The position numbers and the translations under genes were made by a program. Positions 1 to 64,000 of a DNA stretch of 64,000 bases are shown here, one piece after another; the first letter of the stretch is position 1; every line of letters starts with the position of its first letter. The notes below the pieces were generated by a model that did no database searches, was not told the origin of the DNA, and saw nothing but the letters and a program-made list of their open reading frames with translations. The DNA is from Oceanimonas doudoroffii (GTDB taxonomy: Bacteria > Pseudomonadota > Gammaproteobacteria > Enterobacterales > Aeromonadaceae), in assembly GCF_002242685.1 (NCBI RefSeq), contig NZ_NBIM01000006.1:101241-165240 (forward strand). Direction: 5' to 3'.

Positions 1-339
1 CATCAGGAGTCGGCCTCGGCCTGGCTGGCCCCGTTTTTTCCCGCCGAGATCATCGAGCCCATTCGCCTGCATGTGGCTGCCAAGCGATATTTGGTCACGG
101 TGGACCCGGACTATCGAGCACAGTTGTCACAGGCATCCCTGGACTCGTTGATCCTGCAGGGCGGCAACATGTCGGCGGCAGAGGTGGAGCAAATGGAAGC
201 CAGTCCTTACCTGGACATGGCCATTCGCGTGCGCCGGCTGGATGATCAGGGCAAGGATCCGGAGTTAACCACGCCGGACTTCGGCCATTTCAAACCCAGG
301 CTGGCCCGCTGGCTGCTGCCCGGTGACCCCGAGCGATAA
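1..339 (+). CDS. Phosphonate-catabolism HD-domain oxygenase (C-terminal part)
   Basis: The reading frame is open from base 1 and ends at TAA 337-339, so the N-terminus lies outside the window; about 112 residues are visible. The segment with HVAAKRYL followed by VTVDPDY, the later NMS-EVEQME stretch and an arginine-rich end resemble the C-terminal half of the HD proteins found in phosphonate-degradation operons (PhnZ-like mixed-valent di-iron oxygenases). In that family the enzyme cleaves the C-P bond of a hydroxylated aminophosphonate to release phosphate. No other phosphonate gene is in the window, so the partner genes would lie to the left. The assignment rests on recall of the family pattern only; the HD motif itself is not visible. 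Confidence 0.7.
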   Translation, partial: HQESASAWLAPFFPAEIIEPIRLHVAAKRYLVTVDPDYRAQLSQASLDSLILQGGNMSAAEVEQMEASPYLDMAIRVRRLDDQGKDPELTTPDFGHFKPRLARWLLPGDPER

Positions 340-571
340 TTGTCTGGCACTTATTTGTGCCGCGCGGTCCCAAGGGGTCGCCTATGGGGCATGAGGGATT
401 CAAGCGAAGAAAATCGATTCGATGGGGGTGTTGATAAAGCCGGGCAGCAGGCGCTACAACTGTGTCATGTATTGCAAAATATTGCATTTTTGGTTTGTTT
501 GTGAGCGGTCATGCTATAGAGTTGCGTGGTTTTTAGGATATAAGATGGCTCTCAGGCCACAAAGGATGACT

Positions 572-1792
572 ATGAACCAAACCCAACCTCTGATGCTGCG
601 CATGGTCTATGGCGGCAGCCTGGTAACTCGAATTTTGATCGGTATTGTGGCCGGTGCCCTGCTGGCGGTGCTGGCTCCCTCTGCGGCCGAGTCGGCCGGC
701 CTGTTGGGCAGCCTGTTTGTGGGCGCGCTCAAGGCCGTGGCCCCGGTGCTGGTGTTCGTGCTGGTGATGTCCTCCATCGCCAATCACAAGAAAGGCGAGC
801 AGACCAGCATTCGGCCCATTCTCTATCTCTACCTGCTGGGCACCTTTGCCGCCGCACTCACCGCCGTGCTGCTGAGCTTTGCCTTTCCCACCGAGCTGGT
901 GCTGGTGAGCCATGGCGGCGAAGCGTCGCCCCCCGAAGGCATTGGCGAAGTGCTGCAGACCCTGGTGTTCAACATTGTCGACAATCCGGTAAATGCCCTG
1001 CTGACCGGCAACTTTATCGGCGTGCTGGCCTGGGCCGTGGGCCTGGGACTGGCATTTCACCATGCCGGCGACAGCACCAAGACCCTGCTGGGCGACCTGT
1101 CGATGGGCGTGTCGGCCATCGTCAAGTTTGTTATTCGCCTGGCACCGGTGGGCATTTTTGGCCTGGTGGCCAATACCATCGCCAGCACCGGTTTTGACGC
1201 GCTCTGGGGTTATGCCCAGCTGCTCGCGGTGCTGCTTGGCGCCATGATGATCATTGCCTTGGTGGTGAACCCGCTGCTGGTGTACCTGAAGATTGGACGT
1301 AACCCCTATCCGCTGGTGCTGCAGTGCCTGCGTGAAAGTGGCGTGACCGCCTTCTTCACCCGCAGCTCCGCCGCCAATATTCCGGTGAACATGGAGCTGT
1401 GCAAAAAGCTCAAGCTGCACGAAGACACCTACTCGGTGTCCATTCCCCTGGGCGCCACCATCAACATGGGTGGGGCCGCCATCACCATTACCGTGCTGAC
1501 CCTGGCGGCGGTCAATACCCTGGGCATTGAGGTGGACATCATGACCGCCCTGTTGCTGAGCGTGGTGGCGGCGGTGTCGGCCTGTGGCGCCTCGGGCGTG
1601 GCCGGTGGCTCGCTGCTGCTGATCCCCCTGGCCTGCAGCCTGTTTGGCATTCCCAATGAGGTGGCCATGCAGGTAGTGGCCGTGGGCTTTATTATTGGCG
1701 TGCTGCAGGACTCTGCCGAAACCGGCCTGAACAGCTCCACCGACGTGCTGTTTACCGCCGCGGCCTGCATTGCCGACGAGCAACGAGGCTAA
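572..1792 (+). CDS. sstT: Serine/threonine:sodium symporter SstT
   Basis: This is a dicarboxylate/amino-acid:cation symporter of the DAACS family, about 406 residues with many hydrophobic helices, importing serine and threonine with Na+. Segments such as [28 protein letters not shown], the serine-rich [13 protein letters not shown] re-entrant loop and [19 protein letters not shown] match SstT almost word for word. I chose ATG 572 because AAAGG at 561-565 sits six bases upstream. ATG 566 and ATG 545 are in frame and cannot be excluded, but a far upstream start at 422 would add a non-family N-terminus. It stands alone and is followed by a strong terminator. Confidence 0.95.
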
Positions 1793-1810
1793 ATAACCTC
1801 CTGAACGGAA

Positions 1811-1846
1811 AAGGCCGGTGAGTGCAAACTCACCGGCCTTTTTTAT
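1811..1846 (+). terminator. Rho-independent terminator after sstT
   Basis: A 10-bp GC-rich stem (GGCCGGTGAG / CTCACCGGCC) with a short loop is followed directly by a run of six T. It sits about 20 bases after the sstT stop codon. Confidence 0.93.
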
Positions 1847-1933
1847 TGCCCGTATGGGTACTCGGTTTCGCCGTTGCTGTTTTTGCAACGAACAGTGCCA
1901 CATTCAGGCGCAAACGGAGCCTGTTAATCATGC

Positions 1934-1952
1934 AATAATGAGAATTATTATT
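1934..1952 (+). promoter_or_regulatory. Fur box
   Basis: The sequence AATAATGAGAATTATTATT closely fits the 19-bp Fur consensus (GATAATGATAATCATTATC). It lies about 30 bases upstream of the start codon of a siderophore-binding protein, which is the expected kind of iron-repressed target. It would let Fe2+-Fur shut off the gene when iron is plentiful. Confidence 0.85.
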
Positions 1953-1982
1953 GATAACAAACAGCGCGCAAAGGAGATTCTG

Positions 1983-2837
1983 ATGAAATTGGCAACCGTC
2001 TTGTCGGCCGCCGGCCTGGTGCTGGCCAGCCAGCTGGCCATGGCCGCCGCACCGGCCCGTATCGTTAGCTTTGACCACGGCAGCCTGGATACGCTCGACG
2101 CCCTCGGCCTTGGCAAGCAGGTGGTGGCCGTGCCCAAACAGGCCATGCCCGCCTACCTGTCGGCCTACACCGGTGCCGCCTTCAACGATGCGGGTAGTCT
2201 GAAAGAGCCTGATATTGATGCCCTCAAAGCGGCCGAACCGTCCCTGATCCTGATCACAGGCCGGCAGGGTGGCAGTAGAGAACAGCTGGAAACGGTGGCT
2301 CCGGTGCGCGATGTGACCCTGCAGGGAGACGACTACTGGTCAGCCTTCAGCGCCAGGGTGCGTAGCCTGGCCGGCGAGCTGGGTGCCGCCGACGGGGGCG
2401 AACGGGCCCTGGGCCAGCTGGAGCGGCGGCTGGCCGAACTCAGGGCCGGCATTAACGGCGACCCTGAAGTACTGGTGGTGACCCATAACGAGGGCAAGTT
2501 TTCCCTGCGCCATGAGGCCGTGGTCGAGCAGTTGCTGAAGCTGAAGGCACCCGAACTGCCGGACGGCGTGGACAGTGTCACTCATGGTGCCCGCAGCTTT
2601 ACTCCGCTCACGCCGGCCCTGATGGCCCAAATGCAACCCGCCGCCGTGCTGGTGGTGGATCGCAGCGCCGCCATTGGCGGTGAGCCGCTGGAGCAGGCCA
2701 ACCTGCGTCAGGCCCTGGACGCGGCCGGTGGTCAGGACATTCGCCTGGGCTACCTGAGCCCCGCCCTCTGGTACCTTTCCGGCGGTGGCCTGCAAAGCGT
2801 GCGCCTGCAGGCGGAAGAAGTGGCGGCGGTTCTCTGA
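1983..2837 (+). CDS. Periplasmic siderophore-binding protein (FatB/CeuE-like)
   Basis: The 284-residue product starts with a clear signal peptide (residues 1-24, ending QLAMAAA) and has the class III binding-protein layout: an N-terminal lobe (RIVSFDHGSLDTLDALGLG), the EPDIDALKAAEPSLILI segment, a long linking helix and a C-terminal lobe. In the family such proteins hand ferric siderophore to an ABC importer. The start ATG 1983 has AAGGAG 7 bases upstream. A Fur box precedes it. No permease or ATPase follows: the next gene runs the other way, so the partner importer is elsewhere. The lack of a conventional lipobox fits a soluble periplasmic protein. The siderophore is unknown; a petrobactin/catecholate-type ligand is only an analogy. 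Confidence 0.85.
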   Translation: MKLATVLSAAGLVLASQLAMAAAPARIVSFDHGSLDTLDALGLGKQVVAVPKQAMPAYLSAYTGAAFNDAGSLKEPDIDALKAAEPSLILITGRQGGSREQLETVAPVRDVTLQGDDYWSAFSARVRSLAGELGAADGGERALGQLERRLAELRAGINGDPEVLVVTHNEGKFSLRHEAVVEQLLKLKAPELPDGVDSVTHGARSFTPLTPALMAQMQPAAVLVVDRSAAIGGEPLEQANLRQALDAAGGQDIRLGYLSPALWYLSGGGLQSVRLQAEEVAAVL

Positions 2838-2841
2838 GTCC

Positions 2842-2870
2842 ATGCTCCGGCGGCTTGGCCGCCGGAGCAT
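2842..2870. terminator. Palindromic hairpin between convergent genes
   Basis: Thirteen-base arms (ATGCTCCGGCGGC and its complement) are separated by three bases and lie between the stops of the siderophore-binding protein and the convergent stress-protein gene. There is no T-run on either side, so it is a probable bidirectional terminator only by position and stability. Confidence 0.6.
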
Positions 2871-2880
2871 AGCTGTCCGG

Positions 2881-3324
2881 TTACACAACCAGTACCGGGC
2901 ATTTGGCGGCGCTGGTGACCCGGTGAGAGACGCTGCCAAGCAGCATGCCTTCTTTGTCGCTATGGGTGCCGCGGGTGCCCACCACAATCAGGTCCGCCTC
3001 CTTTTCCCGAGCAAACTTCACGATGATTTTTGAAGGGCGGCCGCCGCGCACAAAACCACGCAGATGAGTGGCACCCCGTTCCCGGGCGTGAGTCTTGGCG
3101 AAGTTGACCACTTCACGGGCGTACTCCGACAGCACCTTGTCGGGAATGTCCATCTCCACCGGACGACCGATGGACAGGCTGGCCTCAAACAGGCTGTGAT
3201 GCTTGTACACACAAATCAGCAATATCTCGGCCTCGGGCAGCAGCCGTTGCAGCTGCACCGCCTTGTCTACCGCCCTGAGCGCGGTGTCGGAGCCGTCCAC
3301 GGCCACCACGATTCGTTGAAACAC
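2881..3324 (-). CDS. teaD: Universal stress protein linked to the ectoine TRAP (TeaD)
   Basis: A 147-residue UspA-fold protein. The N-terminus MFQRIVVAVDGSDTALRAV and the nucleotide-binding stretch GTRG..-GMLLGSVSHRV near the C-terminus form the ATP-binding G-2x-G-9x-G(S) pattern. The start is GTG at 3324 with AGGAGG four bases upstream; the ATG two bases upstream is out of frame. It lies 32 bases after the DctM-type permease gene in the same direction. In Halomonas the matching TeaD is an ATP-binding stress protein that tunes TeaABC activity, and the same role is inferred here. Confidence 0.88.
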   Translation of the reverse strand: MFQRIVVAVDGSDTALRAVDKAVQLQRLLPEAEILLICVYKHHSLFEASLSIGRPVEMDIPDKVLSEYAREVVNFAKTHARERGATHLRGFVRGGRPSKIIVKFAREKEADLIVVGTRGTHSDKEGMLLGSVSHRVTSAAKCPVLVV

Positions 3325-3356
3325 ATAGCCTCCTTTCTGTGTGCGGCAAACGGGAG

Positions 3357-4643
3357 TCAGTCCGCAAAGGCCAGATCCCGAAAGTACAGCGCGATGTCGG
3401 GAAAGGCGATAATCAGCCCGGCGGCCACCACCAGCATAAAGATAAAGGGGGGCGTGCCGCGGATCACTTCCATATAGGGCCGCTTGAAAATGGCGATGGC
3501 GGTGAAAATGTCACAGCCAAAGGGGGGCGTGGCCGAGCCAATGGCCACCTGCAGGGTAATCAGCACCCCCACCAGTACCGGATCCAGCCCGGTGGACTGA
3601 ATGGCCGGGGCAAAAATGGGGGTGAGCACCAGGATCACCACGATGGGATCCACAAACATGCAGGCGATAAAGAAGGCCACGCAAATGGCGATCAGCACGC
3701 CCACCGGGCCGGCTTCGTTCACGCCCACCGATTCCAGAATGGTCTGGGGCACCTGGGCAAACGACAGTATCCAGGAAAAGCCGTTGCCCACCGCCACCAG
3801 AATAAACACCACGGCGGTGATCAGACCCGTGGACTTGGCAATGCGGTAGATGTCGGGCAGTTTCAGCGAGCGGAACACCACGAACTCCAGCAAAAAGGCG
3901 TAGAGCACACACACCGCGGCGGCCTCGGTAGGGCTGAAAATGCCGCCGTAAATGCCGCCCACAATGATCACCGGAAAGAACAGCGGCCACAGCGCCATGC
4001 GCACCGCCCGGCCGCGTTCACGCCAGCTGGCCCTGGGCTCGGTAGGCACCTCGTTCTTGTGGGCGTAATACAGGCAGTAGAGCGAGAACATAAACAGGAT
4101 CAGCAGTCCCGGGCCGATGCCGGCAATAAACAGCTCGGCGATGGAGGTTTCCGAGATCACCCCGTAGATAATCATGCCGATGCTGGGGGGGATTAAAAAG
4201 GCGATGTCACTGGCGTTGATGATCAGCGCCAGGGTAAAGGGATCGGAATAACCGGCCCTGAGCATCTTGGGCCGCAGTGGCGAACCCACCGCCACCACGG
4301 TGGCCTGGGTGGAGCCGGACACGGCGCCAAACAGGGTGCAGGAGGTGGCGGTGCTGATGGCCAGCCCGCCCTTGATGTGGCCGATAAAGGCCATCACCAT
4401 GTTGATCAGCCGGTCGGCGGAGTGGCCCCGGGTCATGATGTCGGCGGCGAGAATAAACATGGGCACGGCAATCAGCGAGGCCGGGCGAATGCCGCCCATC
4501 ATCTGCTGAATAAAGGTGCCCATCTGGCCAAAGCCGTCGAACATCATTACAAAGCCAACCACGGCGGCGGTGATCAGCGGAATCATCATGGGAAAGCCCA
4601 GCAGCAGCAGGCCAATCATGATCGACATTAACAGTGTTGCCAT
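3357..4643 (-). CDS. teaC: TRAP transporter large permease (TeaC/DctM)
   Basis: A 428-residue polytopic membrane protein of the DctM family, the ion-coupled channel subunit of a tripartite ATP-independent transporter. Typical segments are IRPASLIAVPMFILAADIM, LFGAVSGSTQATVVAVG and TPPFGCDIFTAIAIF. It is encoded 12 bases after the small subunit and belongs to the same operon as an ectoine-type binding protein, so it should bring ectoine or hydroxyectoine into the cytoplasm with Na+. Confidence 0.93.
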   Translation of the reverse strand: MATLLMSIMIGLLLLGFPMMIPLITAAVVGFVMMFDGFGQMGTFIQQMMGGIRPASLIAVPMFILAADIMTRGHSADRLINMVMAFIGHIKGGLAISTATSCTLFGAVSGSTQATVVAVGSPLRPKMLRAGYSDPFTLALIINASDIAFLIPPSIGMIIYGVISETSIAELFIAGIGPGLLILFMFSLYCLYYAHKNEVPTEPRASWRERGRAVRMALWPLFFPVIIVGGIYGGIFSPTEAAAVCVLYAFLLEFVVFRSLKLPDIYRIAKSTGLITAVVFILVAVGNGFSWILSFAQVPQTILESVGVNEAGPVGVLIAICVAFFIACMFVDPIVVILVLTPIFAPAIQSTGLDPVLVGVLITLQVAIGSATPPFGCDIFTAIAIFKRPYMEVIRGTPPFIFMLVVAAGLIIAFPDIALYFRDLAFAD

Positions 4644-4655
4644 GGAATCAGCCCT

Positions 4656-5252
4656 TTACACTTCGGTTTCGGTGTCGTCGTAGCCGTCCGGCACACCGGT
4701 TGAGAGATACACGCCGCGACTGGTGATGTTTTTGACGGCGGTCAGAAAATACTGAATACCGGTAATGGCAAAGCCCACCGGCGCCCACAGGTAAATCCAC
4801 CAGATTTCGAACCCCAGCGCCGGCAGAATGCGGCCGCGGCTGTACAGGGTTTCGATGTAGCCGTAGGCGTGGTAACAGAGGAAAAACATCACTATCGAGG
4901 TGAACAGTGCGATCAGCACCATCAGCACCTTGCGTGGCCCGACCGAAAGTGAGTCGTATAGCGCCGACATGCGAATGTGACGGCCGTGGCGGGCGGCGTA
5001 GCCCAGGCCGGCAAAGGTGATGAGGATGATCAGGATACGGTTGATTTCGCCGGAGAAGAAAAAACCCTCTCCAAACACAAAGCGGGCAATAACATTGGCG
5101 CAGGTATTGACCGCCATCAGCAGCACGCCGGCGGCCAGCAGCACCGCCTCAAGGCGGGCTATTCCTTCGTCGACCCAGCCCAGTACGCCGGGCAGGCCGG
5201 AGTGGTAACTGGCGGTGTCGTCTTCGACGGTTTCCTTGGATTTATCAGACAT
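4656..5252 (-). CDS. teaB: TRAP transporter small permease (TeaB/DctQ)
   Basis: A 198-residue DctQ-type subunit with four predicted membrane helices (for example LLAAGVLLMAVNTCANVIARFVF and ILIILITFAGLGYAARHGRHIRM). The start ATG 5252 has AAGGAG seven bases upstream; a longer reading frame starting at 5384 would lack any ribosome site. It lies between the binding protein and the large permease and forms the membrane complex with the latter. The soluble N-terminal tail (about 30 residues) is longer than in many DctQ proteins. Confidence 0.92.
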   Translation of the reverse strand: MSDKSKETVEDDTASYHSGLPGVLGWVDEGIARLEAVLLAAGVLLMAVNTCANVIARFVFGEGFFFSGEINRILIILITFAGLGYAARHGRHIRMSALYDSLSVGPRKVLMVLIALFTSIVMFFLCYHAYGYIETLYSRGRILPALGFEIWWIYLWAPVGFAITGIQYFLTAVKNITSRGVYLSTGVPDGYDDTETEV

Positions 5253-5322
5253 TCCGTGCTCCTTGGCCGGCATGGATCGCCGGCCAGGGTAAGAAGAAAG
5301 GGGCGGTGAGCGCCCCGTGTGG

Positions 5323-6351
5323 TTAGTTGGTAATGGCGTCGAGGTCTTGCTTGAAGGTGTTGAGCAGATCCTGGCCACGCTCACCGGTCATCTCGATGAA
5401 TTTGGCTTCCACCTGGGGGGCGCGCTCGCGAAAGGCGGCAATCTGCTCTTCGTTCAGGCGGGTGACAGTCACCTCGTCGCTGCTGCTGGTGATCTTCTCC
5501 AGGGAGCGTTCGGCCAGGCCGTCGATGTGGGTGAGGATCTCTTCAAAGGCGTAATCGGATGCCTTTTGCACCAGCTGCTTGTCTTCGTCAGACAGGCCGT
5601 TGTAGAAGTCCTGGTTGGCCATCATGGCGGTGGTGAACCAGCCGTGACCGGTAAAGATCAGATTGGGCGACACCTCGTACAGGCCGCCGGATTCGATCCA
5701 GAAGATGGGGTTTTCCTGGCCCTGAATCATGTTGGTCTGCAGTGCGCCATAGACTTCGCCCCAGGGCAGGGGGGTAGGGGTGGCGCCAAAGGCGGAGTAG
5801 GTTTCCGACAGCAGCGGGTTGGTCATCACCCGTACCTTCTTGTTCTTGAGCTCTTCGGGAGTGGTGATGGGCTCGTCCAGGGTGACCACAAACTCGCCTT
5901 CCGGGTACATTTGCAGCAGTTCCAGTCCCTTTTCCGCGTACAGTGCCGGGAACTTCTCGTTGATGGCCTCACTTTCCCGAAAGAAGCTCACCACGTCCTT
6001 CATGTCGGTGGGCATCAGGTAGGGAATAAAAAAGATCTGCGCTTCGGGGATCAGGGCACCGGTAAAGCCGGGGGACTGATTCACGAAATTCAGAATACCT
6101 GCCTGAGTCTGCTCCATGATGTCATCGGACTCGCCCAGCTCGCCAAAGCGGTAGATTTGCAGCTGGTGATTCGAGTTGTCTTCGATGTATTCCTTGAATT
6201 TGTGGGCGAACACATCCTGCACATCCCCTTCGTACTCCTCGTGGGCATAGCGCCAGGTGTCGGCCTGGACGGCGCCGCAGGTGAACAGGGCCAGGGCGGA
6301 GACGCCGGCCAGTTGCTTGAGCCTGAACTTGAATCCCTTTTGCATATCCAT
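5323..6351 (-). CDS. teaA: Ectoine/hydroxyectoine-binding TRAP protein (TeaA)
   Basis: A 342-residue DctP-type periplasmic receptor with a signal peptide (to about AVQA). The mature part reads WRYAHEEYEGDVQDVF, YRFGELGESDDIMEQTQ, FVNQSPGFTG, FGATPTPLPWGEVYGALQT and GQENPIFWIESGGLYEVSPN, which I recall as nearly identical to Halomonas elongata TeaA, so the ligand is very likely ectoine/hydroxyectoine. I chose ATG 6351 because GGAG sits six bases upstream; ATG 6363 has no ribosome site, and ATG 6345 is possible. It heads the operon teaABC plus a stress protein. No ectoine biosynthesis genes are in the window. Confidence 0.93.
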   Translation of the reverse strand: MDMQKGFKFRLKQLAGVSALALFTCGAVQADTWRYAHEEYEGDVQDVFAHKFKEYIEDNSNHQLQIYRFGELGESDDIMEQTQAGILNFVNQSPGFTGALIPEAQIFFIPYLMPTDMKDVVSFFRESEAINEKFPALYAEKGLELLQMYPEGEFVVTLDEPITTPEELKNKKVRVMTNPLLSETYSAFGATPTPLPWGEVYGALQTNMIQGQENPIFWIESGGLYEVSPNLIFTGHGWFTTAMMANQDFYNGLSDEDKQLVQKASDYAFEEILTHIDGLAERSLEKITSSSDEVTVTRLNEEQIAAFRERAPQVEAKFIEMTGERGQDLLNTFKQDLDAITN

Positions 6352-6363
6352 TTGGTGCTCCAT

Positions 6364-6723
6364 TATGGTTTCGTGTTCTAACTTTAAATCCGCTTATAGA
6401 CTGGCAAAATAAGAAAAAAGACGCAAGAAGATGGGCTCGTTTATATCTGTTTTGATGATTCATCGAGAAAGGAGTGACGCCATATCCCGGCATGTGTTGT
6501 GTGAATTTTGGTGTTTTTGTGACTTTTGTGTGTTTTTGATGGTGGTGGGCTAAGTTGGGTGAGCACTGCTAAAGGGTTGGGGGCTAAATATTACAGTGGT
6601 AACTAAAGCGTTCGCCCTGGCCCCAACAGCAGACTAGTCGTCATCAAGCCAAACAGGCAACCCTGCTGTTGCTTCGCATGACGTAATCAGGCCGACATAC
6701 CTAGCGGTCTGCCGGCCAAAAGA
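6364..6723 (-). promoter_or_regulatory. teaA upstream region
   Basis: This 360-base stretch holds no gene I can support. The part next to teaA is AT-rich and on the teaA strand is a run rich in A and C (about 6495-6540), which may carry the promoter, although I cannot pick a convincing -35/-10 pair. The far end has a 9-bp inverted repeat, CAACAGCAG at 6625-6633 and its complement at 6663-6671, lying behind the MipA gene stop on the minus strand; it could be a weak transcript end. Confidence 0.4.
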
Positions 6724-7479
6724 TCAAAAATGGTAGCTCAGCACCATGCCGGCCAAGCTCTGAGTGGCGTCGCCGGCATTTTTCACTATGGGGCTGTCTC
6801 TGGCATCGCCGGTCAGTTGCGTGATGCCGGCCAGGCCGGTCACCGACCACCGGGCGGCAAAACGGTAATTGAGGTTGCCGCTCAGTCCCAGGCGCCAGTA
6901 ACCGTCGGTGGGTTCATAGCGGCTGAAGCCGCTGCGGGCGGCGTCGCGGGCCGACACTCGAAACAAGCTTTGAGTCCACGCCTTGCTGCTGTATACCAGG
7001 CTGGGGCCTATGCCGGCAGACCAGTTCGGGGCAGGCTGGCCACGCCAGCCTGCCCGCAGGGTAAGCTTGTAGCCGTCCACATCACCGCTGAGCGGGGTTT
7101 CCGCCTGTAGGCTCAGGTTCCAGGGGGCGGGCTGGTAGCTCAGTCGCAGGCCGCCGGTGAGGCTGTCGTCTACCTCGTCAAAACGGCTCAGATCACCGGT
7201 GTTGTCGCGGCCGGGCTGGTACCCCAGAAAGGGAGACAGGGTCCAGTTCCGCTGCCGGTAAAGATTCCAGCCCAGGCCGTCTCTCAGGTTGAGGTAAAGC
7301 TGATCGCCATAGCGCAGGTTGAGATCCGGCAGCACCCTAGCCTCGTCATCGTCACTGCCAAGATAGTCGGGAGCCTGAATAACGGAAGCGCCTATGCTGC
7401 CGTTCAGGGTTTGAGCCATGGCCGAAGTGGCCAGCAGGAACGGGGCGGCGAGAGAACAATACACAAGGGATCTGCACAT
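6724..7479 (-). CDS. MipA/OmpV family outer-membrane protein
   Basis: A 251-residue exported beta-barrel protein: signal peptide of about 22 residues ending AMAQ, then alternating aromatic/hydrophobic strands and a C-terminal phenylalanine (MVLSYHF) as expected for BAM insertion. The opening GSIGASVIQAPDYLGSDDDE and LRYGDQLYLNLRDGLGWNLY segments fit the MipA/OmpV family (scaffold for murein-synthesis proteins in E. coli MipA; osmoregulated in OmpV). AGGAGG lies ten bases before the ATG. It is a single gene; its role here (osmotic or envelope) is not resolved. Confidence 0.88.
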   Translation of the reverse strand: MCRSLVYCSLAAPFLLATSAMAQTLNGSIGASVIQAPDYLGSDDDEARVLPDLNLRYGDQLYLNLRDGLGWNLYRQRNWTLSPFLGYQPGRDNTGDLSRFDEVDDSLTGGLRLSYQPAPWNLSLQAETPLSGDVDGYKLTLRAGWRGQPAPNWSAGIGPSLVYSSKAWTQSLFRVSARDAARSGFSRYEPTDGYWRLGLSGNLNYRFAARWSVTGLAGITQLTGDARDSPIVKNAGDATQSLAGMVLSYHF

Positions 7480-7580
7480 TAAGGGCTCACCTCCTGAGAT
7501 TAAGGCCGGTATGAGTCTAGCATGCCGTTCGCCATTGTCGTCAGGGTGAGCGTCCAGATTGGGCGGGCCGAGAATAGAAA

Positions 7581-7606
7581 TAAAAAACCCGGCCGAAGCC
7601 GGGTTT
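7581..7606 (-). terminator. Rho-independent terminator of icd
   Basis: On the minus strand AAACCCGGC-TTCG-GCCGGGTTT is followed by a T-run. It begins 23 bases after the icd stop codon. Confidence 0.92.
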
Positions 7607-7629
7607 GCATGAAGGCATTGCAGAGCGGA

Positions 7630-9861
7630 TTAGCCGTTCAGCTGGGCCAGGGTCTGGTTCAGGGTGGCGCTGGGGCGCATTACCTTTTCCAGCGCCGCCG
7701 GATCGGCGTGGTAGTAGCCCTGTACGCCGGCAGAGTTGCCCTGCACCGCGTTCAGCTCGCTCACGATCTTGTCTTCGTTATCGGCCAGGGACTTGGCCAG
7801 GGGCGCGAAGTGGGCGGCCAGCTCGGCGTCGTCGCCCTGGGCGGCCAGTTCCTGGGCCCAGTACATGGCCAGATAGAAGTGGCTGCCCCGGTTGTCGAGC
7901 TCACCGGCACGGCGAGAAGGCGACTTACCGTTGTCCAGCAACTGCTCGGTGGCCTTGTCCAGGCAGGCAGCCAGCACCTTGGCGCGGTCGTTGCCTTCCT
8001 TGATGCCCAGCTCTTCCAGCGACACCGCCAGGGCCAGGAATTCACCGAGGGAGTCCCAGCGCAGGTGGTTTTCTTCCATCAGCTGCTGCACATGCTTGGG
8101 CGCGGAGCCGCCGGCACCGGTTTCGTACATGCCGCCGCCGGCCAGCATGGGCACGATGGACAGCATCTTGGCGGAGGTGCCCAGTTCCATGATCGGGAAC
8201 AGATCGGTGAGGTAGTCACGCAGCACGTTGCCGGTCACGGAGATGGTGTCCTTGCCGCGCTTCATGCGCTCCATGGAGAAGCGGATGGCCTCGTTGTAGG
8301 ACATGAGGTGAATGGACAGGCCGTTCAGATCGTGCTCCTGCAGGTAGTGCTCCACCTTCTTGCGCAGCTCGTTGTCGTGGGCGCGCTCGTCGTCCAGCCA
8401 GAACACCGCCGGGGTGTCGGAGTTGCGGGCGCGGTTCACTGCCAGCTTGACCCAGTCGCGAATGGCCGCGTCCTTGGTCTGGCAGGCACGCCAGATGTCG
8501 CCCTTTTCCACGTCGTGCTGCATCAGCACCTCGCCGGCCTCGTTCAGCACGCGCATGGTGCCGTTTTCGGTCAGTTCAAAGGTCTTGTCGTGAGAGCCGT
8601 ATTCTTCGGCCTTCATCGCCATCAGGCCCACGTTGGATACCGAGCCCATGGTGCGCGGATCAAAGGCGCCATTGGTCTTGCAGAAGTTGATCACTTCCTG
8701 ATAGATGCGGGCATAGGTGGACTCGGGCATTACTGCCTTGGTGTCCTTCAGCTTGCCGTCGCGACCCCACATTTGACCGGAGTTGCGGATCATGGCGGGC
8801 ATGGAGGCATCCACGATCACGTCGCTCGGTACGTGCAGGTTGGTGATGCCTTTTACGGAGTCCACCATAGCCAGCTCCGGCCGGTGCTCGTAGCAGTCGT
8901 GAATGGCTTCTTCGATTTCTTCCTGGGTGGACTGGGGCAGGCTCTTGATCTTGTCGTACACGCTGCTCATGCCGTTGTTGGGGTTGACCCCCAGCTCGTC
9001 AAACAGCTTGCCGTACTTGTCGAACACTTCCTTGTAGAACACCTTGACCGCATGACCGAACACGATGGGGTGAGACACCTTCATCATGGTGGCCTTGACG
9101 TGCAGGGACCACATCACGCCGGCTTCCTTGCATTCCTGCAGGGTCTGCTCAAAGAAGCTTTCCAGCGCCTTGGCGCTCATGAACATGCTGTCGAGCACTT
9201 CACCTTGCTGCAGCGCCAGCTCTTTTTTCAGCTGGGGCTTGCCGTCCTGACCGATAAACTCGATGCGCACGGTCTGGGCCTTGTCCATGGTGACGGACTG
9301 CTCGCTGGAGAAGAAGTCACCGCCGTTCATGTAGTCGGCGTGGGAGCGGGACGCCTTGTTCCAGGCACCCATGGAGTGGGGGTATTTGCGGGCAAAGGCC
9401 TTGACCGCGGCCGGAGCGCGACGGTCGGAGTTACCCTGACGCAGCACCGGGTTCACGGCGCTGCCCAACACCTTGGTGTAGGCTTCGCGAATGGCCTTGT
9501 CTTCATCGGTCTTGGGATTTTCCGGAAAATCGGGCACGTCATAACCCTGGGACTGCAGCTCCTTGATACAGGCACGCAGCTGGGGCACGGAGGCACTGAT
9601 GTTGGGCAGCTTGATGATGTTGGCGTGCGGATCCTGGGTCAGCTCACCCAGCTCGGCCAGGCCGTCGGCCACGCGCTGCTCGTCGGTCAGACGCTCGGGA
9701 AAGGCAGCCAGTACACGGCCGGCCAGGGAGATGTCGCTCAGGGTGACATCAATGCCGGCGGCGTCGGTAAAGGTGCGAATAATGGGCAGCAGAGAGTAGG
9801 TGGCCAGAGCGGGGGCTTCGTCGGTGAGGGTGTAGACGATGGTCGATTGTTTGGTGGTCAT
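7630..9861 (-). CDS. icd: Monomeric NADP-dependent isocitrate dehydrogenase
   Basis: A 743-residue protein of the monomeric IDH family (about 740 residues, unrelated in size to the dimeric enzyme). It oxidises isocitrate to 2-oxoglutarate and CO2 with NADP+ in the TCA cycle. Characteristic stretches are the N-terminal [56 protein letters not shown] and the C-terminal [14 protein letters not shown]. It stands alone with its own terminator and a 348-base upstream region. Confidence 0.97.
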
Positions 9862-10209
9862 TATTTCCCTATTTCCCAGGTTGATGTTGGGGGAGCAGCG
9901 GTTGCACCTGGTACCGAAGGATAACCGGTACTGGCGCTGGACTTGAATCCGCCGCGCGGAACTTCAGGCGCTCATTGTATGACACTTGGGCGCCGGGACT
10001 TAAGTGTTCAACTTCAAATAAGAAAGAAATAGTCGGCACAATGGTCTGTTTGGAACCATACTAAATCGGTTGCTTCCTTTCGGCGGGGCCAGGTCAGAGG
10101 CCCGGTAATTTGCGGTCAAGCCGGAAGGGATTGATGTCGTTATGCCTTACAATTCACGCGGGTTCACCCTGTTTCGGTTTGTGGTATCAGCATCAGGCAA
10201 GGATTTGGC
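9862..10209. promoter_or_regulatory. Divergent promoter region of icd and aer-like gene
   Basis: A 348-base gap between divergent genes without a supported ORF. AAGGA at about 10198-10202 is the ribosome site of the chemoreceptor. A GGGCC...GGCCC hairpin lies near 10085-10103. I see no confident promoter or operator motif. Confidence 0.4.
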
Positions 10210-11763
10210 ATGAGAAAAAATCTTCCCGTCACCAGCAACGAACGTACCTTTGATGCCGCCGAGCGGCTGATATCCACCACGGATGTGCATGGCACCATCC
10301 TTCACTGCAACGATGCCTTTGTGAGCGTCAGCGGTTATACCCGCGAGGAACTGATTGGTCAGCCCCACAATCTGGTGCGTCACCCGGACATGCCTCCCCT
10401 GGCGTTCAAAATCATGTGGGAGCACCTCAAGACGGGACAGCCCTGGATGGGACTGGTGAAAAACCGTTGCAAGAACGGCGACTATTACTGGGTTGATGCC
10501 TATGTCTCGCCCATCACCAAGGATGGCAACGTGGTTGGCTTTGAGTCGGTGCGCTCCTGTCCCGACCGGGAAGACGTGGCCCGGGCCGAACGGCTGTATG
10601 CCCGTTTGCGGGCGGGCAAGGCCTTGCCCGGAAAGGGTCTGTTGAGCCGGCCCTGGCCCTGGCTGGTGGCGGCGCAGGTGCTGGTGGCGGGCCTGTTGCT
10701 GGGCGGTTACCGCAATGAGGGCATTGCCCTGGAGCTGTTATCGCTGGCCGCCTTTGGCGGCTGGGTGAGTTACCTGCACGGCCAGGCCCTGAAGCGCCTC
10801 GATGTGCTGCTGGGGGGCGCCTTTCGCCATGAACTGGCCATGCATACCCACAGCCGGGATCTGGGCATGCTGGGTCGGCTCAAGGTGGGTATTCGCAGTG
10901 AAAAGGCGCGGTTGATGGCCATTATCACCCGTATTGAAGACGCCGCCGCCAGGGTCAGTAGCCGTTCCGACAACGGCCATGTGCAGTCCCGCCAGGCACG
11001 GGAGGGCATGGCCAGCCTGCGTCAGGAAACCGAACAGGTGGCCACCGCCATGAATGAGATGAGCGCCACCATCAATGACGTGACCGCCCATGTGCAGGAA
11101 ACCGCCAGCCAGGCCGACAACGCCAGCCGCATGGCCCGTGAAGGCCTGGAAGTGGCCGGGGTGACCCGGGAAGCCATTGCCGAGCTGAAGAACACCGTCG
11201 ACGACATCAGTGGTGAGGTGCAGCGGCTGGCGGAGAAGACCGCCGGCATTGCCCAGGTGGCCAATATGATCGAGGTGATCTCGGAGCAGACCAACCTGCT
11301 GGCGCTTAATGCCGCCATCGAGGCCGCCCGTGCCGGCGAGCAGGGCCGGGGCTTTGCGGTGGTGGCCGATGAGGTACGCCAGCTGGCGGGACGCACGCGG
11401 GAATCCACCGGGGAGATTCAGCGCATCGTGGCGGACCTGACCGACAGGGCGAGCTCGTCGGTGGACGTGGCCGAGCAGGGCAAGATCAGTGCCGAGTCGG
11501 GACTGGCGCGGGTAGTGGAAACCGAAAACACCCTGAGTGGCATCGCCTCGGCGGTGTCCCGCATCGCCGACATGTCGATGCAGATGGCCACGGCGGTAGA
11601 GCAGCAGGCGCGGGTGGCGGAAGACATCAATCAGCAGGCGGTGAACATGGCCAGCCTGTCGGACGCGGGCCTGTCCCAGGCGGATTCTGCCGCCGGCAGC
11701 ATGGAAGGGCTGCAGTCGGTGGCCACCGAGCTGCATGATCTGGTGGTGCGGTTGAAGCGCTGA
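10210..11763 (+). CDS. aer: Aer-type PAS-domain chemoreceptor
   Basis: A 517-residue methyl-accepting chemotaxis protein. Residues about 15-125 form an Aer-type PAS domain ([24 protein letters not shown], then [14 protein letters not shown]), which in Aer holds FAD and senses redox/oxygen indirectly. Two hydrophobic segments at about 145-190 form the membrane anchor without a periplasmic domain. The cytoplasmic part ends in the signalling tip with [20 protein letters not shown] and [18 protein letters not shown], which contacts CheA/CheW. AAGGA seven bases before the ATG supports the start. It is a single gene, and no che genes are nearby. Confidence 0.93.
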
Positions 11764-11795
11764 GGCTGGGCGGAACTCCTTTCGCCCACTCGCAT

Positions 11796-11978
11796 CTATT
11801 TATCTTCGCGCTCGGTATAGGCGCGACAGAGCCGGCGTAACACCGGAAGTTGCCGTTGAAAGTTGTTGCAGGCGCTGCACATCAGGGTGTGCAGCCGTAG
11901 CGACAGTTTTTCCTGAGAAGTGAGCGGCCGTTCCTGGCTTTCGGACATCAGCCGGGTGGCTTGGCGGCATTTCAGCAT
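11796..11978 (-). CDS. Small zinc-finger anti-sigma factor
   Basis: A 60-residue cytoplasmic protein carrying an HxxxCxxC motif (residues 30-37, HTLMCSAC), the zinc-binding signature of ZAS-type anti-sigma factors. Cysteine pairs of this kind often react to oxidants or metals. The start ATG 11978 has AAGGAG seven bases upstream, and the gene overlaps the sigma-factor gene by 7 bases, implying coupled translation. There is no membrane segment. It is inferred to hold the adjacent ECF sigma factor inactive until stress. It is at the short end for the family, and the pairing rests on motif plus position. Confidence 0.78.
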   Translation of the reverse strand: MLKCRQATRLMSESQERPLTSQEKLSLRLHTLMCSACNNFQRQLPVLRRLCRAYTEREDK

Positions 11979-12559
11979 GTGCAGTCTCCTTGCCGTTGCC
12001 AGCGGTTCTCCAGGCACTCACGCAGCCGCAACCGTGCCCGGTAAAGCAGTACATTGAGATTGCTGACGGTGAGCGTCAGCTCGGCGCAGATCTCCGGGCT
12101 TTCCAGCCCCACGAATTCCCGCATCATGAATGCCCGGCCCTGGCGGGCCGGCAGGCCGTCGAGGCAGGCCTCGAAAATGTGCCAGAAACGCTCGTCTTCT
12201 AGGCTGTCGTCGGGAGAACTCCAGCGCACCGGCCGCTCCTGTTTGTTCCAGTGGCCCCTCTGGTTGAACAGGGTTTCTTCAAATTGCTGATCGGCTTCGT
12301 TGTTCAGTTCGCTGACGGTGGTCAGGCGCTGACGTTTGCGGATCTGATCGGCAATCTTGTGCTTGAGAATGGCAAACACCCAGGTTTTGTAGGCGGAGCG
12401 ACCGTTAAAGGAGTCGGCATAACGAAAGGCACCGAGCATGGCTTCCTGCACTGCGTCCTCCGCCAGATGGGAATCTTGCAGCTGCAGGGTGGCGAATTTC
12501 AGCATTTGCAGCCGCAGTTGTTCGTTCAGTTCAGGGGCAAACTCCGAGGGTGCAGCCAT
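11972..12559 (-). CDS. ECF RNA polymerase sigma factor
   Basis: A 195-residue sigma-70 family protein with region 2 (LRLQMLKFATLQLQDSHLAEDAVQEAMLGAF in two parts, then YKTWVFAILKHKIADQIRKR) and region 4 (GLPARQGRAFMMREF, then ICAELTLTVSNLNVLLYRARLRLRECL). The type resembles the RpoE-like sigma factors encoded next to DUF692/DUF2063/DoxX genes. I chose ATG 12559 because AAGGA sits six bases upstream; ATG 12604 lacks a site. It lies 37 bases after the DoxX gene in the same direction, so it may amplify its own operon. Confidence 0.9.
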   Translation of the reverse strand: MAAPSEFAPELNEQLRLQMLKFATLQLQDSHLAEDAVQEAMLGAFRYADSFNGRSAYKTWVFAILKHKIADQIRKRQRLTTVSELNNEADQQFEETLFNQRGHWNKQERPVRWSSPDDSLEDERFWHIFEACLDGLPARQGRAFMMREFVGLESPEICAELTLTVSNLNVLLYRARLRLRECLENRWQRQGDCTC

Positions 12560-12596
12560 GACCGTCCTTTTCAGGGTCTTATGGTTTACCTGCAAG

Positions 12597-13079
12597 TTAA
12601 TCACAATGCTTCCTCGTTAGCCAATGATCCAGCGACACCACGCCGGGGCCGCGGGCGATCAGCAGCAGCAGCACCGTGGCCCAGATGCCGTGCAGCGGCC
12701 AGGCGCCGGGGTAGACCAGCACCTGAATCACCAGGGTCATGCCCAGCAGTGCCAGCGCCGAAAACCGAGTGGCCAGTCCCAGCAACAGCAGCAGCGGAAA
12801 CAGGTGTTCGGCGGTGGCCGCTAGCAGGGCGCCCAGCTCGGGGGAGATCAGCGGCAAGCGGTATTCTTCCCGAAACAGAAACACTGCCGACGGATTCAGA
12901 CTTGGCCATCCCAGGCTGAACTCGCCGCTGACGATATCGAGGCTGAAGTTGTTCACCTTGGTCTGGCCCGAGCGCCAGAACACGGCGGCGATGGAAAACC
13001 GTCCCAGCAGGGCGATCAGGGTGTGGGGCAGGCGGTTGAGCAAGCCGCGCAGCCGGTAGCACTGTTGGGTCAGGCTCAT
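12597..13079 (-). CDS. DoxX family membrane protein of the bufferin-type operon
   Basis: A 160-residue integral membrane protein with four hydrophobic helices (for example LIALLGRFSIAAVFWRSGQTK, then the C-terminal LLLLIARGPGVVSLDHWL). The DoxX signature with RSGQTKV and the PG..WPLHG..A segment are visible. The start ATG 13079 overlaps the DUF2063 stop by four bases (ATGA), so the two are translationally coupled. In gold/copper-induced gig/buf operons a DoxX protein is the fourth member; its biochemical role there is unsettled. Confidence 0.88.
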   Translation of the reverse strand: MSLTQQCYRLRGLLNRLPHTLIALLGRFSIAAVFWRSGQTKVNNFSLDIVSGEFSLGWPSLNPSAVFLFREEYRLPLISPELGALLAATAEHLFPLLLLLGLATRFSALALLGMTLVIQVLVYPGAWPLHGIWATVLLLLIARGPGVVSLDHWLTRKHCD

Positions 13080-13837
13080 AAGGCATCTCCTTGCGTAATA
13101 AATCCGGTCACGGCCCGCCATTCCAGCAGGCTCTGCAGCATGGTCGCGGGGTTGAAGTCTTCCTGCTGTTGCAGGCTGTGCTCCAGGGCGGTTCCCAGTG
13201 GTGCGCCCGCCCGCAGGCATTCAATAAAGGTGGCATCGGCGCCAGTGAGGCGCAGCAGCCTCACCGACAGGCCAATACGCAGCACCAGTACGTTTTCCGG
13301 CGTGGCGGTGCGAATGTCCTGCAGGCGGCCTTCGCCATGGTGGGCCAGCCAGATTGAAGCCACCGCAAAGGCCGAGCGCAACAGGGCGCAGGCGGGTGTC
13401 AGTTGCAACGCCTGGCGGGCCAGACGTTCCGGATCGGCCAGCAACGCCTGCAACCGGTCGGCGGCTACCGGCTCGGCGTCGGCGGCATGCTGCACCCGCT
13501 GCACCAGCAGCTCCAGTCGAGCCATGTCGGCCAGGCAAGGCACACTGGCGGCCGGGGCAAAGCCGTCAATAAAGTCGGGCAGGGTGACGCCATAGTCGGT
13601 CAGCAGCGGTGATGATGGCGGTGACTGTTCGATATAAATACCGGCCATGGCGTTGAAGAAGTCGTCGCCCACCAGTTGCCGGCACACCGGAAACTGGGCC
13701 GCCAGTGCCTCGGTGAGCGACACTCTGACATTGTTGCGGTAGACATTGAAGCGGGACCGGCCACCGGGGTGCCCGGTCAGGCTGGCGGGCACCGGTAGAT
13801 CCGCATTGAGCAGGGCGCTGGCAAAGTCATCATGCAT
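13076..13837 (-). CDS. bufC: DUF2063 MNIO partner protein (BufC-like)
   Basis: A 253-residue protein with the DUF2063 N-terminal domain (GGRSRFNVYRNNVRVSLTEAL, FPVCRQLVGDDFFNAMAGIYI) and a C-terminal putative winged region. Members accompany DUF692 oxidases and are thought to bring the precursor peptide to the enzyme. It overlaps the DUF692 gene by 8 bases and the DoxX gene by 4, with AAGGAG before its ATG, so the complex is probably made in fixed proportion. The name follows the bufferin operons. Confidence 0.88.
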   Translation of the reverse strand: MHDDFASALLNADLPVPASLTGHPGGRSRFNVYRNNVRVSLTEALAAQFPVCRQLVGDDFFNAMAGIYIEQSPPSSPLLTDYGVTLPDFIDGFAPAASVPCLADMARLELLVQRVQHAADAEPVAADRLQALLADPERLARQALQLTPACALLRSAFAVASIWLAHHGEGRLQDIRTATPENVLVLRIGLSVRLLRLTGADATFIECLRAGAPLGTALEHSLQQQEDFNPATMLQSLLEWRAVTGFITQGDAL

Positions 13838-14729
13838 GGCGGTGCTCCTTGTTGCTGGCGTGGTGGTCGGCCTCGTGCAGCAGTCGGTGAATATGGCCGG
13901 TTTCCGCCAGCAACTCGTTCAGGGCGGGCACATTGTTGTCCCGTTCCAGCAGGGTGGGCAGGGGGCCGGTTCGTTCCAGCAACCCTTGATACAGTGCCCA
14001 TACCGGCTCGGCCACCGGGCTGCCATGATGGTCGATTAACAGGGCGGCGCCGCTGTCATCGGCCTGCTCGTCAAAACCGGCCAGGTGCACCTCACCCACC
14101 TGGTCCAGGGGCAGGGCAGCGATATAGTCTTGTGCATCAAGCCGGTGGTTAACTGCCGTGATATAAACGTTGTTTACATCCAGCAGCAGGCCGCAGCCGC
14201 TGCGGCGTACGGCCTCGCGAATAAAGTCGGCCTCCATGAGGCTGGATTTGGAAAAGCGCACATAGGTGGCGGGATTTTCCAGCATAATGGGGCGGCCCAG
14301 CACCTGCTGCACCCGGTCGATGTGATCGCACAGCCGCTGCAGGCTGGCGGGAGTGTAGGGCAGAGGCAGCAGATCGTTGAGAAAACGGCCGCCGTGCCCG
14401 GCCCAGGCCAGGTGCTCCGACACCGCCTCGGGTTGGTAGCGCTGCACCAGCCGGGCCAGCCGGGCCAGGTGATCTTCGTCGAGCGGTTCCATGCCCCCCA
14501 GCGACAGCCCCACACCATGCACCGACAGCGCATAGTGTTCACGAATGCGGCTCAGGTAATGATGGCGAGGGCCGCCATCCACCATAAAATTTTCTGCGTG
14601 AATTTCCACAAAGCCCAGAGAAGGGCGTGTGGTCAGTATCTCTTCGGCGTGCTGCAGCTTAAGCCCCAGTCCCGCCGTGGCTGGCAAGCGGGAGGCACCA
14701 GTGCCGGCACGATAAGGGTGATGGTCCAT
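13830..14729 (-). CDS. bufB: DUF692 multinuclear iron oxidase (BufB-like MNIO)
   Basis: A 299-residue TIM-barrel protein of the DUF692/MNIO family: GLGLKLQHAEEIL, VEIHAENFM, LSVHGVGLSLGG, SEHLAWAG, LLLDVNNVYITA, EVHLAGF and the final LERDNNVPAL supply the His/Asp/Glu/Asn residues that bind two or three iron atoms. MNIO enzymes oxidise cysteine residues of precursor peptides (oxazolone-thioamide, thiooxazole and related groups). GAGGAGG precedes the ATG. It lies 15 bases after a DUF2282 precursor gene, its inferred substrate. Confidence 0.93.
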   Translation of the reverse strand: MDHHPYRAGTGASRLPATAGLGLKLQHAEEILTTRPSLGFVEIHAENFMVDGGPRHHYLSRIREHYALSVHGVGLSLGGMEPLDEDHLARLARLVQRYQPEAVSEHLAWAGHGGRFLNDLLPLPYTPASLQRLCDHIDRVQQVLGRPIMLENPATYVRFSKSSLMEADFIREAVRRSGCGLLLDVNNVYITAVNHRLDAQDYIAALPLDQVGEVHLAGFDEQADDSGAALLIDHHGSPVAEPVWALYQGLLERTGPLPTLLERDNNVPALNELLAETGHIHRLLHEADHHASNKEHRHA

Positions 14730-14744
14730 GGTGCCTCCTCGGGA

Positions 14745-15044
14745 TCAGGCGCCGACTTCTTCAAACGCTTCCAGCTGACCCTTGCCGGTGGGCGAGGTGG
14801 GGGAATCGGTTTCCAGGCAGGTGCCGGCGGGAACCAGTTTCCAGGCATTGCCCTGATGGTCGGTTTTTGAAGTACCGGCGCAGGAGGTACCCGGGCCGGC
14901 GGCGCAGTCATTCTGGCCGGCGAGGGCAACGCCGTAGCATTTTTCCATGTCGCCGGAATGGTTGTCTGCCATGGCGGGGGCGGAAGCGGCCAGGGCGGTA
15001 CCCAGGGCAAAGGCAAGGGCGGTGGCAGTGTTGGCTTTGGTCAT
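14745..15044 (-). CDS. bufA: DUF2282 bufferin-type precursor peptide
   Basis: A 99-residue exported protein: signal peptide of about 26 residues (ending AMADN) and a core with four cysteines at 36, 47, 55 and 76 in the DUF2282 pattern ([29 protein letters not shown]). In bufferins an MNIO enzyme converts core cysteines to modified heterocycles so that the exported peptide binds copper in the periplasm. The tail after Cys76 (about 23 residues, acidic) is non-conserved. It is the first gene of the operon. The metal it protects against is unknown here; copper or gold is inferred from the family. Confidence 0.9.
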
Positions 15045-15145
15045 GATGAATATCCTTCTGTTAAGTCCATTTGTTAAGGAAAGCCCGGCATTTGCCGTCT
15101 TTCACTATCTTGGTCTGGTTCATCGAAGGCGTTATTACAACTTTT
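15045..15145 (-). promoter_or_regulatory. Leader/promoter region of the bufferin-type operon
   Basis: About 100 bases precede the precursor gene on the minus strand. A TGTAAT-like element near 15130-15135 is a possible ECF -35 box, but I find no clear -10 at the right spacing. A small CGGC-AAAT-GCCG hairpin lies near 15090-15110 and could end the upstream transcript. AAGGA stands close to the ATG. Confidence in the detailed elements is low. Confidence 0.35.
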
Positions 15146-16504
15146 TTATGCTTTTTTCTTCTGGGGGATTTCTTCCACCTCCACGATTTTGGAGCGACTC
15201 ACCACCACCTTCCAGCGTTGCAGCACCGGCGGCTTCAGGCCCTGCACCTCGCGGGTGATCAGGTTGAACAGGTAGCGCCGTTCCACCGGCTGGCGTGACA
15301 CCTGATTTTCCTTCAGCTGGTAAACATGATGGGAGCCTTTTTCCATCAGCCGGGCCAGCATGGTCAGATCCAGCTGCAGGCTTTCCCGGGTCTGCTCATA
15401 GCCGGTCAGGAAGCGGGTGGGCAACATGCGCGAGTGACTGCCGTAGTGCAACACCACTTCTTCCCGCTGGCTGACGTTGGCCCGACGAGCGGCGCGCACC
15501 TCGGCGGGCACGCGGTACGGGCGCTGATAGTCGAACCATTCCAGCTGGCGCCCCACCAGCTGGGTGCTGTGCACATCAAAGTATTGTCGCCGCCATTTGG
15601 GACGGCCCCGGCGCAGCCAGCGCCACAGGGTATTGCGCAGGTCATCCTTGAACAGCTCGCGCAGGGCGTAGAGCACCGCCAGGGCGAGGATCACCATCAT
15701 GGACAGGCCGCCCAGGGTTTCGCGCACCTCGTAGGCGGCCAGCGACACCGTGGTCATCACCACGGCGGTGACCACCGCCTTGAGCAGTTTCTGTTCGCCA
15801 CCCCCCAGCTCCCGCGTGCGCTCCTTGAGGGTGACCGGATATTCGATCAACCGGCGCAGCAGCCGCATCTTGTTGGAGATGCGTGACAGCGAATCGCTGG
15901 CGTGGGCGGTATTGTACTTATTGTCGATGCGATGCTGGCGCTCAATGGCGCAGACCTCCAGCAGCAGCGACTTGACGGTCTTGTAGTCACCGTTGCGGGG
16001 CAGGTGGGCCACCAGCGACAACAACCGCTGCTCGGTAAACCAGGACACATAGTTGTCGATATTGGTGTAGTACTTGCGCAGGGTGTCGTCGTTCGGTACA
16101 CGGCGGCGCAGCCGCCGCAGAATGTCCTGGGCCAGGGACACCACGGCTTCCACCTCTTCCTGGGACACGGCTTCCATGCGGTTGCGCAGATCGTGGCAGG
16201 ACTGTTCCAGCCCCACCACATACTGGTAGCCGTACAGGCTGAGGCTGACCCGGTATTGTTCGGGGGTGAGCTTGCCCCGTTCCGCCAGCCGGCTGTGCAC
16301 CAGGGGCAGGTGGGGGCGATCGCTGAAGTAGGTGCGGGTGCTGTGTATGGCGTTGTGATAGAAGCCGTCTTCCGGCAGCACCTGGCTGTTGAGGCCCAGC
16401 TCGCCGGGCACGAACAGGTAGAGATCGAGTCGGTGCTCGGTGGCCTCGCGCAAAATGCGCGACAGCTTGAGTGAATGGCCGTCCTTGCGTTCAGCGGTGA
16501 TCAC
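15146..16504 (-). CDS. Unrecognised 452-residue membrane protein
   Basis: I do not recognise this family. The start is GTG 16504 (no ATG near the ORF start) with only a weak ribosome site. Residues 1-240 are soluble, helical and charge-rich (LRNRMEAVSQEEVEAVV, RRRVPNDDTLRKYYTNIDNYV). Two hydrophobic helices at about 243-290 (AVVTAVVMTTVSLAAYEV and GLSMMVILALAVLYALREL) form a hairpin anchor. The C-terminal half is basic, ending PQKKKA. A tryptophan- and arginine-rich segment (WRWLRRGRPKWRRQYFDV) follows the anchor. It sits upstream of, and in the same direction as, the bufferin-type operon. A membrane-attached regulator or scaffold is only a guess. Confidence 0.8.
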   Translation of the reverse strand: MITAERKDGHSLKLSRILREATEHRLDLYLFVPGELGLNSQVLPEDGFYHNAIHSTRTYFSDRPHLPLVHSRLAERGKLTPEQYRVSLSLYGYQYVVGLEQSCHDLRNRMEAVSQEEVEAVVSLAQDILRRLRRRVPNDDTLRKYYTNIDNYVSWFTEQRLLSLVAHLPRNGDYKTVKSLLLEVCAIERQHRIDNKYNTAHASDSLSRISNKMRLLRRLIEYPVTLKERTRELGGGEQKLLKAVVTAVVMTTVSLAAYEVRETLGGLSMMVILALAVLYALRELFKDDLRNTLWRWLRRGRPKWRRQYFDVHSTQLVGRQLEWFDYQRPYRVPAEVRAARRANVSQREEVVLHYGSHSRMLPTRFLTGYEQTRESLQLDLTMLARLMEKGSHHVYQLKENQVSRQPVERRYLFNLITREVQGLKPPVLQRWKVVVSRSKIVEVEEIPQKKKA

Positions 16505-16574
16505 GTAATATCGCTTTACCAGTTAAAACAGGATGTTGTGATTATGCAACGGCCGCGGCGGCGGGCTCAAAAGT

Positions 16575-17135
16575 TTATTGCAGCAGCCGGCCGGCGCGAC
16601 CGAGCAGGCCGTGCACCAGGGTGCGAGTGGTGTTGAGGTTGTCGCCGGCGTCCACCACAAAGCTGGCCACCGCGGTCAGGTAGATGGCGGTGAGGGTGAC
16701 TTCGGCGGCGCTGCGGCGCAGGCCGGTGGCCTGCCAGTCGGCGGCTTCCAACAGCCATTGCACGGTGCGGCTGATGCGGGTAATGCCGTGGGCCTGCAGG
16801 TGAACATGGCCGGGCTCCAGCTTGTAGCCGAGCATCTCCTTGACCAGCGGGCGATAGGGAGCCAGGTAATCGAGCCAGACCATGATGCCGGTGAGCAGCC
16901 GCTCACGCATGGGCTCTTGCGGGTCCATCGGCAGGCTCAGCAGGGCATCGTCGGCCCGGTCAAACAGGGCCTCGGCCAGCGAGTCCCGTGAGCGAAAGTG
17001 CCGGCTCAGCTCCGCCAGGGTCAGCTCCCGGGCCTCGGCCAGCTCGCGCAGGCTGAAACCGTGCCAGCCCCGGTGCAGGGCCAGGTGCAGGGCGGTATCG
17101 AGAATGGCATCCCGTTCGATGCTGAGGTGGGTCAT
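16575..17135 (-). CDS. TetR family transcriptional regulator
   Basis: A 186-residue regulator. The N-terminal helix-turn-helix reads RDAILDTALHLALHRGW, then FSLRELAEARELTLAELSRHF, typical of TetR proteins. The C-terminal domain would bind an unknown ligand. ATG 17135 with GGAG eight bases upstream is preferred over TTG 17153. It is encoded behind a terminator-bounded TRAP operon in the same direction, and the target is unknown. The C-terminal region LLTGIMVWLDYLAPYRPLVKEM resembles COQ9-like TetR relatives, which is only a weak hint. Confidence 0.82.
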   Translation of the reverse strand: MTHLSIERDAILDTALHLALHRGWHGFSLRELAEARELTLAELSRHFRSRDSLAEALFDRADDALLSLPMDPQEPMRERLLTGIMVWLDYLAPYRPLVKEMLGYKLEPGHVHLQAHGITRISRTVQWLLEAADWQATGLRRSAAEVTLTAIYLTAVASFVVDAGDNLNTTRTLVHGLLGRAGRLLQ

Positions 17136-17180
17136 GGTGAGCTCCGGCTGCAAGGCTGTTGTTCAGTATAGAAGGCGGGG

Positions 17181-17209
17181 CAAAACAAAACGGGCCCTCA
17201 TGGACCCGT
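17181..17209 (-). terminator. Terminator of the TAXI-TRAP operon
   Basis: On the minus strand ACGGGTCC-ATGA-GGGCCCGT (one T:G pair) is followed by TTTGTTTTG. It begins about 25 bases after the stop of the TAXI receptor gene. Confidence 0.85.
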
Positions 17210-17234
17210 TGTTATCATCACGATGCGCCGCAGG

Positions 17235-18230
17235 TTACTGCTGCTGGTCGGTCAGGGTTTTGCCCTGCTCGGTCCAGAACGCCTTGGCGCCATCGTGCAG
17301 CGGGGTCACGATGCCCAGGGTGCCGGAGTCGATACTCATGGCAGAGGCCGCCTGAGACACCGAGCGCATAAAGGTCAGGCCTTCCTCGGAATAGATTTGC
17401 TTCAGGCTGTCGGCCACCCGGTCGGCAGACAGATGACGGCCGGCCACCCAGAGGGCGGAGTCCTGCACCGTGACCACATCGTAGTCCACGCCCGGATAGG
17501 TGCCGGCGGGAATGGTGACTTCGGCGTAGTAGGGGTGATCCTGGAACAGGGTGCCTTGACTGGCGGCCTCATGCACCTGCAGCAGGCGAATGTCGTTGCT
17601 GGAGGCGGCCTGGATCACCGAGGCGTTGGGAAAGCCGGCAAAGACCCAGAGGGCATCAATCTGGCGGTCGCCCAGGGCCGAGGCGCCCTGGTTGTAGCCG
17701 ATGTACTGGGGGGTGATGTTGTCCCACAGCCCCACGCTTTCAAAGAAGCGTTGGGCCGAGGCGGCGGCACCGGAGCCCGCCGGGCCCACGGCCACGTTTT
17801 TGCCTTCCAGCTGGGACACCTCGGTAATGCCGGAGCCATCAAGCACAATCAGGTGGGCCGGGGCACCATAGAGGTAGGACACTGCCTTGGCGTTGCGGTA
17901 TTTGCGCGTGTCATTGGTCAGCTTGCCGCTCAGGCCCAGATACATGTCGCCGGAATAGACAATGCCGAAGTCGGCATCCCGGGAGTTGACCCGACGCAGG
18001 TTTTCCACCGAACCGGCCGAGGCCATGTTGGACACATCCACGCCGTCCATGGTGCGTGACAGCCGAGTGGAAATGCCGTTGGAGAAATACTGAAAGGTGC
18101 CGCCGTCGGGGCCGCCGGAAAAAGCCAGGCGTTCGGTCTGGGCCTGGGCCGCACCGGCGCCCAGGGTGGTGGCGGTGGCCACGGCCAGGGTGGTCAGTAC
18201 GCGAAAGGTCTTGGTTGCATGTTTAACCAT
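17235..18230 (-). CDS. TAXI-type TRAP solute receptor
   Basis: A 331-residue periplasmic protein of the TAXI family: signal peptide to about AQAQ, then RLAFSGGPDGGTFQYFSNGIS, SAGSVENLRRVNSRDADFGIV and KNVAVGPAGSGAAASAQRF. TAXI receptors studied in other bacteria bind glutamate or related C5 dicarboxylates; the ligand here is not visible. It is the last gene of a three-gene operon with a stress protein and a fused permease. It ends in a glutamine run (DQQQ). Confidence 0.9.
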   Translation of the reverse strand: MVKHATKTFRVLTTLAVATATTLGAGAAQAQTERLAFSGGPDGGTFQYFSNGISTRLSRTMDGVDVSNMASAGSVENLRRVNSRDADFGIVYSGDMYLGLSGKLTNDTRKYRNAKAVSYLYGAPAHLIVLDGSGITEVSQLEGKNVAVGPAGSGAAASAQRFFESVGLWDNITPQYIGYNQGASALGDRQIDALWVFAGFPNASVIQAASSNDIRLLQVHEAASQGTLFQDHPYYAEVTIPAGTYPGVDYDVVTVQDSALWVAGRHLSADRVADSLKQIYSEEGLTFMRSVSQAASAMSIDSGTLGIVTPLHDGAKAFWTEQGKTLTDQQQ

Positions 18231-18280
18231 GTTGGTTTCCTCGTTGTCGTTGCGTTTGTTGTCTTCCGGTGAATGCGGTG

Positions 18281-18730
18281 TCAGTCACGTTCGGGCACGG
18301 TGAGCACCGGCACGGTGGACTGGCGAATGACCCGCTCGGCGGTGGAGCCGAGCAGCAGTTTCCTTACCCCACGTCGGCCGTGGGTGCCGAGCACGATGAG
18401 ATCGGCCTTGAGCGCCGCTGCCCGGGCCAGAATTTCGTCGGCGCCATGGCCCTGGCTCAGCTCCGAAGTCAGCTCGCCCTGAAAGCCACCGAACTGCCGC
18501 TCCTTGAAGTCGTGCAGGTCGGTCATGGCCTGGGTTTTGACCTCCTTGGTAAAGGCGTCCACCACGCTGGCGGGAATGCCGCGGCGGTGCCGGTCATCCA
18601 GCCCGGTGATCACGTGCAACAGGTGCAGCCGGGCACTGTGCGCCGAGGCCAGTTCCTGCGCCAGAGATGCCGCCTCGGCGGCACCCTCGGAAAAGTCGGT
18701 GGCGTACAGGATGAGGTTGATCCGGGACAT
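18281..18730 (-). CDS. Universal stress protein of the TAXI-TRAP operon
   Basis: A 149-residue UspA-fold protein (INLILYATDFSEGAAEAASLA; GTHGRRGVRKLLLGSTAERVI near the end, the ATP-binding G-2x-G-9x-G(S/T) motif). It lies between the permease (9 bases) and receptor (50 bases) genes. As in teaABCD, a Usp protein is embedded in a TRAP operon, suggesting it adjusts transport activity. It is clearly distinct in sequence from the stress protein at 2.9-3.3 kb. Confidence 0.9.
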   Translation of the reverse strand: MSRINLILYATDFSEGAAEAASLAQELASAHSARLHLLHVITGLDDRHRRGIPASVVDAFTKEVKTQAMTDLHDFKERQFGGFQGELTSELSQGHGADEILARAAALKADLIVLGTHGRRGVRKLLLGSTAERVIRQSTVPVLTVPERD

Positions 18731-18739
18731 GAGGCCTCC

Positions 18740-20941
18740 TTAGTGGGCATTGGAATGGTTAACGGCGGTGCTGGTGTCGCCTTCACGCTGCAGCCACCAC
18801 ACCAGGGCCACCAGACCCAGGCCACCGATGTCGGAAGCAAAGGTGGGCCAGTACAGCAACAGGGTGCCGGCGCCCAGCAGCAACCACTCGTGCACGCGGG
18901 TCTTGCGGCGCAGATAACCCATGGCAAAGGCGCCAAAGGCCAGGGTGCCCAGGGTGGCGGAGACAAAGGCGGTGATGATTTCCATCAGGGTGCCGTCCAG
19001 CAGCATGGCCGGAACATAGGCAAACAGCAGCGGCATCACATAGAGCATTTTGGCGAACTTGAACGAGGTCCAGCCGGTCTTCCACGGGTCCGAGCCGGCA
19101 ATGGCGGCACCGGCGTAGGCGGCCACGCACACCGGCGGCGTGATATTGGAGTCCTGAGACAGCCAGTACACGATCATGTGGGCGGCAATGGCCGACACAC
19201 CAAACTCGCCTAGGGCCGGCACCGCCAGCACGGCCACGATCAGGTAGGCGGCGGTCACCGGCACGCCCATGCCCAGCACCAGCGAGGCGATGGCCACCAG
19301 CACCAGGGCCAGCAGCAGGCTGTCGCCGGCCATGGAGATGATCAGATCCGAGAACTTGAGGCCCATGCCGGTGAGGGAGATGGTGCCCACAATGACGCCG
19401 ATAACCCCTATGGTGGCGCCCACGATCAGGGTGTTGCGCGCGCCCACCTGAATGGCTTCCCAGATTTGCTTCGGTCCCATGCGGGTTTCCTTGCTGACCC
19501 AGCTCACCGCAATGCACGACAGCGTGGCCCAGAAGGCGGAGTTGCCGGCGGAGCGGCCGGTGAGCAGCAGCACGGTAATGATCACCAGCGGCAGGGCGTA
19601 GTACCAGCCCCCCTTGAACACGGTTTTCCAGTGCGGAATTTCCTCACCCTGCACGCCCACCAGGCCGTGCTTCTTGGCCTCGAAATGCACCATGCAGTAC
19701 ACCGCCAGGAAGTACAGAATGGCCGGACCAATGGACAGAATCATGATGGTGGAGTACGGGGTGCCGGTGAGCTCGGCCATCAGGAAGCCGCCCGCGCCCA
19801 TGATGGGGGGCAGGAACATGCCGCCGATGGAGGCTGCGGGCTCAATGGCGCCGGCCACGTGGGGCTTGAAACCGGCCCGTTTCATCATGGGGATGGTAAA
19901 GGCACCGGAAGAAACGGTGTTGGCGATGGCGGAGCCGGACACGGATCCGAACAGGGCAGAAGAGATCACCGCCACCTTGGCCGGGCCGCCGGTGGAGCGG
20001 CCGGCCAGCGCCAGGGGCAGATCGATAAAGAACTTGCCGGCACCGGATTTCTGCAAAAAGGCGCCAAAGAAGATAAACAGGATCACATAGGTGGCCAGCA
20101 CGTTGGCCATGACCCCGAACACGCCGTTGGTGGTCAGGAACAGGGCGGTGGCCAGGCGTTCAAAGCGAAAGCCCCGGTGGGCAAACAGCTCGGGCAGGTA
20201 AGGGCCGAACAGGGCAAAGGCGATCATGCCCACACCGATCAGGGTGATGGACCAGCCCAGCACCCGGCGGCAGATTTCCAGGGACAACAGCAGGCCGACC
20301 ACGCTCACCAGCATGTCTACCTCGTTCTCGGCCCCGGCCCGGTAATTGAGCGCCTCGAACTGGCTGATCCAGTAGAGCACGGTACCCGCCACCATCAGCG
20401 CCAGCACCACGTCGCTGGCGGTGGGGCTGTTACCGTTGCGCCGGCTCAGCCACTGATCCAGCGGAATCATCAGGGCGGCAAAGGGCAGCACCAGGGCCAG
20501 CACATAGTGCAGCCGGTCGAGATCCTGTTCCAGCGCCAGGCTCAGGCCGTCGTATTCCCAGGTTTCCTGAAACAGGGAAAGCTGCTGGTAAAAGGCGGTG
20601 GGCGAGTCATAAATCACGAAGCACCCGGCCAGCAGCGCCAGCAGGGCGGCGCTGACCACCGACAGGCCGGCATGGGCGGTGCGGCCGCCGGCGGGATAAA
20701 GCAGAAACACCAGTACAAAGGTGATCAGCACATAAATGCCGAGATGATACTGAGTACTGAGCGCGGCCACGCCGGCGCCGTAGAAGTAGAGGGCGACCAT
20801 GGTGGCGGCCAGCGCCGCCACCAGCCAGGCCCAGGGCCCGGTGAGCTTGCGCTCGGTCTTGGCATCCTTTTCCATCAGCTCCTTGAGCTTTTTCTGCTCT
20901 TCGGGGCTGAGTGCGTCGAGCTGTTGTTGTTGCTGTGACAT
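18740..20941 (-). CDS. Fused TRAP permease (DctQ-DctM, 4TM/12TM type)
   Basis: A 733-residue integral membrane protein that joins the small and large TRAP subunits. The first about 60 residues are charged and start with a glutamine run (MSQQQQQL). Helices about 1-5 form the DctQ-like part, and the rest is DctM-like with GPAKVAVISSALFGSVSGSA, NTVSSGAFTIPMMKRAGF, EPAASIGGMFLPPIMGAGGF and DSNITPPVCVAAYAGAAIAG. Such fusions pair with TAXI receptors, and one follows in the operon. The operon is preceded by a sigma-54 type promoter. Confidence 0.93.
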   Translation of the reverse strand: MSQQQQQLDALSPEEQKKLKELMEKDAKTERKLTGPWAWLVAALAATMVALYFYGAGVAALSTQYHLGIYVLITFVLVFLLYPAGGRTAHAGLSVVSAALLALLAGCFVIYDSPTAFYQQLSLFQETWEYDGLSLALEQDLDRLHYVLALVLPFAALMIPLDQWLSRRNGNSPTASDVVLALMVAGTVLYWISQFEALNYRAGAENEVDMLVSVVGLLLSLEICRRVLGWSITLIGVGMIAFALFGPYLPELFAHRGFRFERLATALFLTTNGVFGVMANVLATYVILFIFFGAFLQKSGAGKFFIDLPLALAGRSTGGPAKVAVISSALFGSVSGSAIANTVSSGAFTIPMMKRAGFKPHVAGAIEPAASIGGMFLPPIMGAGGFLMAELTGTPYSTIMILSIGPAILYFLAVYCMVHFEAKKHGLVGVQGEEIPHWKTVFKGGWYYALPLVIITVLLLTGRSAGNSAFWATLSCIAVSWVSKETRMGPKQIWEAIQVGARNTLIVGATIGVIGVIVGTISLTGMGLKFSDLIISMAGDSLLLALVLVAIASLVLGMGVPVTAAYLIVAVLAVPALGEFGVSAIAAHMIVYWLSQDSNITPPVCVAAYAGAAIAGSDPWKTGWTSFKFAKMLYVMPLLFAYVPAMLLDGTLMEIITAFVSATLGTLAFGAFAMGYLRRKTRVHEWLLLGAGTLLLYWPTFASDIGGLGLVALVWWLQREGDTSTAVNHSNAH

Positions 20942-21001
20942 TCCTTAACCTCGTTTTTCCATCGGCCGCCAACAAGCCGCCGTTTTCGTTAACATCCTAT
21001 T

Positions 21002-21017
21002 AGCAAAAGCCAGGCCA
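21002..21017 (-). promoter_or_regulatory. Sigma-54 (-24/-12) promoter of the TAXI-TRAP operon
   Basis: Read on the minus strand the element is TGGCCTGGCTTTTGCT, with the invariant GG and GC exactly ten bases apart as in TGGCACG-N4-TTGCW. It places the transcript start near 20991, about 50 bases before the permease ATG. A sigma-54 activator gene (dctD) with its kinase lies less than 2 kb away. Confidence 0.78.
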
Positions 21018-21103
21018 ACTTTGGTGCATGCCGGCGACAGCCGCACCAAAAGGGAGCCTGGGCAGAAGTGGGACAAGTACAGGACCATGCATGGACGCGG
21101 ATA

Positions 21104-21123
21104 ATGGGTGGAAACCCACCCAT
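21104..21123. promoter_or_regulatory. Palindrome copy 1, probable activator site
   Basis: ATGGGTGGAAACCCACCCAT is a near-perfect 20-bp inverted repeat. Its centre is about 123 bases upstream of the predicted sigma-54 transcript start, in the usual enhancer range. A related copy lies 32 bases further upstream. It is inferred to bind the DctD-like activator. Confidence 0.6.
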
Positions 21124-21135
21124 TCGTGGCCGGTG

Positions 21136-21155
21136 ATGGGCGGGTTTTCACCCAT
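21136..21155. promoter_or_regulatory. Palindrome copy 2, probable activator site
   Basis: ATGGGCGGGTTTTCACCCAT has the same outer arms (ATGGG/CCCAT) as copy 1 and is offset from it by 32 bases, about three helical turns. Tandem sites on one face of the helix are typical of NtrC-family enhancers. Confidence 0.58.
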
Positions 21156-21382
21156 TAGTCAAAAACGCCGGGGCAGCAGGCCGTGCATAAGCGCGAGTAA
21201 GCCGGCCTTGGCTCCTTAACCCGAGCCTCATTTGGCAAAAAGCGTCTTGTGTGGTGGGCAGGAGCACCGTTTTTACGGGGATGACGGGGCTTTTCTCTTC
21301 GGTTATCTTCGCGAAGTTCAAAACAGGGGGAGGGGCTGTGGCGGGAGGAATGGCTCTGAACCTCAGGCCTCTTAATGGGCAT

Positions 21383-21402
21383 ATGGGGGGAATTCCACCC
21401 AT
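21383..21402. promoter_or_regulatory. Palindrome copy 3 upstream of the MFS gene
   Basis: ATGGGGGGAATTCCACCCAT shares the outer ATGGG/CCCAT arms and central AA/TT-rich part of copies 1 and 2. It ends 41 bases before the proposed start of the MFS gene, so the same regulator may control both divergent units. Confidence 0.55.
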
Positions 21403-21443
21403 CGTTCTTTTGTTCTGTTCAATCGACTCAATGGGAGCATGGC

Positions 21444-22679
21444 TTGACCTTAACGGTGAATGACGGCGCAGTAAGGCGATTCCTGCTCAAGGGGATGGGG
21501 CCTGTTGCCACCATTGCCCTGGCCCAGCTGCTGGGAACCGCCTTGTGGTTCAGTGCCAACGGCACATCCGACGATTTAATAGCGAGTTGGGGGGTCGGTG
21601 CCTCAGACATTGGCTGGCTAACCAGTGCCGTTCAGCTGGGCTTTATTCTTGGCACCCTGGTTATCTCCATGAGCGGTGGGGCGGATCGGTTCAGGGCCAG
21701 CTCGATTTTTATGGGCAGCGCCGTCGCCGGCGCCCTGTTTAACCTGGGGTTTGCCTGGCTGTCCGAGGGCCTGTTAAGCGGCATGCTGTTCAGATTTGGC
21801 GTAGGCATTTGCCTTGCCGGCATCTACCCGATGGGCATGAAGCTGCTCGTGGGTTGGGCACCCGCTCGAACCGGGCTGGCGCTGGCGCAGCTGGTGGCCA
21901 TGCTGACACTGGGCACGGCGCTGCCTCATGCAATGCGGGTGATGGGCGCCGATCTGCCCTGGCAGCTGGTGATCACTGCCTCGTCCGTGACCGCGGTGCT
22001 TGGCGCCTGGCTGGTTGGCTCCCTGGGTGACGGGCCCCATGCGGCCGTTGCAACCGGCCGGCCGAGTGGCGCCGATACTCGGCCGCCTTCCATTTTGCAC
22101 GCGTTTCGGCACGGCCCGTTCCGGGCTGCGACCCTGGGCTATTTTGGCCATATGTGGGAGCTGTACGCCTTCTGGACCCTGGTGCCCCTGATTGTCGCCC
22201 GCACTTCCCTGGCGTCGCACTTTCCCGGGCTGGGGGTGTCCGGACTGTCTTTTGCCATTATCGCCGTTGGCGCATTGGGTTCGCTGTGCGGCGGCTTGCT
22301 GTCCCTGCGTGCGGGCAGCGCCAGGGTCGCCCTGGGGGCGCTGGCCATGTCCGGGCTTTGCGGGTTGGTCTTCGTGCTTGGCTGGCGCGACCTGCAGGCT
22401 GGCAGCCTGCTGTTGCTGCTGATGATCTGGGGCGCTTCCGTGGTGGCCGACTCGCCGCAGTTTTCTGCGCTGGCGGCCACATCCTGCCCGCCCGCATCCG
22501 TCGGCAGCGCGCTGGCCATTCAGAACTGCATTGGGTTTGCGATTACCGTGGTCTCCATTTCCGTCACCAGCAGCCTGTTTGAATACCTGGGGTTGGATGC
22601 CCTGTGGTTGTTGCTGCCCGGCCCGGTTATGGGCCTGGCGGGGTATGTGCTGACGGCCCGGACCACCGTTAACCGCTAG
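21444..22679 (+). CDS. MFS transporter
   Basis: A 411-residue major facilitator with about 12 helices: MGPVATIALAQLLGTALWFSANG, GWLTSAVQLGFILGTLVIS, the helix 4 LFRFGVGICLAGIYPMGMKL and the second half from about HAFRHGPFRAATLGYFGHMWELYAFW. I propose TTG 21444 because GGGAG sits six bases upstream; ATG 21495 would cut into the first helix and lacks spacing to a ribosome site. The substrate is not identifiable; the AQLLGTALWFSAN opening is seen in cyanate/nitrate-like and sugar-like subgroups. It converges on dctD with an 8-base gap. Confidence 0.85.
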   Translation: MTLTVNDGAVRRFLLKGMGPVATIALAQLLGTALWFSANGTSDDLIASWGVGASDIGWLTSAVQLGFILGTLVISMSGGADRFRASSIFMGSAVAGALFNLGFAWLSEGLLSGMLFRFGVGICLAGIYPMGMKLLVGWAPARTGLALAQLVAMLTLGTALPHAMRVMGADLPWQLVITASSVTAVLGAWLVGSLGDGPHAAVATGRPSGADTRPPSILHAFRHGPFRAATLGYFGHMWELYAFWTLVPLIVARTSLASHFPGLGVSGLSFAIIAVGALGSLCGGLLSLRAGSARVALGALAMSGLCGLVFVLGWRDLQAGSLLLLLMIWGASVVADSPQFSALAATSCPPASVGSALAIQNCIGFAITVVSISVTSSLFEYLGLDALWLLLPGPVMGLAGYVLTARTTVNR

Positions 22680-22687
22680 CGTCGGTG

Positions 22688-24043
22688 TCAGCCCTTGTAG
22701 TCATTTTTGTCGAGGCCGTGTTTTTTCATTTTGTCGTACAGGGTCTTGCGCGGCAGTTGCAGGCTTTCCTGAGTGTGCTTGATGGAGCCGCCGTGGCGGG
22801 CCAGCTCGGTCTGGATCAGGGTTTTTTCGAACTGATCGACCCGGGCGGCCAGGCTCTGGCCGGAAGCCGGGCTGTCGGGCCCGCTGTGGTCACCCAGATC
22901 AAAGGAGCAGGCCTCGCCCAGCAATACATAGCGTTCCGCCAGATTGCGCAGTTCCCGCACATTGCCCGGCCAGCTGTGGCTCAGAAGCTGATGCAGCCGC
23001 TCCGCCGACAGCGGTGGAATTTCCCGTTCGTACAGGGCCGAGGCCAGCAGGGCAAAGTGCTGAAACAGCATGGGAATGTCGTCGGGGCGGGCGCGCAGGG
23101 GGGGAATGTCGATGCGCACCACATTGAGCCGGTAATAGAGATCTTCCCTGAAATCGCCGGCATCGGCCAGGGCCCGCAGATCCGCCTTGGTGGCAGCCAC
23201 AATACGAATGTCCAGCGGAATCAGCCGGTTGGAGCCAAGTCGTTCTATGGTGCGCTCTTCCAGCACCCGCAACAGCTTGATCTGCAGGCTCATGGGCATG
23301 CTCTCGATTTCGTCGAGAAACAGGGTGCCCCCCTGGGCGTGCTCCAGCTTGCCGATGCGCTTTTCCTTGGCGTCGGTAAAGGCACCCTTTTCGTGGCCGA
23401 ACAGCTCGGATTCGATCAGGCTCTCGGGCATGCCGCCGCAGTTAATGGCCACAAAATTCTGTTCCCGGCGCGGGCTGTGCTCGTGAATGTAGCGGGCCAG
23501 CAGATCCTTGCCCGAGCCGGTTTCTCCCATCAGCAAAATGTCTGCCGGGCTGGACGCCACCGTCTGTACCAGCCGGCGCAGCTCCTGCACCGCCGGCGAG
23601 CCGCCGATAATGCGTGGCCCGGGGGCGCTCTGCGCCTGCAACTCCAGGCGCAGGCGGCGGTTGTCCAGGGTCAGGGCGCGTTTTTCCAGGGCCCGGTGCA
23701 CCACGTCGAGCAGCAGATCCGATGAAAAGGGCTTTTCGATAAAGTCGTAGGCGCCGCTTTGAATGGCGCTCACCGCCATGGAGATATCGCCAAAGCCGGT
23801 GATCAGAATGACCGGAATGTCGGTATCGATGATCCTGATCCGCTCCAACAGTTCCAGGCCGGTGATGCCCGGCATATTGATGTCGGTAATCACGATGCCG
23901 GCAAAGTTCTCATCGAGCTGCGGCAGCGCCTTGTCGGCGCGGTCAAAGGCCTGCACCCGGTAATCTTCCAGCTCCAGGGTCTGGGCGGCGGAGCGCCGAA
24001 TGGCATCGTCATCGTCGATAAGCAGAATATGGGGCGCGGTCAT
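22688..24043 (-). CDS. dctD: Sigma-54-dependent response regulator DctD
   Basis: A 451-residue NtrC-family activator in three parts: a receiver domain with phosphoacceptor Asp54 (VITDINMPG), an AAA+ domain with Walker A GETGSGKD (173-180) and the sigma-54 contact loop, and a Fis-type helix-turn-helix (HTQESLQLPRKTLYDKM). The contact loop reads GAFTDA (220-225), not GAFTGA. The ATG overlaps the kinase stop by four bases. It would switch on sigma-54 promoters when phosphorylated by DctB; the neighbouring TAXI-TRAP promoter is the obvious candidate. Confidence 0.93.
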   Translation of the reverse strand: MTAPHILLIDDDDAIRRSAAQTLELEDYRVQAFDRADKALPQLDENFAGIVITDINMPGITGLELLERIRIIDTDIPVILITGFGDISMAVSAIQSGAYDFIEKPFSSDLLLDVVHRALEKRALTLDNRRLRLELQAQSAPGPRIIGGSPAVQELRRLVQTVASSPADILLMGETGSGKDLLARYIHEHSPRREQNFVAINCGGMPESLIESELFGHEKGAFTDAKEKRIGKLEHAQGGTLFLDEIESMPMSLQIKLLRVLEERTIERLGSNRLIPLDIRIVAATKADLRALADAGDFREDLYYRLNVVRIDIPPLRARPDDIPMLFQHFALLASALYEREIPPLSAERLHQLLSHSWPGNVRELRNLAERYVLLGEACSFDLGDHSGPDSPASGQSLAARVDQFEKTLIQTELARHGGSIKHTQESLQLPRKTLYDKMKKHGLDKNDYKG

Positions 24044-25881
24044 GCGGGCTCCTTGTGGGCGCGGGCAAGCACCAGGGTGAAGATGGCGCCGCCTTGCGGG
24101 TGGTTGGCGGCGGTCAGCTCGCCCCCCAGGCTTTGAACAATGCGGTGAGAGATGGACAGCCCCAGCCCGAGGCCGGTGGACTTGGTGGTGAAAAAGGGTT
24201 CAAAAATGTGCGCCAGGGCCTGTTCACTCAGGCCGGGGCCGTCATCGCGCACCCTGAGCGTCACCTGCCGTTCGCTGGCCTGCACATCAATGTCGATGCG
24301 GGGCGCGGGCTCATCGGCCATGGCCTGCAGGGCGTTGCCAATCAGGTTGACCAGCACCTGCTCGAGCCGGCCCAGATCACCGGCCACCATGAGCGAGTCA
24401 TAGGTATTCGGCCAGTGCAGGCGGGCATGACGCTTTTCCAGTTCGCCGCCCATCAGCACCATGACGCCCTGACGCAACTGCGCCAGCCGGGTCTGCGCGC
24501 CGCCGGCATCGCGCTGGCGGGCGAATTCACGCAGCGGCTGCAAAATGGCGGCCATGCGTTCGGCCAGGCCGCCAATTTCCCGCAGGTTGCCGGCCACCGA
24601 CTCGGTGCGCCCCCGCTCCAGCAGCTTGCGGCCGTTGTCGGCGAACTGGCGAATGGCGGTGAGTGGTTGGTTCAGCTCGTGGTTAATGCCCGCCGACAAC
24701 TGACCCAGCACCGCCATTTTGGCGGCCTGCACCAGTTGATCCTGAGTCTGTCGGTGTTGCTCCACTTCCTGTTTAAGACGCTGGTTGCTGTCGGTCAGCT
24801 GCCGGGTACGCTGCTCCACCCGTCGTTCCAGTGCCTCGTGGGCCTGCTGCAGCTCACGCTCATGGCGCCGTTGCATGCGATGGCGGGCGCGCAGGAACAG
24901 CAACAGGGCGGCGATCGCCCAGAAACCGCCCAGCCCCATGACCAGGGTGCGGGCAATGCGGGTCTTGAGTGGGCTCAGGTTGGCCAGTACCGCCACCCGC
25001 ATGCCGGCCTCCGGCACCAGTTCACTGACCAGCAGATAGTGACCGGCGGCCTGATTGCCATTCAGGGTCAGCAGCTGGTTGCCTCTGGCGGTGATCTCCC
25101 TGTTGTGCAGGGGCAGGGGGGTGATCTCGGCGTTTTCGTAACGGCGGCTGCCCTGAATACGGGCCAGCAGTTGCTGGTCCGGCACCAGGGCATTGCCCTG
25201 AGGCAGCAGTCGAAAGCGCCAGTGATGACGGGTGGAGATAAAGATGACGCCGTCTTCGTCCATCACCAGAATGTCCTGCAGGGCATCGTTCCAGCTGCCT
25301 TCAATATCTTCCAGATCCACCTTGACCACGGCCACGCCGATGATCTGGCCGTTTTGCCGCACCGGGGCGGAAAAGAAATACCCCCGCACTCGCGAAGTAT
25401 TGCCGAGGGCGAAGTAGCGGCCCTGGCCGCCTTCCACGGCCTGCTGAAAATAGGGGCGAAAGCTGTAGTCGTTGCCGATAAAGGGATTGGGCTGATCCCA
25501 GTTGCTGGCCGCCAGGGTGATGCCGTTGCTGTCGATAAGGTAGCTGTCGGTGGCGCCCATGGTGCGGTTGACCCAGGCCAGATAGCGGTTGGCGGCGTCG
25601 ACCTTTTGCGGGTTGTAAGGGTCGGCCAGCAGCGCCTTGAGCTGCTGCTGGGTGGCCAGCAGCCTGGGCAGATCCCGGTGCCGGGCCAGCTGGTGGCGCA
25701 GGTTGATGATATAGCGACTGAGGCTGGCCTCGGCGTTCTGGCGAATGTGTGCCAGCCCCTGATTCTGGGCATGAAAGAACAGCCCGGCGGTCACCAGCAG
25801 GGTGCCGGTCAGCAACAGCAACGGCAGGGCGATGCGGCGCAGGCGGGAGAGGGTGGCATGTTGACTCATGATGGCCGGCAT
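24040..25881 (-). CDS. dctB: C4-dicarboxylate-type sensor histidine kinase DctB
   Basis: A 613-residue membrane kinase: first helix about 20-40 (IALPLLLLTGTLLVTAGLFF), a periplasmic double PDC/Cache-like sensor domain to about 305 (YLIDSNGITLAASNW, YSFRPYFQQAVEGGQGRYFALG), second helix, a coiled-coil linker (ELQQAHEALERRVEQRTRQL), the H-box INHELNQPLTAIRQF and the ATPase domain with GNALQAM, DDGPGL and STGLGLGLSI. ATG 25881 is chosen for AAGG six bases upstream; ATG 25869 is an alternative. It forms a pair with dctD. The ligand is presumably a dicarboxylate or amino-acid relative. Confidence 0.92.
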   Translation of the reverse strand: MPAIMSQHATLSRLRRIALPLLLLTGTLLVTAGLFFHAQNQGLAHIRQNAEASLSRYIINLRHQLARHRDLPRLLATQQQLKALLADPYNPQKVDAANRYLAWVNRTMGATDSYLIDSNGITLAASNWDQPNPFIGNDYSFRPYFQQAVEGGQGRYFALGNTSRVRGYFFSAPVRQNGQIIGVAVVKVDLEDIEGSWNDALQDILVMDEDGVIFISTRHHWRFRLLPQGNALVPDQQLLARIQGSRRYENAEITPLPLHNREITARGNQLLTLNGNQAAGHYLLVSELVPEAGMRVAVLANLSPLKTRIARTLVMGLGGFWAIAALLLFLRARHRMQRRHERELQQAHEALERRVEQRTRQLTDSNQRLKQEVEQHRQTQDQLVQAAKMAVLGQLSAGINHELNQPLTAIRQFADNGRKLLERGRTESVAGNLREIGGLAERMAAILQPLREFARQRDAGGAQTRLAQLRQGVMVLMGGELEKRHARLHWPNTYDSLMVAGDLGRLEQVLVNLIGNALQAMADEPAPRIDIDVQASERQVTLRVRDDGPGLSEQALAHIFEPFFTTKSTGLGLGLSISHRIVQSLGGELTAANHPQGGAIFTLVLARAHKEPA

Positions 25882-25913
25882 TATGCGCCTTATGGACTCG
25901 AATTGGCGTGATG

Positions 25914-25939
25914 CCGCCCGCACTCTTGAGTGCGGGCGG
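25914..25939. other. Long GC-rich inverted repeat between divergent genes
   Basis: Twelve-base arms (CCGCCCGCACTC and its complement) are separated by two bases, in the 99-base gap between dctB and a small rightward gene. There is no gene for it to terminate, since both neighbours start here. It could be an operator or an mRNA leader hairpin. Confidence 0.55.
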
Positions 25940-25980
25940 GGTTTGCAGCGACAATGGCGCTTTTTACGGAGCCCTGCATC

Positions 25981-26226
25981 ATGGCCTTTCGCATTCGTTA
26001 CCACTACCGCAAGCAGCAAAAGGAAATCGGCTACGCCAACGACAAGCATCACAGCATTTATGATGCCATTGCCGCCGCCGAGGGGCTGAACCTGGCGGAG
26101 TTTCGCCGCATGGAAGATCAACTGGCGAATATCAGCCGCAACGATAAAAAAACCATGAAGGAATTTCGGGAAGAATATTTTCGCAAGCTGGGGGTTACCC
26201 AGATCAGCATTTTTCGGGAAGAATAA
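25981..26226 (+). CDS. Small hypothetical protein (81 residues)
   Basis: An 81-residue basic, helical, soluble protein (MAFRIRYHYRKQQKEIGYAN, a DAIAAAEGLNLAEFRRME helix and a final KKTMKEFREEYFRKLG helix). I do not recognise the family. ATG 25981 has only a distant GGAG (11 bases) upstream, and a longer frame from 25930 would run through the inverted repeat. Codon use fits a real gene. It starts divergently from dctB and is followed by a 275-base AT-rich stretch. Confidence 0.7.
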   Translation: MAFRIRYHYRKQQKEIGYANDKHHSIYDAIAAAEGLNLAEFRRMEDQLANISRNDKKTMKEFREEYFRKLGVTQISIFREE

Positions 26227-26501
26227 TGCCGGTTTGATTGAGTCTGTGTATTACTCTTAATTTTCAGTAGTGACTGGTGATATAAACTGCCATTCCGCTT
26301 ATTGAATGGTGGTTTTTATTGGGCGGGTTCGGTCATTCGCGCATTCATGATTTTGTCTTCTTTCGGTGTCATTTGAATTTGTTGTTACCGTATTGATTCT
26401 TCGTGGCTTTTCCTTTTAATTGGGGTTCGTTCAGGCCCCGGTTTGACGATACCGGAAATGCTAACAATGATAAGAAAAACTCTTTACGGGAGAGCGGGTA
26501 A
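26227..26501 (+). promoter_or_regulatory. AT-rich upstream region of cstA
   Basis: These 275 bases are noticeably AT-richer than their surroundings and contain no ORF. They hold the cstA ribosome site (ACGGGAGAG, about 26487-26495) and presumably its promoter. I find no sigma-54 element with correct spacing and no confident CRP-like site. Confidence 0.4.
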
Positions 26502-28184
26502 ATGAATGCCATATTCCTGATGTTGATCGGGCTGGGCGCCATGGCGCTTGGCTATTTCGTGTATTCGAAATTCGTGGCCGAAAAAATATTTCGGCTGGAC
26601 CCGGGATTTCGTACCCCGGCTCACGAATTTGAAGACGGGGTGGATTATGTGCCCACCAACAAGTTCGTGCTCTGGGGTCACCACTTTACCTCGGTAGCCG
26701 GGGCCGCCCCCATAGTGGGGCCGGCCATCGCGGTGATCTGGGGCTGGGTGCCCGCCTTTTTGTGGGTGGTGTTCGGCACCATCTTCTTTGCCGGTGTGCA
26801 CGATGCAGGGGCGATCTGGGCCAGTAATCGCAACAAGGCCAAATCGGTGGGGTCCCTCACCGGCGACGTGGTGGGCAAGCGCGCCCGCAGCATTTTCATG
26901 ATCGTAATTTTCCTGGTGCTGCTGATGGTGAACGCCGTGTTCGCCGTGGTGATCGCCGGCCTGCTCACCCAGTTCCAGACCTCGGTGGTGCCGGTGTGGG
27001 GCGCCATCGTGGTAGCGCTGATCATCGGTCAGCTGATTTACCGCAAGATGATTGGCCTGCTCACCGTGTCCGTGGTGGGCGTGGTAGCGCTCTATGCCCT
27101 GATCTGGGTCGGCCCTTCCATGCCGCTGGCGCTGCCCGAGCTGTTTATGGGGCTGACCGACAAGGCCCAGTGGATCATTCTGCTGTTTGTCTACGCCGCC
27201 ATCGCCTCGCTGCTGCCGGTGTGGATGCTGCTGCAGCCCCGGGATTACATCAACGGCCTGCAGCTGTTTGTGGGCCTGGGCCTGCTCTACGGTGCCGTGC
27301 TGCTGTCGGCCCCGGACGTGGTGGCGCCGGCGTTTAACGACAATGTGCCGGAAGGCACGCCCTCCATGATACCGCTGCTGTTTGTCACCATTGCCTGCGG
27401 CGCCATCTCCGGCTTTCACGGCCTGGTATCCTCCGGCACCACCTCCAAGCAGCTCGACAAGGAAACCGACCTGCGCTTTGTGGGTTATTTCGGCGCCATT
27501 GGTGAAGGCTGCCTGGCGCTGGCCGCCATCATCGCCGCCACCGCCGGTTTCGCCACCCTGGCCGACTGGCAGGCCATTTACAGCGGCTTTGGCCAGGGTG
27601 GTGTGGCCGCCTTTGTGCAGGGCGGCGCCAACATTCTGAGCAACGGCCTGGGCTTTGATATCGAGCTGTCGCAGACCATTCTCACCGTGATGGCGGTGCT
27701 GTTTGCCGGCACCACCATGGATACCGGCCTGCGCCTGCAGCGCTACATCTTTCAGGAGTGGGGCGTTATCTACAACATTAACTGGATGCAGAAGGCGGCC
27801 CCGGCCACCCTGTTGGCGGTGGCTTCATGCCTGTTGCTGGCCTTTGGCGCCGGCGGTGATGGCTCCGGCGGCCTGCTGATCTGGCCGCTGTTCGGTACCA
27901 CCAACCAGCTGCTGGCGGGCCTGACCCTGCTGGTGATCACCGTGATGCTGGCGCGACTGGGCCGACCCATGCTGGTCACCCTGATCCCACTGCTGTTCCT
28001 GCTGGTGATGACGGTATTGGCGCTGCTTATTCAGCTCAAAGGCTTCTATGAGCAGGCCAACTGGTTCCTGTTTGGCCTGGATCTGGTGGTGCTGGCGGCG
28101 GCCATTCTGGTGGCCCTGGAATGCGGCTCTACCCTGAACCGGCTGCGCAGCGGCAAGGCCGAAGAGCTCGAGGACCAGTCGTGA
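26502..28184 (+). CDS. cstA: CstA family peptide/pyruvate transporter
   Basis: A 560-residue polytopic protein of the carbon-starvation CstA family with many helices: FVPTNKFVLWGHHFTSVAGAAP-like N-terminal segment (VPTNKFVLWGHHFTSVAG), GFHGLVSSGTTSKQLDKETD, FAGTTMDTGLRLQRYIFQE and LIWPLFGTTNQLLAGLTL. CstA proteins take up peptides or pyruvate during carbon limitation. The ATG 26502 follows ACGGGAGAG. It overlaps the next gene by four bases (GTGA), so the cstA / cory-CC-star pair is coupled. It is nearer in length to the shorter subfamily than to E. coli CstA (about 700 residues). Confidence 0.92.
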   Translation: MNAIFLMLIGLGAMALGYFVYSKFVAEKIFRLDPGFRTPAHEFEDGVDYVPTNKFVLWGHHFTSVAGAAPIVGPAIAVIWGWVPAFLWVVFGTIFFAGVHDAGAIWASNRNKAKSVGSLTGDVVGKRARSIFMIVIFLVLLMVNAVFAVVIAGLLTQFQTSVVPVWGAIVVALIIGQLIYRKMIGLLTVSVVGVVALYALIWVGPSMPLALPELFMGLTDKAQWIILLFVYAAIASLLPVWMLLQPRDYINGLQLFVGLGLLYGAVLLSAPDVVAPAFNDNVPEGTPSMIPLLFVTIACGAISGFHGLVSSGTTSKQLDKETDLRFVGYFGAIGEGCLALAAIIAATAGFATLADWQAIYSGFGQGGVAAFVQGGANILSNGLGFDIELSQTILTVMAVLFAGTTMDTGLRLQRYIFQEWGVIYNINWMQKAAPATLLAVASCLLLAFGAGGDGSGGLLIWPLFGTTNQLLAGLTLLVITVMLARLGRPMLVTLIPLLFLLVMTVLALLIQLKGFYEQANWFLFGLDLVVLAAAILVALECGSTLNRLRSGKAEELEDQS

Positions 28185-28453
28185 AAATCAAGCGGGTTCT
28201 GGCCTGGATAAACCGGGCCAGCCAATATGCGGAAGAGGTATATAACGCGCCCTACCGGGCGGCCATTGCCCGGGCCCGGCGCGAAGAGGAGGACCTCTTT
28301 ATGCTGCTGGTGTTCTCGGAAATGATGGGAGTGCCGAACCCGGCCTCCTATTACACCCTGGAGCTGCAGCCCTTGCTGCTGGAACGGTTTCACGACTGGC
28401 ACAAGCGCATGGGCATGGAGCACTCGCCGCTGGATCACTTCCGCTGCTGCTGA
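28181..28453 (+). CDS. Cory-CC-star family small protein
   Basis: A 90-residue soluble protein starting at GTG 28181 that overlaps the cstA stop. It has a basic N-terminal helix (MKIKRVLAWINRASQYAEEV), the DLFMLLVFSEMMGVPNPASYY core, and ends in a Cys-Cys pair at the very C-terminus (HFRCC), the feature behind the family's name. The function is unknown in the literature I can recall. It is coupled to cstA and followed 110 bases later by an ArsA-like ATPase. The terminal cysteines might bind metal or join to a partner; that is inference. Confidence 0.8.
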   Translation: MKIKRVLAWINRASQYAEEVYNAPYRAAIARARREEEDLFMLLVFSEMMGVPNPASYYTLELQPLLLERFHDWHKRMGMEHSPLDHFRCC

Positions 28454-28563
28454 TTGAGTTGTCTTTTGATGTGCTGCGTAGGTTGGTGATGAGCGAAGCG
28501 AATCCCAACATTTCGCACACCGGGGCCGGCTTCAATGCCGGCCTTCCTGTCTGGAGAAATTAC

Positions 28564-29562
28564 ATGTTACTGACCGACAAGCGGGTGGTGCTGGTGGGCG
28601 GCAAGGGCGGCGTGGGCAAGACCACGGTGTCGTCGTCGCTGGCGCTGCTGGCGGCCCGCCGGGGCAAGCGTTGCCTGCTGGTGTCGACCGACCCGGCTCA
28701 CAGCCTGGCCGACGCCTTTGGCCGGGACATTGGCGACACCATTACCCGGCTGGCGCCCAACCTCGACGGCCTGGAGCTGGATCCGGACCACGAGGTAGAG
28801 CAGCACCTGGCCCGGGTGCTGGCCCAGCTTAAACGCTTTACTCGGCCCGAAATGTACGGCGAGGTAGAGCGGCAGATGCGGCTCACCCGACAGTCGCCGG
28901 GGGCCCAGGAGGCGGCACTGCTGGAGCGCATGGCCCGAGTGATGGAAGGGGGGCTGCAAACCCACGACCTGGTGATCTTCGACACCGCTCCTACCGGCCA
29001 CACCCTGCGCCTGCTCAGCCTGCCCGAGGCCATGGCGGCCTGGACTCAGGGCATGCTCAAGAGCAACCGACGGTCGGAAAAACTGGGCGAAGTGCTGGAC
29101 CACCTGACCCCGGGCAAGGACGTGGACAGCCCCTTTGGCGACCCTCGGGCCCACGAAACCGCCGGCATGGACGAACGCACCAAATCCATTACCGATACCC
29201 TGCTGGCCCGTCAGCGACTGTTTCAGCGCACCCGCCGGCTGCTTACCGACAGTGAGCAGACCGCGCTGCTGTTTGTGTTGACGCCCGAAAAGCTGCCGAT
29301 ACTGGAAACCGGGCGGGCGGTGGCGGCGCTGCGGGAAGAAAAGCTGCCCCTGACCGGGCTGGTGGTGAATCGCATTTTGCCCGACGACGCCGACGGCGCC
29401 TTTCTGGCCCGGCGGCGCTCGCTGGAAAAAACACACCTGGCCGATATTGCTCGAATATTTGCGGATCTGTCCCGCTATCCGCTGTATCTTCAGCCCACCG
29501 ACATTCAGGGGCTGGACGGCCTGAGCGACATGGCTACCCGGCTGGAGCAGGCCGGGCTCTGA
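28564..29562 (+). CDS. ArsA/Get3 family ATPase
   Basis: A 332-residue P-loop ATPase of the ArsA/TRC40/Get3 group. The deviant Walker A is GGKGGVGKTT at about 12-21, followed by STDPAHSLADAF, DLVIFDTAPTGHTLRLL and a final LYLQPTDIQGLDGL segment. The family delivers membrane proteins or pumps arsenite; the partner here is not evident. GGAG lies seven bases before ATG 28564. No ars genes are nearby. Its position after cstA and the cory-CC-star gene suggests a shared pathway, such as assembly of the CstA transporter. Confidence 0.9.
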   Translation: MLLTDKRVVLVGGKGGVGKTTVSSSLALLAARRGKRCLLVSTDPAHSLADAFGRDIGDTITRLAPNLDGLELDPDHEVEQHLARVLAQLKRFTRPEMYGEVERQMRLTRQSPGAQEAALLERMARVMEGGLQTHDLVIFDTAPTGHTLRLLSLPEAMAAWTQGMLKSNRRSEKLGEVLDHLTPGKDVDSPFGDPRAHETAGMDERTKSITDTLLARQRLFQRTRRLLTDSEQTALLFVLTPEKLPILETGRAVAALREEKLPLTGLVVNRILPDDADGAFLARRRSLEKTHLADIARIFADLSRYPLYLQPTDIQGLDGLSDMATRLEQAGL

Positions 29563-29640
29563 CCGGCACGGAATTGAATTTACAGCCTGTTTTGGCATTG
29601 GGTAAAATTTGCCGCCAGGTTTTTTGGTTTATGGAGCAAC

Positions 29641-30219
29641 ATGACAACAGCGAAGCAGGACGGCGACGACGCCAATGATGTGGGCGCCCGTCTCAAGGCG
29701 GTGCGCCTGATGCGCAATATTTCCCAGCGGGAGCTGGCCAAACGCACCGGCGTGACCCATTCCAGCCTGTCGCTGATTGAACAGGGCAAGGTCAGCCCTT
29801 CCGTGAGCTCCCTGAAGAAGATCCTCGACGGCATTCCCATGACGGTAGGGGAGTTTTTTACCCTGGATCTGCAAAACACCGATCAGATCTTTTTCAGCCC
29901 CGAGGAACTGCAGGACGTGGGCAGCGGCAATTTGTCCCTGAAACTGGTGGGCTACAACCGCAAGAACCGGGCCATGTCCTTTATTGTGGAAACCTATCCC
30001 CCCGGCGTGGATACCGGCCACGACATGATGGCCTACCATGGCGAGGAAGCCGGCGTGGTCATTGAAGGAGAAATTGAAATCACCATAGGTGCCCAGCACC
30101 GGTTGCTGAAGGCCGGCGACAGCTACTACTTCTCTACCACCCAGCCCCACCGTTTTCGCAACCTCAGCGATAAACCCTGCCGCATCGTCAGCTGCTCCAC
30201 CCCGGCCAAGCATTTCTGA
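29641..30219 (+). CDS. puuR: PuuR-like XRE/cupin transcriptional repressor
   Basis: A 192-residue regulator with an N-terminal XRE helix-turn-helix (RLKAVRLMRNISQRELAKRTG, THSSLSLIEQGKVSPSVSSL) and a C-terminal cupin (ETYPPGVDTGHDMMAYHGEE, GVVIEGEIEITIGAQ, AGDSYYFSTTQPHRF). The pattern is that of E. coli PuuR, which represses putrescine-degradation genes. In the window, a PuuR-box match lies near 40.25 kb between puuD and puuA. It has its own short gene separation from ArsA (78 bases). The distance to the puu genes is about 10 kb. Confidence 0.85.
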   Translation: MTTAKQDGDDANDVGARLKAVRLMRNISQRELAKRTGVTHSSLSLIEQGKVSPSVSSLKKILDGIPMTVGEFFTLDLQNTDQIFFSPEELQDVGSGNLSLKLVGYNRKNRAMSFIVETYPPGVDTGHDMMAYHGEEAGVVIEGEIEITIGAQHRLLKAGDSYYFSTTQPHRFRNLSDKPCRIVSCSTPAKHF

Positions 30220-30257
30220 CCGCGTGCAGGGGCATCCCTGCACGTGATCTGTTTGTG

Positions 30258-31160
30258 CTATGCCGTGCCCTTGTCGGTACTCAGAGGAGTGCGCGGCTTG
30301 CCGGGCAGTGGTCCCCGATACAGCACCAGGGCGATACCCAGCAAAAAGGCCGTGCACGAGGCCCACTGGGCCGGTGACAGTTGCTCACCGTACATCAGGT
30401 AGCCACTGGCAAGGGCAAACACCGTGACCAGCAACGTCATGGGGGCCATCTGGCTCATTGGGTATTTGAGCAGCATACGGTTCCATACCCAGTAGCCGAA
30501 CAGGGTGGTGGGATAGGCCTGAAACAGTACCGAGAGCCAGGTGCCGGCATGCCATTGCCGGTAGGTGATCTCCAGCACGTCGATCCCGTTGAACAGCAGG
30601 CTGAGCCCAATCAGCGGCAAGGGGGCAAACAACATGCCCCAGATATTGAAGGCAAAGGCCGACTGCGTGCCCGAGCGACGCACTATCACCCCCGCCAGGG
30701 GCCAGCAGATGGCCGATATCAGAATAAACAGCACGCCGGCGGGAGTGACGTTGCCGTTGGTGTAGACGATGGCCACCAGCACACCAAGCAGGGCGATGGC
30801 AATGCCCGACCACATGCGCCGGCTGATGGTTTCCCGATACAACAATACGCCCACCAGCACCGTGGTAAGCACGTCGAGCTGCAGCAGCACCGAGGCCATG
30901 CCCGCCGACAGGCCAAAGGTGATGGCGCAGGACGCCATGCCCCAGATGCCGGTGCCGAACACCAGACCGTAGCCTATCAGGTGGCGCCAGGGCACCTTGG
31001 GTCGGCGAATGAAAAAGATGATGGGAAAGGTAGCGCAGAGAAAGCGGGCCGCCGCGACCAGCAGCGGATCCAGCTCGCTGACGCCGAGTTTGATCATGGA
31101 AAAGTTGATGCCCCAGATCGCCATGACCAGGACGATCAGCCAGAAATCCCGTGGGTTCAT
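30258..31160 (-). CDS. EamA-type drug/metabolite transporter
   Basis: A 300-residue DMT-superfamily carrier with ten helices in two EamA repeats (NPRDFWLIVLVMAIWGINFS, the RFLCATFPIIFFIRRPKVPW loop and the second repeat starting FILISAICWPLAGVIV). The first half resembles E. coli EamA, an exporter of O-acetylserine/cysteine, but the substrate here is not certain. ATG 31160 with GGAG eight bases upstream is preferred over the 31229 start. It is transcribed divergently from a MocR regulator with only 93 bases between them, so the regulator probably controls it. Confidence 0.87.
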   Translation of the reverse strand: MNPRDFWLIVLVMAIWGINFSMIKLGVSELDPLLVAAARFLCATFPIIFFIRRPKVPWRHLIGYGLVFGTGIWGMASCAITFGLSAGMASVLLQLDVLTTVLVGVLLYRETISRRMWSGIAIALLGVLVAIVYTNGNVTPAGVLFILISAICWPLAGVIVRRSGTQSAFAFNIWGMLFAPLPLIGLSLLFNGIDVLEITYRQWHAGTWLSVLFQAYPTTLFGYWVWNRMLLKYPMSQMAPMTLLVTVFALASGYLMYGEQLSPAQWASCTAFLLGIALVLYRGPLPGKPRTPLSTDKGTA

Positions 31161-31215
31161 GCCAAGTGCTCCGAGTGAGGTTGATGGGGATTGAGTGTCC
31201 CTTGCCGCACCTGAC

Positions 31216-31255
31216 GGGTACAGATACAATTTTTAAAAAGTAAGGGGGTACAGAT
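31216..31255. promoter_or_regulatory. Direct repeats, probable MocR operator
   Basis: GGGTACAGAT occurs at 31216-31225 and again at 31246-31255, 30 bases apart (about three helical turns). The second copy covers the start codon of the MocR gene. MocR/GabR proteins are known to bind direct repeats in their own divergent promoters, so this is a likely autoregulatory operator for the gene and the EamA carrier. Confidence 0.65.
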
Positions 31256-32636
31256 GACGATGGCGAGATATCGGCAGCTGGCGGAGAAGTTCATCACCGA
31301 CATTCAAGCCGGCCGGCTGGCACCGGGCGAGCGGCTGCTGTCGCTGCGCCAGCTGGCCCGCCAGCACGGGATCAGCATGTCTACCGCGGTCAGCTGTTAC
31401 GCCGAGCTGGAATCTCTCGGCTGGCTGGTGGCCAGGCCCAAGGCGGGTTTTTTCGTGGCCGCCGGCCGGCCCGTGGCGCCGGCGCCGGAATGGGCATCCT
31501 TTGCCAGCCGGGTGGCGACACCGGAACGAGGTCGTGCACGGGCGCGGGAGCGGAATGGTGGGCCCCTGGGTACGGCACTGCTGGGGCTTGACGAAGCCAC
31601 CCGCAATGGTCTGGATCGCAGCTTTCGACGGGCCCTGGCAGCCACTGCCGGCCGGATCGGCGAATATCCGCCCCCCCTGGGCGAACCTGCGTTGTTGGCA
31701 GCCCTGACCAGTCATTTCAGTCAGGCGGGCTTTGCCCTCGGCGCCGACGAGCTGATGATCACCCATGGCTGCATGGCCGCGGTGCAGAGCGCGCTGGAGA
31801 TCTGCACTCGGCCCGGTGACGCGGTGGCCATCAGTTCGCCCTGTTATAACGGCCTGCTCGAGCTGTTGGCGCATATGTCGCGGCGCATTGTGGAGATTCC
31901 GTCCCGGGCCGACGGCATTGATCTGGACCAGCTGGAACGGCTGATGGCCGAAGGCACGGTGCAGGCGGGGCTGTTTTGCACCAGCCACATGAACCCCCAG
32001 GGCATCACCATGTCGGTGGCTCAGAAGCAACGGCTGGCACGGCTGGCCAGTCGCTACCGCGTGCCGGTGATTGAGGACGATGTCTATCTGGAGCTGGCCC
32101 ACGGCGATCGCATGCCGCTGCCGGCCGCCTGGTATGACGAGGAAGGATATGTGATCTGGTGTGGTTCGGTGTCCAAGACATTGTCCCCCGGTTACCGGCT
32201 GGGCTGGTGTCGCCCGGGTCGCTTTGGTGCCGCCATGGCGTCCAGGCTGTTTGGTGTGCCCACCCTGGTACAGCTGGCCATGGCCGACTTTATCGACACC
32301 GGGGCTTATGCCCGGCATTTGCGTCGTACCCGAATCCGGTTGATTCGGCAAAAGCAGTTTTACCTAGATTACCTGGCCCGACGGCTGCCTTCGGGCAGCC
32401 GAATCGCCCAGCCGGACGGTGGCCTGGTGCTCTGGCTGCAGGTGCCCGGGCTGGCGGCCGAGGCACTGGGGCAGGCCGCCCGCGGCGCCGGCCTGGACAT
32501 TCGCACCGGCGACCTGTTCACCGCCTCCGCGCACTACCGCGACTGCCTGCGCATCAATATGGGCTTTGCATTTGACGAGCAGGTACGCCTGGAGCTGGAC
32601 ACCCTGGTACGGCTGATCGAGGCGCATTGCGCCTGA
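31254..32636 (+). CDS. MocR-type GntR/aminotransferase regulator
   Basis: A 460-residue fusion. Residues about 1-70 form a GntR winged helix (YRQLAEKFITDIQAGRLAPG, SLRQLARQHGISMSTAVSCY). The rest is a class I aminotransferase fold, with the PLP lysine in SVSKTLSPGYRLGWCRPG (Lys near residue 310) and PVIEDDVYLEL. Such MocR proteins use PLP adducts of amines or amino acids as signals. It is divergent from an EamA exporter, whose substrate may be the signal. The start ATG lies inside a direct repeat. Confidence 0.9.
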   Translation: MTMARYRQLAEKFITDIQAGRLAPGERLLSLRQLARQHGISMSTAVSCYAELESLGWLVARPKAGFFVAAGRPVAPAPEWASFASRVATPERGRARARERNGGPLGTALLGLDEATRNGLDRSFRRALAATAGRIGEYPPPLGEPALLAALTSHFSQAGFALGADELMITHGCMAAVQSALEICTRPGDAVAISSPCYNGLLELLAHMSRRIVEIPSRADGIDLDQLERLMAEGTVQAGLFCTSHMNPQGITMSVAQKQRLARLASRYRVPVIEDDVYLELAHGDRMPLPAAWYDEEGYVIWCGSVSKTLSPGYRLGWCRPGRFGAAMASRLFGVPTLVQLAMADFIDTGAYARHLRRTRIRLIRQKQFYLDYLARRLPSGSRIAQPDGGLVLWLQVPGLAAEALGQAARGAGLDIRTGDLFTASAHYRDCLRINMGFAFDEQVRLELDTLVRLIEAHCA

Positions 32637-32680
32637 GCCTCGGCGGAAAAATGAATGAGGCCTCGTCTGCTTCAGGAACA

Positions 32681-32710
32681 GGCCCTGCCTGTAGCCAGGG
32701 CCGTCCTTTT
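32681..32710 (+). terminator. Terminator after the MocR gene
   Basis: GGCCCTG at 32681-32687 pairs with CAGGGCC at 32696-32702, followed by GTCC and TTTT. A modest stem with a short T-run, 45 bases after the stop. Confidence 0.65.
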
Positions 32711-32848
32711 CATTCTCGTATTATCCGTATCGGGTGATGGTGCACCCTTGCCGTGATTCAGATCACGCCAAATGTCCCTCAGGGGACATGTTACCTGCTT
32801 TCAGCCACCTTCATGATGAATCGTCAATGGAACGACGAGGAAGATGGC

Positions 32849-34288
32849 ATGGAGAAAATACTGCGCCCCCGAGTGGATAAACTGCCCATCGGCTGGATTC
32901 GGCTGGCGGTAGTGAGTGGCTTGTTGCTGCTGGCGATATTCTTTGGAACGGGAAAAGACAACGGCGAATTCGGGCTGCTGGCCCTGGTGCCGACATTGGT
33001 GGTATTGGGACTGGCGTTACTGATCCGGCGAACCCTGGAGCCGCTGCTGGCCGGCGCCCTGACCGGGTTTGCCCTGATTGAACCACAGCGAACGCTGCAC
33101 AACTTTGTGGCCAGCACCCTGGAAGTAATGCAGGGGCCCATCATGGGCTGGCTGATCCTGGTATGCGGCCTGCTTGGCAGTTTAATCGCTCTGCTGCAGT
33201 TTTCCGGGGCTACCCTGGCCTTCAGCGACAGCCTGGGTAAATATGTGAAACGCCGTTCTCATGCCCTGATGGCCAGCTGGCTGCTGGGCATTGCCATTTT
33301 TATCGATGACTATCTTAACGCCCTGACCGTCAGTACCGCCATGCGTAAGCTGTCGGACAAGCTGAACATTTCCCGGGACATGCTGGCCTATGTGGTGGAC
33401 TCCACCTCGGCGCCGGTGTGCCTGCTGATCCCGTTTTCCACCTGGGTAATTTATCTCGCCGGCTTGATCGAAGCCAATGGCCTGGTGCCGGAAGGGGAGG
33501 GCTTCAACTATTACCTGAGTCTGTTGCCTTACCTGGTGTACCCCTGGGTGGGGCTGTTGCTGGTGCCCCTGGTGGCCTTTGGCGTCATTCCGCTGCTGGG
33601 CAGCATGAGGCAGGCGGAGCGGGACTGCCTTGAAGGCAACAGCATGCCGGTGGAGCAGGACGAGCCGGGCCACCGTCAGCCGCCTCGGCTGATGAACTTC
33701 ATGCTGCCGGTACTGACCCTGCTGCTGGCCACCTGGTATTTCGACATCGATGCCCTGATGGGCGTGGGCTGTGCCCTGGTGGTGTCGCTGGTACTGTATC
33801 GGCTGCAGGGGCTGGCCAGTTTGCCCCGGCTGTTTGACGAAATTATTCAGGGCATGGCCACCATGCTGCTGCCCCTGGGCATCGTGTTTGCGGCCTTTGT
33901 GCTGCAGGCGGTGAACGAGAAGTTGGGGCTGGCGCCTTATTTGATCGACACCATTACCCCCTACATGAACGCCCGCTGGCTGCCGGCGCTCAGCTTTCTG
34001 GTGCTCGCCGGGCTGACCTTTGCCACCGGCTCCTTCTGGGGGGTGTATGCCATCGCCTTTCCCATCATGGTGCCTCTGGCGCAGGCGCTGGACGCCAACA
34101 TGGCGCTAACCCTGGGGGCCCTGGTGTCGGCGGGGGCCTTTGGCAGCCATGCCTGCTTCTTTGGTGACTCCACCGTGATCTCCGCCCGGGGATGCGGCAT
34201 CAGCCCGATGCAGCATGCCTTAAGCCAACTGCCCTATACCCTGATTGCCGCCTGCATCACCACGGTACTGCTGTGGCTGCTGGCCTGA
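32849..34288 (+). CDS. NhaC-family antiporter/carrier, copy 1
   Basis: A 479-residue membrane protein of the NhaC/ArgA-type ion-transporter group, about 11-12 helices. The conserved segments FIDDYLNALTVSTAMR, STSAPVCLLIPFSTW, FATGSFWGVYAIAFPIMVPLA and FGSHACFFGDSTVISA match NhaC-like carriers. GAGGA seven bases before ATG 32849 supports the start; a longer frame from 32753 has no site. A second paralogue at 41.7-43.6 kb shares the DDY-NAL and VDST-APV motifs. In this locus a role in polyamine or amino-acid exchange is as likely as Na+/H+ exchange. Confidence 0.85.
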   Translation: MEKILRPRVDKLPIGWIRLAVVSGLLLLAIFFGTGKDNGEFGLLALVPTLVVLGLALLIRRTLEPLLAGALTGFALIEPQRTLHNFVASTLEVMQGPIMGWLILVCGLLGSLIALLQFSGATLAFSDSLGKYVKRRSHALMASWLLGIAIFIDDYLNALTVSTAMRKLSDKLNISRDMLAYVVDSTSAPVCLLIPFSTWVIYLAGLIEANGLVPEGEGFNYYLSLLPYLVYPWVGLLLVPLVAFGVIPLLGSMRQAERDCLEGNSMPVEQDEPGHRQPPRLMNFMLPVLTLLLATWYFDIDALMGVGCALVVSLVLYRLQGLASLPRLFDEIIQGMATMLLPLGIVFAAFVLQAVNEKLGLAPYLIDTITPYMNARWLPALSFLVLAGLTFATGSFWGVYAIAFPIMVPLAQALDANMALTLGALVSAGAFGSHACFFGDSTVISARGCGISPMQHALSQLPYTLIAACITTVLLWLLA

Positions 34289-34308
34289 TTTTGAACAAGG
34301 AGAGCACA

Positions 34309-35415
34309 ATGAAACGAACCGGATTCGCCTTTCACGAACATTGCCTGTGGCACGATGCCGGCCCCTGCTCGGTATTTGACCGCCCCGGTGGCTTTGTGCA
34401 GCCTGCCGCTGCCGCCGAACACCCGGAAACCAAGCGCCGGTTGCGCAACCTGCTGGCGGTGAGTGGCCTGCTGGATCAACTGCTTCCGATAAAAGGTGAA
34501 CCCGCAACGCGGGAAGACCTGCTGCGCTTTCATACCCCGCGTTATATTGATGAACTCAATGCAATGAGTGAGCAAGGGTTTGGTGATGCCGGCCAGTATG
34601 CGCCCTTTCGCCAGGATGCCTTTCCCATTGCCTGCCGCTCTGCCGGCCTGGCAATGGCCACGGTGGCGGCGGTACTCAACGGTGAGGTCGACAACGGCTA
34701 TTGCCTGTCACGCCCCCCCGGCCATCACGCCGAGGCGGACAGGGGCATGGGGTTTTGCCTGCTCGGCAATATTCCCATCGCCATTCGGTCGGCACAGGCG
34801 CGGGGCCTGGTGCGCCGGGTCGCGGTGATCGACTGGGACGTGCACCATGGTAACGGCACTCAGCAGGCGTTTTATGAGGATGCAGAGGTGCTGACCATTT
34901 CACTGCATCACGACAATAACTATCCCATCGGCTCGGGCAGCGCGGACGAGCGAGGCCGAGGGGCCGGTTTCGGCTATAACCTCAATGTGCCGCTGCCGGC
35001 CGGATCCGGGATCGGCACCTACTTGGCGGCCATGGATCAACTGGTGATCCCGGCACTGGATCGTTTCAAGCCGGAACTGATCGTGGTGGCCTGCGGTTTT
35101 GATGCCGGCGCCCTGGATCCGCTCGGCTGCATGTTGCTTAATGCCGATGCCTTTGGTCGGCTGACCGAGAAGGTGATGATCGCCGCCGACCGACTGTGCC
35201 GGGGCCGGTTGGTGATGGTGCATGAAGGAGGCTATTCGGAGGGATATGTGCCTTTTTGCGGCCACCGGGTGATCGAAACCCTGAGTCGAAGCGATATTCA
35301 CGTGCCCGATCCGGCGGGAGATGATATTGCCCGCTGGGGCCAGCAGGAATTGCAGCCTCACCAGGCGGTGCTGATTGAACGCCTGCGGCCGTTGCTGAAG
35401 GACATTGGTGCGTGA
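34309..35415 (+). CDS. HDAH-type class II histone-deacetylase family amidohydrolase
   Basis: A 368-residue zinc amidohydrolase. The signature stretches RPPGHHAEADRGMGFC and VIDWDVHHGNGTQ carry the catalytic His-His pair and the Asp/His zinc ligands, the third zinc ligand being the aspartate of VACGFDAGALDPL. The whole protein closely resembles bacterial HDAH (class II), which deacetylates acyl-lysines or acetylpolyamines. The ATG 34309 has AAGGAG upstream. It lies 20 bases after the NhaC carrier, and the neighbouring puu genes favour acetylpolyamine as substrate, which remains inference. Confidence 0.9.
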   Translation: MKRTGFAFHEHCLWHDAGPCSVFDRPGGFVQPAAAAEHPETKRRLRNLLAVSGLLDQLLPIKGEPATREDLLRFHTPRYIDELNAMSEQGFGDAGQYAPFRQDAFPIACRSAGLAMATVAAVLNGEVDNGYCLSRPPGHHAEADRGMGFCLLGNIPIAIRSAQARGLVRRVAVIDWDVHHGNGTQQAFYEDAEVLTISLHHDNNYPIGSGSADERGRGAGFGYNLNVPLPAGSGIGTYLAAMDQLVIPALDRFKPELIVVACGFDAGALDPLGCMLLNADAFGRLTEKVMIAADRLCRGRLVMVHEGGYSEGYVPFCGHRVIETLSRSDIHVPDPAGDDIARWGQQELQPHQAVLIERLRPLLKDIGA

Positions 35416-35421
35416 GTACCT

Positions 35422-35460
35422 GACCCTGATACAGTGCCGTCACTGGTCAGGGTCCTGTTT
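35422..35460 (+). terminator. Compound hairpin after the deacetylase gene
   Basis: GACCCTGA (35422-35429) pairs with TCAGGGTC (35447-35454); an inner CAGTG/CACTG pair prolongs the stem, and CTGTTTG follows. It lies between the deacetylase and the LuxR-type gene. Confidence 0.6.
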
Positions 35461-35462
35461 GA

Positions 35463-36272
35463 ATGTTACATTTTATTCACCGTTTTACGTTTCGGTGGTA
35501 CATGGCGTTCATGCAAAAGGATATTGCGCCCGACTCTCTTGCACCCTTGGCGAAATTACTGTCATCCCTCGATGAAAAAGACTTTCTGCCGCGGCTGCGA
35601 GCCTGCCTTGAAAGCTACTTTCCACATATCGATCTGGTGTTGTGCCGGTTTTACCGTTATCGCGCCCCGGAGATCTTGTTACATAATCTGAACCAGCAGC
35701 AGGAGATGGCGACCCTGCATCCCTACTGTGCCGGCATGTACCAGCTGGACCCCTTTTATCAGCATTGGCTGAACCATGCTGCCGCCGGTGTGTTTCGTCT
35801 GGATGAGATAGCTCCGTCTGAGTTTAGGCGCAGTGAATACTTCCTGACCTATTACACCGGACTGGGGTTGCATGACGAGCTGATGTGCCTGTTTTCATCC
35901 AGCACGAATACCACCCTGGCCTTCTCATTTGGTTTCTACCAGCCGCCGCCTCAGCTGGACGCCCGCCTGCTGAATGAAAAGATGGCTTACCTTTTTCCGT
36001 TATTGCAGGCGCTGCTGGAAAAGCATCACTGGCAGGCGTCGCCTTTATGTCAGGATGATACGGGGGAGTTTCTTGATGAACGCCTGAGCGAGCGGGAGCA
36101 GCAAGTGGCACGGTTGTTTCTGCAAGGGCACAGTGCCGCCGCCATTGCCGAGCAGTTGTGCATCAGTCCTGGTACGGTGAAAAATCACCGCAAGCATATT
36201 TACGGCAAGCTCGCCATCAACAGCCAGGCCGAGCTGTTTCAGCTGTATCTGCGTCAGTTGGGGGTGGAATAA
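35463..36272 (+). CDS. LuxR-type transcriptional regulator
   Basis: A 269-residue protein with a C-terminal LuxR helix-turn-helix (LSEREQQVARLFLQGHSAAA, QLCISPGTVKNHRKHIYGKL). The N-terminal 200 residues (MAFMQKDIAPDSLAPLAKLL, FPHIDLVLCRFYRYRA, FRRSEYFLTYYTGLGLHDEL) do not look like an AHL-binding or receiver domain, and I do not recognise it. ATG 35502 could be the real start, as neither has a strong ribosome site. It sits between the deacetylase and a convergent puuC, ending in a shared bidirectional terminator, so it may govern the polyamine genes. Confidence 0.82.
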   Translation: MLHFIHRFTFRWYMAFMQKDIAPDSLAPLAKLLSSLDEKDFLPRLRACLESYFPHIDLVLCRFYRYRAPEILLHNLNQQQEMATLHPYCAGMYQLDPFYQHWLNHAAAGVFRLDEIAPSEFRRSEYFLTYYTGLGLHDELMCLFSSSTNTTLAFSFGFYQPPPQLDARLLNEKMAYLFPLLQALLEKHHWQASPLCQDDTGEFLDERLSEREQQVARLFLQGHSAAAIAEQLCISPGTVKNHRKHIYGKLAINSQAELFQLYLRQLGVE

Positions 36273-36309
36273 ACACCAAGGGCGCTTTTTGGCGCCCTTG
36301 GTGTTTTTC
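36272..36309. terminator. Bidirectional terminator between convergent genes
   Basis: AACACCAAGGGCGC at 36272-36285 pairs with its complement at 36292-36305 (14-bp stem), with T-runs at the right end and, on the other strand, from the AACACC-side leader. It separates the LuxR-type gene from puuC. Confidence 0.9.
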
Positions 36310-36334
36310 GGCCTGCTGGTGTTTCACACCATCG

Positions 36335-37828
36335 TCAGCCCGCGCCAAACTCTATCCAGGTGGTTTTCAGCTGGCTGTATTCGGCGAGGGAGTGCAGCGA
36401 CTTGTCGCGGCCGTTGCCGGACTGCTTGTAACCGCCAAAGGGCACCGTCATGTCGCCGCCGGCATAGTTGTTGACGAACACCTGGCCCGACTCCAGCCGT
36501 CGGGCCGTGGTCAGGGCGCGATCCAGGTTTTGGGTCCAGACCGCCGCCGCCAGGCCGTAGGGGGAGTCGTTGGCGATGGCCACCGCCTCGTCGGCGCTGT
36601 CAAAGCCGATCACCGCCAGCACCGGGCCAAAGACTTCTTCCCGGGCCAGGGCCATGTTGTTGGTGACGTTATCAAACACCGTGGGGGCAAAATACAGGCC
36701 GCCGTTGATGTTCACCGGCTCGCCGCCGGTACGCAGGCGGGCTCCTTGCTTCAGCGCCGCCGCCACATGGCCGGCAATGCCGTCGAGCTGGGTGGCGTCC
36801 ACAATGGCGCCCATGGCGGAGGCCGGATCCAGGGGGTTGCCGGGTTGCCAGGCGGCGGCGTGGTGCACAATGCGCTCCACCAGCTGGTCTTTAATACTGT
36901 TTTCCACCAGCAGCCGTGAACCGGCGATGCACACCTCGCCCTGGTTGTAGAAAATGGCCTGGGCCGCCTGTTGCGCTACAAAGTCGAGATTACCGGCGTC
37001 GGCAAACACGATATTGGCGCTCTTGCCGCCGCATTCCATAAAGGTGCGCTTTAGGTTGGACTCGCCCGCATACTGGGTCAGCAGTTTGCCCACGCCGGTG
37101 GAGCCGGTAAAGGCCAGGGCATTTACGTCCATGTGCGAGGCCAGGGCCTTGCCCACGGTATGGCCGTAACCGGGCAGAACCTGCAACACGCCGGCGGGCA
37201 GGCCGGCCTCATGGGCCAGGGCCGCCAGCCGCAGCGCGCTGAGCGGGGATTTTTCCGACGGCTTTAATATTACGGTATTGCCGGCGGCCAGCGCCGGGGC
37301 GATTTTCCAGCAGGCCATCATCAGCGGAAAGTTCCAGGGCACGATGGCAGCCACTACTCCCAGGGGTTCCCGGGTCACCAGTCCCAGGCTGCTGGACGCG
37401 GTCGGGGCGATTTCGCCATAGACCTTGTCGATGGCCTCGGCATTCCAGCGCAGGCAGCGCGCCGCCGCGGGCAGATCCACATTCAGGCTGTTGGCGATGG
37501 GCTTACCCATGTCCAGGGTTTCCAGCAGCGCCAGTTCCTCGGCGTGCCTTTCGACCATTTCGGCAAACCGCAGCAGCAGGCGCTTGCGCTCCGCCGGAGC
37601 CAGCCCGGCCCAGTGGGGCAGGGCGGTGCGGGCGTGGGCCACCGCCAGGCTGGCGTCCTGCTTATCACAGCTGGCCACGTCGGCCAGGTGCGCGCCGGTG
37701 GCTGGGTTGTGGCTGGCAAAGTGCTCGCCGGACACGGCCTCGCAGTAACGGCCGTTGATAAAGGCGCGGCCCTCGGGCCGCAGTCCTTCACTCAGGGCTT
37801 GCCAGTGGGCAAGAGCATGTTGCGTCAT
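36335..37828 (-). CDS. puuC: Gamma-glutamyl-aminobutyraldehyde dehydrogenase PuuC
   Basis: A 497-residue NAD(P)-dependent aldehyde dehydrogenase: NWPFN-type motif VPWNFPLMM, LKPSEKSPLSALR, FTGSTGVGK, the catalytic cysteine in NQGEVCIAGSR (about residue 300), LEECGGKSAN-like (MECGGKSAN) and EEVFGPVLAV. PuuC/KauB oxidises gamma-glutamyl-aminobutyraldehyde or 4-aminobutyraldehyde to the acid. AGGAGG precedes the ATG. It lies 10 bases downstream of the aminotransferase gene, so both are one transcript. Confidence 0.9.
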   Translation of the reverse strand: MTQHALAHWQALSEGLRPEGRAFINGRYCEAVSGEHFASHNPATGAHLADVASCDKQDASLAVAHARTALPHWAGLAPAERKRLLLRFAEMVERHAEELALLETLDMGKPIANSLNVDLPAAARCLRWNAEAIDKVYGEIAPTASSSLGLVTREPLGVVAAIVPWNFPLMMACWKIAPALAAGNTVILKPSEKSPLSALRLAALAHEAGLPAGVLQVLPGYGHTVGKALASHMDVNALAFTGSTGVGKLLTQYAGESNLKRTFMECGGKSANIVFADAGNLDFVAQQAAQAIFYNQGEVCIAGSRLLVENSIKDQLVERIVHHAAAWQPGNPLDPASAMGAIVDATQLDGIAGHVAAALKQGARLRTGGEPVNINGGLYFAPTVFDNVTNNMALAREEVFGPVLAVIGFDSADEAVAIANDSPYGLAAAVWTQNLDRALTTARRLESGQVFVNNYAGGDMTVPFGGYKQSGNGRDKSLHSLAEYSQLKTTWIEFGAG

Positions 37829-37838
37829 GACAGCCTCC

Positions 37839-39200
37839 TCAGCTCATGATGCCCAGCTGGCGGGCGGTGGCGTCCAGGCTCTCCCGGGCCAGGCGCACCA
37901 GCTCGTCGATCTCGGCCTTGGTAATCACCAGGGGGGGTGACACCACCATGGTCTCGCCCACGGAACGCATTACTATGCCGGTGTTAAAGCAGTTGTCCCG
38001 GCAGCGGCCGCCGATGCCCGGCTCAAAGCGGGCCAGGGTGGTCTTGTCGGCCACCAGCTCAAGGGCACCCAGCAATCCCAGGCTGCGGGCTTCGCCCACC
38101 AGGGGATGATCCGCCAGGCTGGCCCAGCGCTCGGCAAAGTAGGGCGCGGCCACCTCGCGCACGTGCTCCAGCACGCCATCTTCTTCCATCAGCTCCAGGT
38201 TGCGCAGGGCCACGGCGGCACAGGCCGGGTGACCGGAGTAGGTAAAGCCGTGGTAGAACTCACCGCCCTGCTCGATCAGGGTGTCGGCCACCCGGTCGCC
38301 CACCAGTACGCCGCCGATGGGCAGATAGCCGGACGACAGTCCCTTGGCGATGGGCATCAGATCGGGCTTGATGTTGAAATGCTGGCTGCCGAACCACTGT
38401 CCCAACCGGCCAAAGCCGCAGATCACCTCGTCGGCAATCAGCAGAATGCCGTAGTGATCGCAGATGCGCTGAATTTCGGGCCAGTAGCTCTCGGGGGGAA
38501 TGATCACGCCGCCGGCACCCTGAACCGGTTCGGCGATAAAGGCCGCGACCCGCTCCACGCCCAGCTCCTTGATTTTCTGCTCCAGGGAGCGTGCCGCCAG
38601 CAGGCCGAATGCTTCCGGGCTCATTTCCTGACCTTCCCCAAACCAGTAGGGCTGGGCGATGTGTTCCACATCCGCCAGCATGGGGCCGCCCTGTTCATGC
38701 ATGGGGGCCATACCGCCCAGGCTGGCACCGGCCACGGTGGAGCCGTGATAGCCGTTGCGTCGGCCGATGATCACGGTTTTTTCCGGCTGGCCCTTGAGCT
38801 GCCAGTAGCGGCGCACCATGCGCACGACCGTATCGTTGGACTCGGAGCCGGAGCCGGTGAAGAACACGTGATTGATGTGCTCGGGGGCCAGCTCGGTGAG
38901 CTTTTTGGCCAGTTTGATCGCCGGCGGATGGGCGGTCTTGAAGAAGTTGTTGTAGTAGGGCAACTCGGTCATCTGGGCGGTGGCGGCCTCCACCAGCTCT
39001 TGGCGGCCATAGCCCAGGTTCACGCACCACAGGCCGGCCATGGCATCGAGAATGCGGTTGCCTTCTGAATCAACAATATAGATGCCTTCTGCGCCGGTGA
39101 TGATGCGGCTGTTGCTGCCCAGATCCTTGGTGTCGGTAAAGGGGTGCAGGTGGTGCTGGCCGTCCTGTTCGCGCAGCGCTTGGGTGTTGTATTGGTGCAT
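37839..39200 (-). CDS. spuC: Putrescine aminotransferase SpuC-like
   Basis: A 453-residue class III PLP aminotransferase: MAGLWCVNLGYGRQELVEAA, FFTGSGSESNDTVVRMVR, NGYHGSTVAGASLGG, the PLP-binding lysine in PIAKGLSSGYLPIGG and GFTYSGHPACAAVAL. SpuC transfers the amino group of putrescine to pyruvate, giving 4-aminobutyraldehyde. The start ATG 39200 (MHQYNTQAL) has AAGGA eight bases upstream, so the reading frame beginning at 39254 is too long. It is upstream of puuC in one transcript. Confidence 0.9.
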   Translation of the reverse strand: MHQYNTQALREQDGQHHLHPFTDTKDLGSNSRIITGAEGIYIVDSEGNRILDAMAGLWCVNLGYGRQELVEAATAQMTELPYYNNFFKTAHPPAIKLAKKLTELAPEHINHVFFTGSGSESNDTVVRMVRRYWQLKGQPEKTVIIGRRNGYHGSTVAGASLGGMAPMHEQGGPMLADVEHIAQPYWFGEGQEMSPEAFGLLAARSLEQKIKELGVERVAAFIAEPVQGAGGVIIPPESYWPEIQRICDHYGILLIADEVICGFGRLGQWFGSQHFNIKPDLMPIAKGLSSGYLPIGGVLVGDRVADTLIEQGGEFYHGFTYSGHPACAAVALRNLELMEEDGVLEHVREVAAPYFAERWASLADHPLVGEARSLGLLGALELVADKTTLARFEPGIGGRCRDNCFNTGIVMRSVGETMVVSPPLVITKAEIDELVRLARESLDATARQLGIMS

Positions 39201-39287
39201 GATGGTGTCCTTTTTCTTCATGTATATGTCGGGGTCAGGCCATGACTTCGGCAACGGCCTGTCCCCCTCTTGTTTGAATGAGCTTTT

Positions 39288-40049
39288 TTAAGCCTTGATG
39301 CTGTCCCGGTAGTGGGCACAGGCGGTGCCAAAGGCGGTAAAGATGGCGGCGTAGAGTGGGTGCTCGTCGGTGCGCCATTCCGGGTGCCACTGCACGCCCA
39401 GGGCAAAGGGCAGGGTGGGATCGCTGATGGCTTCCACCAGGCCGTCCGGTGCCAGGGCCTCGGCCAGCAGACCCTCGCCGAGGCGGTCGATGCCCTGCTG
39501 GTGCAGCGAGTTCACCTCGAAATTCAGCTCGCCGGTGAGCCGGTGCAGCAGGCCGTCCGGGTTCAGGCTGAGGGCATGGGCCGGCTCGTAGTGGCTGTTG
39601 ACCCCGTCGGTGTTCGGCTCACGATGATCCATCAGGCCGGGCAACACCTGCAGCGGCTGGCGCAGGCTGCCGCCCCAGGCCACGTTCATTTCCTGCAGGC
39701 CACGGCAGATCCCCAGCAGTGGCAGTTGCAGCTTGCGGGCAGTGCGGATCAGTGACAGAGCGGATCCGTCCCGATCCGGATCCAGCCGACAGTCGGGATG
39801 ATCCCGATCGGGAGCATAATGACGCGGATCCACATTGCTGTAGCTGCCGGTGAGGCAGAGGCCGTCGAGCCGCTCAAGGATCCCTTCATTCAGGCCTTCG
39901 GCCAGGGCAGGTAGCAGCACGACCTCCACGTTGGCCGAGTGGCGCAGGGCGTCCACGTACTTGTTGACCACCATATGGCAATGGTGCCCTTCAATCTGTC
40001 GCTGACAGGCGGTAACGCCGATCAGGGGTTTGTGCATTATTCTTTCCAT
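39288..40049 (-). CDS. puuD: Gamma-glutamyl-GABA hydrolase PuuD
   Basis: A 253-residue class I glutamine-amidotransferase-like hydrolase (peptidase C26). The catalytic Cys115 lies in LLGICRGLQE and His222 in GVQWHPEW. It frees GABA from gamma-glutamyl-GABA in the glutamylated putrescine pathway. ATG 40049 has AGGTG five bases upstream, and ATG 40037 is a possible alternative. It is divergent from puuA and heads a leftward run of puuD, spuC and puuC, although 87 bases separate it from spuC. Confidence 0.9.
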   Translation of the reverse strand: MERIMHKPLIGVTACQRQIEGHHCHMVVNKYVDALRHSANVEVVLLPALAEGLNEGILERLDGLCLTGSYSNVDPRHYAPDRDHPDCRLDPDRDGSALSLIRTARKLQLPLLGICRGLQEMNVAWGGSLRQPLQVLPGLMDHREPNTDGVNSHYEPAHALSLNPDGLLHRLTGELNFEVNSLHQQGIDRLGEGLLAEALAPDGLVEAISDPTLPFALGVQWHPEWRTDEHPLYAAIFTAFGTACAHYRDSIKA

Positions 40050-40313
40050 GGTCTCACCTGCTCAAACCGTTTGGTTTATATAATCAACGGTCGGTATCGC
40101 CGTTCCAGTTACTGCATGGAAGCATGTCATTTGCGCAGAATCCAGTGAAAAAGCCTTGTTTATAGCCGGTGTAGTTTAATTTATGTGACGAAGTTAACTA
40201 TTTTTCACAGAGTGTTAACTTTTGGTGTTGATGAGTGATTGCCTTAGTTTGTTCATTATCCTATAACATTTGTCATTCTGTTATGGTTATTAAAACGCAA
40301 CATGGAGGTCACC
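40050..40313. promoter_or_regulatory. Divergent puuD/puuA promoter region
   Basis: This AT-rich 264-base gap serves two divergent genes. It includes a PuuR-box match at 40250-40264 and an inverted repeat formed by AAGTTAAC (40191-40198) and GTTAACTT (40214-40221), which could be a further operator. The ribosome site GGAGG of puuA lies at the right end (40304-40308). Confidence 0.6.
40250..40264 (-). promoter_or_regulatory. PuuR-box-like operator
   Basis: Read on the minus strand the site is ATAGGATAATGAACA, which matches the E. coli PuuR box AAAATATAATGAACA at 12 of 15 positions, including the last ten in a row. It is 50 bases upstream of puuA, and a PuuR-like regulator is encoded at 29.6 kb. 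Confidence 0.7.
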
Positions 40314-41687
40314 ATGAGTGACAGGGGCATGCAAGAGGCCCGGGAGTTTCTGGAGCGAAACCCGGATATCAATTCCATCGATCTCATGATCGGTGACATC
40401 AACGGGGTGATCCGCGGCAAGCGCATTCCCAGAGACAGCCTGCTCAAGGCCTATGAAGAGGGGGTCTGCCTGCCGGCCTCGCTGTTTGCCCTCGACATTA
40501 ACGGCAACACCATTGAGGAAACCGGACTGGGGCTGGATCAGGGCGAGGGCGATCGGCTGTGCTTTCCGGTGCCCGGCACCCTGAGTCGGGTTCCCTGGCA
40601 GGACAGGCCCTGCGCCCAGGTGCTGATGAGCATGTATGAAAATGATCACAGCCCCTTTGTGTACGATCCCCGCCATGTGCTGCAGCGGGTGCTGGATCGT
40701 TTTGCCGATCTTGGGCTGACGCCTGTGGTGGCGGTGGAAACCGAGTTTTATGTGATCGATCGGGAACGGGACGACGAGCACCAGCTACAGCCGCCGGTGT
40801 CGCCGGTAAGCGGCAAGCGGGATCGTCAGTGCCAGGTCTATTCACTGTCGGATCTCGATGACTATTGCGACTTTATCGAGAGCATTCAGCACGCGGCCAT
40901 GATCCAGAACCTGCCGGTGGACACCGCCATTGCCGAGTGCGCCCCGGGCCAGTTTGAGATCAACCTTAAGCACAGGCCGGATGCCATGCAGGCCTGCGAC
41001 GAAGCGGTGTTGCTCAAGCGATTGATCAAGGGAGTGGCGGCTCGCCACAGCATGGAAGCCACCTTTATGGCCAAGCCCTACAATCAGGAGGCGGGCAGCG
41101 GCACCCATATTCATGTGAGCCTGGTGGACAATGAGGGCAATAACCGCTTCTGCAGTAAAGACGACCACCCCCTCGGCAGTGAGCTGCTGCAGCAGGCGGT
41201 GGCCGGCGTACTGGCACTGATGCCCGAGTCCATGGTGGTGTTTGCGCCCAACGCCAACAGCTATCGTCGCTTTCAGCCCGGCTATTACGTGCCCATGAGC
41301 CAGACCTGGGGCGCCGACAACCGTACCGTGGCGGTGCGCGTGCCCGGTGGTAATCCCGCCGCCCGCCGCCTGGAGCATCGCGTGGCCGGTGCCGACGCCA
41401 ATCCCTACCTGCTGGTGGCCAGCATTCTTGCCGGCATTCACCATGGCCTGACCCAGCAACTGAAGCCCTTTGAGCCGGTGACCGGCAACGCCTACGCCAG
41501 TCATCCCCCCAGCCTGCCCAACAGCTGGATCCAGGCGCTGGATCAATGGCAGCGCAATGAGATCCTGCCGGAATACCTGGGCCAGGAGTTCTGCCGGGTA
41601 TACCACGCCAACCGCTACGGCGAGCGGCAACTGTTTATGCGCCACGTCAGCTCTCAGGAGTATGACTGGTATCTGCGTTCGGTCTGA
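40314..41687 (+). CDS. puuA: Gamma-glutamylputrescine synthetase PuuA (glutamine synthetase-like)
   Basis: A 457-residue glutamine-synthetase-fold ligase: IDLMIGDINGVIRGKRIP, VAVETEFYVID, GQFEINLKH, ATFMAKPYNQEAGSGTHIHVS in parts (MAKPYNQEAGSGTHIH), NSYRRFQPGYY and the final LEHRVAGADANPYL. PuuA condenses putrescine with glutamate using ATP. I use ATG 40314 because GGAGG sits five bases before it; the earlier ATG 40302 contains that ribosome site. It is followed 14 bases later by an NhaC-type carrier, so they are likely co-transcribed. Confidence 0.93.
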   Translation: MSDRGMQEAREFLERNPDINSIDLMIGDINGVIRGKRIPRDSLLKAYEEGVCLPASLFALDINGNTIEETGLGLDQGEGDRLCFPVPGTLSRVPWQDRPCAQVLMSMYENDHSPFVYDPRHVLQRVLDRFADLGLTPVVAVETEFYVIDRERDDEHQLQPPVSPVSGKRDRQCQVYSLSDLDDYCDFIESIQHAAMIQNLPVDTAIAECAPGQFEINLKHRPDAMQACDEAVLLKRLIKGVAARHSMEATFMAKPYNQEAGSGTHIHVSLVDNEGNNRFCSKDDHPLGSELLQQAVAGVLALMPESMVVFAPNANSYRRFQPGYYVPMSQTWGADNRTVAVRVPGGNPAARRLEHRVAGADANPYLLVASILAGIHHGLTQQLKPFEPVTGNAYASHPPSLPNSWIQALDQWQRNEILPEYLGQEFCRVYHANRYGERQLFMRHVSSQEYDWYLRSV

Positions 41688-41701
41688 CAGGAGACGGTTC
41701 C

Positions 41702-43648
41702 ATGGAAGGATACAAGATTCGCCACTGGCTGACGCCATTGCTGGCATTGCTGATGTTGCTGCCCGGGCTGGCCCGGGCCGGCGAGCCCACTCTTGAGGCC
41801 CCGGCCCTGGTGCTGAAGGGCATCCCCTTTGAGGTGACGGTTACCGGTACCGAGCCCCTGTGGCTGGTGCAGGAAGACAACCGCCAGCCGGTCAGCCTTG
41901 AAAACGGTGCGGCAATCATAGAGCTGGTGACTGAGGCCGAGCGCCTGGCGCTCAGCCTGCAGGATGAGGCCGGTACCGTGCTGGCAGAAGCGGCCAGCCC
42001 GGCCATTGCCGCCTGGCTGTCGGTGGTGCCGGCGCTGCTGGCCATTGTGCTGGCGCTGGCGTTCCGTCAGGTGATACTGGCGTTATTCGTGGCCATCTGC
42101 TGTGGCGGCTGGCTGGGTTATGGCCTGGCCGGCGACAAGCTGCTGAGCAGTGTGCTCGACTCGGTGAACGTGCATGTGCTGGCCGCCGCCAGTGATGCCG
42201 AGCATATGTCGGTGGTGTTGTTCTGTCTGCTGATCGGCGGCATGGTGGGCATTATTTCCCGCAACGGCGGCACCGTGGGCATTGCCCGGCACATTACCCG
42301 CTTTGTGCGCGGCCGGCGCAGCGCCCAGACCACCACCGGCCTGCTGGGTACCGCCATTTTCTTTGACGACTACGCCAATGCCCTGATCGTCGGTAACACC
42401 ATGCGCAATATCACCGACCGGCTGCGCATCTCCCGGGAAAAGCTGGCCTATCTGGTGGACTCCACCGCCGCTCCGGTGTCGGCCATTTTGCTGGTGACCA
42501 CCTGGATAGGTTTTCAGGTGGGGCTGATTGATGAGGCGCTCGGCCTGGTGGACGGTTTTGACGGCTCCGCTTACGGGGTGTTTATGGCTTCCATCAGCTA
42601 CAGCTTCTACCCCATTCTGGCGTTGCTGTTCGTGTTTATGATAAGCCTCAGTGGTCGGGACTTTGGCCCCATGCTCAAGGCCGAGCGACGGGCGGTGCGC
42701 CGACAGCGTGAGGCGGACGATGAACTGACCGACCGGGAAGCCATCGCCGAGGAAGCCAGCATCGATGCCAAACCGGGTATTCCCCATCGGGCGCTGAACG
42801 CCATCGTTCCCATGACGGTGCTGGTGCTCACCACCCTTGGGGGAATATGGTACACCGGCATGAGCGAGCTGGGCTTTCCCGCCGAGGCCGGCCTGCGCGA
42901 TGTGTTCGGCAGCAGCGATTCCTTTACCGCCATGATGTGGGGCTCGCTGCTCAGTACCCTGGTGGCGCTGGTGATGACCCGCATTCAGGGCCTGCTGAGC
43001 ATGGACGAGGCCGCCCATTACTGGTTTGAAGGGGTGAAGTCGATGCTGCTGCCCATCACCATTTTGATGATGGCCTGGGCGCTGTCGTCGGTGAACGAGA
43101 CCCTGAATACCAGCGATTACCTGGTGAGCGTGCTCAGCGACAGCCTGCAGCCGGAACTAATTCCGGTGAGCGTGTTTGTGTTGTCGGCCTTTACCGCCTT
43201 TGCCACCGGCTCGTCCTGGGGCGTAATGGGAATCATGATGCCCCTGGTGGTGCCCCTGGCCTGGGCGGTGCTGCAGCACCATGGCCTGGCCGGCGACCCG
43301 GACGCCATGCATCTGTTCTATGCCTCGGTGGCGGCGGTGCTGGCCGGCGCGGTATGGGGGGATCATTGTTCGCCCCTGGCCGAGACCACCCTGTTGGCCG
43401 CCATGGCCTCGGGCTGCGGCCTGGTGGAGCATGTGCGCACCCAGTTGCCCTATGCGCTGTTTGTGGGGGTAATCGCCACCCTGTTTGGTGTGGTGCCGGT
43501 GGCCTACGGCATGCCCTGGTGGCTGGGCATTATCATCTGTACCCTGGCCATGGCCGCCGGCCTGCGGCTGCTGGGCAAGCGGGCCGACGCGGAAGAAGGT
43601 GAACCGGAAGCCACTGTGAATATTGATGCAGTAAAAACGTCATCCTGA
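41702..43648 (+). CDS. NhaC-family carrier with N-terminal periplasmic domain, copy 2
   Basis: A 648-residue NhaC-type transporter. An N-terminal signal/anchor (residues about 10-26) and a roughly 75-residue soluble Ig-like segment (ALVLKGIPFEVTVTGTEP) precede the transport domain. Conserved parts are FFDDYANALIVGNTMRNITD, LVDSTAAPVSAILLV, FATGSSWGVMGIMMPLVVPLA and AVWGDHCSPLAETTLLAAM. CAGGAG precedes the ATG. Its place directly behind puuA makes it a candidate polyamine-linked carrier, not a proven Na+/H+ antiporter. The extra N-terminal domain distinguishes it from copy 1. Confidence 0.87.
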   Translation: MEGYKIRHWLTPLLALLMLLPGLARAGEPTLEAPALVLKGIPFEVTVTGTEPLWLVQEDNRQPVSLENGAAIIELVTEAERLALSLQDEAGTVLAEAASPAIAAWLSVVPALLAIVLALAFRQVILALFVAICCGGWLGYGLAGDKLLSSVLDSVNVHVLAAASDAEHMSVVLFCLLIGGMVGIISRNGGTVGIARHITRFVRGRRSAQTTTGLLGTAIFFDDYANALIVGNTMRNITDRLRISREKLAYLVDSTAAPVSAILLVTTWIGFQVGLIDEALGLVDGFDGSAYGVFMASISYSFYPILALLFVFMISLSGRDFGPMLKAERRAVRRQREADDELTDREAIAEEASIDAKPGIPHRALNAIVPMTVLVLTTLGGIWYTGMSELGFPAEAGLRDVFGSSDSFTAMMWGSLLSTLVALVMTRIQGLLSMDEAAHYWFEGVKSMLLPITILMMAWALSSVNETLNTSDYLVSVLSDSLQPELIPVSVFVLSAFTAFATGSSWGVMGIMMPLVVPLAWAVLQHHGLAGDPDAMHLFYASVAAVLAGAVWGDHCSPLAETTLLAAMASGCGLVEHVRTQLPYALFVGVIATLFGVVPVAYGMPWWLGIIICTLAMAAGLRLLGKRADAEEGEPEATVNIDAVKTSS

Positions 43649-43692
43649 AGAAACCGTAGCACGAAGCACCCTCAGGGTTGCTGACTTCGACA

Positions 43693-43733
43693 CGCCGGAA
43701 GTGCGACATTTCGCCGCACTTCCGGCGTTTTTA
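43693..43733 (+). terminator. Rho-independent terminator after the NhaC-family gene
   Basis: A 13-bp stem (CGCCGGAAGTGCG and its complement) with a nine-base loop is followed by five T. Confidence 0.93.
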
Positions 43734-43744
43734 TTCGTGCTACC

Positions 43745-45037
43745 ATGGCGCTTTGTGTGTGTTACTTGGCCGCCATGACCCAACTCCGTTCCGCCAGCCT
43801 GCCCCTGCTCGAGCTGAACCATGTGCTGCGCTTTAGCCTGTACAGCCGCTGGATGTTTGTGGCCGTGCTCGGCTCCAGCACCCTGGTGTTCTACCTGTTG
43901 CACCTTAATTTGCCGCTGCTGCCGCTGGCGGCGGTGGCCATCGGCGTGGCCGTGATCAACCTGTGGCTGAATCGCGACTGGCGCCTTGGCCGGCCGGTAC
44001 GGCGGCTGCTGGCATGTGGCCTGCTGCTGGACGTGCTGGCGCTGGGGCTGGTGCTGGGACTGACCGGCGGGGCCAGCAATCCGCTGGCGGTGCTGTTTCT
44101 GCTGCCATTGATGATGGCGGCACTGGTGTGTTCACCCGGGGTTGCCTGGGGGCTGACCGGTATCGCCACCGGTCTCTATCTGCTGTTGTTCTTCTGGCAC
44201 CTGCCGTTGCCGGCTGGAGAACATGGCGGCCACGAGGCCCTGTTCAACCTGCATCTGGTGGGCATGTGGCTGACCTTTGCGCTATCGGCGGGGTTGATCA
44301 CCTCCTGTGTATCCCGGCTGGTGCGTATATTGGGTGAACGGGAGCGGCGGCTGAACCAGGCCTATCGGCGCCAGGACAGCGACGAGCGACTGCTGGTGCT
44401 GGCGATGGAGGCGGCGAGCCTGACTCACCAGCTGTCCACCCCCCTCAATAACCTGTTTCTGCTCAATGAAGAGCTGCGCGAAACCCCCGATCTGCCCCGT
44501 GAGGTGCAGGAAGATCTGCAGTTGGCCCATTCCCAGCTTGAACAGTGCGCCGATATTCTGAGCCGGCTTAAATCTCAGAGCCAGGCGGAACGAGAGCCGG
44601 TGCGGCTCTATCGTACTCTTGGGGAGCGACTGGCCCAATGGCAGAACCTGCGGCCGGAGGTGCGGGTAGAATGGCAGCATTCAAATATGGCGCAAGACCG
44701 AACTGTGCGGCTCAGCCCGCTGTTCTGGCCGGCGTTGTTCAACATCCTCAACAATGCCGCCGATGCCGGCGAAGGCCGCATTGAACTGCATACTCGGTTT
44801 CACACCAACGGTGACTGGGAGCTGGGCGTGCATAACCGTACCGGCGTGCTCTCTGAGGCCCAGTTGCGCCGGGCCGGACTGGATCAGTTCGACTCGGACA
44901 AACCTGCCGGCCTGGGGCTGGGAGTCTGGTTGTCGCATGCGACCCTGTCGCGGCTAAACGGCCGGCTGGAGCTCAGCAATCACGCCGAAGGGGGAGTTTA
45001 CGCACGCATTTTGTTGCCGCTGGAGCCCATCTCATGA
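43745..45037 (+). CDS. regB: RegB/PrrB-type redox sensor histidine kinase
   Basis: A 430-residue membrane kinase with about six N-terminal helices. The loop GGASNPLAVLFLLPL fits the quinone-binding GGXXNP signature of the RegB/PrrB/RoxS family, and the H-box is THQLSTPLNNLFLL (His at about 233). The ATPase part is divergent, with NILNNAADAG and AGLGLGVWLSHATL. The family signals the redox state of the quinone pool or respiratory chain. The start is uncertain: neither ATG 43745 nor ATG 43775 has a good ribosome site. It overlaps the regulator gene by four bases. Confidence 0.88.
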   Translation: MALCVCYLAAMTQLRSASLPLLELNHVLRFSLYSRWMFVAVLGSSTLVFYLLHLNLPLLPLAAVAIGVAVINLWLNRDWRLGRPVRRLLACGLLLDVLALGLVLGLTGGASNPLAVLFLLPLMMAALVCSPGVAWGLTGIATGLYLLLFFWHLPLPAGEHGGHEALFNLHLVGMWLTFALSAGLITSCVSRLVRILGERERRLNQAYRRQDSDERLLVLAMEAASLTHQLSTPLNNLFLLNEELRETPDLPREVQEDLQLAHSQLEQCADILSRLKSQSQAEREPVRLYRTLGERLAQWQNLRPEVRVEWQHSNMAQDRTVRLSPLFWPALFNILNNAADAGEGRIELHTRFHTNGDWELGVHNRTGVLSEAQLRRAGLDQFDSDKPAGLGLGVWLSHATLSRLNGRLELSNHAEGGVYARILLPLEPIS

Positions 45038-45564
45038 TGACCGACTTTTTGCTGGTGGATGACAACGAGACGTTTGCGCGCCTGCTGTGCCGGGGCTTTA
45101 AACGCCGGGGGCTGAACCTGGAGTGGGCGGCCACCGGCGAGCAGGTGCTGGCGCTGTCCGCCCGTTTCCAGGGCATTTTGCTGGACCTGAATCTGGACGG
45201 CGAAAGCGGCCTGCAACTGCTGCCGGCGCTGGTAGCGGCCCAGCCTGAGGCGCGCATTGTGGTGCTCACCGGCTATGCCAGCATCAGTACCGCCATTGCC
45301 GCCATCAAGCTGGGCGCGGTGCAGTATTTGCCCAAACCGGCAGAAATCGACGCCATTCTTGCCGCCTTTGAAGAGGAAGGCACAGAGCAGACCGCGGCCC
45401 TGAGCATTGAGGAGGCATCGCCTTCACTCAGGCGGCACCAGTGGGAATATGTGCAGTTTGTGCTGCAGCAGCACGAGGGCAATATTTCGGCCACCGCCCG
45501 GGCCCTGGGCATGCACAGGCGCAGCCTGCAGCGCATGCTGCAGAAGCATGCCGTAAGTCGTTGA
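45034..45564 (+). CDS. regA: RegA/PrrA-type response regulator
   Basis: A 176-residue protein with a receiver domain (phosphoacceptor Asp51 in LLDLNLDGESG, and VVLTGYASISTAIAAIKLGA) and a Fis-type helix-turn-helix (GNISATARALGMHRRSLQRML). This matches RegA/PrrA/ActR, activated by RegB and controlling energy metabolism and often cytochrome oxidases. The ATG 45034 overlaps the regB stop (ATGA). A copper-chaperone gene follows after 134 bases and could be a target. Confidence 0.9.
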   Translation: MMTDFLLVDDNETFARLLCRGFKRRGLNLEWAATGEQVLALSARFQGILLDLNLDGESGLQLLPALVAAQPEARIVVLTGYASISTAIAAIKLGAVQYLPKPAEIDAILAAFEEEGTEQTAALSIEEASPSLRRHQWEYVQFVLQQHEGNISATARALGMHRRSLQRMLQKHAVSR

Positions 45565-45654
45565 CGGCTGCGACAATGTGCCGCATGGTGCCGGTAATGG
45601 TTTTTTTCTAGTATGAACGGGACTCATCTTTTACTACCCGTGCAACGGATTTCG

Positions 45655-45683
45655 GCGGCGCTGACCGGCGCCGCGCTTTTTAT
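45655..45683 (+). terminator. Terminator-like hairpin before the copper chaperone gene
   Basis: GCGGCGC (45655-45661) pairs with GCGCCGC (45668-45674), followed by GC, TTTTTA and TTTT. It ends 15 bases before the next start codon, so it either ends the regA transcript or attenuates the downstream gene. Confidence 0.7.
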
Positions 45684-45698
45684 TTTCAGGAGAGCCCC

Positions 45699-46187
45699 AT
45701 GAATGTAATGCGCAGTGCCATCGCTTCCCTGCTGTTGCTCAGCGCCAGCGGCGCCCTGGCCCATGAATATGAGCAGGGTGGGCTGCATATCGATCACCCA
45801 TGGAGCCGTCCGGCCCCGCCCATGGCGGCCAACGGCAGCGCCTATCTGGTGATCAACAACCAGGGCAGGGCCGATGATGTGCTGCTGGGCGCCAGCACGC
45901 CCCTGGCCGAGCGGGTGGAAATCCACACACACCTGATGGACGGCGACATGATGAAAATGCGCCAGCTCAAGAGCCTGCCGATTCCCGCCGGCGAAACGGT
46001 GAGCCTGGCCCCGGGCGGCCATCACCTGATGCTGATGGGACTGAAGCAGGCCCCCCAGCTGGGAGATCGTTTTCCCCTGACCCTGCGGTTTGAACAGGCG
46101 GGCGAGGTCGAGGTGGAAATATCGGTGGACGGAGAAGAGGCCAAACCCGCGAAGGAAGTCCACGGGTACGGTCATCACCATCACTGA
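45699..46187 (+). CDS. PCuAC periplasmic copper chaperone
   Basis: A 162-residue exported protein (signal peptide residues 1-21). It carries the exact Cu(I)-binding pattern H-X10-M-X21-H-X-M (His76, Met87, His109, Met111). PCuAC proteins load the CuA site of cytochrome oxidase. An additional C-terminal histidine tail (residues about 155-162, HGYGHHHH) may bind more copper. AGGAG precedes the ATG. It follows a redox two-component system and a terminator-like hairpin, and the stop overlaps the stop of the convergent PPTase gene by seven bases. Confidence 0.94.
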   Translation: MNVMRSAIASLLLLSASGALAHEYEQGGLHIDHPWSRPAPPMAANGSAYLVINNQGRADDVLLGASTPLAERVEIHTHLMDGDMMKMRQLKSLPIPAGETVSLAPGGHHLMLMGLKQAPQLGDRFPLTLRFEQAGEVEVEISVDGEEAKPAKEVHGYGHHHH

Positions 46188-46951
46188 GTTTCAGTTGTGT
46201 CGAGTATCCCAAAAGGGCCATCAGGCCCTTTTTTGTGATTGCTTAGTCCGCGTCTGGCGGCATCCCGCATGACGTGTTCAAGGTTAATCGAGGCCTGGTG
46301 CAACAGAGGGGCGGCAGTGACTTTTTCACTGACAACGGCGAGCCGGTAATGATCCAGACGGGACTGCATCAGATGCCAGGGGGAATCGTTTTCCAGCAGG
46401 GCAGGGTATGAGAGTCCTGTCAGGGTGGTCCGGGCCTGCTCGGCGGGAGTCAGCGCTTTGTACAGAGCCTCCTTGGCGCACCAGATCCGATAGAAATACC
46501 GCTGCAGCTCGGCAGGGTGTTCGGGTAACAGGGCAACTTCTTCGTTGCTCATAAACAGGGCGGCCATTTCCCGGAAGCGGCGTCCGCTTTTCATCCATTC
46601 CACATCAATGCCTATCCTGAACGAACTTAATCCAAAGCAGATCAGATGGTGGCTGTGACTCAGGCTGATATGGGCGGGAACAGGCAGATTGTGAATAAGA
46701 GGGGCCGCATTGGTCCGCTCTTCAATATCCCACTCTGTGGTGGCCCGCCGGTAATGCCGGCTCAGGGCTGTGCACATCAGCAGCCTGCTGTGCAGATATT
46801 GTTGCCGCCGTCCGGGCGCGCGGAGCGAGTGGAAAAAATCCCGTTGAGCAGGGGGGAGCAAGGCCAGCCCGGCATCGGGGACGGGCTGGCCGGGGGCACC
46901 GGCGCTGGCAAACCAGAGCAGTATGGTGCCGAGGCTGTCGTTAGCGGGCAA
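46181..46951 (-). CDS. 4'-phosphopantetheinyl transferase of the aryl polyene locus
   Basis: A 256-residue Sfp-type enzyme with the magnesium motif GIDVEW (114-119) and the WCAKEALYK motif (157-165). It attaches phosphopantetheine to the ACPs encoded at 49.2-49.7 kb. There is no ATG; TTG 46951 is the only fitting start, overlapping the upstream gene by 11 bases, with GGAG a little far upstream. A terminator hairpin lies inside its last codons. APE clusters often contain such a transferase. Confidence 0.88.
   Translation of the reverse strand: MPANDSLGTILLWFASAGAPGQPVPDAGLALLPPAQRDFFHSLRAPGRRQQYLHSRLLMCTALSRHYRRATTEWDIEERTNAAPLIHNLPVPAHISLSHSHHLICFGLSSFRIGIDVEWMKSGRRFREMAALFMSNEEVALLPEHPAELQRYFYRIWCAKEALYKALTPAEQARTTLTGLSYPALLENDSPWHLMQSRLDHYRLAVVSEKVTAAPLLHQASINLEHVMRDAARRGLSNHKKGPDGPFGILDTTETQ
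46211..46233. terminator. Bidirectional terminator inside the PPTase 3' end
   Basis: AAAAGGGCC-ATCA-GGCCCTTTT forms a 9-bp stem with T-runs on both strands. It ends the rightward PCuAC transcript and, for the PPTase, lies about 25 bases before the stop codon within the coding sequence. Confidence 0.8.
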
Positions 46952-47381
46952 GCTTGACGACTTCTCCGGTCAGGGCAACACCGGCGATCACCGCACCGGC
47001 ATGACACTCATACTGGGTATTGCTGTTGACCTTATTTTTCTTGTAGTAGCTGGCGATGTTGATCACGGCATTGCCGCCTTCCTTTCTGACCCTGTCCTGT
47101 AGTGACAGCATGGCGGACAACATGACCCAGCGGCAGGCTTCCTCATCACTTTTGTTAAATGCATTGGTTTTTTTATTGCTAGAGAAGTTGCCCAGACTGC
47201 GTTCTACCCTAGGATGTTTCTGAGTGCCGAAATAAAACCCGATATTAGGGTCCAGACGTTCCTGGAAGTCGGGAGAGGCCATGGCTTCCTCAATGGATAA
47301 CATGTGTTTGGTATCACGGCTGAATGCCTGGGGAGACATCAGCATAAAAAATAGCGACAGGGCAGTAACGAGCACTTTCAT
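46941..47381 (-). CDS. APE-cluster exported protein of unknown function
   Basis: A 146-residue protein with a signal peptide (residues 1-21, MKVLVTALSLFFMLMSPQAF). The mature part contains DTKHMLSIEEAMASPDF, GFYFGTQKHPRVERSLG, TNAFNKSDEEACRWVMLSA, KEGGNAVINIASYYKKN and a final AGAVIAGVALTGEVVKL. This is the small protein often mislabelled 'excinuclease ATPase subunit' in aryl polyene clusters; it has no nuclease or ATPase motif. Its role is unknown. AAGGA precedes the ATG. It is co-directional and overlapping with the PPTase gene. Confidence 0.8.
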   Translation of the reverse strand: MKVLVTALSLFFMLMSPQAFSRDTKHMLSIEEAMASPDFQERLDPNIGFYFGTQKHPRVERSLGNFSSNKKTNAFNKSDEEACRWVMLSAMLSLQDRVRKEGGNAVINIASYYKKNKVNSNTQYECHAGAVIAGVALTGEVVKLAR

Positions 47382-47706
47382 TGAATTCTTCCTTAATGGC
47401 TGCAAATTTCCTCATAAGTTAGCGATTATAGGTAGCTTGTGTTTATTGAGTAAACCGTTTTTGCTTTGCATTATGGGAGGGAGGGGGTAAAATCGCCCTT
47501 TAATAACAGGGTTAAAAGAAGTTTTGTCTGATTTTCATGGTTTCGTCATGAATGTGTAAAATACGACTGTATTTTGTCATCATCAGGCAATGGAAACTGT
47601 CCTTGGGGTCGCTTTTTGTTGATAACCCAGTGCCAGATTTTAACCAGAAATAATGTCGCCAGGGTGGGAGTGGCTGGCCTGTGTTGGACTACAGGCAGGA
47701 GTAAGG
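47382..47706. promoter_or_regulatory. Divergent promoter region of the aryl polyene operon
   Basis: This 325-base AT-rich region serves the leftward small protein/PPTase pair and the rightward ape operon. A 7-bp inverted repeat (AAAATAC at 47558-47564 and GTATTTT at 47569-47575) lies in it, as does the AGGAG of apeC near its right end. The rightward transcript probably has a long leader. I find no clear operator for a known regulator. Confidence 0.5.
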
Positions 47707-48462
47707 ATGTCATTAGGTTTCAAGTTGCAGTCATGGAATGCCCTGGCACCCGGCCTGGAAGGGCCTTGTGCATGGCGTCGCTGGCTGGAGCAGCCTGTTC
47801 CTCTTGAGCCGGGATTGCACAAGATCTCCCTGAAACAGATCCCGCCCCTGTTACGGCGGCGTTTTACCGAGCCTGGCCGTTGCGCCGCCGGAGCGGCCCT
47901 GCCGCTGCTTGAACAGAACGATGCCATGCCGGGGGTGTTTGCTTCCCGCCATGGCGACACCCCGCTGACCCTGTCGTTGCTGGAAGGCATTGCCGCTGAA
48001 CAACCCATGTCACCCACCGGCTTCAGCCTGGCGGTTCACAATGCCGTCAGCGGTCTGCTGTCCATTGCGCGCCAGGACGTCAGTGAAGTCACCGCCATTG
48101 CCGCCACCGACAACCTGATCCCCCTGGCGTTGCTGGAGTCGGCGACCCAGCTGCAGCAACGAGAGCGGGTGCTGTGCCTGATCTATGACGTTCCCCTGCC
48201 CGAACTGTACCGGCCCTACAGCCAGTGTGAGTCTTTTCCCTTTGCGCTGGCCATGCTGCTCTCCCGCACCGAGGGTACCGGAATGACCCTTGAGCAGAGC
48301 GAACCTGAGCAGTCAGTGCCAGCTTCGGCTGACGCCTCGCAGAACCAAAGTGAACTGCTGCAAATGATGCGCCTGCTGTGTGGCCTGGACGACAGCGCCC
48401 GTTTTGGCTCGGCGTCGGGAGCAGGCTGGCGCTTGCGTGGCGGGTCCGCGGCCCGGGGGTGA
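47707..48462 (+). CDS. apeC: APE chain-length factor-like ketosynthase domain (ApeC)
   Basis: A 251-residue protein of the Ketoacyl-synt_2 (PF13723) type: WNALAPGLEG, SLKQIPPLLRRRFTEPGRCA, TPLTLSLLEGIAAEQPMSPTGFSLAVHNA and FPFALAMLLSRT. It resembles the N-terminal lobe of a ketosynthase without the catalytic Cys-His-His set, and in APE clusters pairs with the ApeO ketosynthase as chain-length factor. ATG 47707 has AGGAG five bases before it. It is the first gene of the rightward operon. Confidence 0.85.
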   Translation: MSLGFKLQSWNALAPGLEGPCAWRRWLEQPVPLEPGLHKISLKQIPPLLRRRFTEPGRCAAGAALPLLEQNDAMPGVFASRHGDTPLTLSLLEGIAAEQPMSPTGFSLAVHNAVSGLLSIARQDVSEVTAIAATDNLIPLALLESATQLQQRERVLCLIYDVPLPELYRPYSQCESFPFALAMLLSRTEGTGMTLEQSEPEQSVPASADASQNQSELLQMMRLLCGLDDSARFGSASGAGWRLRGGSAARG

Positions 48463-48467
48463 ATGCA

Positions 48468-49268
48468 ATGCCGGCCTCTCTCAATCATCTGTGGCGCTGG
48501 TGCGCAACCGCCTTCAGTTTTCTGGTGTTCGGGCTGGGTGGCATATTGCTGCCGCTGCTGGCCCTGCCGGTACTGTACTGCCTGCCGGGTACCACAAGGC
48601 AGCGTGAACACCAGGGGCAGCGGCTGATCCATCATGTCTTTCGCGGCTATATCGGTATGATGAAAGGCCTGGGGGTGCTCAGCTACGAGGTGGAAAACCG
48701 GGAAAAACTGCGGGATGCCAGGTTGATACTGGCGAACCATCCGTCGCTTATCGATGTGGTTTTCCTTATCGCCCTGGTGCCCAATGCCAACTGTGTGGTG
48801 AAGGGCAAACTGCTCCGCAATCCCTTTACCCGGGGGGCGCTCAAACTCGCTGGCTATATCATCAACGAAGACAACGAAAAGGTGATTGCCGCAGCGGGAG
48901 ACGCCTTTGCCAAAGGCGATGCACTGATTATCTTTCCCGAGGGAACCCGGACCACGCCAGGGATGCCGCTGAGCTTTAAAAGAGGGGCTGCCAATGTGGC
49001 GATCCGTAATGGCGCCGACATCACACCGGTACTGATCAGCTGTCGCCCCGGTACCCTGAGCAAGCAGGATCCCTGGTACCGAGTACCGGCGGCCAGGGTG
49101 CATGTTCGCATTCGCGTCAACGACACCATACCGGTGGCGGCTTGGCTGCGGGAAAGCGTCCCGTCCCTTGCTGCCCGCCAGTTAACGGCGGATCTCGCCG
49201 ATTATTTTACTGAGGAGTTAACACGTTATGAGCAGCCTGCAGTTGGAAGTAAAGCAGATGATTATTGA
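48468..49268 (+). CDS. apeD: 1-acyl-glycerol-3-phosphate-type acyltransferase (ApeD)
   Basis: A 266-residue membrane-attached PlsC-family acyltransferase. A hydrophobic helix at about 14-38 is followed by the catalytic motif NHPSLIDVVF and by IIFPEGTRTTPG. It presumably moves the polyene or a fatty acyl group to a lipid acceptor. ATG 48468 lies 5 bases after the apeC stop. It overlaps the next gene by 41 bases, unusually much in this operon. An in-frame GTG start nine bases earlier (48459) would also be possible. Confidence 0.85.
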   Translation: MPASLNHLWRWCATAFSFLVFGLGGILLPLLALPVLYCLPGTTRQREHQGQRLIHHVFRGYIGMMKGLGVLSYEVENREKLRDARLILANHPSLIDVVFLIALVPNANCVVKGKLLRNPFTRGALKLAGYIINEDNEKVIAAAGDAFAKGDALIIFPEGTRTTPGMPLSFKRGAANVAIRNGADITPVLISCRPGTLSKQDPWYRVPAARVHVRIRVNDTIPVAAWLRESVPSLAARQLTADLADYFTEELTRYEQPAVGSKADDY

Positions 49269-49488
49269 GGCTCTCGATCTTGAAGATATCGAGGCGGAAG
49301 AAATTGACGACGATGATGCCCTCTTCGTTGATGGTCTTGGGCTGGACTCGATTGATGCGTTGGAAATCGGCCTGGCATTGCAGAAACGCTATGGCATCAA
49401 ACTGAAAGCGGATTCAGAAGATACCAAAAAACATTTTGCCAGTGTGAACGCGCTGGCCGCCTTGATTCAAACCCAAACCGGACAATAA
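49228..49488 (+). CDS. apeE: Acyl carrier protein 1 (ApeE)
   Basis: An 86-residue ACP. The phosphopantetheine serine is Ser41 in GLGLDSIDALEIG. The protein is acidic with the four-helix ACP layout. GAGGAG lies ten bases before the ATG, inside the end of apeD. It carries the growing polyene chain together with ApeF, after priming by the PPTase encoded at 46.2 kb. Confidence 0.93.
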   Translation: MSSLQLEVKQMIIEALDLEDIEAEEIDDDDALFVDGLGLDSIDALEIGLALQKRYGIKLKADSEDTKKHFASVNALAALIQTQTGQ

Positions 49489-49497
49489 GTGAACCTC

Positions 49498-49743
49498 ATG
49501 TCAGATCAGGAACAAATCTATCAGAAAATCGCCAGCGTGCTTGAAGAGCTGTTTGAAATCGATCCGGCGGATATTAATCCAGAGGCGAACCTGTATCAGG
49601 ATCTGGATATCGACAGCATAGATGCCGTCGATCTGGTCGTGGAGCTGAAGAAGATGACCGGCAAGAAGATAAAGCCGGAGGACTTCAAATCGGTGCGCAC
49701 GGTGCAGGATGTGGTGACTGAAGTCGAGAAACTGCTGAGCTGA
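49498..49743 (+). CDS. apeF: Acyl carrier protein 2 (ApeF)
   Basis: An 81-residue ACP with Ser40 in DLDIDSIDAVDLVVEL as the attachment site. ATG 49498 is used; GTG 49489, directly after the apeE stop, would add three residues. Two ACPs are usual in APE clusters: one for chain extension, one probably for priming. Confidence 0.9.
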   Translation: MSDQEQIYQKIASVLEELFEIDPADINPEANLYQDLDIDSIDAVDLVVELKKMTGKKIKPEDFKSVRTVQDVVTEVEKLLS

Positions 49744-49748
49744 ATCCG

Positions 49749-50291
49749 GTGCTGCTGCGAACAACGACCATATTGCTGACCCTGGCCTATCCCTTTCTGG
49801 TGTATTGGGGTTTGCACCGCTTTGATGCCCTGGCGCTGCTGCCGGTGCTGCTGGTGATCTTGGGCATGCGCTGGCTGGGAGGTGGCGGACAGCAACACGA
49901 GCGTCTGGTGATCGTCGGCAGCGCCCTGGGGGTTGCCGCCGTTACCCTGGGGTGGGGTGCCCGGCTGGGGCTGCAATTCTACCCCGTGCTGGTGAATCTG
50001 AGCCTGTTGCTGGTGTTTGGCGGCAGCCTCTTTGGTTCCCGAACGGTGATCGAGCGGCTGGCCCGGCTCAGGGAGCCAGATCTGCCGCCGGAAGGGGTGG
50101 CCTATACCCGTAAGGTCACCCAGGCCTGGTGCGTGTTTTTTGCGCTGAACGGGGCCGTGTCGGCAGGCACCATGCTCTGGGCGTCCCCCGCCGTCTGGGC
50201 ACTGTACAACGGCCTGATCGCCTATCTTCTTATCGGCCTGATGCTGGCGGGGGAGTGGGTGATCCGGCGGCGGGTCAGGAGCGCCGTATGA
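49749..50291 (+). CDS. apeG: APE-cluster membrane protein (ApeG, COG4648-like)
   Basis: A 180-residue membrane protein with about five helices (LTLAYPFLVYWGLHRF, the LGVAAVTLGWGARLGLQFYPVL segment and AYLLIGLMLAGEWVIRRRVR). It starts at GTG 49749. Its function is unknown; the family is restricted to aryl polyene-type clusters. It overlaps the ligase gene by four bases (ATGA). Confidence 0.82.
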   Translation: MLLRTTTILLTLAYPFLVYWGLHRFDALALLPVLLVILGMRWLGGGGQQHERLVIVGSALGVAAVTLGWGARLGLQFYPVLVNLSLLLVFGGSLFGSRTVIERLARLREPDLPPEGVAYTRKVTQAWCVFFALNGAVSAGTMLWASPAVWALYNGLIAYLLIGLMLAGEWVIRRRVRSAV

Positions 50292-51988
50292 GTGCACTGA
50301 TCCCTTTGTCTGACTGGCTGCGCCAGGCACCGGAACGACCGGTGGCGGTGGGGGCCGATGGCATGGTAAGCCGTCGCGAGCTGGAGGCCCGGGTGGCCTG
50401 GTGGTACCGGCGGCTGCCGGCCAGGCCGGGACAGCGCTGGGCCCTTTATCATCAGGATACGGTCGAGTTCGCGGCCATGTTGCTGGCGCTGTGGCAACGG
50501 GGAAGCACCGTCTGCCTGCCCGGGGACAACCGGCCGGCTACCCATGCCCGGCTGCAGCCCCGGGTGGCCGGCTTTGCCGGTCAGTTTCCGGGCGTTGAGG
50601 CCCACTATCGGGACGCCCCTCCGTTATCCTCATCCTTGCCGGACTGGCAGCCCCTGACGGCGGACTTTCCGGCGCTGGAGCTGTATACCTCCGGCTCCAC
50701 CGGGGCGCCCAAGCCCATCGTCAAAACCGTGGCCCAGCTTGAAAGCGAGCTGGCGGCACTGGAGCGGCGCTGGCCCGGCCCGGAGGAAGCCCGAGCCGTG
50801 GTGGTGGCGACCGTGAGTCATCAGCACCTGTACGGACTGACCTTCCGCCTGCTCTGGCCGCTGTGCCGGGGCCAGCTGTTCGAGGCGGAGATCTGTCAGC
50901 TGACCGAAGATGTGTTTCGTCGCGCCCGGCGCTACCCGCACTTCGTGCTGGTGTCCACCCCGTCTCACCTGAGCCGGCTGAATCCGGCGCTGGACTGGCA
51001 CAGCCTGCGGCTCAGTTGCCATGCCGTGCTGTCGTCGGCGGCCCCCCTGCAACGGGCGGACAGCCTGCGGGTGGCGGTGCTGCTGGATGCCCAGATACGG
51101 GAAATTTATGGCAGCTCGGAAACGGGGGCCGTGGCCTGGCGAGTTCAGACCCCGACCAGTGAGGCCGGCTGGCGGCCCCTGCCGGGGCTGGACTGTGAGC
51201 TGACCCCGGAGGGCCGGCTGTTGGTGACCGGCCCCCAGCTTGAGGGCGGCCGACAGTTGCTGGCCGACCGTGCGACGCTGTCGGAAGACGGCGGCTTCGC
51301 CCTGCTGGGGCGCGCCGATCGCATCGTCAAGATTGAAGGCAAGCGCATTTCGCTGGCCGAGGTGGAGCAGGTGGCCGAGGAGCAGCCCCTGATCAAGATC
51401 GCCAGGGCCCTGGCGCTGAGCCGGCGGCGGACCGAGATCGCCCTGGTGGCGGAGCTGACTCCGGAAGGCCGGCAGTTTTTACAGACCCGGGGCAAGCCGG
51501 CGCTGGTGCGCCGGCTGCGGGAGGCATTTGCCCGCCATTTCGAGCCGGTGGCGCTGCCGCGACGCTGGCGTTTTACAGAGCAGATGCCCTACAACCAGCA
51601 GGGCAAGATTACGGTGGATTCATTAATGGCGATGTTCCGGCAGCAGGATGTTAAATGGCCCGAGGTGCTTGGCCAGACGATCACCGGGCGGAGTGCGGAT
51701 CTGGCGCTGGCCATACCGGCAACCCTGATTTATTTTGACGGCCACTTTGCCGGCAACCCCATTTTGCCGGGCATTACCCAAGTGCACTGGGCCGAACATT
51801 ACGGGCGCACCCTGCTGGGAGTGGAGGGCACCTTCTGCCGCCTGGAGGTGGCCAAGTTTCAGCAGGTAATTTTTCCCGATGCCAGGGTGACGCTGGGGAT
51901 GGAATATCAGGCTGACAGGCAAAAGCTGGCGTTTCGTTATTTTTCGGACAAGGGAGTGCATTCCAGTGGACGCATCTGCTTCAGCTGA
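50288..51988 (+). CDS. Fused acyl-AMP ligase and hotdog dehydratase (ApeH-ApeI)
   Basis: A 566-residue two-domain protein. Residues about 1-450 form an ANL adenylating enzyme: LYTSGSTGAPKPIVKT (P-loop), REIYGSSETGAVAWR and GRADRIVKIEGKRISLAEVE. Residues about 470-566 form a FabA/FabZ-type hotdog dehydratase with YFDGHFAGNPILPGITQ as active-site stretch. In other APE clusters these activities are separate ApeH and ApeI. It presumably activates the aryl starter (4-hydroxybenzoate type) and dehydrates the chain. The ATG overlaps the previous stop. Confidence 0.9.
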   Translation: MSALIPLSDWLRQAPERPVAVGADGMVSRRELEARVAWWYRRLPARPGQRWALYHQDTVEFAAMLLALWQRGSTVCLPGDNRPATHARLQPRVAGFAGQFPGVEAHYRDAPPLSSSLPDWQPLTADFPALELYTSGSTGAPKPIVKTVAQLESELAALERRWPGPEEARAVVVATVSHQHLYGLTFRLLWPLCRGQLFEAEICQLTEDVFRRARRYPHFVLVSTPSHLSRLNPALDWHSLRLSCHAVLSSAAPLQRADSLRVAVLLDAQIREIYGSSETGAVAWRVQTPTSEAGWRPLPGLDCELTPEGRLLVTGPQLEGGRQLLADRATLSEDGGFALLGRADRIVKIEGKRISLAEVEQVAEEQPLIKIARALALSRRRTEIALVAELTPEGRQFLQTRGKPALVRRLREAFARHFEPVALPRRWRFTEQMPYNQQGKITVDSLMAMFRQQDVKWPEVLGQTITGRSADLALAIPATLIYFDGHFAGNPILPGITQVHWAEHYGRTLLGVEGTFCRLEVAKFQQVIFPDARVTLGMEYQADRQKLAFRYFSDKGVHSSGRICFS

Positions 51989-52733
51989 ACCGGGGCTGCA
52001 GGCCGCCGTGGTGATTCCGGTTTACAACCATGAAGAGGCCATTGGCCCCACCCTGGCCCGGGTGCTGGAATACGGCTATCCGGTATTGCTGGTGGATGAT
52101 GGCAGCTCGGCCGCCTGCCGCGACGAGCTGATCCGGCTCGACCGGCACTATGGCGACAAGGTGCGTCTGCTCCGGCTGGAGCAGAACGGCGGCAAGGGGG
52201 CCGCGGTCAAGGTCGGCCTGAGGCGGCTGCTGGAGCTAGGTTACAGCCATGGGATCCAGATTGATGCCGATGGCCAGCACGATCTGGCCGATCTGCCCCG
52301 TTTTATGGCCATGGGCGCGCAACACCCCCAGGCCCTGATCTCCGGCTATCCCCGTTACGATGCCTCCGTGCCAGCGCTGCGTTATTACGCCCGTTACCTG
52401 ACCCATGTCTGGGTCTGGATCAACACGCTTTCGTTTCGGATCAAGGACGCCATGTGCGGCTTTCGGCTCTATCCGCTGGCCCGGGTGGTGCGGCTGCTGG
52501 ATGAGGAGCCCTGCGGTAACCGCATGGACTTCGATCCCGAGGTACTGGTGCGCTGGTGCTGGCGCGGACTGCCGGTGGTCAACCTGCCCACCCGGGTGCA
52601 CTATCCGCTGGATGGGGTATCCCACTTCAAGGCGGTCAGGGACAACGCCCTGATCTCGCTGATGCACACCCGGCTGTTCTTCGGCATGCTGGTGCGGTTG
52701 CCGGCCATGCTCAGGCGGCGTTGCCATGGCTGA
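51966..52733 (+). CDS. Family 2 glycosyltransferase (ApeJ N-terminal half)
   Basis: A 255-residue GT-A enzyme: AAVVIPVYNHEEAIGPTL, LLVDDGSS, QIDADGQHD (DXD-type) and the DPP-mannose-synthase-like tail MDFDPEVLVRWCWRG. It starts at GTG 51966, overlapping the ligase fusion by 23 bases. In several APE clusters the glycosyltransferase is fused to an acyltransferase (ApeJ); here they are two genes overlapping by eight bases. Confidence 0.9.
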   Translation: MDASASAEPGLQAAVVIPVYNHEEAIGPTLARVLEYGYPVLLVDDGSSAACRDELIRLDRHYGDKVRLLRLEQNGGKGAAVKVGLRRLLELGYSHGIQIDADGQHDLADLPRFMAMGAQHPQALISGYPRYDASVPALRYYARYLTHVWVWINTLSFRIKDAMCGFRLYPLARVVRLLDEEPCGNRMDFDPEVLVRWCWRGLPVVNLPTRVHYPLDGVSHFKAVRDNALISLMHTRLFFGMLVRLPAMLRRRCHG

Positions 52734-53685
52734 GGGCGGCAAGCACTGGGCCGGGATCGGAGAGGCCGGCACCCTGCTGGGGATGAAAAGCCTGCTGCTG
52801 GCCTATCGTCTGTTTGGCCGGACGGGATTCCGCATCCTGCTGCTGCCGGTGATGACCTATTTCTACCTGAGACGCCGACAGGCCCGGCAGGCGTCCCGGG
52901 CCTATCTGCGGCGGGTGGCGCGTCAGCTGCCCCCGGAGCAGCGCGCCGGGCTGACCCCTTTCCGCCATTTCTGGGGCTTTGGCGAAATCCTGCTGGACAA
53001 GTTGCTGGTCTGGATGGGGCATATCCGCCCCCGGGATGTGATCTTCGAAACCCCGGCGGCCTTTGACGAGGTCGACCAGGGCCGTAGCGGCGGCATTATT
53101 ATCGTCTCTCACCTGGGGAATACCGAAGTGTGCAGCGCTCTGGCCCATCAGTTGCCGGATATCGCCGTGACCATGCTGGTGCACACCCGTCATGCCGAGA
53201 AGTTCAACCGGCTGATGAAGCAGGCTCATGGCCATGCCAGCATCAGCCTGATGCAGGTGACCGAGATGTCGCCGGCCACCGCTATGGTGCTGGCGGAGCG
53301 TGTCGAGGCGGGGGAATACATAGTGATCGCGGGAGATCGCACCCCGGTGCAGGGCGGTGGCCGCACCTCGACGGCGACGTTTCTGGGGGAGGAGGCGGAA
53401 TTTCCCCAAGGGGCCTTTATTCTGGCCAGCCTGTTGCGCTGCCCCCTGTATCTGATGTTCTGCCTCAAGCAGTCAGGCCGTTATCACCTCTACCTGGAAA
53501 GGTTCAGCCGGCGGCTGGTGCTGCCGCGGGGGCAGCGGGAGGCGGGATTGCAGCGGGCGGTGCAGGCCTATGCCGACCGTCTGGCGGCTTATTGCCGCAA
53601 GGCCCCCTTGCAGTGGTTCAACTTTTTCCCTTTCTGGCTGGCCGATCAGCACGCGGCCGGCCCCGATAAGCAGGACAAGCCATGA
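52726..53685 (+). CDS. LpxL/HtrB-type lipid acyltransferase (ApeJ C-terminal half)
   Basis: A 319-residue acyltransferase of the LpxL/HtrB family with the HX4E catalytic pair in SHLGNTE and the AGDRTPVQGGGRTSTATFLG segment typical of the family. It presumably transfers an acyl or aryl-polyenoyl group to a lipid carrier. The ATG 52726 lies inside the end of the glycosyltransferase gene; its stop overlaps apeK by four bases. Confidence 0.88.
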   Translation: MAEGGKHWAGIGEAGTLLGMKSLLLAYRLFGRTGFRILLLPVMTYFYLRRRQARQASRAYLRRVARQLPPEQRAGLTPFRHFWGFGEILLDKLLVWMGHIRPRDVIFETPAAFDEVDQGRSGGIIIVSHLGNTEVCSALAHQLPDIAVTMLVHTRHAEKFNRLMKQAHGHASISLMQVTEMSPATAMVLAERVEAGEYIVIAGDRTPVQGGGRTSTATFLGEEAEFPQGAFILASLLRCPLYLMFCLKQSGRYHLYLERFSRRLVLPRGQREAGLQRAVQAYADRLAAYCRKAPLQWFNFFPFWLADQHAAGPDKQDKP

Positions 53686-54089
53686 TTAAAGCCGAAGTCA
53701 CGCTTGAAATTCCCTTTCATGATGTTGATGTCATGCGGGTCGCCTGGCACGGGCATTATGCCAAGTATCTGGAGATTGCGCGTTGTGCGCTGCTGGACAA
53801 GATCGATTACAACTGCCCGCAGATGGAGGACTCCGGCTATGTGTGGCCGGTGATCGATTTGCATATCCGCTATGCTCAGCCCCTGCGCTTTCAGCAGAAG
53901 ATCAGGGTGGAGGCCAGCCTGGCCGAATGGGAGCACAGGCTCAGGATTAACTATGTGATCAGCGATGCCGACAGCGGTCAACGCCTGACCCGGGCCAGCA
54001 CTGTGCAGGTGGCGGTGGAGGCCGCCAGCGGGGAAATGCAGTATGCCTCGCCGGCGGTGCTGCTGCACAAGCTGGGGCTGACCGAATGA
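53682..54089 (+). CDS. apeK: Hotdog thioesterase (ApeK)
   Basis: A 135-residue 4HBT-type thioesterase with the catalytic pattern DVDVMRVAWHGHYAKYLE near residues 14-31. It would release or transfer acyl groups from CoA or ACP. ATG 53682 overlaps the upstream stop (ATGA), as does its stop with apeL. Confidence 0.88.
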   Translation: MIKAEVTLEIPFHDVDVMRVAWHGHYAKYLEIARCALLDKIDYNCPQMEDSGYVWPVIDLHIRYAQPLRFQQKIRVEASLAEWEHRLRINYVISDADSGQRLTRASTVQVAVEAASGEMQYASPAVLLHKLGLTE

Positions 54090-54652
54090 AGAAGGTGCTG
54101 TTGTTGCTGGCCGCCCTGTGGTGGCAGCTCCCGGTTCAGGCGGCGGCCTCCGACTATCAGGCGCTGGCAGCCCTGATGCAGTCGCCTCAGAGCCTGAACG
54201 GTGGCTTTGAGCAAGTCAGGTATCTGGCGGCGCTGGATACCGACATCAGATCGGAAGGCCGCTTCTCCTATGAGGCCGGCAGCCATATCCGCTGGCATAC
54301 CTTGAGCCCCATTGAAAACCTGCTGACCCTGACCCCGGAGCGCATTACCAGCGAGCAGAACGGCACCCTGCTGTCCCGGCTGGAAACCCGGAGCAATCCG
54401 GTGGTGGCCCTGTTCAGCGATATTTTTTTCGGGGTCATGACGGCCCGCTGGGACAGCCTGTCCCAGCACTTTGAGGTGCAGAGCCGGATTACCGGCCCCC
54501 GCTGGCAGGCGACCCTGCTCCCGCGGGAAGCGAGTCTCGCCCGGCTGGTTATCCGCATTGAGCTGAAGGGCGACGGCTATCTGCGGGAGGCGCGCCTGTT
54601 TGAGGCGGGAGGGGACAGCACCCGCATCCGCTTCCTTGATTTGCCCCAATGA
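54086..54652 (+). CDS. apeL: LolA-like outer-membrane lipoprotein carrier (ApeL)
   Basis: A 188-residue exported protein (signal peptide about 1-22, ending QAAAS). LolA-like features are LNGGFEQVRYLAALDTDIRSEG, RFSYEAGSHIRWHTLSP and ENLLTLTPERI. It is inferred to carry the polyene lipid through the periplasm. It overlaps both neighbours by four bases. Confidence 0.87.
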   Translation: MKKVLLLLAALWWQLPVQAAASDYQALAALMQSPQSLNGGFEQVRYLAALDTDIRSEGRFSYEAGSHIRWHTLSPIENLLTLTPERITSEQNGTLLSRLETRSNPVVALFSDIFFGVMTARWDSLSQHFEVQSRITGPRWQATLLPREASLARLVIRIELKGDGYLREARLFEAGGDSTRIRFLDLPQ

Positions 54653-56961
54653 ACAGGATGCGGGCCGGTGCCCTGCTGTGGCTGGCGGTGATCCTGACCC
54701 TGTGCCTGTCGGCCTGGCAGCGGGGGCTGGTGGTCGATACCAGCCTGATGGCGTTGCTGCCGGTGGATGAGCAGCAACCCCTGCTCAAACGGGCCACCGA
54801 ACGGCAGGCGGCGGAATTTGCAGACAAGCTGGTGCTGGTGGTCACCGCCGATGACGATAATCAGGCCCGGGCGGCGGTGCAGCTGGCGGCCAGCCGGTTG
54901 CAGGCGCTGGACGGCCTGGCCCGGCTGACCTGGCAGGCCCCCGCCGGCGGACAGGCGCTGGAGGAGCTTTACCCTTACCGTTTTACCTTGCTGAACCCCG
55001 AGGTCCGGGAGCGCCTTGGCCGGGAGCAGGGGGCCTTGCAATACCGGCTGGCCCTGCAGCAGTTGATGAGCCCCTTGTCGCCCGTGGTCCTGGATCCCAT
55101 CGGGGATCCTTTTGGCCTCTATGGTGAGCTGGCCCTGTCGTTGCAGGCCGGGGTACCGGTCGGCATGGACCGGGGCCTGCTGCGCCTGACTGCCGCCGAC
55201 CGCCCCGCCTATCTGCTCAGCCTGCAACTGGCGGCGGATCCCTTCAGCCTTGAGGTACAGCAGGCGGTGCTGGCAGTGCTGACGCCGCTGACGGCGGAGT
55301 TGCGGCAGCAGCAGGTCGGCTTCTATCGCTCCGGTCTGTTGCTCCATGCGGCGGCGGGGGCCGAGCGAGCCCGGGGGGAAATATCCACCATAGGGCTGGG
55401 CTCCCTGGCGGGCATAGTGCTGTTGATCCTGCTGGTGTTCAGAAGCCTGTGGCCCCTGGGGCTGGCGCTGCTGCCGGTGCTGGTGGGCTCTTTGGTGGCG
55501 GTGGCCGCCACCCTGCTGCTATTCGGGCGTATTCACATGATTACGGTGGCCTTTGGCGCGGGTCTGGTCGGGGTGGCGGTGGATTATGCCATGCACTTTA
55601 TTTGCGAGGCCCGAGTGTTGCCCCGAGAGCGGATCACCGCAAGGCTCTTTGCCGGCCTGCTGCTGGGGCTGCTGTCCAGCGTGATTGCCTACACCGGGCT
55701 GGCGCTGGCCCCCTTTCCGGGACTGCGGCAGATGGCGGTGTTTTGTGCCCTGGGGCTGGTGGCCGCCTGGCTGACCGTGTTGCTCTGGCTGCCGTTGCTG
55801 AGCCGCCGGCAGCACCTTACTCCCCTGGCCGCCGCCGGCTGGCTGGCGCGGTTGCGCAATGTCTATCCCCGGCTGGATGGTCGACCCCGGCTGACGGGGC
55901 TGCTGCTGGTGGCCGGCCTGCTGGGAGGCCTGGTGATCTGGCAGGGGGTACCCCGGGACGATGTGAGGCTGCTGCAAACCTCGCCCGCGGTCCTGCTGGT
56001 CGAGGACCGACAGGTGCAGGCCTGGCTGGGTAATGGCAGCAGCGCCGTGTTCCTGCTGGTGCGCGGTGCCGATTTTGAGCAGGTACTGAGCACCGAAGAG
56101 CGGTTGCAGGCCGGGCTGGCCCGCTTGCAGCGGGAGCATGGCCTGCAGGGCTACAGCGCTCTGTCCCAGGTGCTGCCCTCGCTCCAGCGTCAGGCCGATA
56201 ACGCCCAACAGGTAAAGGCGCTGTATCGGGCCCGGTGGCCGGCCCTGGCCGATGTGCTGCACCTGTCCGGAGAGCAGCGTGCCCTGGCATGGATGGAAAT
56301 GGAGCGGACGGCAGATACCCGTCTGACGCCGGAACAATGGCAAGCGTTGCAGGCAAGTCGGCTCTGGTCTTCCCATATTATCAGCGACAGTCAGGGAGAG
56401 GTGGCCACCCTTATCCGCCTCAAGGGAGAGTTGAGCCCCGGGCTGAAACAGGCCCTGAGCGAGCTGGCCGAGGGGGAGCCGGATGTGCAGCTGGTCGATC
56501 AGTTGGAGAATATCAGCGAGCTGATGGCTCGTTACCGGGCCGAGATCGTCTACTGGCTGCTGCTGGCCTATAGCGCCGTTATCCTGATGCTGATGCTGCG
56601 TTACCGCCGCCGTTGCTGGCGCATTGTGCTGCCGCCGCTGCTGGCGTCCCTGCTGACCTTTGCCGGCTTTTTGCTGCTTAACGATGGCTACAACCTGTTT
56701 AATTTGATCGCCCTGATGCTGGTGCTGGGCATTGGCCTGGATATGGGGATCTTTCTGCATGAGCGTAACGACAGCGATCACACCTGGCTGGCGGTCAGTC
56801 TGTCGGCGTTCAGCAGCTTGCTGGCATTCGGTCTGCTGGCCCTGAGCCAGACCCCGGTGCTTTATCACTTTGGTGCCATCGTCCTGCCGGGGCTGTTACT
56901 GACCTGGCTGTTGGCCCCCCTTATGCGTGACCCTTCCGAAGGAGAAAGAATGAATGGCTGA
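54649..56961 (+). CDS. apeM: MMPL/RND-type exporter (ApeM)
   Basis: A 770-residue MMPL family transporter with two repeats of one helix, a large periplasmic loop and a helix bundle. The central motif GLVGVAVDYAMHFICEARV (about residue 306) and its counterpart GIGLDMGIFLHERNDSDH (about residue 700) contain the proton-relay aspartates. It would move the aryl polyene lipid from the inner membrane. It overlaps apeL by four bases and the flavin gene by eight. Confidence 0.92.
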   Translation: MNRMRAGALLWLAVILTLCLSAWQRGLVVDTSLMALLPVDEQQPLLKRATERQAAEFADKLVLVVTADDDNQARAAVQLAASRLQALDGLARLTWQAPAGGQALEELYPYRFTLLNPEVRERLGREQGALQYRLALQQLMSPLSPVVLDPIGDPFGLYGELALSLQAGVPVGMDRGLLRLTAADRPAYLLSLQLAADPFSLEVQQAVLAVLTPLTAELRQQQVGFYRSGLLLHAAAGAERARGEISTIGLGSLAGIVLLILLVFRSLWPLGLALLPVLVGSLVAVAATLLLFGRIHMITVAFGAGLVGVAVDYAMHFICEARVLPRERITARLFAGLLLGLLSSVIAYTGLALAPFPGLRQMAVFCALGLVAAWLTVLLWLPLLSRRQHLTPLAAAGWLARLRNVYPRLDGRPRLTGLLLVAGLLGGLVIWQGVPRDDVRLLQTSPAVLLVEDRQVQAWLGNGSSAVFLLVRGADFEQVLSTEERLQAGLARLQREHGLQGYSALSQVLPSLQRQADNAQQVKALYRARWPALADVLHLSGEQRALAWMEMERTADTRLTPEQWQALQASRLWSSHIISDSQGEVATLIRLKGELSPGLKQALSELAEGEPDVQLVDQLENISELMARYRAEIVYWLLLAYSAVILMLMLRYRRRCWRIVLPPLLASLLTFAGFLLLNDGYNLFNLIALMLVLGIGLDMGIFLHERNDSDHTWLAVSLSAFSSLLAFGLLALSQTPVLYHFGAIVLPGLLLTWLLAPLMRDPSEGERMNG

Positions 56962-58183
56962 GCAGGGAACTTATGATGTCATTGTCATCGGTGCCGGACC
57001 CTCCGGTGCCGTGGCGGCGGCGTCGCTGGTCAGGTATGGCTACCGGGTGCTGGTGCTGGAGCGGCAGCATTTTCCCCGTTTTTCCATCGGCGAAAGCCTG
57101 CTACCGCAAAGCATGGCGTTTCTGGAGCAGGTCGGCATGCTGCAGGACGTAGTGGAGGCCGGCTTTCAGCACAAGAACGGCGCCGCCTTCTGCCGGGGTT
57201 ACGACTACGACTTTTTTGATTTTCGCCAGAAATTCTCCGCCGGCTGGGGCACCACCTATCAGGTGCAGCGCAGTCAGTTCGACAAGACCCTGGCCGACTG
57301 TGCCGAGCGCCAGGGGGCCGAGATCCGTTATGGCCAGACGGTGACGGCGGTTTCCCGCCATGACGCCGGCGTGGTGGTGGATGTGCTGGCCGAAACGGGC
57401 GAGGCCTACCGGATGGAAGCCGGCTTTTTGCTTGACGGCAGCGGCTTCGGCCGAGTGCTGCCGCGCCTGCTGCAGCTGGAAAAGGCCTCCACTCTGGGCG
57501 CCCGGCTGGCCTTGTTTACCCATGTGGAAGACAGAATTGTCGATCCGCGTTTTGATCGCAACAAGATCCTGATCACGGTGCACCCCTTCGTGCCCGAGAT
57601 CTGGTACTGGCTGATCCCCTTCAGCAATGGCCGGGCCTCGGTGGGCGTGGTGTTGCCCAGAGACAGGTTTGACGAAGAGAGCATGGACAGGCTGGCCACC
57701 CTGCAGGGTTATATCGCCGAGGGCGGCATGCTGAGCGAGTTTCTGTCCAATGCCCTGTTCGATACTCCCATGCGGAAGCTGGAAGGCTACTCCAGCGATG
57801 TGGAGCGGCTCTATGGTGATCGTTTTGTCCTGTTGGGCAACGCTGGCGAATTTCTCGATCCTGTGTTTTCATCCGGCGTCACCATCGCGCTCAAATCTGC
57901 CACCCTGGCGGCGGCCACGGTACACCGTCAACTGCAGGGACTGAACCCCGACTGGCAGCAGGAATATGAGATCCCGCTGCGAACCGGCATTGATACCTTC
58001 AGGGTGTTTGTGGAGGGCTGGTATGACGGACGGCTGCAGGATGTGATCTTCGCCAACAACAAGAGCGAGGGGGTCAAGGCGATGATCAGCTCCATCCTCG
58101 CCGGTTATGCCTGGGACAGCAACAATCCCTATGTCAGCGAGCCGGCCCGGCTCTCGACCCTGGCCGAGCTATGTCGCGGCTGA
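56954..58183 (+). CDS. Halogenase-like FAD-dependent oxidoreductase
   Basis: A 409-residue FAD enzyme of the tryptophan-halogenase superfamily: FAD-binding GAGPSG at 13-18, FSIGESLLP, KNGAAF with Lys74 at the position of the catalytic lysine, and WYWLIP (217-222), which fits the WxWxIP signature of flavin halogenases. C-terminal GNAGEFLDPVFSSGVTIAL is also typical. Such a gene occurs in many APE clusters; whether it halogenates or oxidises the aryl head is not known. GGAG precedes the ATG and the gene overlaps apeM by eight bases. Confidence 0.88.
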   Translation: MAEQGTYDVIVIGAGPSGAVAAASLVRYGYRVLVLERQHFPRFSIGESLLPQSMAFLEQVGMLQDVVEAGFQHKNGAAFCRGYDYDFFDFRQKFSAGWGTTYQVQRSQFDKTLADCAERQGAEIRYGQTVTAVSRHDAGVVVDVLAETGEAYRMEAGFLLDGSGFGRVLPRLLQLEKASTLGARLALFTHVEDRIVDPRFDRNKILITVHPFVPEIWYWLIPFSNGRASVGVVLPRDRFDEESMDRLATLQGYIAEGGMLSEFLSNALFDTPMRKLEGYSSDVERLYGDRFVLLGNAGEFLDPVFSSGVTIALKSATLAAATVHRQLQGLNPDWQQEYEIPLRTGIDTFRVFVEGWYDGRLQDVIFANNKSEGVKAMISSILAGYAWDSNNPYVSEPARLSTLAELCRG

Positions 58184-58707
58184 TCCTGCTGCTGAGTGCG
58201 GCCTGCCTGCTGGCGGGCTGCGCCCTGAACCGCCCGGCCCCGGAGCCGTTGTTGCTGCCGCCGGCGGAGGGGCCGGCACCGGTATTGCTGAAGCAGACCC
58301 TGGCCATGGAGTCCCGGGGCGAGCGGCTGCAGTTTCTAGTGGTGGGCCGGTTTGACCATCAGCGGAGCAGGCTGGCGGCCCTGATGGCCACGGGGCAGCC
58401 GCTGATGACCCTGGAATACGACGGGCGGCAATTGCGGCAGCAGGTGAATATTCCGGCTGAGCTGCCCGCTAGGGCGATACTGGCGACGATTCAGTTGGCG
58501 CTCTGGCCCGCAGACGCGCTGAGCCGTTATTACCCGCCGGAGGCGGGCTGGGCACTGGAGATGGAAGCGAACCGGCGGCGCTTGTGGCATGATGGCGTGC
58601 CGCTGCTTGATGTGGTTCACGAAGGAGACAGCACCCGGGTCATCAACCATCTGGGGGAATATAGCGTTACCATACAGACACTGGAAGAAAGGAAGTTGGC
58701 ACAGTGA
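58171..58707 (+). CDS. apeN: DUF3261 outer-membrane lipoprotein (ApeN)
   Basis: A 178-residue lipoprotein: signal peptide with the lipobox LLAGC at Cys17, then a proline-rich stretch (NRPAPEPLLLPPAEG) and a LolB-like beta domain (LQFLVVGRFDHQRSRLAALM, LEMEANRRRLWHDGVPLLDV). It is inferred to receive the polyene lipid at the outer membrane. It overlaps the flavin gene by 13 bases and apeO by four. Confidence 0.87.
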   Translation: MSRLILLLSAACLLAGCALNRPAPEPLLLPPAEGPAPVLLKQTLAMESRGERLQFLVVGRFDHQRSRLAALMATGQPLMTLEYDGRQLRQQVNIPAELPARAILATIQLALWPADALSRYYPPEAGWALEMEANRRRLWHDGVPLLDVVHEGDSTRVINHLGEYSVTIQTLEERKLAQ

Positions 58708-59873
58708 AGCGGTGTTACCTGAATGCCATGGCCATGGTCAGTGCCATGGGGGCAGACCGGCAGTCGGCCTGCCACCGCCTGCAACAGGGCGAGTCTGGGC
58801 TGGTGCTGACGGACGACTTCAGTCCCGGACGGCCCATGCTCCTAGGACTCTGTCGCGGCGAGCTGCCGGCGGTGACCCTGAGCGAGACCCATTGGCACAG
58901 CCGCAACAACCGTCTGGCACTGGCGGCGCTGAACCAGATCCGGGATGCTGTCACCCAGGCCGCCGGTCGGTTTGGCCGGCACCGTATTGGTGTGGTGATC
59001 GGCACCTCTACCTCCGGCATCGGCGACAGTGAAGCGGCCCTGAAACACAGGGCCGCCACCGGTACCCTGCCCCCCGAATATGACTACCGCATGCAGGAAA
59101 TGGGCGCGACGGCGGCCTTTATTGCCGCCGAATTGCAACTGGGCGGCCCCGTGTTCGGTATTTCCACGGCCTGCTCCTCCGGGGCCAAGGCGCTGGCGTC
59201 CGCCCGTCGGCTGTTGCGGGCGGGGGTCTGCGACGCCGTGGTGGCCGGTGGGGTGGATACCCTCTGCCAGCTGACGGTGCAGGGCTTTTCCGCTCTGGAG
59301 GCGGTCAGCGACCACCTGTGCAATCCGTTCAGTGCGAATCGCCGCGGTATCAATATCGGGGAAGGGGCCGGGCTGTTTATGCTCAGCCGGGAGCCGGGCG
59401 GGGTGGAGCTTGCCGGCGTGGGGGAAAGCTCGGATGCCCATCATATTTCTGCCCCGGATCCCGGCGGGGCGGGGGCCATGGCCTGCATGAGGGCGGCGCT
59501 GGCCGATGCCGGCATCGAACCCGGAGCGGTGGACTATATCAATTTGCACGGCACCGCCACCCAGCTGAACGATCAGATGGAGGCGCGGGCCGTCGCGGAG
59601 GTATTCGGCGGCGGCGTGCCCTGCAGTTCCACCAAGCCGCTGACCGGTCATACCCTGGGGGCCGCCGGCGCGCTGGAGGCCGGGATCGGCTGGTTGGTGC
59701 TGACCGAAGGGCTGGTGCCACGCCATGTGTGGGATGGCCAACCGGACCCGGGTCTGCCCGGCCTTAATCTGGTAACGACGCCGGTGTCAGGAGGTAAGCC
59801 CGAATATGTATTGAGCAACTCCTTTGCCTTTGGCGGTAACAATATCTCTTTGATTTTGAGAAGAGTGTCATGA
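58704..59873 (+). CDS. apeO: Beta-ketoacyl-ACP synthase ApeO
   Basis: A 389-residue ketosynthase with Cys157 (ISTACSSGAKAL), His282 (NLHGTATQLND) and His316 (KPLTGHTLGAAGA) as the Cys-His-His set. It is the condensing enzyme that should work with ApeC as chain-length factor. The start is GTG 58704 (GTGA overlap with the apeN stop). Confidence 0.92.
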   Translation: MKRCYLNAMAMVSAMGADRQSACHRLQQGESGLVLTDDFSPGRPMLLGLCRGELPAVTLSETHWHSRNNRLALAALNQIRDAVTQAAGRFGRHRIGVVIGTSTSGIGDSEAALKHRAATGTLPPEYDYRMQEMGATAAFIAAELQLGGPVFGISTACSSGAKALASARRLLRAGVCDAVVAGGVDTLCQLTVQGFSALEAVSDHLCNPFSANRRGINIGEGAGLFMLSREPGGVELAGVGESSDAHHISAPDPGGAGAMACMRAALADAGIEPGAVDYINLHGTATQLNDQMEARAVAEVFGGGVPCSSTKPLTGHTLGAAGALEAGIGWLVLTEGLVPRHVWDGQPDPGLPGLNLVTTPVSGGKPEYVLSNSFAFGGNNISLILRRVS

Positions 59874-60319
59874 AATCTGAGTTTAATGTAGATGAACTGG
59901 TCCCTCACTCCGGGCGGATGAGCCTGTTGTCGGAGATCACCGGATACGGTGAAGACTGGTTGTCGGCGGCGGTGGACATTACCCCGGCCTCCATGTTCGC
60001 GGATGAACAGGGGGTGCCGTCCTGGGTGGGACTGGAGTACATGGCCCAGGCTATAGGTGCTTGGGCCGGCCTGCAGGAACGCAAGCAGGGGCGGACGCCC
60101 AGGCTGGGTTTTTTGCTCGGCACCCGAAAATACAGCGTGCCGGTGGCTTGGTTCCTCCCGGGTGAGCGCATACACGTTAAGGTGACCAGAAACATGCAGG
60201 CGGAAAATGGCCTGTGCGCCTTTGACTGTGAACTCCAGGGCCGGGATTACGAAGTAACGGCAAGCCTGAATATCTATCAGCCGGAAGACGCCGACGTGTT
60301 TTTACGGGATGCAAAATAA
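59870..60319 (+). CDS. apeP: Hotdog dehydratase (ApeP)
   Basis: A 149-residue FabA/FabZ-like dehydratase with LVPHSGRMSLL at residues 11-21 as active-site stretch and LEYMAQAIGAWAGLQ. It is inferred to form the second dehydratase subunit, next to the ApeI part of the ligase fusion. It overlaps apeO by four bases and apeQ by one. Confidence 0.9.
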   Translation: MKSEFNVDELVPHSGRMSLLSEITGYGEDWLSAAVDITPASMFADEQGVPSWVGLEYMAQAIGAWAGLQERKQGRTPRLGFLLGTRKYSVPVAWFLPGERIHVKVTRNMQAENGLCAFDCELQGRDYEVTASLNIYQPEDADVFLRDAK

Positions 60320-61044
60320 TGACAGCAACAATTTTGGTTACCGGCTCCAGCAGGGGTATCGGTAGGGGCATCGCCCTGCAACTGGCCCGGGACGGCTTTG
60401 ATCTGGTGCTGCACTGCCGTTCGGGCCGTGCCGCCGCCGACGCGGTGGCCCAGGAGATCGAAGCGCTGGGCCGCCAGGCCCGGGTCCTGCAATTCGATAT
60501 TGCCGACCGGGAGCTGTGCCGCCGGGTACTGGAGCTGGATGTGGAAACCCATGGCGCCTACTATGGCGTGGTCTGCAATGCAGGGGTGTCCCGGGACAAT
60601 GCCTTTCCGGCCATCCCGGAAGAAGATTGGGACCTGGTGCTCAGAACCAATCTCGACGGCTTTTACAATGTGCTGCACCCGCTGATGATGCCCATGATTC
60701 GGCGCAGAAAACCCGGCCGCATCGTGACTCTGTCTTCGGTCTCCGGTGAAATGGGCAACCGGGGTCAGGTGAATTACAGTGCCGCCAAGGCGGGCATTAT
60801 CGGGGCCACCAAGGCCCTGGCCGTGGAGCTGGCCAGGCGCAAGATTACGGTGAACTGCGTTGCTCCGGGTTTGATTGAAACCGATATGACCGAGGACGTG
60901 CCCATGGAGGAAGCGCTGAAGATGATTCCGATGCAACGGACAGGCAGTGTCGACGAGGTGGCGGCAACGGTCAGCTTTCTGATGTCCGAAGGGGCCGGTT
61001 ATATCACCCGCCAAGTGATCTCGGTAAATGGTGGAATGTATTGA
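60319..61044 (+). CDS. apeQ: Ketoreductase (ApeQ, FabG-like)
   Basis: A 241-residue SDR enzyme: VTGSSRGIGRGIAL (NADPH binding), NAG in CNAGVSRDN, and the catalytic Ser140-Tyr153-Lys157 set (SS...NYSAAKAG). It reduces the beta-keto group after each condensation. The ATG sits in the TAATG overlap with apeP. Confidence 0.93.
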   Translation: MTATILVTGSSRGIGRGIALQLARDGFDLVLHCRSGRAAADAVAQEIEALGRQARVLQFDIADRELCRRVLELDVETHGAYYGVVCNAGVSRDNAFPAIPEEDWDLVLRTNLDGFYNVLHPLMMPMIRRRKPGRIVTLSSVSGEMGNRGQVNYSAAKAGIIGATKALAVELARRKITVNCVAPGLIETDMTEDVPMEEALKMIPMQRTGSVDEVAATVSFLMSEGAGYITRQVISVNGGMY

Positions 61045-62270
61045 TGAAACGGGTTGTGATTACGGGGATGGCGGGTTTTTCTCCCATCGGCAACGACTGG
61101 CAGACCATCAGGGATAACCTTGCCGCCGGTCGCAGCGGTATTGTCAGAATGGATGACTGGGACCGTTACGATGGGCTGAATACCCGGCTGGCGGCACCGG
61201 TGCGGGATTTTGCCATGCCGGCCCATTACACCAGAAAGGCGCTACGTAGTATGGGCCGGGTGGCTCAGCTCGGGGTGTATGCAACCGAGCTGGCACTTGA
61301 GGATGCGGGCCTGCTGGGCAGTGAGGAGCTGGGTAACGGCCGAGTCGGGGTTTCGTTTGGTTCCTCCGCTGGCGACAGCCTGGCCCTGGCGGATTTTGGC
61401 AATATGCTGATGAACCATTCATCGGATGGGCTGAATGCCAACTCCTATATCAAGATGATGGCCCATACCACTCCGGTGAACATTGGCGTGCATTTCGGCC
61501 TTCGTGGCCGGGTGATCACCACCTCTAGCGCCTGTACCTCGGGCAGCCAAGGCATTGGCTATGCCTATGAGGCGATCAAGTTCGGCAGTCAGGATGTGAT
61601 GGTGGCCGGAGGCAGCGAGGGTCTGTGCGCCACCGAGGCCGCCGTGTTCGATACCCTGTATGCGACCAGCGTGGCCAACGGCACTCCCCATCTTTCGCCC
61701 CGACCCTTTGACCGGGATCGGGACGGGCTGGTGATCGGTGAAGGGGGCGGCGCACTTATTCTGGAAGAGCTGGAGCACGCCCGGGGGCGTGGCGCGCGGA
61801 TTTACGCCGAAATTGTCGGCTTTGGCACTAATTCCGATGGCACTCATGTGACCCAGCCCAATGCCGGCACCATGGAAGTCGCCATCCGTCAGGCCCTGGA
61901 AAGTGCGGCCCTGCCCGCTTCATCCGTCGGTTACGTCAGTGCCCATGGCACCGCCACCGGCCGGGGAGATATTGCCGAAAGCCGGGCGACTGCAGCGGTA
62001 TTCGGCAGCAACACCCCGATAAGCTCCCTGAAAAGCTATACCGGCCATACCCTGGGTGCCTGCGGTGTACTGGAGGCCTGGACCGCCATTGAAATGATGA
62101 GTGAGGGTTGGTTCTGCCCGACCGTCAATCTGGACAATGTAGACCCGGAATGCGCAGAACTCGATTACATCATGCATGAAATACGCAAAGTCGACACGGA
62201 ATACGTGATGAGTAACAACTTTGCCTTTGGCGGCATCAATACCTCACTAATCTTTAAACGCTGGGTCTGA
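61044..62270 (+). CDS. apeR: Beta-ketoacyl-ACP synthase (ApeR)
   Basis: A 408-residue ketosynthase with Cys164 (SSACTSGSQGIG), His301 (SAHGTATGRGD) and His335 (YTGHTLGACG). The second APE ketosynthase is thought to act on the earliest chain extensions as a homodimer. ATG 61044 lies in the TGATG overlap with apeQ; TTG three bases earlier is less likely. It is the last gene of the operon, and no clear terminator follows. Confidence 0.93.
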   Translation: MKRVVITGMAGFSPIGNDWQTIRDNLAAGRSGIVRMDDWDRYDGLNTRLAAPVRDFAMPAHYTRKALRSMGRVAQLGVYATELALEDAGLLGSEELGNGRVGVSFGSSAGDSLALADFGNMLMNHSSDGLNANSYIKMMAHTTPVNIGVHFGLRGRVITTSSACTSGSQGIGYAYEAIKFGSQDVMVAGGSEGLCATEAAVFDTLYATSVANGTPHLSPRPFDRDRDGLVIGEGGGALILEELEHARGRGARIYAEIVGFGTNSDGTHVTQPNAGTMEVAIRQALESAALPASSVGYVSAHGTATGRGDIAESRATAAVFGSNTPISSLKSYTGHTLGACGVLEAWTAIEMMSEGWFCPTVNLDNVDPECAELDYIMHEIRKVDTEYVMSNNFAFGGINTSLIFKRWV

Positions 62271-62605
62271 TATTTACATCATTGAGTAAGGAACGGCAGC
62301 TCAAGCCAAAGTCCTGAATAGTAAGAAAAGGATTCAAGTGGTTCAGCATAATTCGCCCGCTAATATTGGCGAATACGCAACATACATTTGCCAGGTTACA
62401 TTATTATCCATGGGTGGGTGAGATGCTCGGATGTTCAGAAAACATGCCGGCCCTTTGATCTATCCGGGGAGGAAAGGATTTTCTGGGTCATAAGGCCAGG
62501 AGCTGGCTTAAACGGGAAGTCATCATCACCACTAAATGCAAAAGGGGCCGAAAGGCCCCTTTCCGATCAGGTGAGGGTTTGCTTGATAACTGACCCGGCG
62601 AGTTT
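62271..62605. other. Intergenic region between the ape operon and catA
   Basis: A 335-base stretch without a supported gene. It contains a 7-bp inverted repeat (ATTCGCC 62351-62357, GGCGAAT 62368-62374) without a T-run and, at the right, the catA terminator. It is less GC-rich than its surroundings. Confidence 0.5.
62541..62562 (-). terminator. Terminator of the cat operon
   Basis: On the minus strand AAAGGGGCC-TTTC-GGCCCCTTT is followed by four T (TTTTGCATT). It begins about 40 bases after the catA stop. Confidence 0.9.
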
Positions 62606-63544
62606 TCAGGCGATGTCGTCTTCCAGGGCGCGCTTGCGCTCGTGGCGCTGCTGGTGCTCGGGCTTGTCGGACGCCACCAGCTGAATATTGAATTCCACTC
62701 GAGTGAACGGCTGGTTCAGGCCGTACTGCTCGGCGGCGGCGGCGTCGTCGATGCGCACGGCGTCGCACACCAGCTCTTCACGGGTGGCAAAGGCGAAGTC
62801 ATCGTAGGTGTATTCGTCACCGGCCAGGTTGATCTGGGTGGTCAGGTGCTTGTAGCCCGGCTTGGACACGAAGTAGTGAATGTGGGCCGGACGGCGGCCG
62901 TGGCGGCCCAGCTGGTTCAGCAGCGCCTGGGTGGCGCCCTCGGGCGGGCAGCCGTAACCGGACGGAATGATGCTTTGCGCGGTATAGCGGCCATCGGCGT
63001 CGGTGCGAATGCTGCGGCGCAGGTTGTATTCGCTCTGGGACGGGTCGAAGTAGGAGTAGCCCCCCTTGAGATCGGCGTGCCAGATCTCCACCAGGGTGTT
63101 GGCCAGCGGCTGGCCGTCCTGGTCGGTGACCACACCGGTCAGGATCATGGTGTCGCCGTCCTGAGTGCCGTCGTCCATGCGGGCGAAGCCCTCGGACTCC
63201 GGGGCGCCGGCCACATACAGCGGGCCTTCAATGGTGCGCGGGGTACCGCCGGCCAGGCCGGCCAGCTCGTCGGCGGCGTCCATGCGAATGTCCAGGTACT
63301 TGTCCATGCCCAGGCCGGGAGCGAGCAGGGCGGCTTCGCCGTTCTTGCCCAGGTCGTTGATATAGTAAACGGCGCTCCAGAATTCTTCCGGGGTGATGTC
63401 CAGGTCTTCGATGAGCTGGAAGACGTCGCGCATCACGCGGTGCACGATGGTCTTGACCCGCTCGTTGCCACCGGCCTGGTTCAGACCGGCGACTTTTTCC
63501 AGCAGCTCTTTTACCTCGGGGGTATGGGTGGTTTTCACAGACAT
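62606..63544 (-). CDS. catA: Catechol 1,2-dioxygenase
   Basis: A 312-residue intradiol ring-cleaving enzyme. The Fe(III) ligands are Tyr in KGGYSYFD, Tyr in PSGYGCPP and the two His in RRPAHIHYF. The N-terminal dimerisation domain of about 100 residues (VHRVMRDVFQLIEDLDITPEE) is present. It converts catechol to cis,cis-muconate in the beta-ketoadipate pathway. AAGGAG lies seven bases before ATG 63544. It is last in the leftward catBCA order. Confidence 0.96.
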   Translation of the reverse strand: MSVKTTHTPEVKELLEKVAGLNQAGGNERVKTIVHRVMRDVFQLIEDLDITPEEFWSAVYYINDLGKNGEAALLAPGLGMDKYLDIRMDAADELAGLAGGTPRTIEGPLYVAGAPESEGFARMDDGTQDGDTMILTGVVTDQDGQPLANTLVEIWHADLKGGYSYFDPSQSEYNLRRSIRTDADGRYTAQSIIPSGYGCPPEGATQALLNQLGRHGRRPAHIHYFVSKPGYKHLTTQINLAGDEYTYDDFAFATREELVCDAVRIDDAAAAEQYGLNQPFTRVEFNIQLVASDKPEHQQRHERKRALEDDIA

Positions 63545-63599
63545 GATATTGCTCCTTGCATCTTTTTTATGATTTGGTCGCAGGGGGGACGAACGTCGG

Positions 63600-63890
63600 T
63601 TAACGGTCATCCTGATGAATGGAGGACGGGTGCCGGCACAGGGGCGCCACCTGAATGTCCATGTAGGGAAACAGTGGCAGGTTGCTGATCAGATCCTGCA
63701 ATTCGGCGTTGTCGGCCACATCAAAAATGCTGACGTTGGCGTAGCTGCCGGCCACCCGCCACAGGTGGCGCCATTTGCCCTGGGTCTGCAGCTCCTGGGC
63801 ATAGGCCTTCTCCCGGGCCTTGATCTCGGCGGCCACCTCGGCCGGCATGTCGTGGGGCAGATTGACCTTCATCTCGACTTTAAACAGCAT
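63600..63890 (-). CDS. catC: Muconolactone delta-isomerase
   Basis: A 96-residue enzyme of the small ferredoxin-like MIase family (MLFKVEMKVNLPHDMPAE, GKWRHLWRVAGSYANVSIFD, NLPLFPYMDIQVAPL). It isomerises muconolactone to 3-oxoadipate enol-lactone. It lies 13 bases after catB and 55 bases before catA in the same operon. Confidence 0.96.
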   Translation of the reverse strand: MLFKVEMKVNLPHDMPAEVAAEIKAREKAYAQELQTQGKWRHLWRVAGSYANVSIFDVADNAELQDLISNLPLFPYMDIQVAPLCRHPSSIHQDDR

Positions 63891-63903
63891 GGTTGTCTTC
63901 CTG

Positions 63904-64000
63904 TTACGCGTGGGGGGCGAGTGATGACTTGCGGCGGTATTCGGCCAGCTTGTCTTCGTTGAGGGTGACGCCCAGGCCCGGCCCGGCGGGCAGGGTGACG
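63904..64000 (-). CDS. catB: Muconate cycloisomerase, C-terminal end
   Basis: The reading frame enters from the right edge (first complete codon 63997-63999 region) and ends at TAA on the minus strand (63904-63906). The visible end VTLPAGPGLGVTLNEDKLAEY fits the C-terminus of CatB, which turns cis,cis-muconate into muconolactone. Only 31 residues are in the window. Confidence 0.85.
   Translation of the reverse strand, partial: VTLPAGPGLGVTLNEDKLAEYRRKSSLAPHA

Follow-up and report, generated by a model that had tools for sequence, protein, structure and literature searches.

The window, a 64,000-nt stretch of the Oceanimonas doudoroffii genome, carries on its minus strand (11796-15044) six closely spaced genes that are all read leftward. 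The six products scored above Pfam or NCBIfam cut-offs in profile searches, which confirmed an operon encoding a DUF2282 (BufA1-type) precursor (bufA, 14745..15044, 99 aa; PF10048, 5.1e-25), an MNIO (DUF692) maturase (bufB, 13830..14729, 299 aa; NF050167 MNIO_BufB, PF05114 at 8e-106, PDB 3bww), a DUF2063 partner protein (bufC, 13076..13837, 253 aa; PF09836, 3e-25), a DoxX protein (doxX, 12597..13079, 160 aa; PF07681, 4.7e-15), an ECF σ factor (11972..12604, 210 aa or 195 aa; TIGR02943, NF009196) and a zinc anti-σ factor (ZAS; 11796..11978, 60 aa; NF052368) with the pattern C4, H30xxxC34xxC37. bufA and bufB are separated by 15 nt, and overlaps are found between bufB and bufC (8 nt), bufC and doxX (4 nt) and the σ and anti-σ genes (7 nt). 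If the σ factor starts at the GTG at 12604, its gene overlaps doxX by 8 nt and encodes 210 aa; the ATG at 12559 lies 37 nt past doxX, gives 195 aa and has the better-looking ribosome site (AAAAGGACGG). Positions, spacing and family cut-offs bear out the original prediction of six packed leftward genes. The anti-σ gene is followed by a convergent gene for a PAS-MCP receptor.

The same six genes occur in the same order in 7/23 genomes of the GTDB genus, and the arrangement is therefore not due to chance. Three further genomes of the genus (G001, G008, G012) carry a buf operon behind the same upstream gene, with the σ pair located elsewhere. Labelling by tblastn had suggested that doxX is missing there, but an HMM pass detected doxX in all three, so that the split operons comprise four genes. 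In all ten genus genomes with bufA, bufB and bufC come after it, and all ten genus genomes with a DUF2282 gene also have the σ pair.

The precursor matched DUF2282 (PF10048) with 87.7 bits (cut-off 22.4). Its sole NCBIfam match was BufA2, under the cut-off (26.1 of 60), and several close relatives bear the NCBI name BufA1. The N-terminus is hydrophobic and ends in AMA before residue 27, by eye a putative Sec signal peptide. The earlier counts of core cysteines (four, at 36, 47, 55 and 76) and of residues beyond Cys76 (23) were correct. Of 8000 proteins scored, 7965 passed E <= 0.001; among the best 120 of those homologues, 118 have four cysteines and two have five, and 18-28 residues (median 23) follow the fourth core cysteine in every one. 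This search of the tail against other DUF2282 proteins overturned the claim that the acidic tail is something extra, since its length is normal for the family. Its acidity is net 4 versus a median of net 1, and 30 of these 120 homologues reach net 3 or more.

BufB exceeded the cut-off of the MNIO_BufB model (NF050167; 378.4 bits vs 310), and over residues 19-284 it aligns, in two separate segments, with the solved DUF692 structure PDB 3bww (E 7.5e-42). Of the two parts expected in a Buf1 partner protein, DUF2063 and an RRE, the bufC product passed DUF2063 (PF09836; 88.8 bits vs 27.2); it stayed under the cut-off of the HvfC model (NF050145; 47.7 of 142 bits); a search of the solved structures in the PDB gave no sequence match between BufC and any solved partner protein. 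Likewise, DoxX passed PF07681 (56.4 bits vs 23.6) and matched HvfX (NF050144) only under the cut-off. Judged by these family matches, the first four genes are an ordinary bufferin cluster, in line with the bufferin/gig-type arrangement proposed for them. Chemistry and metal had been described as not known, which holds for the window peptide itself but not for its family, to which thiooxazoles and copper have been assigned (PMC12452194, PMC13097082). The product of the window operon is probably a copper-binding peptide.

The assignment of the last two genes to an ECF σ factor and its ZAS anti-σ factor was also upheld. The σ factor scored 244.9 bits against TIGR02943 (cut-off 162.2) and 290.1 bits, again above the cut-off, against NF009196; among five TIGR02943 matches in its own genome it is the only one above the cut-off. 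The anti-σ factor matched NF052368 antisigmaE (77.1 bits vs 50), and C4, H30, C34 and C37 are invariant in all 17 aligned proteins. As a 60-aa ZAS protein it takes the place of the membrane DUF1109/NrsF type of anti-σ factor, which is absent from the cluster. A tree of the σ factors places the joining of pair and buf operon in a single clade of Oceanimonas. The tree required 8 changes, at least 7 of them forced; these numbers were unchanged after dropping three long rows and relabelling G027, whose convergent buf operon adjoins the pair and had first been scored as apart, and L202, first scored as buf on doubtful calls. In G024 and Tolumonas a σ pair adjoins an MsrA-MsrB gene.

Upstream of bufA and of stand-alone σ genes we found a conserved promoter motif, TGTAAKAA-N14/15-CGACY. 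The candidate promoter of the window operon, with a -35-like and a -10-like element, is TGTAATAA-N15-AGAC (15113..15139, minus strand); it starts 95 nt before the bufA start, its -10 half reads AGACC versus the usual CGACY, and the other six genomes with all six genes likewise have the pattern before bufA. Considering all 26 DUF2282 loci, the motif precedes bufA in 11/11 genomes with an anti-σ match (ten from a single genus, the eleventh from elsewhere in the family; the motif was derived from these 11) versus 0/15 without such a match, 11 of these 15 being previously unexamined. It also precedes the σ gene in 13/14 stand-alone pairs, a count with the same circularity, the pattern having been read off the positives, and with three weak anti-σ matches left out. 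The expectation per shuffled sequence is 0.0007 for bufA and 0.0004 for the σ gene. In the split genomes, the motif is kept at bufA and also precedes the σ gene. From these patterns we infer that the σ factor reads the motif, and they support the proposal that the pair would switch the whole unit including itself. The promoter motif upstream of bufA, tied to the σ pair, is new here.

Out of sample, 65 loci from named genomes (8 of them from the same genus) gave 70 matches to the motif and 6 to the reversed pattern. The motif also stands before bufA of Glaciimonas and Thermomonas. The strict motif was present in only 20/63 σ upstream regions of the wider set. For L168 and L169, scored as bufA misses, the called ORF begins upstream of the motif; both species score positive in the other counts (as G013 and G007). 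The two BufA calls of L202 are doubtful. In the window's own genome the pattern alone was not enriched (5 matches vs 7 for the reversed control), with one of the five falling inside a coding frame (L084), and it was therefore not used without conservation.

The distribution of the motif suggests that the same σ switch also controls some other envelope-protection genes. It precedes the gene for a secreted two-Cys peptide of 63 aa in 12/12 close copies and 1/18 diverged ones (a line between close and diverged set afterwards, with loci for 30 of 36 matches), and within the genus it precedes the gene for a VTT-domain pyridine-nucleotide oxidoreductase, a membrane protein, in 10/17 cases. The σ factor probably drives both genes elsewhere in the genome, and perhaps also those for a DUF417 protein and a symporter. 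One of two msrAB loci examined, that of Tolumonas, is preceded by the motif; in the window's own genome, neither of the two PMSR (MsrA-type) loci matched it. A DUF3641 radical SAM gene was rejected from the motif-bearing set of the genus, with only 1/17 showing the motif. This gene directly follows the σ pair in genomes with a stand-alone pair; in Oceanimonas the two are unlinked. A much broader scheme is conceivable, though we regard it as unlikely: MseR/HrsE-type pairs would head an envelope regulon for thiol and metal stress that is widely conserved across Gamma- and Betaproteobacteria and comprises bufferins, MsrAB, the VTT-oxidoreductase, the DUF3641 radical SAM enzyme and unnamed secreted Cys proteins, namely the two-Cys peptide of 63 aa and NPCA-repeat cytochromes; the zinc site of the ZAS would itself sense Cu(I) or HOCl, the pair would have moved repeatedly beside bufferin genes, and the secreted peptides would be further periplasmic metal buffers.

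Comparable switches have been described. Neisseria NMB2140-2145 (NGO1948-1943 in the gonococcus) is reported as a cotranscribed, autoregulated six-gene operon running from DoxX to an ECF factor, σE, and its ZAS anti-σ factor MseR, whose activity depends on C4, C34 and C37 (PMC2893595). MseR shares Cys4, His30, Cys34 and Cys37 with the window anti-σ factor, and the published σE motif, GTMAGBWTT-N12/13-CGTCTAAH, has the same GTAA-to-CG distance (22 nt) as the window motif (PMC2893595). Like BufC, NGO1945 is a DUF2063 partner protein. The gonococcal peptide, however, is of the EGKCG type (gonophorin; PMC13097082), whereas that of the window belongs to DUF2282, and the DoxX gene (NMB2140) comes first in Neisseria but fourth in the window. 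In Haemophilus influenzae, RpoE2 with its small soluble anti-σ factor HrsE (67 aa) is described as turning on a DoxX/MNIO operon after HOCl (PMC7907618); there, in contrast, the precursor is an oxazolin (EGKCG) and the σ gene is separate from the MNIO operon, being located in the msrAB region. Both pairs are already known to control msrAB as well. The DUF2282-MNIO-DUF2063-DoxX order with an ECF σ gene nearby is reported for Caulobacter (sigF/nrsF with CC3254-3257) and Cupriavidus (gigPABT with rpoQ-rsqA; PMC3511200, PMC10304878), but there the σ genes form a separate or divergent unit and the anti-σ factor is a membrane protein (NrsF/DUF1109; RsqA is predicted to be membrane-bound), as in every σ pair adjoining DUF2282 genes that the consulted papers describe. 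Compared by sequence, the peptide-making genes of the Bufferin-1/captophorin class (DUF2282 precursor with four Cys, BufB, BufC, DoxX; PMC12452194, PMC13097082) show no visible difference from those of the window. Because MseR/HrsE-type pairs are known on EGKCG-type MNIO operons and membrane anti-σ factors beside DUF2282 genes, the window operon is a variant combination and not something new in kind. The original prediction therefore stands as to operon type, σ/ZAS pair and self-switching; besides the tail, it erred in the novelty it implied, since the Neisseria (PMC2893595) and Haemophilus (PMC7907618) pairs already switch such operons.

We consider it likely that the locus is a Buf1-type bufferin operon with its own σ/anti-σ switch, the same σ factor probably driving other envelope genes. 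In unstressed cells, the 60-aa zinc protein would hold the σ factor. Stress by thiol oxidation or thiophilic metals would hit the Cys/His zinc site and free the σ factor, which would then transcribe from the promoter before bufA. This would yield precursor, BufB/BufC, DoxX and more of both σ and anti-σ factor, i.e. a positive loop that carries its own brake. Core cysteines would be converted to thiooxazoles by BufBC, and the peptide, exported by Sec, would buffer periplasmic copper.

The pair could instead be a passenger that a rearrangement placed at the 3' end of the buf operon. It would then be cotranscribed with the operon, and control would lie with another factor, for instance the housekeeping σ factor or a regulator that senses copper. 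This would agree with the three split genomes, which keep a four-gene buf operon without the adjoining pair, and with the reported expression of Cupriavidus gig without rpoQ (PMC10304878, PMC13192273). But bufA of these split genomes is still preceded by the motif of the σ gene, the motif tracks the pair (11/11 with vs 0/15 without), and the pair is there in each of the ten DUF2282-bearing genomes of the genus, which makes a passenger quite improbable. We give even less credence, indeed hardly any, to an unmodified peptide acting as a plain four-Cys periplasmic protein: sequence cannot reveal a modification, but BufB lies above the curated bufferin-maturase cut-off, its residues 19-284 align with 3bww in two segments, and bufB and bufC stand behind bufA in 10/10 genus genomes with bufA.

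The signal for the pair may be not copper but a thiol oxidant such as reactive chlorine, the bufferin then serving mainly in oxidative envelope protection; this concerns the choice of signal within the σ-switch reading and does not compete with that reading. We regard an oxidant signal as a serious possibility, somewhat short of an even chance. It is favored by the HOCl response of the RpoE2-dependent DoxX/MNIO operon and msrAB in Haemophilus (PMC7907618) and by the redox type of the motif partners, i.e. msrAB in Tolumonas and the VTT-domain oxidoreductase. It is disfavored by reports that bufferins aid growth in excess copper and by the reported response of gig operons to both gold and copper (PMC12452194, PMC5413113), as well as by the described lack of response of Neisseria σE to the oxidants tested (PMC2893595).

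The bufferins form a large class of copper-handling peptides that was named only recently, and little is understood of how they are controlled. With a DUF2282 bufferin, a soluble zinc anti-σ factor, a readable promoter and few candidate co-regulated genes, the σ-switched operon described here would make the question of the inducer testable in marine Oceanimonas rather than Neisseria or Haemophilus.

In the window, a leftward series of six genes (15044 to 11796) encodes, according to Pfam and NCBIfam, a DUF2282 precursor (bufA), BufB (MNIO), a DUF2063 partner (bufC), DoxX, a TIGR02943 ECF σ factor and an antisigmaE-family protein. A 15-nt gap separates bufA from the next gene, and the remaining junctions overlap; a σ factor start at ATG 12559 would leave a 37-nt gap ahead of this gene instead of an overlap. 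The left neighbor, a PAS-MCP gene on the plus strand (10210-11763), is convergent to the operon, which therefore ends with the anti-σ factor gene. Upstream of bufA, 101 bp leave room for a promoter before a gene (15146-16504) for a 452-aa protein without any Pfam or NCBIfam family over the cut-off. Homologs of this protein (74-96% identity) are found upstream of bufA in eight of the nine other bufA-bearing genomes of the genus, but not in G002. Overall, this is a bufferin-1 operon with a built-in MseR/HrsE-type switch.

The regions upstream of bufA and of the σ factor genes share the pattern [TC]GTAA[GTC]AA-N14/15-[AC]G[AT]C, a candidate promoter located at 15113-15139 ahead of bufA in the window, with AGACC in place of CGACY. 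Among 26 DUF2282 loci from 61 relatives, the motif precedes bufA in all 11 genomes with an anti-σ factor match and in none of the 15 without one. It was also found upstream of 13 of 14 stand-alone σ factor genes, a count that leaves out three weak anti-σ factor matches. Dinucleotide shuffling gave expectations of 0.0007 (bufA set) and 0.0004 (σ set) per sequence. Since these positives themselves served to derive the pattern, the out-of-sample results weigh more: 65 loci of named genomes contained 70 matches, compared to 6 for the reversed pattern. In these wider gene sets, some rows of which are partial or doubtful frames, the strict motif precedes 16 of 55 σ factor genes outside the genus (20/63 including eight same-genus loci) and bufA in two of six rows outside the genus (Glaciimonas, Thermomonas).

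In the window's own genome, motif candidates precede bufA and genes for a 63-aa secreted peptide, a VTT-oxidoreductase, a sodium:solute symporter and a DUF417 protein. The secreted-looking peptide (63-65 aa; L091:6674-6871 in this genome, L086:3477-3668, L088:4892-5083 and others) has two conserved cysteines close to its C-terminus, matches no Pfam family at E ≤ 0.01 and is possibly a further metal or redox peptide. Within the genus, 12/12 close and 1/18 diverged copies carry the motif, based on loci for 30 of 36 matches and a close/diverged line set post hoc. VTT-oxidoreductases (L150 in this genome; L136-L152; 718 aa in L086) fuse a VTT membrane domain to a pyridine-nucleotide disulphide oxidoreductase; the motif precedes 10 of 17 within the genus, and the one pair-less genome among the 17 has none. 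Outside the genus, the strict motif lies upstream of 5/20 VTT-oxidoreductase-like frames (5/22 including same-genus ones) and of 4/9 DUF3641 radical SAM genes (4/13), some of both being partial or doubtful. The latter gene (L056:4704-5756; L231-L247) lies downstream of the stand-alone pair in several relatives and is unlinked in the window's genome. For msrAB, one of two loci outside the genus has the strict motif (Tolumonas), and both PMSR loci of the window's genome lack the motif. The symporter gene carries it in three genus genomes (L082:1501-3027 in the window's genome, L086:18102-19502, L090:1243-2722); in the window's genome, it also precedes the DUF417 gene (L092:4746-5359, G000:C1), behind which lies a small second gene. 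Four genus members, all without DUF2282, encode proteins that look exported and contain long cysteine repeats of the NPCA/SPCA type (L086:10465-11493, with a cytochrome c domain match; L093:8284-9285; L094:2690-3634; L095:2528-3511), each preceded by the strict or loose motif.

The 23 genomes of the GTDB genus (named relatives: Oceanimonas, Oceanisphaera, Zobellella) include 10 with DUF2282 and 18 with the anti-σ factor. Seven (G000, the window's own, G002, G003, G005, G007, G009, G013) carry the six-gene operon, three (G001, G008, G012) a four-gene buf operon with the pair at a separate place, eight the pair without DUF2282 and five neither; DUF2282 without the pair occurs in none of the 23. 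In a 76-row tree, the σ factors of all seven six-gene operons form one clade (support 100/99), nested within the genus-σ clade (100/99) beside and after stand-alone σ factors. The association with buf genes requires eight changes, at least five of them forced by well-supported branches, or at least seven of eight after labels were corrected and three long rows removed; midpoint rooting and long branches call for caution in both runs. Most likely, the pair moved to its place behind the buf genes, at the 3' end of the operon, in a single Oceanimonas ancestor, and other lineages (L174, L181, L186, L212, L222 and L226 of the 65-locus set) brought the two together independently.

The Neisseria operon NMB2140-2145 is reported to be an autoregulated unit of six genes including σE and the ZAS anti-σ factor MseR, in which Cys4, Cys34 and Cys37 matter; its motifs are GTMAGBWTT and CGTCTAAH, 12-13 nt apart, msrAB is the other target, and the oxidants tested did not induce the operon (Hopman et al. 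2010, PMC2893595). Our motif shares the 22-nt GTAA-to-CG distance, and our anti-σ factor has C4, H30, C34 and C37 at matching positions. For Haemophilus, Nasreen et al. (2021, PMC7907618) showed that after HOCl, RpoE2, which is held by the 67-aa HrsE, controls both a DoxX/MNIO operon and msrAB. The gonococcal and Haemophilus peptides are of the EGKCG type with 5-thiooxazoles (PMC13097082), whereas the precursor here is DUF2282. The cited descriptions of DUF2282 clusters with a σ pair name NrsF or another membrane protein as anti-σ factor (PMC12452194, PMC3511200, PMC10304878); a word search of the main text of PMC12452194 returned no "zf-HC2", "zinc" or "MseR". Among the papers listed by our searches of the open-licence literature, with the terms used, none describes a soluble zinc anti-σ factor in an operon with DUF2282. 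The inducer, metal and chemistry of this operon would, by analogy, be those of its relatives. Taken together, known parts are present in a new combination, to which our analysis adds a candidate promoter, the link between this motif and the pair, a candidate regulon and evidence of the switch's move into the operon.
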